From Gammaproteobacteria bacterium (GTDB lineage: Bacteria > Pseudomonadota > Gammaproteobacteria > Pseudomonadales > Azotimanducaceae): DNA of 38,137 nucleotides. Below the pieces are notes generated by a model, which was not told where the DNA came from, ran no database searches, and saw only the letters and a program-made list of their open reading frames with translations. Location of the stretch: assembly GCA_026707905.1 (NCBI GenBank), contig JAPOVY010000100.1:1-38137 (forward strand), in the 5' to 3' direction. This document shows, piece by piece, positions 1 to 38,137 of this stretch (position 1 is its first letter; the number at the start of each line of letters is the position of its first letter). Position numbers and translations under genes: made by a program.

Positions 1-129
1 CGCGTTGAGAACATAGCGCGAGCGATTCGTACGGTTGTTCCGACACACTTAGCGGATTCTGAGTTATTTGACTTTCGCGTACTTGAAGAGTCGGTTGACT
101 TAGATCCGATTCGGCAGCTTGTAATCTAG
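1..129 (+). CDS. C-terminal fragment of an unrecognised protein
   Basis: An open frame runs from the first base of the window to a TAG at 127-129 and gives 42 residues ending in DLDPIRQLVI. The upstream part of the gene is outside the window. The codon pattern resembles the neighbouring genes and the frame has no stop, so it is probably the real end of a gene, but I do not recognise the family. It is followed by an 87-base gap and then the yheU-like gene on the same strand. Confidence 0.5.
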   Translation, partial: RVENIARAIRTVVPTHLADSELFDFRVLEESVDLDPIRQLVI

Positions 130-216
130 CGAATGTGCGGTTGTGCACGATGTTCTTGTAAGCAAGCCTTCTCAGGGTTCGAATTCATCGTCAACCTCAC
201 GTAGACCGGAATACGC

Positions 217-450
217 TTGAAGGTTTCTCACAAACTATTGTCCGTAGACGCACTACAAGCCCTGCTAGACGAATTTATCACGCGGGACAGCGTGGTCTGG
301 GATGGGACACTCGACCAAAAGCGCAAACGCTTACTCGACGCGCTCGAAAAGGAGCAGGCGTTCATCGTATATGACGAAGATTCGAGCTCGACCCACATAC
401 TCACCGCGGAAGAGTTTGCCACAAACCAAGCTCAATCAGACAAACGATAG
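217..450 (+). CDS. YheU-like small protein (UPF0270 family)
   Basis: This 77-residue protein has the layout of the YheU/UPF0270 family: an N-terminal helix with the pattern LQALLDEFITRD (about residues 13-24), a middle helix, and the segment AFIVYDEDSSSTHIL (about 48-62), matching the family's EAVIVYDE-like strand. The biochemical role of the family is unknown. The start is TTG at 217; it gives the same N-terminal length as known members, and no ATG is available in frame. Only 14 bases separate its stop from ccmA, so it may be co-transcribed with the ccm genes. The family call is from motif recall, not a search. Confidence 0.65.
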   Translation: MKVSHKLLSVDALQALLDEFITRDSVVWDGTLDQKRKRLLDALEKEQAFIVYDEDSSSTHILTAEEFATNQAQSDKR

Positions 451-464
451 ACGAGCGTCGTCGA

Positions 465-1070
465 TTGGCCCAAGTTAATTCGTCTACTCTACTTCAAGTA
501 TCTGGACTCGAAATAGAGGTTGCAGAGCGACCACTGCTCACGAACTTCAATCTGAACGTAGAACCGGGTGCACTGATCGAGATCAAAGGACCAAACGGTA
601 GTGGAAAGACAACTCTCCTGAGACATTTGGCGGGGATTCGTCGCGCTCACAAAGGATCAATCGATTTCCGAGATCACAGCTTCGCATACGTAGGGCAGAA
701 AACAGGATTGAATGTCTCGTTGACTGTCTATGAGAACCTCCGTTGGCTCACGCGGAATGCTGACAGAAATACATCGGAGCTCGAACTGATTCGCGCCTTA
801 TCAGATCTGGGGCTGAAGTCTCGGCGGGACACGCTCGTTGGCGCATTGTCCGCAGGGCAAGTACGGCGTTGTGGACTCGCAAGTTTGCTTGCGCTCGATG
901 CAAATATTTGGTTACTCGACGAACCTTTGACATCATTGGACGAATCGGCGATCGACTGGCTCAAAGGTGCAATTACGTCTCAACGAGCCACGAATGGTGC
1001 CGCAATAGTTGCTACGCATGCAACGCTCGGGTTACCGGAAACGGTAACTATCGATCTCAATGTGTCATGA
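465..1070 (+). CDS. ccmA: CcmA, ATP-binding subunit of the CcmAB(CD) heme-handling ABC transporter
   Basis: CcmA is the cytoplasmic ATPase of System I cytochrome c maturation; ATP hydrolysis by CcmAB releases holo-CcmE from CcmC in the membrane. The 201 residues contain a Walker A motif GPNGSGKTT (about residues 40-48), an ABC signature region LSAGQVRRCGLA (about 128-139), Walker B IWLLDEPLTSLD (about 149-160) and a switch histidine in ATHATLG. The length is normal for CcmA, one of the shortest ABC ATPases. The start is TTG at 465. The frame has no internal methionine at all, so a non-ATG start is forced. Its stop overlaps the ccmB start in an ATGA junction. Confidence 0.95.
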   Translation: MAQVNSSTLLQVSGLEIEVAERPLLTNFNLNVEPGALIEIKGPNGSGKTTLLRHLAGIRRAHKGSIDFRDHSFAYVGQKTGLNVSLTVYENLRWLTRNADRNTSELELIRALSDLGLKSRRDTLVGALSAGQVRRCGLASLLALDANIWLLDEPLTSLDESAIDWLKGAITSQRATNGAAIVATHATLGLPETVTIDLNVS

Positions 1071-1738
1071 ATGCGTTCGTAATCGCGTTCAATCGGACGA
1101 TGCGAGTAGGTTGGCGACATCCGCTTGACAGCCTTAACCCTATGGCATTCTTCATTATCGTCACGTCTTTGATTTCGATTACGGTAGAAGGAGAATCGCT
1201 AACAACCGGGAATAGCCTCGCGGTCGCGGTGCTTTGGGTGGTCCTTCTACTTTCGACCATGATGGCATCGGGTAGCGCATACGCGCAGGACTATGAGGAT
1301 GGCTCGCTAGAACAGATGGTCGCGCAAAACCAGTCGTTGTACGCGAGCGTGCATGGCTCCGTCGCTGCACGCTGGTTTCTGAGCGCAGTTCCTATCGTAG
1401 CGCTTGTACCGCTCGGTGCGTGGATGTTGGACCTCGACACTGAGGTATGGTGGATATTGTTTATGACCTTGATCCCGGGATCGATCGTCTTTACGCTGTT
1501 CGGCGTTCTGGGAGCAACGCTAACTCTCGGTGTAGGTAGAAACGGTGTGTTACTCGCACTTCTGGTATTACCTCTGTATGTGCCGGTTTTGTTGTTGGGT
1601 GTTGGTGCATGTCAACGCAGTGTTAATCAGGAACCGTTTGAGTTTGCATTGATAGGTATATACGCGATTGCTATGGCAGCGATTACGTTTTTGCCGTTTG
1701 CGATCGCAGCACTATTACGCGTGAGCCAGGAGTACTGA
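1067..1738 (+). CDS. ccmB: CcmB, membrane subunit of the cytochrome c maturation ABC transporter
   Basis: This 223-residue, very hydrophobic protein has about six membrane segments and starts MNAFVIAFNRTMRVGWRH, the typical CcmB opening with a short amphipathic stretch. The segment DYEDGSLEQM (about residues 75-84) corresponds to the family's conserved E/D-DG-LEQL loop, which in other members contacts the ATPase. I chose the ATG at 1067, overlapping the ccmA stop (ATGA); the frame is open further upstream, to 869, but that extension lies inside ccmA and has no family resemblance. CcmB works with CcmA, CcmC and CcmD in heme delivery to CcmE. Confidence 0.92.
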   Translation: MNAFVIAFNRTMRVGWRHPLDSLNPMAFFIIVTSLISITVEGESLTTGNSLAVAVLWVVLLLSTMMASGSAYAQDYEDGSLEQMVAQNQSLYASVHGSVAARWFLSAVPIVALVPLGAWMLDLDTEVWWILFMTLIPGSIVFTLFGVLGATLTLGVGRNGVLLALLVLPLYVPVLLLGVGACQRSVNQEPFEFALIGIYAIAMAAITFLPFAIAALLRVSQEY

Positions 1739-1739
1739 T

Positions 1740-2486
1740 TTGAACTGGCTCGCACGGTCATTCCACAAAATGGGATCTCCGCCGTTTTTCTATCGAGGCG
1801 CTAAGGTATGGGTTTTCTGGCTATATGTCATCGGCCTCTTAGTACTACTCGTTGGTACGGTATGGGGCCTCGCTTTCGCACCGGCAGATCGATTGCAAGG
1901 AGATAGCTTCCGAATTATTTATCTGCATGTACCGACCGCACATCTGTCGCAGCTGATCTATATCGCGATCGCCGTCGCTGGTTTCGTGTACTTGGTATGG
2001 CGTATGAAAATGGCAGATGTGTTCATCGTTTCCGCCGTCTGGCTCGGCGCTTGGCTCACAGCATTTGCGTTGTTCAGCGGCATCGTCTGGGGTATTCCGA
2101 CGTGGGGAACAGGATGGGTTTGGGATGCGCGTACGACATCGGTGTTGATTCAACTGTTTCTGTTTCTTGGATTGATAGCGCTGAGGACCGCAATTCCGAA
2201 CTCGCAACGCGGGGCATTGGCTGTCGCAGTGTTAGCGATCGTCGGTGTGATCAACATTCCGATCATCAAGTATTCCGTCGATTGGTTTACGACGTTACAT
2301 CAACCTGCCTCAATCCAAATCGGGAATCCCATCAGCATCGATCCATCAATGTTGTGGCCATTGCTCGTCAACACGATTGGTCTGTATGCACTTGCGGCGG
2401 GAGTCATCCTGTATTACATGCGTATCAACGTGCTGCGTCGCGAAAGAAACAGCGAGTGGGCACGTGACACAGTTGATATTTCCTAA
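1740..2486 (+). CDS. ccmC: CcmC, heme-handling membrane protein
   Basis: CcmC loads heme onto the periplasmic chaperone CcmE. The 248 residues form about six membrane helices and contain the two conserved external histidines, H63 in YLHVPTAHLSQ and H187 in TTLHQPASI, which are the expected axial heme ligands, plus the tryptophan-rich WWD motif at about 122-131. That motif reads WGTGWVWDAR; the usual form has an aromatic residue (W or F) at the fourth position, so the glycine is unusual. The start is TTG at 1740, one base after the ccmB stop. CcmD follows after 17 bases. Confidence 0.94.
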   Translation: MNWLARSFHKMGSPPFFYRGAKVWVFWLYVIGLLVLLVGTVWGLAFAPADRLQGDSFRIIYLHVPTAHLSQLIYIAIAVAGFVYLVWRMKMADVFIVSAVWLGAWLTAFALFSGIVWGIPTWGTGWVWDARTTSVLIQLFLFLGLIALRTAIPNSQRGALAVAVLAIVGVINIPIIKYSVDWFTTLHQPASIQIGNPISIDPSMLWPLLVNTIGLYALAAGVILYYMRINVLRRERNSEWARDTVDIS

Positions 2487-2503
2487 CGAGGAAGATTAGC
2501 TTG

Positions 2504-2662
2504 ATGGAATGGTTTGAAATGGGCGGCTACGCAACGTATGTGTGGCCGGTTTTTGGTACCGCTTTCTTACTTGTGATTGGTATTGCGCTTGCGCCTCGAT
2601 TACAACATAGACGCCTGATTAAAGAGCTCCGGGTCGAAAGGCAGATCGATTCCGAGGATTAG
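2504..2662 (+). CDS. ccmD: CcmD, small heme exporter accessory protein
   Basis: This 52-residue protein, below the usual ORF length cut-off, begins MEWFEMGGYATYVWPVFG. The MGGY-x-x-YVWP core is the CcmD hallmark and leads into one membrane helix (about residues 13-30) and a charged cytoplasmic tail rich in R, K and E. CcmD helps release holo-CcmE from the CcmABC complex. I used the ATG at 2504; an in-frame TTG at 2501 is possible. It ends at a TAG at 2660-2662 that overlaps the tail of the reverse-strand PhyH gene by four bases. The expected next gene, ccmE, is displaced by about 2 kb. Confidence 0.9.
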   Translation: MEWFEMGGYATYVWPVFGTAFLLVIGIALAPRLQHRRLIKELRVERQIDSED

Positions 2663-3540
2663 GTACCGTTATTCGCGTTCGGTTGTCTCACTTTCGCTTC
2701 CTTGCGAGCGGTTTCGCGGTGTTCATAGATTCGCCGTGTTGGGGCAATGAGATAGTCGATGGATAGATCTGTGTAGTTCGCATTTGAATCGACGGTATGT
2801 CCTTCAAGTGCATCTTCGCAACCTACCTGAAAATCTAGCTTCCCACGAACTGGCAGACGCCCGTCGCTGACGATCAAGGCGATCATGTGGCGAGGCCGGC
2901 TCGATTGATTTGGAACGCCGCGATGCCAGAGTCTCGTGTCACGAATCAGTACGTCGCCAACGCGAGTTTCAGCTTGAATAGGACCTTCAATTGCCCGACG
3001 GTGAGCTTCTAGTTCCGCCGGCACACTTGGACCACCTTCTGGTGGTCGTACAAGGTGTGATCCTGGCCATATTTCAATCGCCCCATTTCCCTTGTTCATC
3101 GGACCAGGTGGTATATCGACGACAACACTGGAGATTGGCGAAACGGGGTCGGGTTCGAGTGTTGCATGTCGACCGTCCATGTGCAGCCTTTGCGTTGTGC
3201 TGCCAGGACAATTGGTGTTGCCGTTGTAAAAAGTCAGTCTTGGTCGGTGTTCGTAGAGTCGGTTACAGATGCGATTGACGAATCTGTTCATCGCTATGTC
3301 CGCGAACACATAGTCCTTCGAGACAGGCGGACCTTGCTGCAGGTGGCCTAACTCCCGAGGGTTACCGCCGATGGATTCGCAGTATGTGAGCAGTTCTTCG
3401 GTGTCGCGATCCATGCGTTCGCGTAGTACCTTCAAGGGTTCACTGGCCACCGCTTCTTCTACGATCACGAAACCCCATTTGCGTAAAGCGTTGACTGCGG
3501 CTTCGCTGTCTGTTGCGTGAACGCGAGTGCTAATGGACAC
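2659..3540 (-). CDS. PhyH (phytanoyl-CoA dioxygenase) family Fe(II)/2-oxoglutarate oxygenase
   Basis: This 293-residue protein fits the PhyH family of non-heme iron, 2-oxoglutarate-dependent oxygenases. The metal triad is visible as H120 and D122 in LHMDGRH and H206 in DTRLWHRGVPN; R215 or R217 just after it (SSRPRHM) is the likely 2-oxoglutarate anchor. The strand NGAIEIWPGSH (about 152-162) is the family's G-x-(L/I)-x-x-x-PGSH element. The start is a GTG at 3540 with only weak ribosome-binding sequence. The substrate cannot be read from the sequence: PhyH proteins act on lipids, small natural products or modified amino acids. It lies antiparallel to the ccm genes, with its last four bases overlapping ccmD, and looks inserted there. 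Confidence 0.85.
   Translation of the reverse strand: MSISTRVHATDSEAAVNALRKWGFVIVEEAVASEPLKVLRERMDRDTEELLTYCESIGGNPRELGHLQQGPPVSKDYVFADIAMNRFVNRICNRLYEHRPRLTFYNGNTNCPGSTTQRLHMDGRHATLEPDPVSPISSVVVDIPPGPMNKGNGAIEIWPGSHLVRPPEGGPSVPAELEAHRRAIEGPIQAETRVGDVLIRDTRLWHRGVPNQSSRPRHMIALIVSDGRLPVRGKLDFQVGCEDALEGHTVDSNANYTDLSIDYLIAPTRRIYEHRETARKEAKVRQPNANNGT
2663..2672. repeat. Left copy of a 10-base direct repeat bounding the PhyH/toxin-antitoxin block
   Basis: GTACCGTTAT lies immediately after the ccmD stop codon and recurs exactly at 4362-4371, on the ccmE side of the interrupting block. It also encodes part of the C-terminus of the reverse-strand PhyH gene. Its position at the boundary suggests a target duplication or recombination scar, but ten bases is short and chance is possible. 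Confidence 0.4.
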
Positions 3541-3648
3541 GTCTCACTGTTCTGCTGATGAATTCGAAAAGTCTACCACTATGTTCCAAGTGATTTGTAA
3601 ACCGAACTAAAGATGGCAGCATGAAACGCTTCTTCGGTTTAGACAGAT

Positions 3649-4044
3649 TTACCTCAAGAACGGGTTGACGATCGTAAGTCCGTTGATTCGACGCCCAGCT
3701 TGTAGATCTTCGCTTAATAACTGCGTGCAACCGGCTTGCAGCGCGGATGAAATAATGAGAGCATCATAGAAGTTGAACCCATGTTCTCCCGCAAGCTGAA
3801 CAGCCTTGGTATGCGTTGCCATATCGATTGGTAGAACGTTGTCTACAGCGCTCTTTACATCTTGAAGTGCTTCAACGATTTCGTTCCAACTCACGCGAAA
3901 CTTTCGGTTCATTACATTCGTGAATTCGTTCAGCACTTGGACGCTTATCACACCGCCTTCTATAACGAGCTCCCGTGCGCGTTCCCCCTTTGCGTCTTTC
4001 CCTTGCGCGTAGACCAGCACGTTCGTGTCGAGAAACATTGTCAT
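3649..4044 (-). CDS. PIN-domain ribonuclease toxin (VapC-like)
   Basis: This 131-residue PIN-domain protein begins MTMFLDTNVLVYAQ. The four acidic residues of the magnesium site are present: D6 (FLDTNV), E40 (VLNEFTNV), D94 (FNFYDALI) and D113 (LLSEDLQ). VapC toxins cleave specific RNAs such as initiator tRNA or rRNA loops when their antitoxin is lost. It overlaps the upstream AbrB-type antitoxin gene by four bases (ATGA), the usual translationally coupled toxin-antitoxin arrangement. All catalytic acids are intact, so it is likely functional. The RNA target cannot be inferred. Confidence 0.88.
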   Translation of the reverse strand: MTMFLDTNVLVYAQGKDAKGERARELVIEGGVISVQVLNEFTNVMNRKFRVSWNEIVEALQDVKSAVDNVLPIDMATHTKAVQLAGEHGFNFYDALIISSALQAGCTQLLSEDLQAGRRINGLTIVNPFLR

Positions 4045-4271
4045 CGAGCGTTAGCCTCGTCGCGATCGAACGTATAGTCGCGGGGTATAGCGAGTGCCCG
4101 TTTACGCATCCGCTCAACCGCTCTTTCCCTTGTCCTGTCCCTTGCAACGACAATGCGGTCTGTTCTGGCAGAAAGGACATCAAGCCTATCTCCTGATTTC
4201 AAACCAAGTTCGTCTACCAACGACTTAGGTAACCGCACCGCTAAACTGTTTCCCCATTTCGCTACTTTCAT
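4041..4271 (-). CDS. AbrB/MazE-fold antitoxin partner of the PIN toxin
   Basis: The 76 residues open with MKVAKWGNSLAVRLPKSLVD, the classic SpoVT-AbrB/MazE swapped-hairpin DNA-binding domain, followed by LGLKSGDRLDVL. The C-terminal half (about residues 45-76) is charged and probably disordered until it wraps the toxin. It is the first gene of a two-gene reverse-strand operon and overlaps the toxin start by four bases. Such antitoxins repress their own promoter; the AT-rich stretch just upstream (about 4284-4314), with repeated GATAT and an inverted TTTAA/TTAAA pair, is the likely operator region. Confidence 0.87.
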   Translation of the reverse strand: MKVAKWGNSLAVRLPKSLVDELGLKSGDRLDVLSARTDRIVVARDRTRERAVERMRKRALAIPRDYTFDRDEANAR

Positions 4272-4280
4272 GATCGACTC

Positions 4281-4314
4281 AATGATATACAGTGTTTTAA
4301 GATATTATTTTAAA
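4281..4314 (-). promoter_or_regulatory. Candidate promoter/operator of the antitoxin-toxin operon
   Basis: This short stretch just upstream of the antitoxin start is far more AT-rich than its surroundings. It holds an inverted pair TTTAA (4296-4300) and TTAAA (4310-4314) and two GATAT copies 17 bases apart (4284 and 4301). AbrB/MazE-type antitoxins usually bind imperfect repeats overlapping their promoter, so this is the natural site. No clear -35/-10 pair stands out. Confidence 0.3.
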
Positions 4315-4361
4315 TGGAAGTTCGCCCGGATACGATGTTAGAGACGACTCAATCGTAGAAA

Positions 4362-4371
4362 GTACCGTTAT
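4362..4371. repeat. Right copy of the 10-base direct repeat bounding the PhyH/toxin-antitoxin block
   Basis: GTACCGTTAT, identical to 2663-2672 in the same orientation, lies between the antitoxin promoter and ccmE. The two copies enclose the PhyH gene and the toxin-antitoxin pair and nothing else. Confidence 0.4.
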
Positions 4372-4623
4372 CATGCTCACTTTCTCGGTCCATTGGATCC
4401 TTCTTTTCGCCGCCTTGTGCTTATGCGCGTGTTCTTTGTCAATTTATGGTACCCAAGAGGAGAATTCGCGCCCTTAGTTCGACGAGAGGGAGTCGAAAGC
4501 TTGTCAATGGACAAGGTATCGTTTGATGTTACGATTTTGGCATCATTTACCTTCACCGTTCGATGAGAAGTAACCACGTTCCCTTTGATCTGACGGCTCC
4601 TCGGCCTTTCTCTGTTCATTCTG

Positions 4624-5061
4624 GTGAATCGAAGAGTGAATCGCGTTAGAAAACGACGCTTAGGTGTCGCACTTTTTGTGTTCTTTGGGTCAAGTACGAC
4701 GCTGGGATTGGCGTTCTACGCCATGCAACAAAATCTTGAGTTTTTCTATCTTCCAGACCGCGTCGTAAGTGGGGAAGCGCCAACCGGAAAGACTATTCGT
4801 GCAGGCGGAATGGTTGTGGAAGGGAGTATTGATCGTAGCAACGAGGATTTGTCCGTTCGCTTCGAATTAAGTGACATGGCAGGTTCGAGTTTTCCGGTAG
4901 TCTATGAAGGCTTGCTGCCAAACCTATTCGTTGAAGGGCAGGGCGCTATCGTCTCGGGAACTCTTGACGAAAGCGGCTTGTTCTATGCCGATCAGGTACT
5001 CGCCAAGCACGACGAAAACTATATGCCGCCTGAACTTGCTCATCTTCACACCACGGAATGA
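4624..5061 (+). CDS. ccmE: CcmE, periplasmic heme chaperone
   Basis: CcmE covalently carries heme from CcmC to the CcmF/H lyase. The 145 residues comprise a basic N-terminus, one membrane anchor (about 12-32) and a periplasmic beta-barrel with the segment GGMVVEGSI and the motif LAKHDENYMPPE near the end. H129 is the residue that forms the covalent heme bond and Y133 the axial ligand by family comparison. The start is GTG at 4624; a second in-frame GTG at 4636 is possible. It overlaps ccmF by four bases (ATGA). Normally it would follow ccmD directly. Confidence 0.93.
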   Translation: MNRRVNRVRKRRLGVALFVFFGSSTTLGLAFYAMQQNLEFFYLPDRVVSGEAPTGKTIRAGGMVVEGSIDRSNEDLSVRFELSDMAGSSFPVVYEGLLPNLFVEGQGAIVSGTLDESGLFYADQVLAKHDENYMPPELAHLHTTE

Positions 5062-6992
5062 TCCCTGAACTAGCGCACTTTTTTTGCGTGCTGGCATTTA
5101 CATCTGCGGTTGCTCTCGCACTTGCTGGCTTCTTGGGTGCAAGACAACGCCATCTAGCCTGGGTAAAAGCAGCGAAACAGATCGCGATAGCCCAATTCCT
5201 GTTTCTCCTATGCTCATTCATATTTCTTGATATTGCATTTCTACTCGACGATTTCACCGTTCAATATGTCGCAGACAACTCGCACACATTATTGCCTTGG
5301 TACTACAAAGCAAGCGCAATGTGGGGAGACCATGAAGGCTCATTCTTACTTTGGACGTTAGTGATGGCAGGCTGGACGGCTGCTGTTGCACTTCGTAGTG
5401 AATCCCTCAGCTTCGACATGCGCGGGTATGTGTTGTCCGTTCTAGGTCTCATCAATGTCGCGTTTCTTCTGTTTTTACTGAGCGCCAGTAATCCGTTCTT
5501 ACGAGCGTTTCCGCTCGAAGTCACTGCTGGGTCGGACATGAATGCGATCCTGCAGGATTTTGGGCATTTGGTGCATCCGCCATTTCTATATCTAGGCTAT
5601 GTTGGATTCTCCGTGGCTTTCGCTTTCGCAGTCGCCGCTTTGCTAACTGGTCGCATCGACGCAGCGTGGGCGCGGTGGTCCCGACCATGGACGAACACGG
5701 CTTGGGCATTGCTGACCGTGGGGATCGCCCTCGGTTCATGGTGGGCTTACTATGAGTTAGGCTGGGGAGGATGGTGGTTCTGGGATCCAGTTGAGAATGC
5801 GTCGTTCATGCCTTGGTTGGCGGGAACCGCGTTGATCCACTCACTCGCCGTGACGGAAAAACGTGGCGCTTTCAAATCCTGGACGGTCTTGCTTGCGCTT
5901 CTGACGTTTACTTTGTGCCTAGTAGGTGCTTTTCTCGTTCGATCGGGTGTGCTAACGAGCGTGCATGCGTTCGCGATTGATCCCGAGCGAGGGATGTATT
6001 TGGCGACCATCGTGGCGCTGGTCGCATGCCTCTCGTTATCACTATATGCGTTCCGTGCGGCACGCTTGCGCTCGCGTATTTCCTATCGTGGAATTTCGCG
6101 GGAGCTATTGCTCTTGGCGAACAACGCGCTACTCACGCTCGCGTTGGCCGTCATTTTTCTATACACGCTTTATCCGTTGTTCTATGAATGGCTCACCGAC
6201 GGTGGACGCGTCTCGCTGGGTCCTCCGTACTTCAATCGCGCATTCGTTCCATTGATGATGCTCCTTGCTGGTTGTTTAGCGTTGGTTCCGATCGCTCGAT
6301 GGAAACGAACCCCGTTGAGTCTCTTTCGCCCATCACTCTATATTCTCGGTGGCGCTTTCGCACTCGGTTTGTTCGTACCGTTGATCTACTCAGGCGCGCT
6401 TCACATCGGCGTAACCGTTTGTATTGCCATAGCTTTGTGGATCCTAAGTACGCATCTCGCCGACATATATCGGAGTCGTCGCAGTTTGACAATGAGTTTT
6501 CTTGGAATGTCGATGGCACACATGGGCTTTGCGATAACGGTGATCGGCGTAACGATCACATCTGGTTTTTCTGTGAGCCAAGACTTACGACTTTCCGTCG
6601 GTGACGAGGTCCGCGTCGGAGACAGGACCTATGTGTTTGAAGATCTTCGCATCGTGAATGGTCCGAACTACGTGGCACATCAAGCTCAATTCGTCGTTGG
6701 TGATGTCAGATTGCTGCCAGAACGACGGCAATATACAACGCGCAATACGGTGACCACAGAAGCCGCGATTCGACCTGGGTTCACAAACGACTTACTCGTC
6801 TCGTTAGGCGAACCCGTCGGTGACGGCGCATGGGCAGTACGCATTCAAGAAAAACCAATGATTCGATGGGTATGGCTAGGCGCCGTCATTGCCGCGATGG
6901 CTGGTTTACTCGCGGTGTTCGACGTGAGATATCGACGACTAAGGCTTCGGGAGGCCCGCCTCGTACAGGAACCTCAGCTTGGCGGCGGATAA
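5058..6992 (+). CDS. ccmF: CcmF, membrane subunit of the System I cytochrome c heme lyase
   Basis: CcmF takes heme from CcmE and, with CcmH and CcmI, attaches it to apocytochrome c. The 644 residues are highly hydrophobic (about 15 membrane segments) and carry the WWD motif GWGGWWFWDPVENASFMPW at about 235-253. Conserved histidines appear in HPPFLYLGYVG (about residue 172) and ALIHS (about 261). The final helix is followed by a short cytoplasmic tail. The length is standard for the family. The ATG start overlaps the ccmE stop, and its own end overlaps the ccmG start by 14 bases, suggesting translational coupling. Confidence 0.96.
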   Translation: MIPELAHFFCVLAFTSAVALALAGFLGARQRHLAWVKAAKQIAIAQFLFLLCSFIFLDIAFLLDDFTVQYVADNSHTLLPWYYKASAMWGDHEGSFLLWTLVMAGWTAAVALRSESLSFDMRGYVLSVLGLINVAFLLFLLSASNPFLRAFPLEVTAGSDMNAILQDFGHLVHPPFLYLGYVGFSVAFAFAVAALLTGRIDAAWARWSRPWTNTAWALLTVGIALGSWWAYYELGWGGWWFWDPVENASFMPWLAGTALIHSLAVTEKRGAFKSWTVLLALLTFTLCLVGAFLVRSGVLTSVHAFAIDPERGMYLATIVALVACLSLSLYAFRAARLRSRISYRGISRELLLLANNALLTLALAVIFLYTLYPLFYEWLTDGGRVSLGPPYFNRAFVPLMMLLAGCLALVPIARWKRTPLSLFRPSLYILGGAFALGLFVPLIYSGALHIGVTVCIAIALWILSTHLADIYRSRRSLTMSFLGMSMAHMGFAITVIGVTITSGFSVSQDLRLSVGDEVRVGDRTYVFEDLRIVNGPNYVAHQAQFVVGDVRLLPERRQYTTRNTVTTEAAIRPGFTNDLLVSLGEPVGDGAWAVRIQEKPMIRWVWLGAVIAAMAGLLAVFDVRYRRLRLREARLVQEPQLGGG

Positions 6993-7548
6993 ACGCACTT
7001 TTGCGCCGCTTCGTATGGCGCTCTGGTTACCTCTGGTCGCGTTTATAGGTTTATGTGCAGTTTTCTTCGCAAGCCTGGAGTTCTCGCCGAGGGCAGAGTT
7101 ACCGTCGCCGTTGATCGACAGACCGTTACCGACATTTTCACTACCCGAACTACACACCGCGTCCGTGCGAACGACGGTCGATCTACCTGATGGACCGTTC
7201 CTATTGAACGTTTGGGCGACATGGTGTTTTCCATGCCGCGAGGAGCATCCAGTGTTAATGGATATTGCTTCGGAAGGCTTCGCGATCGTCGGATTGAATT
7301 ACAAAGACGACGATCCGAAAGCCATCGAGTGGCTGAACAACATAGGTGATCCATATCGGTTGAATCTAGTCGATCGTAACGGTGATTTTGGAATCGACCT
7401 GGGCGTATACGGTGTCCCGGCCACGTATCTGATAGATAGCGAGCGCACAATCCGCTACAAGCATATCGGACCGATTAGTAGCTCTCACTGGCGCGAACAG
7501 CTTGCGCCAATTCTTCGATCGCTTCAGCGTGTCGACGAGCAGGTGTGA
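6979..7548 (+). CDS. ccmG: CcmG (DsbE), thioredoxin-like apocytochrome c reductase
   Basis: CcmG is a membrane-anchored periplasmic thioredoxin that reduces the apocytochrome CXXCH disulfide before heme attachment. The 189 residues have an N-terminal anchor (about 13-32), the segment PSPLIDRPLPTF common to the family, the redox site WATWCFPCREEHP with C83 and C86, and the cis-proline loop GVYGVPATYLID (P147). I chose TTG at 6979 because it supplies positively charged residues before the anchor; an ATG at 7015 would start directly at the hydrophobic segment and is the alternative. It overlaps ccmF by 14 bases. Confidence 0.92.
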   Translation: MAADKRTFAPLRMALWLPLVAFIGLCAVFFASLEFSPRAELPSPLIDRPLPTFSLPELHTASVRTTVDLPDGPFLLNVWATWCFPCREEHPVLMDIASEGFAIVGLNYKDDDPKAIEWLNNIGDPYRLNLVDRNGDFGIDLGVYGVPATYLIDSERTIRYKHIGPISSSHWREQLAPILRSLQRVDEQV

Positions 7549-7555
7549 TTGCGTG

Positions 7556-8020
7556 ATGAGAACTGCTCGCTACGCGCGACTCCTGTGGGCGCTAAGCGTT
7601 TTGACGCTGTGTCTAACTTCGTGGGGTGAGTCAAAGAGCGAGGTCGATCTTTCCCCTGGGCTGATGGACAGATACGAGGTGCTAATCGCGGAGCTGCGTT
7701 GTCCGAAGTGCCTGAACATCAACATCGCTGACTCTAATGCGCCGATTGCAACGGACCTTCGGATGTTTGTTAGAGACCAGTTATTGGATGGAAAGTCAAA
7801 TTCTGAAATAAAGGCTCATTTGCGTGAGAGGTATGGCGATTTCATTGATTACAACCCGCCACTAAGTCCGGCAACGTTGGTACTTTGGGCTATTCCGTTC
7901 GTCCTTTTGATTTGTGCTGCACTGATCTTTACGTTCGTCGGTTCACGACGAGACAGGGTAGTCCTTACTGACGAGGAAAGAGCTCGCCTTCAACAACTGA
8001 AGGTTCGGCGACCGACTTGA
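7556..8020 (+). CDS. ccmH: CcmH (CcmH/CycL family), thiol-oxidoreductase subunit of the heme lyase
   Basis: CcmH, with CcmG, handles the thiols of apocytochrome c. From the ATG at 7556 there are 154 residues: a signal or anchor peptide (about 7-22), the short three-helix domain with the redox motif AELRCPKCLNINIADSNA (C49 and C52), and one C-terminal membrane helix (about 104-126) with a cytoplasmic tail. The frame is open further upstream, inside ccmG, but that part lacks family resemblance; a GTG at 7553 is also possible. AGGTG at 7541-7545 is a plausible ribosome-binding site. Its TGA overlaps the TTG start of ccmI. Confidence 0.92.
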   Translation: MRTARYARLLWALSVLTLCLTSWGESKSEVDLSPGLMDRYEVLIAELRCPKCLNINIADSNAPIATDLRMFVRDQLLDGKSNSEIKAHLRERYGDFIDYNPPLSPATLVLWAIPFVLLICAALIFTFVGSRRDRVVLTDEERARLQQLKVRRPT

Positions 8021-9522
8021 CAGAAATACTGTTACTGCTGGCCGCAATTGGTGTGGTTGTAGCAGGAGCTTTAGCGTTTGTACTCTTGCGCGTGACGCGC
8101 AGTCAACTTGCCGAAAGTGCCGATCGGAACGCGGTCAATGTAGCGATTGCAGACGACAATCGTGAGATGCTCGCCTCATCGTTAGCGTCACGCGATGCCG
8201 AAGAAGCCGATGTCGAAATTGATATCGCTCTCCTCGATGACGTGCCTCGAGACAGTACGGTGGAATTCCAGTCCACGAACCGATGGTCGTTACTCGTGCC
8301 GAGTATTCTGATTCCCGTCGCAGCAATCGGTCTCTACTGGTATGTCTGGGGTACGCCTGGAACCGTGTTATTAGAGGAGGCAGCGACCTATCTCGAGGGC
8401 GAAGTAAACGAAGCGAACTCAAGAATGGTCGCGGAGCGCCTTCAGGATTACGTTGCAGTGCATCCAGAGAACTCGCGCGCTTGGGTTAGCCTTATGTCAT
8501 TTCAATGGCTCCGAGGCGACCGCAACGCTTTCCGCGAAACCCATAAAGCGGCGGAACTAGAAGGACACGTCTCGCCGTTCGGGGATTCGCTTTATCTGTT
8601 AGAAGCATTTCGTCTTCGGCGTCTGGACTTGACGCCGTACGATCAGGTAGTACGCGAACGTTTACGAAACGTCGATCAATCAGCTCAAGTAGTAGCGATG
8701 TTGGACGCAATCGAACACACGGCGCGTGGCGATCTTCTTGCGGCAAATCGAGCGTGGGAATCCGTGTTGAATCAAAGAGACGTTTTCGAACTTCACCCGA
8801 TGGCAAGCATCGGACAACGTGCGACGCGTATGCGCTTAGAGGAGCCCTCGTCGCCGAAGATCGTCGTAAGCGTTTCGCTGGAAGAGGCGTTTTCCGACAA
8901 ACGTTGGCTATTTGTGTACGCGAAAACCAGTCAAGATCAGCCGCCTCTCGCGGTCGTCAAACGCCCGTTGGTCGGACAACGCCGATTCGACCTAACGCTA
9001 GACGATTCCGTTGCAATGACGCCGAGTTTCTCGCTTTCTGAAGCGCGTGAGGTGTTTATTACGGGTCGACTCTCATCTTCCGAGGATGCGCTGGCACAGT
9101 CGGATGATGTGGAATTGATACGAGGTTCAGTCGACCCGCGTAATCAGCCACGCATAGAGCTTCCATTTGGCACTAAAACACCAATCGTGACTGTCAAGAT
9201 CAATACGGACGACACGATGTCGCCCGTTGAATCTGTCTTTATAATCGTGCGAAAGCGAGTTGTTAGTGGTCCACCTTTCGCGGTACGTCGCGTCTTCGGA
9301 CCTCTCCCTCGTCAAGCTATCGAAGTCACCATGGCAGACGTCATGATTCCAACCGTATCCGCTTCTTCGATGGACGAACTGGAGGTTTCCGCCCGTCTTT
9401 CTCGAACTGGCTCAGTGGTCGCGAGACCGGGTGATCTTGAGAGCGTGAGCGTACCGTTCGAACTCGGTGCACCGGTTGAATTGACGCTCGATCAATCTGT
9501 CGGTGCCGAATCACGCAACTGA
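8017..9522 (+). CDS. ccmI: CcmI (CycH), apocytochrome c chaperone with duplicated C-terminal domain
   Basis: CcmI binds the C-terminal end of apocytochromes c and presents them to the CcmF/H lyase. The 501 residues show two membrane segments (about 3-25 and 91-112) separated by an acidic cytoplasmic loop, then a TPR-like helical region (about 115-275) in the periplasm. Two related beta-rich domains follow, at about 281-385 and 389-490. Both have the order LFVYAK or VFIIVRK, then PPLAVVKRP or PPFAVRRV, then LDDSVAMTPSFSLSE or MADVMIPTVSASSMDE, then a GRLS or ARLS turn. CcmI proteins normally have one such domain, so this looks like an internal duplication. The start is TTG at 8017, overlapping the ccmH stop. 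Confidence 0.87.
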   Translation: MTEILLLLAAIGVVVAGALAFVLLRVTRSQLAESADRNAVNVAIADDNREMLASSLASRDAEEADVEIDIALLDDVPRDSTVEFQSTNRWSLLVPSILIPVAAIGLYWYVWGTPGTVLLEEAATYLEGEVNEANSRMVAERLQDYVAVHPENSRAWVSLMSFQWLRGDRNAFRETHKAAELEGHVSPFGDSLYLLEAFRLRRLDLTPYDQVVRERLRNVDQSAQVVAMLDAIEHTARGDLLAANRAWESVLNQRDVFELHPMASIGQRATRMRLEEPSSPKIVVSVSLEEAFSDKRWLFVYAKTSQDQPPLAVVKRPLVGQRRFDLTLDDSVAMTPSFSLSEAREVFITGRLSSSEDALAQSDDVELIRGSVDPRNQPRIELPFGTKTPIVTVKINTDDTMSPVESVFIIVRKRVVSGPPFAVRRVFGPLPRQAIEVTMADVMIPTVSASSMDELEVSARLSRTGSVVARPGDLESVSVPFELGAPVELTLDQSVGAESRN

Positions 9523-9525
9523 TCC

Positions 9526-12500
9526 TTGCATCTAAGCTCTATAAAAATCGCGGGATTTAAGTCATTCGTTGATGCAACGACGATAACGCTTGACCCCGAG
9601 GTAAGCGTTATCGTAGGACCGAACGGGTGTGGAAAGTCGAATATTCTCGACGCGGTCCGTTGGGCAATCGGTGAAAGTGCGGCGCAACGCTTGCGAGTCG
9701 ACCTGAACCGCGATTTCATTTTCAACGGTACAGATACTCGCCCTGCCGCGTCACGAGCCAGCGTTGAGTTGATTTTCGACAATCAAGACGGACGGATCGG
9801 TGGTGACTATTCCGCCTATGCTGAACTCGCTGTGCGACGTGAAGTGCAGAGCGGCGATCAGTCGAGTTCCGATTACTTCCTAAACGGTCAACGGTGTCGT
9901 CGACGAGACGTGCGTGACGTGTTTCTAGGCACGGGATTCGGCACTCGAGGTTATTCAATCATTCAACAGGATTGGATCACGCAGCTTGTCAATTCTGACC
10001 CCGAGACGTTGCGTGAACATCTCGAGGAAGCTGCAGGTGTATCGAGGTATCGTGCGCGCCGTCATGAGACTCTCAATAAGTTAAACCTCACGAATCAGAA
10101 TCTAGAGCAAGTTCGACTTCGACAGGCCGATCTAGCTAGGGAAATCCGGCAGCTAAAAACGCAGGCGACACGAGCAAGGCGGTACGAAGAAATCACCGAT
10201 TCGCTGAATCGACTGAACACACGGCTACTCCATCGCAAGATTCAGGCCAAAGACAGTGAACAACGTGACGTGCTAACTCAATTGAGTGAGGTCGAGGAGA
10301 CGCTCGCACACATTGATAAACGGAACACACTCTGCGCAGAACAACAACTGCGACTAGAAACTTTGTTAGCGAGTCAACAGGATGACCAAGTTCGTGTAGC
10401 AGAGTCAAGAATCGATGTGCAGACGTTAGTCAACTCATTGAGCCACCAGATTGAGCAGCTTGACAATATTCGTGATTCGACTGTTGCAAACATCGAGTTG
10501 AAGTGTGAGCAGCTCAACGACTCCTTAAGTACGCTGGAGTCCGATTCCACTGAATTGAGTGAATTGAAGACCGAGCAGCGTGCGGTCCAGACGAAGTTAG
10601 ATGAACTGTCCAGTAACAAACGAGCGGCAGATAAGGATTTGGGTCTATCACGTCGCGATGTCGACATAGCAAACGCACAGACGCAGTCGCTATCCGAAAA
10701 AGCCTCCGAGTTTGCCCTTGAGATATCTGATCTTGAGGCCAAACGTCAGATCGATGAAGCTGCAGTCGAAAATCTATCGCATTTACTGGATGTTGTTGAA
10801 ATTCCCGATGTCGAACTGGGCGGGCTTGAGAATAGCATCAAGGATGCGAAGGCGCGTGTAGAGGATGGTGAACGCACCGAGAAAGAACTACTCAGTGAAT
10901 TAGCTCAAATTGATCAGTCGCTCGAGAAAGATGGTAAGGCTCAACGCGACATTGACCTGCAATTAGCGGAGAGGCAGTCAGCTTTGCAGGCGTTGCGGGA
11001 CGAACTGCTCAGCCTTAGGACACTACAGGAAGCATCACTAGGTGAAGAGGCGACCACAGATGAACTCGAAGACTGGCTATCGACGGCAGGACTAGAACCA
11101 AACAAGCGTCTAGGTGAGATGCTTCAAGTAGACAGTGGTTGGGAAGCCGCGGTGGAAATCGTTCTCGGTAGTAGGATTCAAGCGATAGCTACCGACAAGT
11201 TCCAAGACCATCGAGCGCAGCTAGCTTCGATAAAAGCGAGCGACGTTACCTTAATTGACATTGGGTTCGAACCCATAGCTCGTTCTGCGTTGGAATTTGC
11301 GCCTTCGTTAGCATCACGGCTCAAAGGACCCTATGCAGAGAAATTTGCGTCGCTCCTCGAAGGCGTCTATACGTGCGAGGCATTTGCTGACGCTGTAACA
11401 CTGACACATCGTCTTGACCAATCGCAAAGCGTTGTTACCGCAGACGGTGCATGGTTGGGCAAACGCTGGGTACGTTTGTTTAGGTCTGAGGATCGCGCGA
11501 TTGGAGTCATCGAGCGTAGCAGACGATGCAACGAGCTTTTAGATGGAAGCTCGGCAATTGAGCAAGAGATTAGCACTTTACGGAAGAACCAAGAGCGTCT
11601 GGTACGCCAAATAGAGAACACATCGGCGCATCGTGGAACAATACAGACTACGTTGAACGACATCTCGGCACAGCTCGTCGAGAGTCGAACGTTGTTAGGT
11701 CAATTTACGGCACGTCGTAATGAAAAGTTCGAAGCACTCGCTGCCCAGCAACAGGCCAACACGAACCGTCGAGCTGACATTGATGGCTTACGTAATGCGG
11801 TAGCTGCTGCAGGAGAGAAGCTAGTTGCGCTACGAAAGGAACAAGATCGAACGGTAAAGGAACTTGAGGAAGCGCAGTCAGTTGCTGTGCGCATGGAATC
11901 AACGTTTGATCAGAAACAGGATGCCATCGACGATGTAGTTCAGCAAATTCTTGAAACTGAACAGGCACAATCGCAGCTAGTTGTAAAAGTTGACTTTCTT
12001 GAAAGGTCACAGACTCGTCAAGAGATCGTAGTAAATCGGCTGATTGCCGACATATCCTCATTAATATCTCAAGGAGAGCGTGCTAAGACTGAACTCCCAG
12101 CTTTGACGATGGAACGCGAAAAGGGTCAGCACGTTCTCAAGCAGATCGAGCAGGAACTCAACGCGAAGAGCGTAGCGTTAACTACGACGCAACAAGAGAT
12201 CGCGGTCGTGCGAAAGTCTCAAAGTGATCTTGCTGAGGAGAAGGACACCGTCACTGAACTGCTGTCGCAATGCAAGTCGCAACAGACGCGATTATCGATC
12301 GAGCTTGAGCAGCTGAACGCGGAGCTTGGCCAACTAAACACCACACTTGAAGATGCAGACGGCGAATCAGAGCCGAACGAATCCGTCATTGAAGAGGAGA
12401 TAGCAGTCTTAACGGCGCGGCTCGAACGACTTGGTTTGATTAACCAGCGAGCGAGTACCGACTTGGAAGAACGCATCATCGAAAAGGAAGATCTCGATCA

Positions 12501-13047
12501 GCACGTGCTCGACCTCGAGGCTACGATGACTGAGATTCGAAAGGCTATCGAACGAATTGATACAGAGACTAAGCGAAATCTCCGGACTACATTTGAAGCG
12601 GTAAATGAGAATCTGGCGAGGGTTTTTAAGTCTCTATTCGGTGGCGGTAGTGCTTCACTTGAATTCACTGAAGAGGACATCCTTCAAGCAGGTGTGATCG
12701 TACGCGCTCGCCCTCCCGGGAAACGGAATACGACAATCAACATGCTATCGGGCGGCGAAAAAGCAATGACCGCTATCGCTTTCGTGTTTGCTCTTTTCGA
12801 GCTAAATCCAAGTCCAGTCTGCATCTTAGATGAAGTCGATGCGCCCCTCGATGAGCACAACGTGGTGAAATTCGCTGAGCTCTTAGCTAGGATGAGCACT
12901 GATACTCAGTTTGTCGTCATCACACACAATCCGGCGACGATGGAAATGGCTGGCAACTTACTAGGTGTCACGATGGAGGAAGCTGGCGTTTCCAGGCTTG
13001 TCGCCGTGAACTTGGAGGACGCTTACGCTCTAGCCGCGCAACAGTAG
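9526..13047 (+). CDS. smc: SMC, chromosome condensation and segregation ATPase
   Basis: SMC homodimers, with ScpA/ScpB, organise and segregate the chromosome. The 1173 residues show the complete architecture. Walker A GPNGCGKSN is at about 31-39, followed by a long coiled coil rich in Q, E, L and R, a hinge at about 515-655 (including SGWEAAVEIVLGSRIQAIA), a returning coiled coil, the signature MLSGGEKAMTAIAF (about 1073-1086), and Walker B CILDEVDAPLD (about 1098-1108). The start is TTG at 9526; MHLSSIKIAGFKSFVD matches the normal SMC N-terminus exactly in register, so this non-ATG start is firm. It begins only 3 bases after ccmI, implying read-through from the ccm operon. Confidence 0.97.
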   Translation: MHLSSIKIAGFKSFVDATTITLDPEVSVIVGPNGCGKSNILDAVRWAIGESAAQRLRVDLNRDFIFNGTDTRPAASRASVELIFDNQDGRIGGDYSAYAELAVRREVQSGDQSSSDYFLNGQRCRRRDVRDVFLGTGFGTRGYSIIQQDWITQLVNSDPETLREHLEEAAGVSRYRARRHETLNKLNLTNQNLEQVRLRQADLAREIRQLKTQATRARRYEEITDSLNRLNTRLLHRKIQAKDSEQRDVLTQLSEVEETLAHIDKRNTLCAEQQLRLETLLASQQDDQVRVAESRIDVQTLVNSLSHQIEQLDNIRDSTVANIELKCEQLNDSLSTLESDSTELSELKTEQRAVQTKLDELSSNKRAADKDLGLSRRDVDIANAQTQSLSEKASEFALEISDLEAKRQIDEAAVENLSHLLDVVEIPDVELGGLENSIKDAKARVEDGERTEKELLSELAQIDQSLEKDGKAQRDIDLQLAERQSALQALRDELLSLRTLQEASLGEEATTDELEDWLSTAGLEPNKRLGEMLQVDSGWEAAVEIVLGSRIQAIATDKFQDHRAQLASIKASDVTLIDIGFEPIARSALEFAPSLASRLKGPYAEKFASLLEGVYTCEAFADAVTLTHRLDQSQSVVTADGAWLGKRWVRLFRSEDRAIGVIERSRRCNELLDGSSAIEQEISTLRKNQERLVRQIENTSAHRGTIQTTLNDISAQLVESRTLLGQFTARRNEKFEALAAQQQANTNRRADIDGLRNAVAAAGEKLVALRKEQDRTVKELEEAQSVAVRMESTFDQKQDAIDDVVQQILETEQAQSQLVVKVDFLERSQTRQEIVVNRLIADISSLISQGERAKTELPALTMEREKGQHVLKQIEQELNAKSVALTTTQQEIAVVRKSQSDLAEEKDTVTELLSQCKSQQTRLSIELEQLNAELGQLNTTLEDADGESEPNESVIEEEIAVLTARLERLGLINQRASTDLEERIIEKEDLDQHVLDLEATMTEIRKAIERIDTETKRNLRTTFEAVNENLARVFKSLFGGGSASLEFTEEDILQAGVIVRARPPGKRNTTINMLSGGEKAMTAIAFVFALFELNPSPVCILDEVDAPLDEHNVVKFAELLARMSTDTQFVVITHNPATMEMAGNLLGVTMEEAGVSRLVAVNLEDAYALAAQQ

Positions 13048-13120
13048 GTCGCTTACCAAGTACACCGAGAGGACTCGAACGTACTCGCAATCGTTCGATC
13101 TAACTAGCATGCTAATTAAT

Positions 13121-13152
13121 CCGAAAGTCCGATGAGAAACCGGTTTCTTTGG
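13121..13152. terminator. Possible bidirectional terminator between smc and the methyltransferase gene
   Basis: The convergent gap contains a perfect 14-base palindrome, AGAAACCGGTTTCT (13135-13148). It is nested in a wider imperfect pairing of CCGAAAG (13121-13127) with CTTTGG (13147-13152). The position between convergent genes fits a terminator, but the stem is weak and no long T tract follows. Confidence 0.3.
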
Positions 13153-13163
13153 TGCGATCATTG

Positions 13164-13952
13164 TCAATTTGAGATGATTCCGGTGACCAAGAACTGAGGA
13201 AGCGAGAATAAATACTCTCCAGTTTCAACCGCGTTTTCTGCTTCCGTAAGGAGCTTATCCACCTCTCGTGCGTCCATTGAGTCGAATTCAGTAGCGTAGC
13301 TCGCCATATTGCGGAGAACAGACAGACTACCGCCGGTAGTGTCAACGCCTGCTTGGATTTGTACTTCAACATGCTCAAAACCGTTGTTCCGGAGATGAGA
13401 CCTCAACGTCCTGCCGATCTCAGGTGTTTTGAACGCTACAGATGCGGCATCGAAGAATTGAGAAGTACGTTCCGCACCCCACGGTTCCACCACGACAAAT
13501 TGCCAATCGCTATCGATTACGAGCACGCGCCCACCAGGTGCCAATAGACGTCTGAATTCCGTTAACGTTGAGGTAACGCTCGGTACGTATTCGAGTACGT
13601 TCTTACAGAGCACGCGATCAACCGAATTGTCAGCTAGAGGCACATAGCCATTCTCGATCGGATGGAACGAAACCTGAGGGATCTCAGCGGCTCGTTCCGA
13701 TGCGACCAGCACGAACTGCTTATTTAGGTCAACGCCATGAACGTGACCCGTCGTTCCGACAATGTTGGCCATTCCAAGACTAACGAATCCCGGACCGCAA
13801 CCGAAGTCGAGGACGTGAGAACCAGAGCGGAGATCCAGTGGCTCCAATAACACCGCATGACCGTCACGCCAAACAAACATCTGTTCATATCGCGTTACCC
13901 GTTCGTCTTCGATGTGCTGCCAATGGTCGGTGTAAAACGTCGTTCTTGTCAT
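13164..13952 (-). CDS. Class I SAM-dependent methyltransferase
   Basis: The 262 residues form a Rossmann-type methyltransferase. Motif I, VLDFGCGPGFVSLG, is at about 47-60, an acidic end of strand 2, HVHGVDLNKQFV, at about 70-81, and the motif IV region, VDRVLCKNVLEYVPS, at about 111-125. LLAPGGRVLVIDSDW follows at about 136-150. The pattern is that of the Methyltransf_11/25 group, which methylate small molecules; the short N-terminal helix and the aromatic DSDWQF loop do not identify the substrate. It is transcribed against smc and splits the smc-zipA-ligA order often seen in related bacteria. The ATG start at 13952 is the first in frame. Confidence 0.8.
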   Translation of the reverse strand: MTRTTFYTDHWQHIEDERVTRYEQMFVWRDGHAVLLEPLDLRSGSHVLDFGCGPGFVSLGMANIVGTTGHVHGVDLNKQFVLVASERAAEIPQVSFHPIENGYVPLADNSVDRVLCKNVLEYVPSVTSTLTEFRRLLAPGGRVLVIDSDWQFVVVEPWGAERTSQFFDAASVAFKTPEIGRTLRSHLRNNGFEHVEVQIQAGVDTTGGSLSVLRNMASYATEFDSMDAREVDKLLTEAENAVETGEYLFSLPQFLVTGIISN

Positions 13953-14438
13953 CTCGATTCAGTCATGGTGTTGGTTTGATGGTCTATGATCCATGGACGC
14001 GTGTCGCGCTTTTTGATAGGTACTAGGTTTTTTCCAAACTAGAGGTCTGTAATAAAGTGCCAGCGTTCATCAGATTTTGAGCGACACGTTATTGATGTTT
14101 ATTATGAAAGACGAGTAGATCAAAACCCCAACAAAAGTTCATTTTCACGAACTACGATTTTTAGCGACGATATGAAAACTAGAATCTAACAAGAAGATAT
14201 TGACACGATTTCGAAATGTACTTCGAAAGAAACTACACCTGCTAGTAACACGATTGATAACGATCTGTTGCCTGAAGATGCCGCTTATCTGGTAGTAAAG
14301 CCCACGAATAATTACTATACAAAAATATATACTATCGAAAAATTCCCTTTTATATCAAGTCCTTTACATTAGTTCTTAATTTTGCTAAACTGATAGCAGG
14401 TCAAACGGAATTGACCTTGCTGAGACACGGAGGTCTCT
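13953..14438. other. AT-rich non-coding region upstream of zipA
   Basis: This 486-base stretch between divergent genes has no credible coding frame and is clearly richer in A and T than its surroundings. It contains a hairpin with a seven-base stem, TTTCGAA/TTCGAAA, at 14209-14228. A second hairpin of CTAGGTTT with AAACTAG, allowing one bulge, is at 14023-14042. The sigma70-type promoter of zipA is at 14363-14391. An isolated TTGACA at 14200-14205 has no matching -10 element. A small RNA or regulatory leader is possible but not shown. Confidence 0.5.
14363..14391 (+). promoter_or_regulatory. Sigma70-type promoter of zipA
   Basis: A -35 element TTTACA (14363-14368) is followed after exactly 17 bases by a -10 element TAAACT (14386-14391). 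This predicts transcription starting near 14398, about 40 bases before the zipA start. It is the best promoter match seen in the window. Confidence 0.6.
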
Positions 14439-15884
14439 ATGGAATACTTAAGCGTAGACGCTGTTTCCTTCAATCAGCTGATTGTAACAGTCGCCCTCGG
14501 GTTATTTGTTACGATGATTTTTTTCAGCATATATATTCGGATCCAACGGCAATATAGAGGCAGAAATACGCTGCCGAACCATACCCAGAAGCACGGGGTA
14601 TTCGGAAAGGTAAGATCCAGAGACGCCAACCTACCTTCTATTCCGACAGAAAACCACGAGGTCGTTACCGGCGCACGTCCGAAAGCGCCTGTCAAAGACG
14701 AGTTCGAGGGATTTCAGTTCGATTTCGAAGTTCCGCAGAAACCCACCGGTCCTATTGAGCATGTGGCAGTTCGTGAGACAGAGGATTTTGCTCCCTTAGA
14801 CCGATGGGAGGAACCGGCTGAAGCTACCGTTGACGGAATGAGCGAAGCTAATGGCAACGATACCGACCAGCCCGAATACGACGAGAATCTAGAGGATGAG
14901 TATTTCAGTGTTCCTGATGTTTCATTTCCCGTTAACGGTGAAGTAGCTACGAACGGTACAGACGACATAGATGACGTTGATGTTGACATGGTGCATTCTG
15001 ATATATGGGAAAGTAGCGACAACGATGAGTACCTCGACGACGGCACGGGTGAAATCTGTTCTGAAGGAGATACAGCTGAGGAACTGACGAATTCAGAGAT
15101 TGCACAGAATGACGATCAGGATGCCGAATATCAGCTCGGGAGTGGGGTAGCGCAGTCGAGCGCATATGACGACGAAATACCACCTGAGGAATACCTAGCT
15201 GCTGAGGACTTGCCTGTAGAAAACTATGAGGATCACGAAGTAGAGCAACCGATCGAAACTGAGCCTGAGGAAGCTGTAGTACCGTTTGATCTTCGTACCG
15301 TTGAGGCGAAACGCGTTGGCACCCCACCAGAAGAGACGAATCGAAGTCTATCCGTCGTGTCGGTATGTCTCATTAGTGACGATCAAGAACAGATTTATCG
15401 AGATATTCGTGGAGAGTATCTGGACGCTTTCCTAAACAAACGAGGCTTCATCTATCTCGATGAGGAATACCACCTGAAGCACAAATCGACGGTGGATAAA
15501 GGTGCGATTCGTGTGCGTAACTACGAAGCGATGTCGATCGGTGACTTGGTGAAAGAGAATCAGGAAACGTGTGGTTTCCGACTGTATTTTCGACCTCGCG
15601 ATTGTGCAGATGCATTGGCAACATTGAATGAGATGCTGAAAATCGCAAACTTAGCCAAAAGTTTCTTCGCCAATGTATGCGCGAAACCGCTCCGAATTTA
15701 CGACGGTCGCAAGGATATTACTGGCAAGATCTCACCTTTCACGCAAGAGGACTACAACGCATTGAAACGCGATCTTGACGCGGCGTTCCCAAGAAGCCCC
15801 GAAGCTGCATCGAAGCGCACTGCAGTCACGCGAAATGAATATGCACCGAGCGAAGACTTGCCTACTCGAGCCGAGCAATATTGA
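14439..15884 (+). CDS. zipA: ZipA, membrane-anchored FtsZ-binding division protein
   Basis: ZipA tethers FtsZ polymers to the inner membrane and recruits later septal proteins. The 481 residues have an N-terminal membrane anchor (about 10-29), a basic patch, a long linker and a C-terminal FtsZ-binding domain (about 300-455), recognisable from VVSVCLISDDQEQI, GFIYLDEEYHLKH, TCGFRLYFRPRD and a final helix. E. coli ZipA has a proline/glutamine-rich linker and is shorter; here the linker (about 75-290) is dominated by Asp and Glu. The ATG has a strong ribosome-binding site, GGAGG at 14429-14433, five bases upstream. ligA follows after 58 bases, the usual gammaproteobacterial order. Confidence 0.88.
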   Translation: MEYLSVDAVSFNQLIVTVALGLFVTMIFFSIYIRIQRQYRGRNTLPNHTQKHGVFGKVRSRDANLPSIPTENHEVVTGARPKAPVKDEFEGFQFDFEVPQKPTGPIEHVAVRETEDFAPLDRWEEPAEATVDGMSEANGNDTDQPEYDENLEDEYFSVPDVSFPVNGEVATNGTDDIDDVDVDMVHSDIWESSDNDEYLDDGTGEICSEGDTAEELTNSEIAQNDDQDAEYQLGSGVAQSSAYDDEIPPEEYLAAEDLPVENYEDHEVEQPIETEPEEAVVPFDLRTVEAKRVGTPPEETNRSLSVVSVCLISDDQEQIYRDIRGEYLDAFLNKRGFIYLDEEYHLKHKSTVDKGAIRVRNYEAMSIGDLVKENQETCGFRLYFRPRDCADALATLNEMLKIANLAKSFFANVCAKPLRIYDGRKDITGKISPFTQEDYNALKRDLDAAFPRSPEAASKRTAVTRNEYAPSEDLPTRAEQY

Positions 15885-15930
15885 TTCGGCACCAAGCGTT
15901 TTATTCAATATAACTATCTTGCGTGGATAA

Positions 15931-17928
<1,998 letters not shown>

Positions 17929-17936
17929 CTATGTGC

Positions 17937-18842
17937 TTACTCGATTACCGCTGAAATAATGCAATGATCAGGGCTCTCTCGAATGCGAGGATGTTCTATC
18001 ACTGAGTCACTCTTGAGATGATCAACTAGCGTGTTCGATGCAAGAATGTGGTCAATTAGGTCCGGATAACGAGCATCACACCAGTCAGCCTGTTCGACAC
18101 CGTCGCGCACGTCCGAGGTGACAAGTGTTGTATTGAGAGATGGATCAAGCAATTGTGCGGCTGCCCAATCGTCAGATATCGCTAGTCGTCGATTGAAGTC
18201 TCCTAAAACGACGAAGTCCTCGCTGTTTGCATTTCGTTCCTCTATCCACTCCGCTAATCGTGCAACTTGACCACGTAGCGTGGTACAGATATTCGAACGG
18301 TTACTGTCGCCATCCTGCTCCGCGCCCCAACAACCCGATGCAAGGTGTACTGAAAGCACTCTGAATGAGACGTTACTCGCATGAATCGTCACATCGGTTC
18401 CCCATCGTTGGTTGGGGTTGTCGCCCGCCAGATGCGCATACGATGGGTTAGTATCGAAATTAACGTCACGACGAATTGCTATCCCTGTGGCTTGGTGACG
18501 TAATCGTTTGTCTTCGGTTCCCCAACAGATTGCGCCGCTATCGCTACCGCGATTGTTAGGACGGTCTGACATGACTACGAGCCATTTCGACTCAGGAAAC
18601 ACACGATAAGCTGCCTTCGCGCTCTCAACTTCCTGAATTGCGACCACGTCAGCGTTTAAGTCAGCAATCCGTCCGGCGATATATTCGTAGTCGTCATCTG
18701 ATCGAGGGATACAACCTGCATCGTTATCTTCATTCAGATGCTCGACATTCCAAGCCGCGATGTGGATTGGTTCTGCCGATACAGACGATGCTAGCGCGAT
18801 CGCGAATGACATTACAAGAGCGAAGAAACGTTTAGTGTGCAT
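17937..18842 (-). CDS. Secreted endonuclease/exonuclease/phosphatase-family protein
   Basis: From the ATG at 18842 there are 301 residues beginning with a signal peptide (MHTKRFFALVMSFAIALASS, then VSAEP, likely cleaved after SA). The mature part has the EEP fold landmarks: IAAWNVEHL, VVAIQEVES, FRVLSVHLASGC, VVLGDFNRR, YPDLIDHIL and the closing SPDHCII. These supply the expected Asn, Glu, His, Asp-Asn and Asp-His catalytic residues, so it should be an active metal-dependent phosphodiesterase or nuclease. Family members cut DNA, RNA or phospholipid headgroups; a periplasmic or extracellular nuclease for nucleic-acid scavenging is an inference. An in-frame TTG at 18848 would add two residues. 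Four further cysteines suggest disulfides. Confidence 0.83.
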   Translation of the reverse strand: MHTKRFFALVMSFAIALASSVSAEPIHIAAWNVEHLNEDNDAGCIPRSDDDYEYIAGRIADLNADVVAIQEVESAKAAYRVFPESKWLVVMSDRPNNRGSDSGAICWGTEDKRLRHQATGIAIRRDVNFDTNPSYAHLAGDNPNQRWGTDVTIHASNVSFRVLSVHLASGCWGAEQDGDSNRSNICTTLRGQVARLAEWIEERNANSEDFVVLGDFNRRLAISDDWAAAQLLDPSLNTTLVTSDVRDGVEQADWCDARYPDLIDHILASNTLVDHLKSDSVIEHPRIRESPDHCIISAVIE

Positions 18843-19032
18843 TACCAATCCAATCCTGTGTGCTTATCCGAGCGAGAACTAAGTAGATGCGTCGCGCTGA
18901 TAGGTGTTGAAACGACGATCGCGAGACCTCGATTTCAAAGTCGAGTTAGCGTACCAATCCATTATCACTTCTGGCTAGAACTGAAAGTGACGTGCAACAA
19001 TATACTTATGCTGTATTCCAATCACTAGCGTC

Positions 19033-20073
19033 ATGCGTCTGAATTTCACTCAAGAAGAGCTCTTAACGGAGCACGATTTCGCTGAATTGCACGTCATCGA
19101 TGGTCAACGACTGCATGGTGGTTTCGATGGGGCTGGTCGATATCTACCACCACGGTCAAGAATCCGTCCGCAGGCAATTGCGAATTGGACTTCGGCGTTA
19201 CGTGATCGCGGTGGCGATTTGCTGGATGCCGACTCATCTCTTCTAAGCGGCCCACGTGTTCCGAATTTCGAACAGCAATGCCTCCTGATCGGTAACGGTC
19301 TAGGACGAGTATTTTGGAATAGCCTGACGGTTACGGGCAAAATCGAAGGTCGTGGTCGCATGCTCGCGACGACACCGTTCCCTGACCTGCAACCGTTGGT
19401 TGTCGAAGATATCAGCGATATGGCAATTGGGCATCTGAATAAAGGTCTGCTAATCGCACATGGCATTGACGAGGGTGGGATACCTGAAGAGGGTATCGGA
19501 GGGCACGATGTGATGTGGTTTATCGCTCGTGACCTCGCATTCGGAAAGGATGCGTATCCCGATGCTGAACCTCCCGGACGCATTGCCAGAGAGGAGGAAG
19601 CGAGTCGGCGGATGCCTGAAATCCCTCTACCTTACGAGGGTTTTCTACGTTTCTTGATGAACCTCCTGCTGATCGAATTCCGGGCAGAGATTGGTTTTGC
19701 ATCTAGTCAACGTATCTTCCGGACGACTGAGTTGTTTCCGGAACGTGAGGAACAGGCATTAGAAGCGGCCGAGATCATCGAGCGAATCCGAACAGATGAA
19801 TTGATCCATGTTGAATCGTTGCGGCTTTACCTTGGCGAGCTTCGGTCGTTGACCTTACGCCGAGACGACGGTGGCACCATTCCTGGACATGAAATCGTGG
19901 ATCCATTTTGGCAAAACCTAGTCGGTTGGTCAGTTGGGGAGCAACCAAGATTAGTCGCGACACAGACACACGCGTCGATTGCCGACATGATCGACGCTCA
20001 AGCCGATGGCTCGACTGTCAGACAGAGATTCGACGAACTACGGGACGAAGGGTACGAACTAGCGGCAGCCTAG
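19033..20073 (+). CDS. Ferritin-like, probably diiron, protein of unknown function
   Basis: I do not recognise a named family for this 346-residue protein. The C-terminal half is helical and looks ferritin-like. A hydrophobic helix carries IEFRAEIGF (E215 and E219), and about 40 residues later a second helix has DELIHVES with an E-x-x-H pair (E256, H259), the usual second half of a diiron site. A preceding helical region with H134, H143 and H158 could give the remaining ligands. No signal peptide or membrane segment is seen. It is a single gene, convergent with the DUF169 gene only 7 bases away. An iron-dependent oxygenase or oxidase role is inference only. Confidence 0.5.
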   Translation: MRLNFTQEELLTEHDFAELHVIDGQRLHGGFDGAGRYLPPRSRIRPQAIANWTSALRDRGGDLLDADSSLLSGPRVPNFEQQCLLIGNGLGRVFWNSLTVTGKIEGRGRMLATTPFPDLQPLVVEDISDMAIGHLNKGLLIAHGIDEGGIPEEGIGGHDVMWFIARDLAFGKDAYPDAEPPGRIAREEEASRRMPEIPLPYEGFLRFLMNLLLIEFRAEIGFASSQRIFRTTELFPEREEQALEAAEIIERIRTDELIHVESLRLYLGELRSLTLRRDDGGTIPGHEIVDPFWQNLVGWSVGEQPRLVATQTHASIADMIDAQADGSTVRQRFDELRDEGYELAAA

Positions 20074-20080
20074 ATTCAGA

Positions 20081-20863
20081 CTAGCCATAGCTCACGTTCA
20101 TGCCATCACGGACGTCGTTATTAACGCCATATTGAGGGATCGGATAGCGTAGGCCATTGCGAGAGAGGTTTCGCAACCCTTCAATGACACTCGGTAAGTA
20201 GGATGGCGGTATTGCCATAAGTAATTCGTCTTCCATGACACCCCCATACCGTCTTTCAGCAAAGCACGGAATCGAGAGACTGGGTTCACCTGTGGCGAGC
20301 GCGCGTCCCCAGCTATCTGCACAAGCACTCTCGCCAACACAACCCCACTCGAGTTTTCGATAGCCCGTCCATTGCAAGCCATTAATGAACAGGATCATTT
20401 GCGCAGGCGTTGCATAAATTAGCGCGATATCGGGAGGATTGAGTCTTCCTGATGCGAGAGGGCTGACCACCATCGCTTCGTATTTACCGTACGGGACGAC
20501 ATCCATCGCAGCTTGATGTTTGGCGGATTCCTCTTGGTTTTCGTACCAAACGCCTGCCATGTTTTTACCGGAAAGCCATTCGTCCGATCGAGGTGCAAGT
20601 CCGATGACGGTTTGGCATTGAGCGCCGACGAGGTCTTTCGCGGTAATCCCCACTGTCCAGCCATTGCGCGATGCTTGTCCGACGATCTGATCCGTCGTGT
20701 GAACGTGCTTCGGTCGTCTTATCCGCTCGATCTCTTCGATGTCTGATGCATTTTCGAACAGTTTCATGCCGATCGGCGTCGTTCGCAAACGCAAAAACTG
20801 GTTTAAACCGGTAACGATCTCAGACCAGTCGAGATTCTGTGATTCTGAAGCTATGACTGCCAT
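20081..20863 (-). CDS. DUF169 family protein
   Basis: From the ATG at 20863 there are 260 residues. The segment TTPIGMKLFENASDIEEI (about 28-45) is the hallmark opening of DUF169 (COG2043), followed by conserved glycine- and cysteine-containing stretches: VGAQCQTVIGL, WGCVGESACADSW and SLSIPCFAERRYG. The biochemical function of the family is not established. The frame is open 34 codons further upstream, into the crotonase gene, but that part is not family-like and I exclude it. The gene starts 10 bases after the crotonase gene on the same strand, so the two are almost certainly co-transcribed. Confidence 0.8.
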   Translation of the reverse strand: MAVIASESQNLDWSEIVTGLNQFLRLRTTPIGMKLFENASDIEEIERIRRPKHVHTTDQIVGQASRNGWTVGITAKDLVGAQCQTVIGLAPRSDEWLSGKNMAGVWYENQEESAKHQAAMDVVPYGKYEAMVVSPLASGRLNPPDIALIYATPAQMILFINGLQWTGYRKLEWGCVGESACADSWGRALATGEPSLSIPCFAERRYGGVMEDELLMAIPPSYLPSVIEGLRNLSRNGLRYPIPQYGVNNDVRDGMNVSYG

Positions 20864-20873
20864 ATCGATACAC

Positions 20874-21731
20874 CTAATCGGAGCCGACGCGATTGAACTT
20901 AGGTGGACGCTTTTGAACGAAGGAATCGACACCTTCTTTAAAGTCGCCACGAGCAAGGCTCTCATCCATCCACGTATTGGATTCGACCATCGCGGGATGT
21001 AGTTCCTTGTTAAGGTGCTTATAAACCTGACGTTTCATATACATGAGCGAGTTAGGTGCGTTAGTTTCATTGATTTCATTCAAGAAGCTGACAGCGTCGT
21101 CTACGCATTCACCGTCCTCACATAGACGGTTCGCGTAACCTAATCGAAAAGCTTCCTCACCATTGATCTTCCGCGATGTCCAGAAAAGGTCCAGAGCGTT
21201 CGCGGGGCCGATCAACCGCGGGAGCATCCAACTGGTACCGTGTTCAGCGATCAACCCTCGCTGTGCGAACGACGTGGTGATCCGGGCGTTTCGGTCAATG
21301 AACCGAAGATCACAAAACGTCGCCCAACTGAACCCTAGACCGGCACACGCGCCGTTGATAGCCGCGATGAGCGGTTTGCTTAAACCTAAAAAATACGCGG
21401 CACCGATTTCGAAGTTCGGGTCATCGTCGGGATTACCTGGATCTGCGGCAAGGTGGCCGTAGGTGTTCCCTAAGCGTCGCCCGGCTTCACTCATTTTGCC
21501 AAGTGCGTTCATGTCGACACCAGAACAAAATCCTCGCCCTGCACCTGTTAATACGTTGCCGAGGATTGCGGGGTTTTGTTCTGAGCGTTCGAGTGCATGC
21601 CTGACTTCTGCTTGAGTCAAGTCTGTCAGTGCATTCAGTGTCTCGGGGCGATTGAGTGTGATGATTGCGGTCGCACCATCGACTTCGTAAAGGATTTCTT
21701 CGTATTCAAATTGATCAGTTGAGTCAGCCAT
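20874..21731 (-). CDS. Enoyl-CoA hydratase/isomerase (crotonase) family protein
   Basis: The 285-residue protein has the crotonase fold. AIITLNRPETLNAL is at about 22-35, and the oxyanion-hole strand GRGFCSGVDM at about 65-74. The second CoA-binding loop, INGACAGLGFSWA, is at about 125-137. RGLIAEHGTSWMLPRLIG (about 158-175) supplies E163 as the likely catalytic acid/base. The usual second catalytic Glu of classic hydratases (in the GGGCE loop) is absent, so isomerase, hydrolase or another crotonase reaction is as likely as hydration. It heads a two-gene unit with the DUF169 gene and is divergent from the CaiB-like gene, all pointing to CoA-thioester chemistry. Confidence 0.86.
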   Translation of the reverse strand: MADSTDQFEYEEILYEVDGATAIITLNRPETLNALTDLTQAEVRHALERSEQNPAILGNVLTGAGRGFCSGVDMNALGKMSEAGRRLGNTYGHLAADPGNPDDDPNFEIGAAYFLGLSKPLIAAINGACAGLGFSWATFCDLRFIDRNARITTSFAQRGLIAEHGTSWMLPRLIGPANALDLFWTSRKINGEEAFRLGYANRLCEDGECVDDAVSFLNEINETNAPNSLMYMKRQVYKHLNKELHPAMVESNTWMDESLARGDFKEGVDSFVQKRPPKFNRVGSD

Positions 21732-21868
21732 TCCAATATACCGAATTTACTGTTGTTGTGTGCTTCAATTTTGCACGAGGCAACGCGCCTTCTTCCACCA
21801 AGTACGGTCGCGTTAGAGAGTAAGGGCGTCAATAAAATCGTGCGACTTTCACGCTGGATCACGTGCCT

Positions 21869-24205
21869 ATGTCCGCACTGACGTCGTACCGCATTGTTGA
21901 ACTTGGGAACGGTCCTGTAACGGGGATCGCTGGAATGATCATGGCGGATTTTGGCGCAGACGTGATCAAAGTGTCTCCGGTTCAGGGGGATCCCTTCCAA
22001 TCGATGCCGTCGTATCCGATGTGGATGCGTGGAAAAACCGAGGTCCGGCTTGATCTTAGCGACCCGGTCGCGACCACGAAACTTTACGAGTTAATCACAG
22101 ATAGCGCAGATGCTTTCGTGACGACATTGAAACCCGACAAGCTGAATCACCTAAGTTTGGACGAAGCGTCGATGCGACAAAACCGACCCAAGCTCGTGTG
22201 TGGGTACGTTTCAGGATTTGGATCGAGCGGACCCTACCGGGACTATCCTGGCTACGAGGGCGTGGTCGCCGCTAAATCTGGCCGTATGCTCAATTTCGCA
22301 GGTGTCGCTGATCGTGAAGGTCCAAACTACTCGGCCCTTCAGGTTGGTGTTCACGCGACCTCCCAAAGCGTTGCAGCAGCCGTAATGGCAGGACTAGACA
22401 ATCGCGAACGCACGGGTCATGGCACGGTATTCAACACCTCAATCTTGCGGGGCATGATGCCGTATGAAATGGGCGTCATTAGCATGGCGCAACTACAAGA
22501 TAAAGGGATCTTGCCACGCCCCAAAGTCCAGCGCGACCGTACAAAATCGATGCCAACACTGAACTACCATCCAGTGCGAACGAAGGACGGGAAGTGGTTG
22601 CAGCTTGGCAATCTGTTACCTCACTTACTTGATAACTTCCTGCGATCGGCAGGATTCGACATGGTCTTTAAGGACGAGAAGTACCGTGGTGATCCGATGA
22701 GGTGGGAGCGTGATGTTCTTGAAGAGTTCCGAGACCAATTGCTTGAACACATGCAGTCGAAAACGCTGGAGCAATGGACGGACCACTTTGTTAAAGACGG
22801 CGGCGTGGTGTCGCATGCATACCAAAGCACGCAAGATGCGCTCAGTGATCCTGACGTAGTTGCTAACGGACACTCGCAACGGGTGAATGGTGGTGTCCAG
22901 CTTGGTTTGGTCGCGAACCTCACCGAAACGCCTGGCAAAGTCGGTATTCCGCACCATACCGCAACGGTCGACCAGGTGGAATCGCGATCGGTCAAATCCA
23001 CTCAAGTGGTCCAGGGGGATTCACCGCAGCGTCCGTTAGAAGGCGTAACGATCGTAGAAAGTGCCACAATCATTGCAGCGCCACTAGGCGCCGCCACGCT
23101 TGCAGATATGGGCGCGCGAGTGATTAAGTTAGAACCGATTGCTGGCGACCCATTTAGAAACATGATGAGTTCGCTCGGAGCTAGCAAGTGCAATACGGGC
23201 AAGGAATCCATCTGCCTGGATCTGAAAAGCCCAGAAGGACAAGCCATTGCTCAAGAGCTCGCGAAAAAAGCCGATGTGTGGATTCACAACTACCGTGTTG
23301 GTGTACCGGAAAAACTGGGGATTGGTTACGAAGAGCTATCCGCACTCAATCCGCAGCTCGTTTACATCTCTGCGAACGGCTATGGTCCGAATGGTCCGGG
23401 GGCGAAACGGCCGTCTACGCATCCAATCCCAGGAGCTGCGTTAGGTGGGGTAGTTTGGCAGATCGGTGGCTTACCTGACGAAGACGAACCTGCCGACAAT
23501 GAATCGCTTCGTGAAACTGCGAGGAAATTGTTGCGTGCGAACGAAGTCAATCCTGATCCAAACACTTCAATGGTGGTCGCGACAACAGCAGTTCTAGGAC
23601 TACATGCTCGTAGGGCAAACGGGAAAGGGCAAAAGATCTACATCGACATGTTCGGCGCAAACGCGTACGCTAACTGGGATGACTTCCTCTCCTACGAGGG
23701 CAAAGCTGAACGCCCACCCGTAGATCGCGGCGGATACGGTCTCAACGCGCTTTATCGCTTATATCGATGTGCCGAAGGTTGGGTCTTCCTTGGGGTGGTC
23801 AATTCGCGCGAAAAAGCGAAGTTGCAGGAAGCATTGGCGATTGATCTTGAATCGGCGGATTTAGAGGGATTTCTCGCGACGACGTTCCTCCAAAAATCAG
23901 CACAAGCGTGGGAGGCGGAACTGACACCACTCGGGATTGGCTGTGTGGTTGCGGATGACGCCGTACCGCCAGTTTGGTTTCTCAACGATGAGCACGCGAA
24001 AGCGGAACGCTTGCTAGTGCCCGCTCAGCATCCCGAATGGGGCGATTACTACCGGCTCGGACCGATGGTTGAGTTTGACGCGTCTGTTGACTACGCGGGT
24101 ACGGAGTTAGCCGGAGGTAGCACCGTCTCATTGCTGAAGGAACTGGATTTCAGCGACGAGAGTATCGAAAAATTAATTACGGAGGGCGTTGTGCGTGCCG
24201 CCTGA
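21869..24205 (+). CDS. Tandem CaiB/BaiF (family III CoA-transferase) fusion protein, catalytic Asp apparently absent in both halves
   Basis: The 778-residue protein is two CaiB/BaiF domains in a row (about 1-380 and 386-775). Each opens in family style: YRIVELGNGPVTGIAGMIMA with DFGADVIKV, and VTIVESATIIAAPLGAATLA with DMGARVIKL. Family III CoA-transferases use an Asp (D169 in formyl-CoA transferase) that forms an acyl anhydride. An ungapped alignment from the G-x-G turn puts R194 (TSILRGM) and G596 (YIDMFGAN) at that position. The protein may therefore be a non-classical enzyme or use another residue, such as nearby D593. The start is ATG at 21869 (GTG at 21863 possible). It is divergent from the crotonase/DUF169 unit. 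Confidence 0.85.
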   Translation: MSALTSYRIVELGNGPVTGIAGMIMADFGADVIKVSPVQGDPFQSMPSYPMWMRGKTEVRLDLSDPVATTKLYELITDSADAFVTTLKPDKLNHLSLDEASMRQNRPKLVCGYVSGFGSSGPYRDYPGYEGVVAAKSGRMLNFAGVADREGPNYSALQVGVHATSQSVAAAVMAGLDNRERTGHGTVFNTSILRGMMPYEMGVISMAQLQDKGILPRPKVQRDRTKSMPTLNYHPVRTKDGKWLQLGNLLPHLLDNFLRSAGFDMVFKDEKYRGDPMRWERDVLEEFRDQLLEHMQSKTLEQWTDHFVKDGGVVSHAYQSTQDALSDPDVVANGHSQRVNGGVQLGLVANLTETPGKVGIPHHTATVDQVESRSVKSTQVVQGDSPQRPLEGVTIVESATIIAAPLGAATLADMGARVIKLEPIAGDPFRNMMSSLGASKCNTGKESICLDLKSPEGQAIAQELAKKADVWIHNYRVGVPEKLGIGYEELSALNPQLVYISANGYGPNGPGAKRPSTHPIPGAALGGVVWQIGGLPDEDEPADNESLRETARKLLRANEVNPDPNTSMVVATTAVLGLHARRANGKGQKIYIDMFGANAYANWDDFLSYEGKAERPPVDRGGYGLNALYRLYRCAEGWVFLGVVNSREKAKLQEALAIDLESADLEGFLATTFLQKSAQAWEAELTPLGIGCVVADDAVPPVWFLNDEHAKAERLLVPAQHPEWGDYYRLGPMVEFDASVDYAGTELAGGSTVSLLKELDFSDESIEKLITEGVVRAA

Positions 24206-24785
24206 GTCAGAATCGAAGGAAGGGTCGTGGGGATTCCGGAGTTTCCTTCTATTCATAGCGGTACTCATCGTCGCATTTATCGGCTGGCTCGTTTGGGCGA
24301 TGATCGAATTCACGCCTACGGTCGAAAGAGATATCTCAAAATCTCTTCTCGCATCGCCGCTATTTCAACGGGGCGATTTTGCTCTAACGAATCAACCGTC
24401 TCGCTGCCGCACAGGTGATGAACTCAAAGGTAGCATCTCTGCAGGTTTGTATCAGTCGTTTCAAGCTGCTAACGACACGGACGTCGGTGACCTACAACTT
24501 CATCGATTTCAAAAAGAACGTCAGATTCTCGATGAGTCCCTTACACCGCGCCAATGGTCCCTAGAAATAAGGCGACCCGTGATGGCTATTTCGAATGTCG
24601 GCGTTTACGACACTCAGGCACTTGTATGCCTCGAGTTGTATGCGGCAAGCAGCAGGGGAATGTTTGTCACGCTTGAACATGTAGGTGCCGACTATTGGCG
24701 CATGATCGCAAACGAGCAGACATGGGAAGAGATTGATGAGAAGCCGGAGGAAATACCCGCGCTGACGATGCCGAGTCTGGATTGA
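24195..24785 (+). CDS. Small single-pass membrane protein of unknown function
   Basis: From a GTG at 24195 there are 196 residues: a short charged N-terminus, one membrane helix (FLLFIAVLIVAFIGWLVWAM, about residues 17-36) and a soluble domain of about 155 residues presumably outside the cytoplasm, ending in an acidic tail. I see no known domain. The GGAGG at 24181-24185, nine bases before the GTG, favours this start over the TTG at 24189. It overlaps the end of the tandem CaiB-like gene by 11 bases, so the two are translationally linked. Its stop abuts the convergent TIM-barrel gene without any gap. Confidence 0.65.
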   Translation: MPPESESKEGSWGFRSFLLFIAVLIVAFIGWLVWAMIEFTPTVERDISKSLLASPLFQRGDFALTNQPSRCRTGDELKGSISAGLYQSFQAANDTDVGDLQLHRFQKERQILDESLTPRQWSLEIRRPVMAISNVGVYDTQALVCLELYAASSRGMFVTLEHVGADYWRMIANEQTWEEIDEKPEEIPALTMPSLD

Positions 24786-25541
24786 CTAGGCGCGTCCTAT
24801 GGCGAGGCGTTCGGTCGTAAGAAACTCGTAACTTCGACGGATTGCTTCTAGCATGTCGGTGTCGCAAGCGTCGAGCTCAACGATCACCCATTCGAGAACG
24901 TTGGGATCTGCTGCGTTAACAATGTCCCCGATTTCAAGTACACCGTCGCCAACTGCGACATGTGCTTTACCTTGTTCGTTTGGACCGTCTTTGATGTGCA
25001 ACAACGGTGCTCGATCTTTGACGTTCGCGACTTCCTGTGCGGGATCGCATGCTCCGAAATTCGCTGCCCAGTAAGTGTCTACTTCAAACTCGACGTCAGG
25101 ACAGTTCTTGTAGAACGAGTGATACGGTAACTCGCCATCGACCGGAACGAATTCCCAATAGTGGTTATGTAGAAACAAGCGTAGGTCATGTACTTTCAGT
25201 GAGTCAGTGAGTGAATTGATCGTATCTACGGTGCGTTTGACACTGTCAGCATCTTTCACGTCATCAGGACCAAATCCAGCCGCGATCCGGTTAAGACCTA
25301 ATGCTTGAATGATTTCAATTGCTTCGTTGATCTCCGTGCGATTAGCCCACGGATGGTGACTTGAAGAGATCTGCATTCCTAGGTCTTCTACCTGTCGTTT
25401 GAACGATTCTGGTGATTTCCCGAACAAGTGGAATGGTTCAACGCCACGATAGCCAATATTCGCGATGTCGCTGAGAACTTTGTCGAAATCGGTTTGACTC
25501 TCCTCGCGGAGCGCGTAGAGCTGAACGGAAATTGGTTTCAT
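24786..25541 (-). CDS. Xylose-isomerase-like TIM-barrel protein (sugar phosphate isomerase/epimerase family)
   Basis: The 251 residues form an AP-endonuclease-2/xylose-isomerase-like TIM barrel that usually isomerises or epimerises sugars, inositols or keto acids using a divalent metal. The metal-site positions are visible: E35 in YRGVEPF, the strand FLHNHYWEF, FEVDTYWAA, LLHIKDG and VIVELDACD. Loop ISSSHHPW lies on the substrate side. There is no signal peptide, so it is cytoplasmic. It is on the same strand as, and 111 bases downstream of, the TonB-dependent receptor gene, suggesting it acts on the imported substrate. The exact reaction cannot be assigned. Confidence 0.8.
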   Translation of the reverse strand: MKPISVQLYALREESQTDFDKVLSDIANIGYRGVEPFHLFGKSPESFKRQVEDLGMQISSSHHPWANRTEINEAIEIIQALGLNRIAAGFGPDDVKDADSVKRTVDTINSLTDSLKVHDLRLFLHNHYWEFVPVDGELPYHSFYKNCPDVEFEVDTYWAANFGACDPAQEVANVKDRAPLLHIKDGPNEQGKAHVAVGDGVLEIGDIVNAADPNVLEWVIVELDACDTDMLEAIRRSYEFLTTERLAIGRA

Positions 25542-25652
25542 TGGTTTGCGTGGATGGCGAGCATTAGTGGGGCGGATTCTACGGTGGCAGCGAACGTTTC
25601 CTACGCTGAAACTCCTACCTCGGATTCTTGGATTGACTGTGAAGGAGCTGTT

Positions 25653-28600
25653 CTACTGCAGGCTGATTCGGAAACGAGCATAGTAAACACGTCCTGTTGG
25701 GTCGTGCGTGTAGTAGTCGTACGCGCCATCTACATTCACCCATGGGGGGTCCTTGTTTAAGAGATTCTTGATTCCTAATGCAAGTTCCGAACCGAGAAAC
25801 TCCGGTAAATCGACGCTGTATTGCGCGTCAACGGTGGTCATACCATCGATCGTTTCCCAATAACCGATGTATGACGCGAGGAAATCGCTCTGCGGTCCTT
25901 CGTCCTGGTAGTCTGAAACCGAGAATGAGCTAATGTTCATCGCATGACGGTTCCGAGTCCAGTTCAACGAGTTTCGTATTCGATACTCAGGCATTGACCG
26001 CCCGATCGAATTGGTGATGTTCCTCTTTCCGAGACCGTTAGTAACCGTCCCGTCCGCTAGGGTTATGGTGTAGTCCGTTGCATAGTTCACTTCACTGGCG
26101 ATTTCGAACCTTCCTAGATCACCTGAATCCCACGCATAACGGATCGAAGCGTCGAACCCGGTAACCGTGAGACTGGGCGCATTAAAGTACGAAGCGATCG
26201 TGTGGACAAGATATCCGTCCTCACGACGGATGACCTTGTCTGGGATACCTTCACCGATGGAGAAAACCGAAGGTACCCCATCACCGTCATGGTCATAGAC
26301 GCCACACAGTGGCGGCGCGTTGATATCGTGATTGATTCCTGAGGGGCAGCGAAGGCTGTTATCGAGATCGACCAGACTTTGGTGCCTTTCACGCGTGATC
26401 AGGTTTTCGTATTCGTATCGATAGTGATCGAGCGATACCTGAAGTCCTGAGATTGTTTCGGATTCCCAACTCACGCCGATGTTAAACGCATCAGCAACTT
26501 CTGGTTCGAGCTCCGGATTACCATCACCGAGCGAGCTTCGATAGGCTAGTGAAGGCGCATTTGAAAAAGGATCACGCGTGTTTTCGAATAGCGTCAGACT
26601 ACCGCCACTTTGTAGTAACGATGCTATTTTGTAGGAAGTGCCCCAAGAGCTACGAATCAATATCGACGGCGTGGCAGTGATGAGCGCACTCACTTTCGGA
26701 TCAAAGGTGTCTGATCCACCAACACTGAACTTCTCATACCGGCCAGCTACACGCAATTCAATTCTCTCGTGCACAGCGGCTGAAGTTTCGGCGAAAAGCG
26801 CCCACGAACTTACGCTACTTGTCCAATCTGAATTGCCGGTCAAGAAGGAGAGGTTGAATCTATTAGAGTTTCTATCGAAATCGAAATCGGCAATTTCCTT
26901 TCGATATTGCACACCAATCGCAATGCCCAATGCGCCGTGTCCTAAATCCACACCTTCACCGGTTAGCATGAGATCCATTACTGTCTGCTCTAGCTCTGCG
27001 TCCCTCGTGCGCGTGCCGTGCAACCAGGTTAGTAACGAAGCGGGGTTTTGATATTTCCTTGCTGCTTCTATGACCGAGAGTTCTGGATTTGCAGCCCACG
27101 GATTGGCGTCATTCGTGTCCCACGCCTCTCCCGTGACGGGATCGTAGACGCTGGTTTGAAAGCTGTTGTAGTAGTAGCAACCACCGAAACCGAGATTTCC
27201 CGAACCAGCCGTATCCAAGATGGGATTGCAGTTAGGCCCACCGAGACCTCGAAATGCAAGGTCCATGCGGTCGGAACGCACGTCGGTCGGCAGAACCTGA
27301 GTGCCTTCGAATCTAGATCGGCTGAGGTTCGTAGTTAGAAACCACTCGCGGGCCTTGATCAAGATCTCCGATGTGGCTCCAAATTCGAATCGAGACCTAT
27401 ACGAAGTCGTGACTGAGTCCGTATCTACGGGTCGTGCACGCGTTGTAGAGCTTGCGGTTCCACCGAGTAGGCGTTGCAATGCTTGGTACTCGACTGGTTC
27501 ATATCCACGTCGCGCAGCATCTAGCTGCAAGCCGAAGTGGTCTCGTTGAATGATCCTATAGGTGACATCAGGATACAGCGAATTGCCACGATACGATTCG
27601 TGGTCAGCAATGCTCCAGCTAGCCGACAACGTCGTCGTCGGCGAAGGGTTATAGCTTCCTTCTACGTGGAGCTTGTAGTTCTGCGTTGGTCGAATGATGT
27701 GAAAGAAACTCGAGTAGTCGTACACGCAGATGTTCGAAAAGCGTGGATGTATTCCGAGTGTTCCCATTCCGCCGTCAGCCGCAGCAACTTTCTCACACTC
27801 GAGATCTGGCAAGCTACCTGAGAATGACGAGGTATCGGGTCCGCCCTCGGGATGCCAATAGTTGGAATTAACTGGCGTTCCGGAACCGCCTTGATGCAAA
27901 GGGACGTATCTTCCCGGTTGCCCGAAACTCGAGAGCCCGGATCGCCCGTATCGCTCGAAACGGTCTGCGATCCGAAGTCCCTCACGATCCAGATAGCTCG
28001 CCGCGACAAGAAACTCGCCACTGTCAAGTGAGCGTCCATATTTGGTTGAGAGCAGTGTGTCTCGTTGTGTTCCCGTTTCGTGATCTGAACTGAACTCAAG
28101 TTCGGTTTCCCAGCCATGGAAGCCTGAGGACGTGAGAAAGTTGACGACGCCAGCGACAGCATCCGAACCGTACAGCGCGGAACTGCCGTCGCGAAGTACC
28201 TCTACTCGATCCAGAACGTTGTTTGGAAGGAGCGACCTGATATTCACGTAGCTACTTCCCGTCGCGTCAAAGTTGTCCCGTAGGAGTCGTCGACCGTTGA
28301 GCAGTATCAATGTTGCGCCGCTACCTAAGTTACGAAGATTGACGCTCGCTTGACCTTCGCTGTTGTCGCCGCCGACCCAATTCGACGCGGAATTACCCAA
28401 TGATGCGGTATTGGCGGTCATCTGTGCGATGAATTCCTGAGCGTCGGTAGCGCCGACGGCATCCATCGTGTCCTTATCAAGAATGGTCAATGGTGAATGG
28501 GAATGACTCGTCGACGATTTGAGATAGGATCCAGTAACGATCAATTCTTCGACATGCTCATAGCTAGATTCGTCCTCTCGTTCCTCAATCTCATTCGCGT

Positions 28601-28658
28601 ACGCGCCGGTCACTAGACTGGCTACTATTACGACAACCGAGAATCGGCTACACATCAT
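25653..28658 (-). CDS. TonB-dependent outer-membrane receptor
   Basis: This outer-membrane active transporter imports large or scarce ligands using TonB energy. With the start I chose (ATG at 28658, one of two adjacent ATGs) it has 1001 residues: a signal peptide ending TGAYA, a TonB-box-like region EELIVTGS, and a plug domain. The plug includes PLTILDKDTMDAVGATDAQEF, split here as PLTILDKDT and AVGATDAQEF, then LILLNGRRLL and VEVLRDGSSALYGSDAVAGV. A long beta-barrel rich in aromatic strands follows. The frame remains open to an ATG at 28808, which would put about 50 residues before the signal peptide. Adjacent TIM-barrel isomerase and Gfo/Idh genes suggest a carbohydrate or polyol ligand. 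Confidence 0.9.
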   Translation of the reverse strand: MMCSRFSVVVIVASLVTGAYANEIEEREDESSYEHVEELIVTGSYLKSSTSHSHSPLTILDKDTMDAVGATDAQEFIAQMTANTASLGNSASNWVGGDNSEGQASVNLRNLGSGATLILLNGRRLLRDNFDATGSSYVNIRSLLPNNVLDRVEVLRDGSSALYGSDAVAGVVNFLTSSGFHGWETELEFSSDHETGTQRDTLLSTKYGRSLDSGEFLVAASYLDREGLRIADRFERYGRSGLSSFGQPGRYVPLHQGGSGTPVNSNYWHPEGGPDTSSFSGSLPDLECEKVAAADGGMGTLGIHPRFSNICVYDYSSFFHIIRPTQNYKLHVEGSYNPSPTTTLSASWSIADHESYRGNSLYPDVTYRIIQRDHFGLQLDAARRGYEPVEYQALQRLLGGTASSTTRARPVDTDSVTTSYRSRFEFGATSEILIKAREWFLTTNLSRSRFEGTQVLPTDVRSDRMDLAFRGLGGPNCNPILDTAGSGNLGFGGCYYYNSFQTSVYDPVTGEAWDTNDANPWAANPELSVIEAARKYQNPASLLTWLHGTRTRDAELEQTVMDLMLTGEGVDLGHGALGIAIGVQYRKEIADFDFDRNSNRFNLSFLTGNSDWTSSVSSWALFAETSAAVHERIELRVAGRYEKFSVGGSDTFDPKVSALITATPSILIRSSWGTSYKIASLLQSGGSLTLFENTRDPFSNAPSLAYRSSLGDGNPELEPEVADAFNIGVSWESETISGLQVSLDHYRYEYENLITRERHQSLVDLDNSLRCPSGINHDINAPPLCGVYDHDGDGVPSVFSIGEGIPDKVIRREDGYLVHTIASYFNAPSLTVTGFDASIRYAWDSGDLGRFEIASEVNYATDYTITLADGTVTNGLGKRNITNSIGRSMPEYRIRNSLNWTRNRHAMNISSFSVSDYQDEGPQSDFLASYIGYWETIDGMTTVDAQYSVDLPEFLGSELALGIKNLLNKDPPWVNVDGAYDYYTHDPTGRVYYARFRISLQ

Positions 28659-28913
28659 GAGAGAGACTCGACGTATTGAATCAAGTTTCAAATCCAATGT
28701 GAGCCGCGCTAACTTCACGATTCGAAGCTTGTGCATTACCGCGCCAACATTGTGCACTGATCGATGAAGCGAGGCGGTACTCATATCGGTAATGCTTCGA
28801 TTTGACATTGACGGGAAATGTTCAAAATAAAATCGCTATTGAATCAGATTAGCGTCAAATGTCTATCGAAATATACGGATATGGCGCAAGGAATGTGAGG
28901 TCAATAAGGCGAC

Positions 28914-30077
28914 ATGGCAAAGTTACGAATGGGGATGATCGGCGGTGGGGAACGATCGTTTATAGGCGCCGTACATCGTATCGCGGCGGAACTTGATGGC
29001 CAGATTGAGCTTGTTGGCGGTGCTTTTTCTAGTGATCCGGATCGATCGAGACGATCAGGTGAATCACTATATGGATTGACGCCCGAACGGTGCTACGGCT
29101 CTTTCGACGAACTACTAACGAGTGAAACGTCGCGAGTAGCGGATGAGAGGATGCACTTCGTCGTCGTCGCGACGCCAAATAACGTTCACTATGCCCACGC
29201 GAAAGCCGCATTAGAGGCAGGTTTCCATGTGATGTCCGACAAACCCATGACTTATAGTCTGGACGAGGCACTTGATTTACGTGATACCGTGGCGCGGACG
29301 AAGAAAGTATTTGGGTTGACACATAACTACACCGGCTATCCAATGATCAAGGAAGCTCGACATCTAGTCCGAGGTGGTGCTTTTGGAAACGTGCGTCGAG
29401 TCAACATAGAGTACATTCAGGGCTGGTTAGCCACAGCTGAGGAAACCGGCGGAAATAAGCAAGCAGAATGGCGAACAGACCCGGCTCGTTCTGGTGCCGC
29501 GGGATGTATTGGTGATATAGGTACCCATGGTGAGAATCTTGCAGAATACGTGACGGGGCTTCGGATCGAATCGCTCTGTGCAGATCTGACGACGTTCGTT
29601 CCGGGACGTCGCCTTGACGACGATGGCAATGTACTGTTGCGGTTCGAAGGTGGTGCGAAAGGTGTCCTCTCCGCAAGTCAAATCGCCGTTGGCGTCGAGA
29701 ACGGTTTGACGTTACGAATATACGGCGAGATCGGAGGATTGGAATGGTCGCAGATGGAACCGAATTCGTTGATCGTCCGTTGGCCGGATCGCCCTTTTGA
29801 GGTTCGCCGAACGGGTGCTGCGGGCGTGTCGCCGCCGTCAATCGAAGCGAGTCGGATACCGGCAGGCCACCCTGAAGGCTTCTTAGAAGCGTTTGCGCTT
29901 CTCTATCGGAATTTCGCATCAGCCGTTCACGATGCGGAGTTGGGTAAGGAAATAAACTCAGAGGATTACGATTTCCCAAGTGTGAACGACGGTGTACGAG
30001 GAATGCAATTTATCGAAACCGTGGTAGCGAGTTCGAATCAAGGCGCGACGTGGCTTGAATTTCCTAAAGCCAGCTAG
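28914..30077 (+). CDS. Gfo/Idh/MocA family NAD(P)-dependent oxidoreductase
   Basis: The 387 residues show an N-terminal Rossmann fold, [17 protein letters not shown] (about 6-22), the loop [17 protein letters not shown] (about 84-100), and the catalytic DKPM (about 109-112, K110). In the C-terminal substrate domain, [13 protein letters not shown] supplies the conserved Asp and His. Such enzymes oxidise or reduce hydroxyl groups of sugars, inositols and amino sugars. The extended GGGxxSFIG nucleotide loop and the AEWRTDP insert match a subgroup common beside TIM-barrel isomerases. It is divergent from the TonB-dependent receptor, so both probably share the intergenic control region. AAGG a few bases before the ATG may serve as ribosome-binding site. 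Confidence 0.86.
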
Positions 30078-30245
30078 TTAGTATCCCACGCGTCAAAATT
30101 GAAGAGCGGAGTTGTCATTCAAGAGTGAAGCCTCGATTCAACCACTTATCGCATGAGCTAGTAGTGGCACTAAATCGCCTGTGTTCAAGGATAGCTGTCC
30201 GATGACCGATGTACTCATCGCATACGAGCGTCGGAAGTACCAAGT

Positions 30246-30257
30246 CCGAATATTCGG
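30246..30257. repeat. 12-base perfect palindrome upstream of the LRR-protease gene
   Basis: CCGAATATTCGG reads the same on both strands and ends nine bases before the GTG start of the large LRR-protease gene. Its length and location would suit an operator for a dimeric regulator, but a single 12-base palindrome can arise by chance. Confidence 0.3.
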
Positions 30258-30266
30258 TTACCGATA

Positions 30267-33200
30267 GTGAGTGTTTCACTGGTGTACGAGTTTTTCCACG
30301 CGGTCAGACGGATATCTACGGTCGGTCTATGCGTATTAACAGCGATACTTTTTTCCACGTGTGGTTGGAACGTATCCGCTCAAAGTTCGGGTGTCCAACA
30401 AGATCGAGCAGCGTTAGTCGCGCTATATGAGGCAACGGATGGTGCGAATTGGTCAGTCAACACGAACTGGTTATCTGACGCACCAATCGGAGATTGGTAC
30501 GGCGTAAGCACGGACTCGGCAGGTCGCGTTGTGAGTCTGTACCTCAAAGGACGACCGGGGAGTTTTGGTCGAGAGTCAACGTCTCACGGACTTTCGGGAC
30601 GATTGCCGTCTGAGTTAGGCGACCTTGAGTACCTTACCACTCTGATCTTAGGAATCAACAGCATCAGCGGGGGAATTCCGAAGGAACTCGGCAATCTGAC
30701 TCGGTTGACTCAGCTAAACCTAGAAGACAATAGTCTGGATGGGGATCTCCCGGTTGAAATCAGTCAGCTCCAGAGATTAACGACTCTCCGCCTCGCGAAC
30801 AACCAGCTAACGGGGCGAATTCCTCCTGAAATCGGAAGTCTCGACAGGCTTACATCTCTCGATTTAAGTGGTAATAGGTTTACAGGGCGAATCCCAGCTG
30901 AACTAGGTCAGTTAACCCAGTTAACCATACTCTTGCTCGCCGAGAACTTCCTATTCGGGGACATACCGGATGAGCTCGGACTCCTAACGAAACTGCGACG
31001 CCTTGAAATTGACCGAAATAGCCTGTCGGGATCAATTCCCGATTGGATCGGTGATCTCGAAGACTTGACGTACCTGTCTGCGTGGGACAACAACCTAAAT
31101 GGCGAAGTTCCAGCGAGCATCGGTAACCTGAGCGAATTGACTGAGCTGGATCTTGCTTGGAACTTCATCACCGGTTCGCTGCCCAGCGAGATCGGAAAAC
31201 TTGAGAAACTAGAGTTTCTTGATGTTAGTCGAAACGAGCTTAGTGGTCGGATTAATCCGCAACTCACGAAACTCTCAAACCTCGCATTTCTAAATCTCAG
31301 CGACAACGATTTGGTCGGACCAGTAATTTCGGGATTACGGAACATGCCAAATCTACAAATTCTGTATCTCCGTAATAACAATCTTTCAGGGCCAGTTCCA
31401 ACTCGATTTGTAGACGCACCGAATATCCTGCTCTTCAGCATCAGCGGTAATCAAGTCTGTATTCCAGGTACACACAGTTTCGTCTTTTGGTTAGAGAGCG
31501 TGCTAATCCACGACATATATTCGTTGACATTCTGCAATGCAACAGATCGGACGATATTAGAGAGGTTTTTCGAGGACACGGATGGCGACAGTTGGACGGA
31601 AGCAATCGGTTGGGGGGACGCAGACGTAGCGTTGGAGCGGTGGTACGGCATCGAAACAGACTTGCTAGGTAGAGTCGTTTCCATGGATCTTGGCAGCAAT
31701 GGATTGGTAGGAAAGCTACCGTTGGATTTAGGGTACCTCTCACAACTCAGGAGCTTGAATCTACAGGATAACCGACTAGAAGGTCGCTTACCGCTTTCAT
31801 TGCGTCGAACCGGATTACGCGCATTTCAATTTACGAATACAGAACTGTGCGTACCGTTAGAACTTGAATTTAAGTCTTGGTTAGACGAATCAGTCGAATA
31901 TGAAGGGACAGGTCAGGCGTGTGACCCGCTAACCGAGCGCGACGTCATGACTATGTTTTACGAAGAGACGGAAGGCAATTCTTGGTCCGAAGCGTCGAAC
32001 TGGCTCTCCGATGAGCCCCTCGATGAATGGCATGGTGTAACTGTAGACGAAGACGGTCAGGTGACGTCGATAGAAATCGCGGGAAACAATCTAACGGGCA
32101 CCATTCCACTTGAGCTTGCGCAACTGTCTAGGCTTCAGACGCTCAATCTCCAATTCAATGCGTTAAGTGGTTCGATACCGTCCGAACTAGGTGAGTTAAC
32201 CCATTTAACGTCAATCAATCTCGGGTTTAACGGTCTTCACGGGTCTATTCCCGATGAACTTGGTAATCTCACGAACCTTACTCATCTCAACCTTTCATAT
32301 AACCGTTTGTCCGGTGCGATTCCACCCGAATTAGGTAATCTTCAGAATCTCGGAACCTTAGAGCTTTCTGGGAATATCCTCGTAGGGACCATTCCCCCGG
32401 AAATTTCGAACCTCTCAAACCTTGAGATTCTCTCCCTCGGACAAAACCAGCTTCAAGGTCGAATTCCTGCTGAACTAGGTGAACTACAAAATCTAATTGC
32501 CCTTCGTGTCCAGGTCAACGGCTTAAGCGGAGCAATTCCGATGGAGTTAGGTAATCTCACGGAACTAGCAAGTTTATGGTTGAGCAACAACGATTTCACA
32601 GGTGAGGTCCCGATGCAGATCGGTTCACTTACTAATCTGCGGTCATTAACCCTGGATTTCAATCGACTTAGTGGGGAGATCCCTGAAGCGTTAGGAAACT
32701 TAAGTCAGTTGCAGCGTGTTAGGCTCGGTTACAACAGATTCGAAGGCGAAATCCCTAATGAGTTTGGCAACTTAACACAGATGAGATCACTTTCGGTGGC
32801 AGGAAATCGACTGTCGGGAGAGATTCCTAGTGAACTCGGTCATCTTGACGAGATCGAGGAGCTGTACCTTCAATATAACGAATTGTCAGGTGAAATCCCT
32901 TCCGAACTCGGTGATTTGACCAGCCTTCAAATACTCGAGTTAAATGACAATGACCTGTCTGGTCAATTACCAAACGATCTCGGTAACTTGACGTCGCTTG
33001 AGAGTCTCTATCTACATGAGAACGACTTCACAGGTTCGATACCGCCGGAATTCGGCGGACTCACGCAACTTAGGAATTTCACCCTGAGCGGAAACAGAGC
33101 TTTATCTGGTCCAATACCTATCGAACTAACAGCACTCTCGCGGATCGAGGTGTTTCTGACGGTAGACACCGATATTTGTCTTCCTGCGGACACAGCTTTT

Positions 33201-34712
33201 GCAGAGTGGTTGATTCGCGTCTATCAGCGCAGGATTAGCAGTTGCGAGTCTCGTGGACCGCTTCTCGCCTTCTTAACTCAACCGGTGCAGTCTCATGAGT
33301 TCCCTGTACCGTTGGTTGCCAGCGAAAGAGCGTTATTACGCGTATTCCCCAATAATTCGGATGCCGCGAATTTGTCAATCCCGGACGTTCGTGCGCGTTT
33401 CTATCTTGATGACCAGGAAATTCATTCAGTGGATATTTCTTCGAGAGTGCTAGCTACGTCCACCGCAAATCCAGGAAATCTGGAAAGTTCAGCTAACGTC
33501 GAGATTCCTGGGTCAGTGATGCGCTCGGGCTTGGAGCTCGTGATCGAAACCGATTCCGTCGCGGATGCCAATTCCAATGCTCAAACAATGAGCGAGACGC
33601 GACTACCAATCGAAGTACATGAACTACCTGACTTCGAGTTGACGCTAATACCGTTCGTTGAGGAACACTCAACTGACCATTCAATAGTCGATTTGGTCAA
33701 TGCGATGGCGGCGAACCCGTACGAACATGAACTGTTTGAAGCGACGCGTACCTTGCTACCCATCGCTAATCTGAACGTCACGGCTCACGAACCCGTCGTT
33801 TCTTCGAGCGTGGACGCGGTCGCGCTACTCGTCGAAACCTCAGTAATTCGGGCGATGGAAGGTGGAACAGGGTATTACATGGGCATGAAGTCTGAAATCG
33901 CAGGTCCGGTATTGGGTGTCGCTTATATTCGTGGGCGTGACAGTTTCTCTAGACCGCTCTCCGATACGATCGCACATGAATTAGGGCACAATCTCAGTCT
34001 AAGGCACGCGCCTTGCGGTGGTCCCGCCGGGGTCGACGGTTCATTCCCATACGAAGATGGTTCTGTAGGGACATGGGGGTATGACTTCAGGGGTAGTGGG
34101 TCAGTGGTTCAACCTTCCAGACCTGATCTAATGTCCTATTGCGACCCGAGCTGGATTAGTGACTATCACTTTTCTAACGCCTTTCGTTATCGATTATTTC
34201 TAGCGCACGATGAGGAGCAAACAATCTCTGCAGCTAGACGATCATTGCTAGTCTGGGGTGGACAACACCCAAGCGGTGAGATCGTGCTAAATCCGTCTTT
34301 TCTTGTTCACGCACCTACCAGACTTCCAGATACTCGCGGTGAATTTGAGCTTAATGGTCTTGATTCCAGAGGTGAACTATTGTTCTCTGTGAACTTCGAC
34401 ATGCAAGTCGTCGCTGATAGCGAGAGGCACAAGAGTTTTGCCTTCGTGATTCCGCTCGAATCAGTTTGGGAACGTGACCTACATGCAGTTGCACTAAATG
34501 GACCGGATGGAACGACGGCGATCGATGTAGATGGTGGCGCATCGATGTCGCTAATACGTAATCCAATTACACGTCAGATTAGAGGCATTCTTAGTACGCC
34601 AAGGGACGCTCCCACTGAGCGAGTTGAAGATATCGTCGAACGCGCCTCGGCGCGAGGTTTGGAGGTTCTGTTTAGCCGCGGCTCATCCGACGCAGCTATC
34701 TCGAATCGGTAG
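30267..34712 (+). CDS. Secreted leucine-rich-repeat protein with C-terminal metzincin-like zinc protease domain
   Basis: The 1481-residue protein begins with a secretion signal (about 14-38, ending NVSAQ). It has three LRR modules, each with an N-cap of the type ATDGANW...NWL...WYGV and a C-cap with a cysteine pair (C398/C423, C528/C552, C971/C993). The modules have about 12, 3 and 15 repeats of the plant-like form L-x-x-N-x-L-x-G-x-I-P. A beta-rich segment (about 996-1120) leads to a protease domain with HELGHNLSLRH (H1237, E1238, H1241, H1247) and LMSYC (M1289), the metzincin zinc site and Met-turn. It is probably a secreted protein-degrading or surface-interaction factor. The start is GTG at 30267; a GTG at 30282 is possible. 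No clear ribosome-binding site is seen. Confidence 0.88.
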   Translation: MSVSLVYEFFHAVRRISTVGLCVLTAILFSTCGWNVSAQSSGVQQDRAALVALYEATDGANWSVNTNWLSDAPIGDWYGVSTDSAGRVVSLYLKGRPGSFGRESTSHGLSGRLPSELGDLEYLTTLILGINSISGGIPKELGNLTRLTQLNLEDNSLDGDLPVEISQLQRLTTLRLANNQLTGRIPPEIGSLDRLTSLDLSGNRFTGRIPAELGQLTQLTILLLAENFLFGDIPDELGLLTKLRRLEIDRNSLSGSIPDWIGDLEDLTYLSAWDNNLNGEVPASIGNLSELTELDLAWNFITGSLPSEIGKLEKLEFLDVSRNELSGRINPQLTKLSNLAFLNLSDNDLVGPVISGLRNMPNLQILYLRNNNLSGPVPTRFVDAPNILLFSISGNQVCIPGTHSFVFWLESVLIHDIYSLTFCNATDRTILERFFEDTDGDSWTEAIGWGDADVALERWYGIETDLLGRVVSMDLGSNGLVGKLPLDLGYLSQLRSLNLQDNRLEGRLPLSLRRTGLRAFQFTNTELCVPLELEFKSWLDESVEYEGTGQACDPLTERDVMTMFYEETEGNSWSEASNWLSDEPLDEWHGVTVDEDGQVTSIEIAGNNLTGTIPLELAQLSRLQTLNLQFNALSGSIPSELGELTHLTSINLGFNGLHGSIPDELGNLTNLTHLNLSYNRLSGAIPPELGNLQNLGTLELSGNILVGTIPPEISNLSNLEILSLGQNQLQGRIPAELGELQNLIALRVQVNGLSGAIPMELGNLTELASLWLSNNDFTGEVPMQIGSLTNLRSLTLDFNRLSGEIPEALGNLSQLQRVRLGYNRFEGEIPNEFGNLTQMRSLSVAGNRLSGEIPSELGHLDEIEELYLQYNELSGEIPSELGDLTSLQILELNDNDLSGQLPNDLGNLTSLESLYLHENDFTGSIPPEFGGLTQLRNFTLSGNRALSGPIPIELTALSRIEVFLTVDTDICLPADTAFAEWLIRVYQRRISSCESRGPLLAFLTQPVQSHEFPVPLVASERALLRVFPNNSDAANLSIPDVRARFYLDDQEIHSVDISSRVLATSTANPGNLESSANVEIPGSVMRSGLELVIETDSVADANSNAQTMSETRLPIEVHELPDFELTLIPFVEEHSTDHSIVDLVNAMAANPYEHELFEATRTLLPIANLNVTAHEPVVSSSVDAVALLVETSVIRAMEGGTGYYMGMKSEIAGPVLGVAYIRGRDSFSRPLSDTIAHELGHNLSLRHAPCGGPAGVDGSFPYEDGSVGTWGYDFRGSGSVVQPSRPDLMSYCDPSWISDYHFSNAFRYRLFLAHDEEQTISAARRSLLVWGGQHPSGEIVLNPSFLVHAPTRLPDTRGEFELNGLDSRGELLFSVNFDMQVVADSERHKSFAFVIPLESVWERDLHAVALNGPDGTTAIDVDGGASMSLIRNPITRQIRGILSTPRDAPTERVEDIVERASARGLEVLFSRGSSDAAISNR

Positions 34713-34917
34713 AGCACGACGTCGAGGAAGTACGAACCTCACAGACCGGCTAGTGCTAAAGAGCACATCAATTAGCTGCTGCAAGACGGTCCGACCATGC
34801 GCTCTTAAAAACGCACCAAATACGATGAGCACTCGGGCTAGCGATATTCTGCGATATCGTGGGATGAACATACGCGCAAACCGATAATTTCGAGCTATCA
34901 ATAAAGGGCAGCTTGGC

Positions 34918-35973
34918 ATGAAGACACTTCGAGGTCCAGCGATTTTTCTTGCGCAGTTTATGGCTGACGAGGAACCGTTCGACAATATTGAATCAATGGC
35001 GACTTGGGCTAGTAATCTTGGTTTCAAAGGGATTCAAGTACCGATCGGAAATCCAAGTTTTATTGATGTTGCCAGAGCAGCGGAAAGCAAGGACTATTGC
35101 GATGAGCTCCGTGGTAAAGTGGCAGAACACGGAGTTGAGATTACGGAGCTATCAACACACTTGGAGGGTCAGCTCGTAGCAGTTCATCCGGTGTATGACG
35201 AGCTTTTTGATGGTTTTGCCCCTGAGGCAATGCGAAAGAACCCTAAAGCGCGAACGGAATGGGCGATCAATCAAGTCAAACTTGCTGCTAAAGCGAGTCA
35301 AAACCTAGGCTTAACAGCACATGTCACGTTCTCAGGTGCGTTCCTATGGCCGATGGTCTATCCTTGGCCGCAGCGTCCGTCGGGGTTGGTTGACGCTGGA
35401 TTCGAGGAAATTGCAAAGCGTTGGCGTCCAATATTGGACGTATTCGAAGAGTGCGGTGTCGATTGTTGTTATGAGATACACCCAGGCGAGGACCTACACG
35501 ACGGTGTCACGTTCGAGCGTTTCCTTGTTGAAGTCGACGATCACCCGCGTGCGAACATCCTTTACGACCCAAGTCACTTTGTTTTGCAGCAGCTTGACTA
35601 TCTGGCGTTCATTGATATTTACCACGAGCGCATAAAGATGTTCCATGTAAAAGACGCTGAATTCAATGCATCTGGTAAGCAAGGCGTCTATGGTGGCTAT
35701 CAAGATTGGGTGGATCGCGCAGGACGTTTTCGATCGTTAGGTGACGGTCAGGTGGACTTCAAGTCGATTTTCTCAAAGTTCGCGGCGTATGACTTTGACG
35801 GTTGGGCAGTGCTCGAGTGGGAGTGCTGCTTGAAGCATCAAGAAGACGGCGCTCGTGAAGGGGCCGAATTCATAAACGAACACATCATCCGAGTCACCGA
35901 GAAAGCGTTCGATGACTTCGCTTCGTCTGGCACAGACGAGAACGCTAATCGTCGCGTCCTAGGTCTCGGCTAA
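34918..35973 (+). CDS. Sugar phosphate isomerase/epimerase (xylose-isomerase-like TIM barrel)
   Basis: The 351-residue protein is a larger member of the same superfamily as the gene at 24786 but not a close copy. Expected metal-site strands are visible: LGFKGIQVPI, ITELSTHLEG, CCYEIHPGED (the conserved Glu), ILYDPSHF (Asp and His), MFHVKDAEF and WAVLEWECC. The long loop after GAFLWPMVYPWP and the VYGGYQDWVDRAGRFRS insert match the subgroup found with Gfo/Idh/MocA dehydrogenases in sugar or inositol catabolism. It is cytoplasmic. An AAAGGG about ten bases before the ATG is the likely ribosome-binding site. The specific substrate is unknown. Confidence 0.85.
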   Translation: MKTLRGPAIFLAQFMADEEPFDNIESMATWASNLGFKGIQVPIGNPSFIDVARAAESKDYCDELRGKVAEHGVEITELSTHLEGQLVAVHPVYDELFDGFAPEAMRKNPKARTEWAINQVKLAAKASQNLGLTAHVTFSGAFLWPMVYPWPQRPSGLVDAGFEEIAKRWRPILDVFEECGVDCCYEIHPGEDLHDGVTFERFLVEVDDHPRANILYDPSHFVLQQLDYLAFIDIYHERIKMFHVKDAEFNASGKQGVYGGYQDWVDRAGRFRSLGDGQVDFKSIFSKFAAYDFDGWAVLEWECCLKHQEDGAREGAEFINEHIIRVTEKAFDDFASSGTDENANRRVLGLG

Positions 35974-36004
35974 GTCACTCATTCACATTTAGTTCGAGTA
36001 CCAA

Positions 36005-36904
36005 ATGACAGAACTCGTCGTAGCTAGCTCACGCCTACACGACTTCATCTCAATCACGAAACCTCGCGTCATTCTTTTGATGCTTGTGTGTTCGCTCGTA
36101 GGTATGTTGCTCGCTACGCCACCGGTGCCGCCGATCTCTTTAATGGTTTTCGGCATTCTTGGTATCGCGCTTGTTGCAGGATCTGCGGCAGTTATCAATC
36201 ATGTCGCGGATGCACAGATTGATCGCACGATGGCACGTACCGATGCACGTCCGATCGCAACAGGGCGGATTCGCGCGCGCGAGGCGCTCGCGTTCGCCGC
36301 AATCCTTGGCGCTTCGGGGTTGGTGATATTGTTTTTCTTCGTCAATCCACTGTCCGCATGGCTGAACTTCGCCTCATGGATTGGCTACGCCGTAGTGTAC
36401 ACAATGTATCTCAAGCATGCGACGTCGCAGAACATCGTGCTGGGAGGGCTATTCGGCGCAGCTCCACCGCTCTTGGGCTGGACTGCGGTAACGAATTCGA
36501 TCTCGTTGGACCCGGTTTTGCTAGTTTTGATCATCTTCGTTTGGACGCCGCCTCACTTTTGGGCATTGGCACTCGATCGAAGAGATGAATATGCGAAAGC
36601 GCGGGTACCGATGCTTCCGAACACGCATGGTGTTCAACATACGACGAAGCAAATCGTTTGGTATACCTTGGTGCTCGTTATTGTTAGTGCAACACCAAGT
36701 CTCTTGGGTTCGAGCGGATTGGTATATCTATGCGCTGCCGCATTACTTGGTGGCGCGTTTTTAGCATTTTCGGTGGCATTGCTAAGACGGCCGTATTCAA
36801 TGCTGAGCCGACGCACGTTTAGATACTCAATCGTCTATCTAAACCTATTGTTTTGTGCTGTCCTATTGGACCACTTCTTAATTGTGTTCGGCGTTTTAGC
36901 TTAG
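36005..36904 (+). CDS. ctaB: Protoheme IX farnesyltransferase (heme O synthase)
   Basis: CtaB (CyoE) adds a farnesyl group to heme B to make heme O for terminal oxidases. The 299 residues form about eight or nine membrane helices with the two prenyltransferase motifs: INHVADAQIDRTMARTDARP (about 64-83, D69 and D73) and WTPPHFWALALDRRDEYAKA (about 180-199). YLKHATSQNIVLGGLFGA between them is also characteristic. The ATG at 36005 gives the normal family length. It is 31 bases after the sugar isomerase gene and no cytochrome oxidase genes are visible, so it is detached from the usual cox or cyo cluster. It converges on proS. Confidence 0.94.
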   Translation: MTELVVASSRLHDFISITKPRVILLMLVCSLVGMLLATPPVPPISLMVFGILGIALVAGSAAVINHVADAQIDRTMARTDARPIATGRIRAREALAFAAILGASGLVILFFFVNPLSAWLNFASWIGYAVVYTMYLKHATSQNIVLGGLFGAAPPLLGWTAVTNSISLDPVLLVLIIFVWTPPHFWALALDRRDEYAKARVPMLPNTHGVQHTTKQIVWYTLVLVIVSATPSLLGSSGLVYLCAAALLGGAFLAFSVALLRRPYSMLSRRTFRYSIVYLNLLFCAVLLDHFLIVFGVLA

Positions 36905-36971
36905 CAAGGTAACGTGGAGTGAGCGGATCTCTATTGCCTAGTTGGATGTGAGAAGCGGCAGATACGCTCTT

Positions 36972-38137
36972 CTAGCCACCCACCAAACGACCTACGACTT
37001 CATTCAGTCGAATATCCAGAGATTCACTCCGATCCTCTTGAAACTCGACGGTACCTTGTTTTAACCCACGATCACCAATAGTCACACGATATGGGATACC
37101 CATAAGTTCCGCATCGTTGAACTTCACACCTGGACGTTCATCTCGGTCATCCCAGAAAACTTCAATTCCAGCTCTTCGACATTCGTGATAGAGGTCGGAA
37201 GACGCTTTCTCAACAGCATTCGAGCGGTGTTGGTTGATGGTAACAACGTGCAGTGAAGCTGGCGCCACACTTTTGGGCCAGAGGATGCCTTTTTCGTCGT
37301 GACATTGTTCTACCACGGCGGCAACAAGACGTGACACCCCTAATCCATAGCAACCCATCGTCGGAAACAGATCTTTGCCATCAGACATTTGAACAGTCAC
37401 GTTCATAGCTTCCGTGTACTTTCTACCTAGCTTGAATATGTGTCCTACTTCGATCCCACGGGTAAACGAGAGAGGTCCGCTGCCGTCTGGCGCTTGGTCA
37501 CCTGGCTGGACGTTTCTTAGATCTTCGACTCGACCTTGTGGCGCATCGCGTAACCAATTCACACCGGTCAAGTGAAAACCGTTCTCATTTGCACCACAAA
37601 CGAAGTCAGAAAGCACATCGGCGCTCCGATCGACGATATACGGTACGCCTAAATCGACGGGTCCGATCGAACCGGGATCAACTTTCAACGACATACTGAT
37701 CTCGTCGTCGGTAGCGAATTGAAGGGGAGCCACGACGCCGTCTACGTGTGCAGCTTTGATTTCGTTGAGCTGATGGTCACCACGAAGGATCAACGCGACT
37801 AACGAATCCGTACCATGAACCATTAAGGTTTTCACGCATCGAGTCGCAGGGATCCCCAGTAACTCACTAACGTCCTCGATAGTTCTGGCGTTAGGCGTTT
37901 CAACGCGCGTAAGGGATTTCTGTGGTTCAGCACGTTGGCTATCGACGAGCGCTTCAGCCCGTTCGACATTGGCGCCGTAACCGCTATTAGGTGAATAGGC
38001 AATAAGGTCTTCACCGGAATCCGCCAATACATGGAACTCTTCGCTGTCGCTACCTCCCATCAAACCCGAATCCGCCTGTACGGATCGATAGCGCAAGCCA
38101 ATTCGCTCAAGGATTGCAGAATAGGCGTCGTGCATAG
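36972..38137 (-). CDS. proS: Prolyl-tRNA synthetase, C-terminal two thirds (5' end outside window)
   Basis: ProS charges tRNA-Pro with proline. The visible 388 codons open with MHDAYSAILERIGLRYRSVQ, which corresponds to an internal stretch of the bacterial enzyme, so about 185 N-terminal residues (class II motifs 1 and 2) lie beyond the right edge. The inserted YbaK-like editing domain follows (about visible residues 85-215), which removes misacylated alanine. Next come class II motif 3, MGCYGLGVSRLVAAVVEQ, and the anticodon-binding domain (LHVVTINQHRSN to the C-terminus). This is the E. coli-type architecture. It is convergent with ctaB across a 67-base gap that holds only a weak, bulged hairpin. 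Confidence 0.95.
   Translation of the reverse strand, partial: MHDAYSAILERIGLRYRSVQADSGLMGGSDSEEFHVLADSGEDLIAYSPNSGYGANVERAEALVDSQRAEPQKSLTRVETPNARTIEDVSELLGIPATRCVKTLMVHGTDSLVALILRGDHQLNEIKAAHVDGVVAPLQFATDDEISMSLKVDPGSIGPVDLGVPYIVDRSADVLSDFVCGANENGFHLTGVNWLRDAPQGRVEDLRNVQPGDQAPDGSGPLSFTRGIEVGHIFKLGRKYTEAMNVTVQMSDGKDLFPTMGCYGLGVSRLVAAVVEQCHDEKGILWPKSVAPASLHVVTINQHRSNAVEKASSDLYHECRRAGIEVFWDDRDERPGVKFNDAELMGIPYRVTIGDRGLKQGTVEFQEDRSESLDIRLNEVVGRLVGG

Follow-up and report, generated by a model that had tools for sequence, protein, structure and literature searches.

The locus lies in a window of 38,137 nucleotides, which is the whole stretch of gammaproteobacterial DNA analysed in this study. On its forward strand, an open reading frame with a GTG start (30267..34712) encodes a protein of 1481 amino acids, in which leucine-rich repeats (LRRs) are followed by a metzincin-like peptidase domain; it is referred to here as the window gene. 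On the basis of Pfam, its left flank is a GFO/IDH/MocA oxidoreductase gene (28914..30077, forward strand) and its right flank is a gene for a xylose-isomerase-like TIM barrel protein (34918..35973, forward strand), while a TonB-dependent receptor is encoded on the reverse strand (25653..28808). No RNA family at gathering score and no tRNA was found in the window, and promoter and terminator scans of positions 29900-35100 gave results no better than those from shuffled sequences.

All features of the window protein described below are on the forward strand. Residues 1-38 (30267..30380) read as a probable Sec signal peptide with cleavage before QSS, and the Gln-Ser pair after the putative cleavage site is retained in both orthologs. 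No lipobox was seen by eye. Judging from its sequence, the protein appears to be exported and to be located outside the cell. Three LRR modules follow, with borders placed by eye: module 1 (residues 45-423; 30399..31535) has a Cys-free N-cap, ten strict repeats, and a Cys398/Cys423 cap; the short module 2 (residues 424-552; 31536..31922) has two strict repeats and a Cys528/Cys552 cap; and module 3 (residues 553-993; 31923..33245) has fourteen strict repeats and a Cys971/Cys993 cap. The array is of the plant-specific type, with a 24-residue pattern (LxxLxLxxNxLxGxIPxxLGxLxx) and three Cys-pair C-caps. The strict pattern gives 26 plant-type LRRs and about 29 when degenerate repeats, read by eye, are included, in agreement with the original prediction of some 30 repeats in three capped modules, each with its own Cys pair; the three-module layout also stands, but the modules are unequal in size and the second is small. 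The Pfam models LRR_1 (1.7e-72), LRR_14, LRR_4, and LRR_8 match the protein. A looser regular expression for LRRs gives 24 matches in the window open reading frame. When the three N-terminal parts of family proteins from this genome were each shuffled 20 times, no shuffle gave more than one match; therefore, the number of repeats is not due to chance. Of the ten cysteines, two (positions 22 and 32) belong to the signal region, six make up the three cap pairs, and two lie around the active site (1250/1292); the cap and active-site pairs may form disulphides.

A beta-rich joint domain (33267..33620), conserved across A3 and possibly Ig-like, connects the LRRs to the protease; its strands are seen in a low-confidence model. 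It is followed by the M66-like, metzincin-like peptidase domain (33621..34211), delimited from Pfam, the model, and Foldseek, and by a C-terminal beta-rich domain (34239..34709) that is conserved in the family. The zinc motif HELGHNLSLRH (residues 1237-1247; 33975..34007) and the Met-turn LMSYC (residues 1288-1292; 34128..34142) lie exactly where they had been predicted. This combination of HExxHxxxxxH with a downstream Met-turn, which marks clan MA(M), is near invariant among 56 aligned family members: H1237 is kept in 53 rows, E1238 in 52, H1241 in 54, H1247 in 52, M1289 in 54, and the cysteines C1250 and C1292 in 53 and 54, respectively. The metzincin consensus is HExxHxxGxxH, with a signature Gly at position 8. 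In the window protein this position is occupied by Ser1244; of the 56 members, 14 have Gly here and 24 have Ser. Since Ser replaces the signature residue, the domain is named metzincin-like rather than filed as a plain metzincin.

Pfam Peptidase_M66 (PF10462) matches residues 1228-1274 with 25.6 bits against a gathering cut-off of 20.6, the match covering about 50 of the 306 profile positions. The same model is found at E<=0.01 in 53 of the 56 aligned members, and its gathering score is exceeded in three of eight relatives of one set and in five of five of another. However, a reprolysin-type protein encoded in this genome also scores 21.3 bits with it, so that the M66 label discriminates poorly. 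Reprolysin models match the window protein below their cut-offs. The predicted model of the peptidase is confident in its N-terminal half and unreliable from about the third His onward, with pLDDT of 24-48 in the block after the zinc helix. With this partial model, Foldseek returned twelve PDB matches at E<=0.001, with TM scores of 0.38-0.47 (query length) and rmsd of up to 10 A, all of which are metzincin or ADAM-type entries as read from their titles. The metzincin assignment of the original prediction is thus favoured by Pfam M66, the sub-cut-off reprolysin matches, Foldseek, and the conserved residues, and the Ser in place of the signature Gly speaks against it. It is very likely that the window protein contains a peptidase core, which is predicted to be catalytic.

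Several known systems resemble parts of this protein. It shares with Peptidase M66 (StcE and relatives) the Pfam match around the zinc motif, but carries LRR modules in front, and the StcE chain 3ujz aligns with the family profile in the zinc region only and without significance (E 1.1, 10.8 bits). A Thermus thermophilus plasmid protein annotated as 'M66 family metalloprotease' is 30% identical over 344 columns. Adamalysin/ADAM-type metzincins (M12B) provide the best fold matches (1iag, E 4e-5, and ADAM-8) and the best PDB profile matches (E 0.004); however, the TM scores are below 0.5, the reprolysin models stay below cut-off, and the surrounding domains differ. In the same genome, M66-like Ig-repeat proteins (contig C77, L004) have a homologous core with 28-29% identity and an HExGHN zinc motif, but Ig-like repeats and lipobox-like starts where the window protein has LRRs. 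The LRR type III effectors XopAC, XopAE, and XopL also join an LRR array to another functional part, as do the IpaH-type LRR ligases. Their NCBIfam models match the LRR region with scores far below cut-off (XopAE 259/600, XopAC 221/450, and XopL 108/500 bits), and the window protein differs from these effectors by its probable Sec signal peptide and by having a protease as the other part. The reading that we prefer, with a probability of about 0.53, is that the protein is an extracellular zinc endopeptidase in which the three Cys-capped LRR modules hold or select a protein, possibly a glycoprotein, as target. LRR-based targeting of the protease and the kind of target proposed are both put forward as a hypothesis.

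The modular build of the family bears on this reading. The family core consists of the joint domain, the M66-like metzincin-like domain, and the C-terminal beta domain. In front of this core stand LRR arrays in some members and, in others, Ig-like repeats, Big_2 domains, or hardly any sequence. At least three LRRs are present in 50 of the 84 family open reading frames examined (at most two in shuffles), and in 42 of these 50 the joint domain is immediately preceded by a Cys cap. Three caps are found in 24 of the 50, with a spacing of 100-180 between caps 1 and 2, hence a short middle module, in 22 of the 24. With the two L097 rows left out, all 22 remaining spacings between caps 2 and 3 (275-467) are at 10-12 modulo 24; two of the rows counted (L091 and L092), which are 97% alike, may be one locus. 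Thus, the last LRR module varies by whole 24-residue repeats among three-cap members; the middle module and the stretch of about 30 residues from the last cap to the joint domain are nearly constant, and the length of the other modules varies.

Metzincins are commonly synthesised as zymogens, and the LRR region might accordingly be a pro-region or scaffold of a protease that processes its own protein or partner adhesins. However, the same core is found with Ig-like repeats, and siblings of about 610 amino acids carry it with very short N-termini; therefore, the core can exist without LRRs, and this explanation is considered very improbable. A stronger competitor, still rather unlikely, is that the LRRs serve mainly as an anchor or adhesin, attaching the protein to the envelope of the producing cell, to a biofilm, or to a host surface, and that the protease cuts whatever is near, with the LRRs playing no part in the choice of substrate. 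Lipobox-like N-termini occur in some siblings, namely in two C77 paralogs by eye and in 13 of 24 open reading frames of two genomes by a loose expression used without a shuffle control; moreover, four SB0662 copies have lost the zinc motif and kept the LRRs, as would be expected if binding had a role separate from catalysis. The window protein itself shows no such lipobox, and neither the whole-repeat variation nor the non-LRR siblings discriminate between an anchor and a substrate reader.

The catalytic region was matched in 128 of 298 sampled Gemmatimonadota genomes. A full count in seven of these genomes gave 11-47 matches per genome, including fragments. One contig of 4.47 Mb carries 18 matches and another of 4.09 Mb carries 11; therefore, the copy number is not an assembly artefact. 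Among 369 sampled Gammaproteobacteria, with up to four candidates scored per genome in the matches listed, the window's own genome alone passes E<=1e-30, and viral contigs yielded only three distant, small metzincin-like proteins. The named metagenome-assembled genomes (COS4, SB0661, SB0662, and jk18x1bz) are presumably from sponges. The original prediction implied that the layout is unique. This does not hold, since the order of LRRs and protease recurs in dozens of divergent Gemmatimonadota copies, and the window protein appears to be part of a large family rather than a one-off. No account of the architecture was found among open-licence PMC papers, in the matches listed, as judged by title and the start of the abstract. 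The family appears to be a large, undescribed one of probably extracellular proteases.

In the tree (midpoint root), the window gene falls in a clade of three rows (support 100/100). This clade is among the 36 rows, 32 of them from Gemmatimonadota, on one side of a branch (100/94); the window gene thus groups with the Gemmatimonadota LRR clade. It interrupts an operon that is continuous in five congeners lacking the gene at this position, where the alignment ends of the flanking genes are 31-79 bp apart. The gene probably entered the gammaproteobacterial genus from Gemmatimonadota or from a shared donor. Mis-binning of the window contig was ruled out, as the gene and its flanks are syntenic on congener contigs of 565 and 158 kb. 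The contig that carries a divergent LRR member in genome G009 is 7.4 kb long, and the catalytic part of this member shares 88% identity with a gene of SB0661 Gemmatimonadetes; the contig is therefore probably mis-binned or the transfer very recent. Genome G010 holds one truncated copy of a window-type gene and one with in-frame stops.

The neighbouring genes could suggest nutrient scavenging, in which the protease frees peptides or glycans, the TonB-dependent receptor imports them, and the MocA and isomerase genes process them. Matches to the receptor of at least 76% identity are found only in four congeners with a window-type gene or its remains, and the flanking genes encode sugar-type enzymes by Pfam. 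However, these four congeners could form a single clade, and the co-occurrence could then reflect a single event; in G010 the receptor and the gene remains are on different contigs, the receptor frame of genome G016 contains one TGA, G009 has only a partial receptor match of 47%, and the MocA and isomerase pair is present without the window gene in five congeners. Scavenging is therefore regarded as improbable.

The window gene is under purifying selection: of three ortholog pairs, two have omega values of 0.10 and 0.11 and one is saturated. A decaying window copy is ruled out by these values of about 0.1. Omega of the neighbouring genes is 0.007-0.072 where computable; since the LRR gene is higher, weaker constraint is also possible. 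No gain or loss of repeats was found among the three close orthologs. In these, concave LRR positions vary slightly less than the rest of the exposed positions (75/130 vs 143/208, p=0.047), which would also be consistent with an anchor. Among 11 hand-picked and partly overlapping paralog pairs, the pooled trend has p=0.0013, with five pairs up, five down, and one equal; four of the 11 sister pairs are without aligned repeats, and of the six Gemmatimonadota pairs left, five are up (pooled p=0.086). An arms race on the binding face is thus not claimed, with the orthologs showing the opposite trend and the paralogs a mixed one, and neither is diversification of this face.

In the preferred reading of a target-selecting protease, LRR modules 1-3 would hold or choose an extracellular target for the metzincin-like protease, and changes by whole repeats in the last module would alter reach and contact surface with the enzyme undisturbed. 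The transferred gene probably landed between two sugar-type metabolic genes and was then maintained by purifying selection. More tentatively, the genomes of some Gemmatimonadota may each maintain tens of secreted, LRR-guided metzincin-like proteases, in which a common enzyme and joint are combined with readers varying by whole repeats; copies without the zinc motif could be pure binders, and single members would move across phyla and be swapped among species.

If true, this would amount to an extracellular equivalent, in bacteria, of a receptor repertoire whose output is proteolysis. If the LRRs choose the target, the family would provide tens of natural cases in which one protease core is paired with different readers, and thereby a direct test of how the specificity of the protease depends on repeat number and surface. 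Overall, the window gene points to a large, apparently undescribed, and probably extracellular class of proteins in Gemmatimonadota, members of which reach another phylum.

The LRR-peptidase gene at 30267-34712 (+) of the window encodes 1481 amino acids, and the original prediction described its product correctly, since the three capped LRR modules, the zinc motif HELGHNLSLRH (residues 1237-1247) and LMSYC (residues 1288-1292) are all present. The N-terminal residues resemble a Sec signal peptide whose end falls just before QSS. Strict 24-residue LRRs number 10, 2, and 14 across the three modules, each closed by a cysteine pair or cap (398/423, 528/552, and 971/993), and are followed by a beta-rich joint domain, an M66-like domain, and a C-terminal beta-rich domain, which form the core common to the family. 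Cys1250 and Cys1292 flank the active site and are kept in 53/56 and 54/56 members, respectively, which suggests that they may form an active-site disulphide.

The core is predicted with considerable confidence to be a metzincin-type peptidase, and is called metzincin-like here. The window protein passes the Pfam Peptidase_M66 profile (25.6 bits; cut-off 20.6), while the reprolysin models stay below their cut-offs. M66 matches at E<=0.01 occur in 53 of the 56 aligned relatives; the cut-off itself was passed by three of eight relatives in one set (four below, one not listed) and by all five in a second. The M66 label is not sharp, because the same profile also scores above its cut-off on a reprolysin-type protein encoded in the window genome. 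In the PDB, the family profile reached E 0.004 with adamalysins but no better than E 1.1 with StcE. A Thermus thermophilus protein annotated as M66 can be aligned across 344 columns at 30% identity. A first structure model was poor (pLDDT 55); a trimmed model (pLDDT 65, pTM 0.69) can be relied on as far as the zinc helix but is poor beyond it. At E<=0.001 it has twelve PDB fold matches, with TM of only 0.38-0.47 and rmsd as high as 10 A, and all are read as metzincin-type: snake venom metalloproteinases, ADAM-type chains, an archaemetzincin, and a Bacteroides fragilis toxin. The metzincin signature is HExxHxxGxxH. Its Gly position holds Ser in the window protein and, across the family, Ser in 24/56 and Gly in 14/56 members; therefore, the family motif is HExGHNxxLxH. 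The predicted metzincin-like protease is favoured by the M66 score and the fold matches, but the signature Gly is replaced and the TM values tell against a close fit. Three more giant proteins of the window genome combine reprolysin-type peptidase and FG-GAP matches (loci L155 1-4962 (-), cut by the limits of the retrieved stretch; L156 396-5804 (+); L157 3246-8714 (-)), and small proteins with HELGHNFGL motifs are found on IMG/VR contigs (L127 3446-4231, L128 1-582, L129 3500-4396).

The layout had been implied to be a one-off; however, at least three LRRs precede the same core in 50 of 84 core-bearing ORFs (taken only from genomes chosen for having a match), and shuffled N-termini reach at most two. 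A cap lies immediately upstream of the joint domain in 42 of these 50, and 24 have three caps, with a cap1-cap2 spacing of 100-180 residues in 22. The cap2-cap3 spacings (275-467) all fall at 10-12 modulo 24 in 22 members (two L097 rows excluded; two of the 22, both located at contig ends, are 97% alike and could be a single locus). These sequence spacings indicate that length differences in the last module amount to whole repeats, while the middle module and the segment leading to the joint hardly vary. Module 1 varies too and is short in some members; when window module 2 is aligned with many Gemmatimonadota members, identities are roughly 30-50%. Of the 84 core ORFs, 79 have the zinc motif HExxHxxxxxH; among the five without it, four belong to the Gemmatimonadetes MAG SB0662 (three lie in tandem) and retain their LRRs (L089 4543-14512, L083 863-3778), and another genome, G079, has three more full-length members without it. 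A 2604-residue protein of genome G029 (L035 1703-9517) carries Spondin_N, Calx-beta, fn3, cadherin, FG-GAP, and TSP_3 domains ahead of a homologous core whose zinc motif reads QEIGH.

Two extra core copies lie in tandem on contig C77 of the window genome; unlike the window protein, they have Ig-like repeats and lipobox-like starts and lack LRRs. The sole other open frame of this genome with an LRR_8 match at E<=1e-5 (L154 3976-7806 (-), contig C21; 1276 aa) has an animal-like mix of SRCR (1.8e-30), fn3, Calx-beta, cadherin-like, and LRR domains. Matches at E<=1e-5 were found in 10/58 genomes of the relatives sample, the window genome counted, and among 369 sampled Gammaproteobacteria genomes only the window's own passed E<=1e-30. 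In the Gemmatimonadota sample, 128/298 genomes match at E<=1e-20 and the best match reaches E<=1e-150 in 42 (hand count), figures that count genomes and not copies, as at most five candidates were scored per genome among those listed. The Gemmatimonadetes MAGs SB0662_bin_23, SB0661_bin_2, and jk18x1bzbins.83 have 43, 16, and 19 matches at E<=1e-8, fragments counted. Four further genomes counted in full have 18, 11, 47, and 31. Since the 18 and the 11 each lie on one contig (4.47 and 4.09 Mb), a binning artefact is ruled out as the source of the expansion.

In a midpoint-rooted tree of 56 rows, with the Ig-type copies left out, the genes of the window and of the genomes COS4_bin_15 and G017 form a clade (100/100) inside the 36-row side of a branch (100/94), otherwise made up of 32 Gemmatimonadota genes and the gene of the genome G009; the position of the clade within that side has weak support. 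The G009 gene lies on a 7.4-kb contig that is probably mis-binned or a very recent transfer, since its catalytic part is 88% identical to an SB0661 gene. The direction of transfer was inferred from the distribution.

A MocA-type oxidoreductase gene and an isomerase-like gene flank the window gene, and in five congeners this pair is 31-79 bp apart (between alignment ends) with the LRR gene absent there. The congener G010 has broken copies only: a C-terminal fragment adjoining the isomerase gene (L032 2-1218), close to a zinc-ribbon transposase-like ORF that is presumably TnpB-like, and an in-frame-stop copy on another contig. A TonB-dependent receptor (25653-28808) also neighbours the gene, and identity of at least 76% to it occurs only in the four congeners that carry a window-type gene or its remains; the G009 match is partial (47%). 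A nutritional link, in which released peptides or glycans would be imported through this receptor, is considered improbable. The receptor frame in the genome G016 contains a TGA.

Among the three orthologs (window, COS4_bin_15, G017), the LRR gene is 66-71% identical vs 84-98% for four flanking genes. With dS near saturation, two pairs give it omega values of 0.10 and 0.11 (the third is not computable), against 0.007-0.072 for the flanking genes where computable. No length change was found in the three LRR arrays. In 500/500 bootstraps the LRR gene groups the window with G017, whereas each flanking gene groups it with COS4_bin_15; this disagreement suggests that alleles may have been exchanged between species, although with three sequences differences in rate could also produce it. 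Concave-face LRR positions are less variable in the orthologs than other exposed positions (75/130 vs 143/208, p=0.047), and Gemmatimonadota pairs show the opposite pooled trend, yet a mixed one. Therefore, diversifying selection on the binding face is not established in either set.

A host association is possible background to the proposed function. Leucine-rich and other eukaryote-like repeat proteins are described as enriched in sponge-associated MAGs in a demosponge MAG study (PMC8163846). The window protein would be exported, and its LRR modules would either hold the protease's extracellular target or select it, a reading to which we give a probability of about 0.53; that the LRRs target the protease is, taken alone, reasonably likely. 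The main rival, in which the LRRs mainly fix the protein to a surface, appears rather unlikely. The idea of an LRR-targeted extracellular protease is judged sensible; the more interesting object is the whole family, a modular and expanded set of LRR proteases that apparently moves horizontally.
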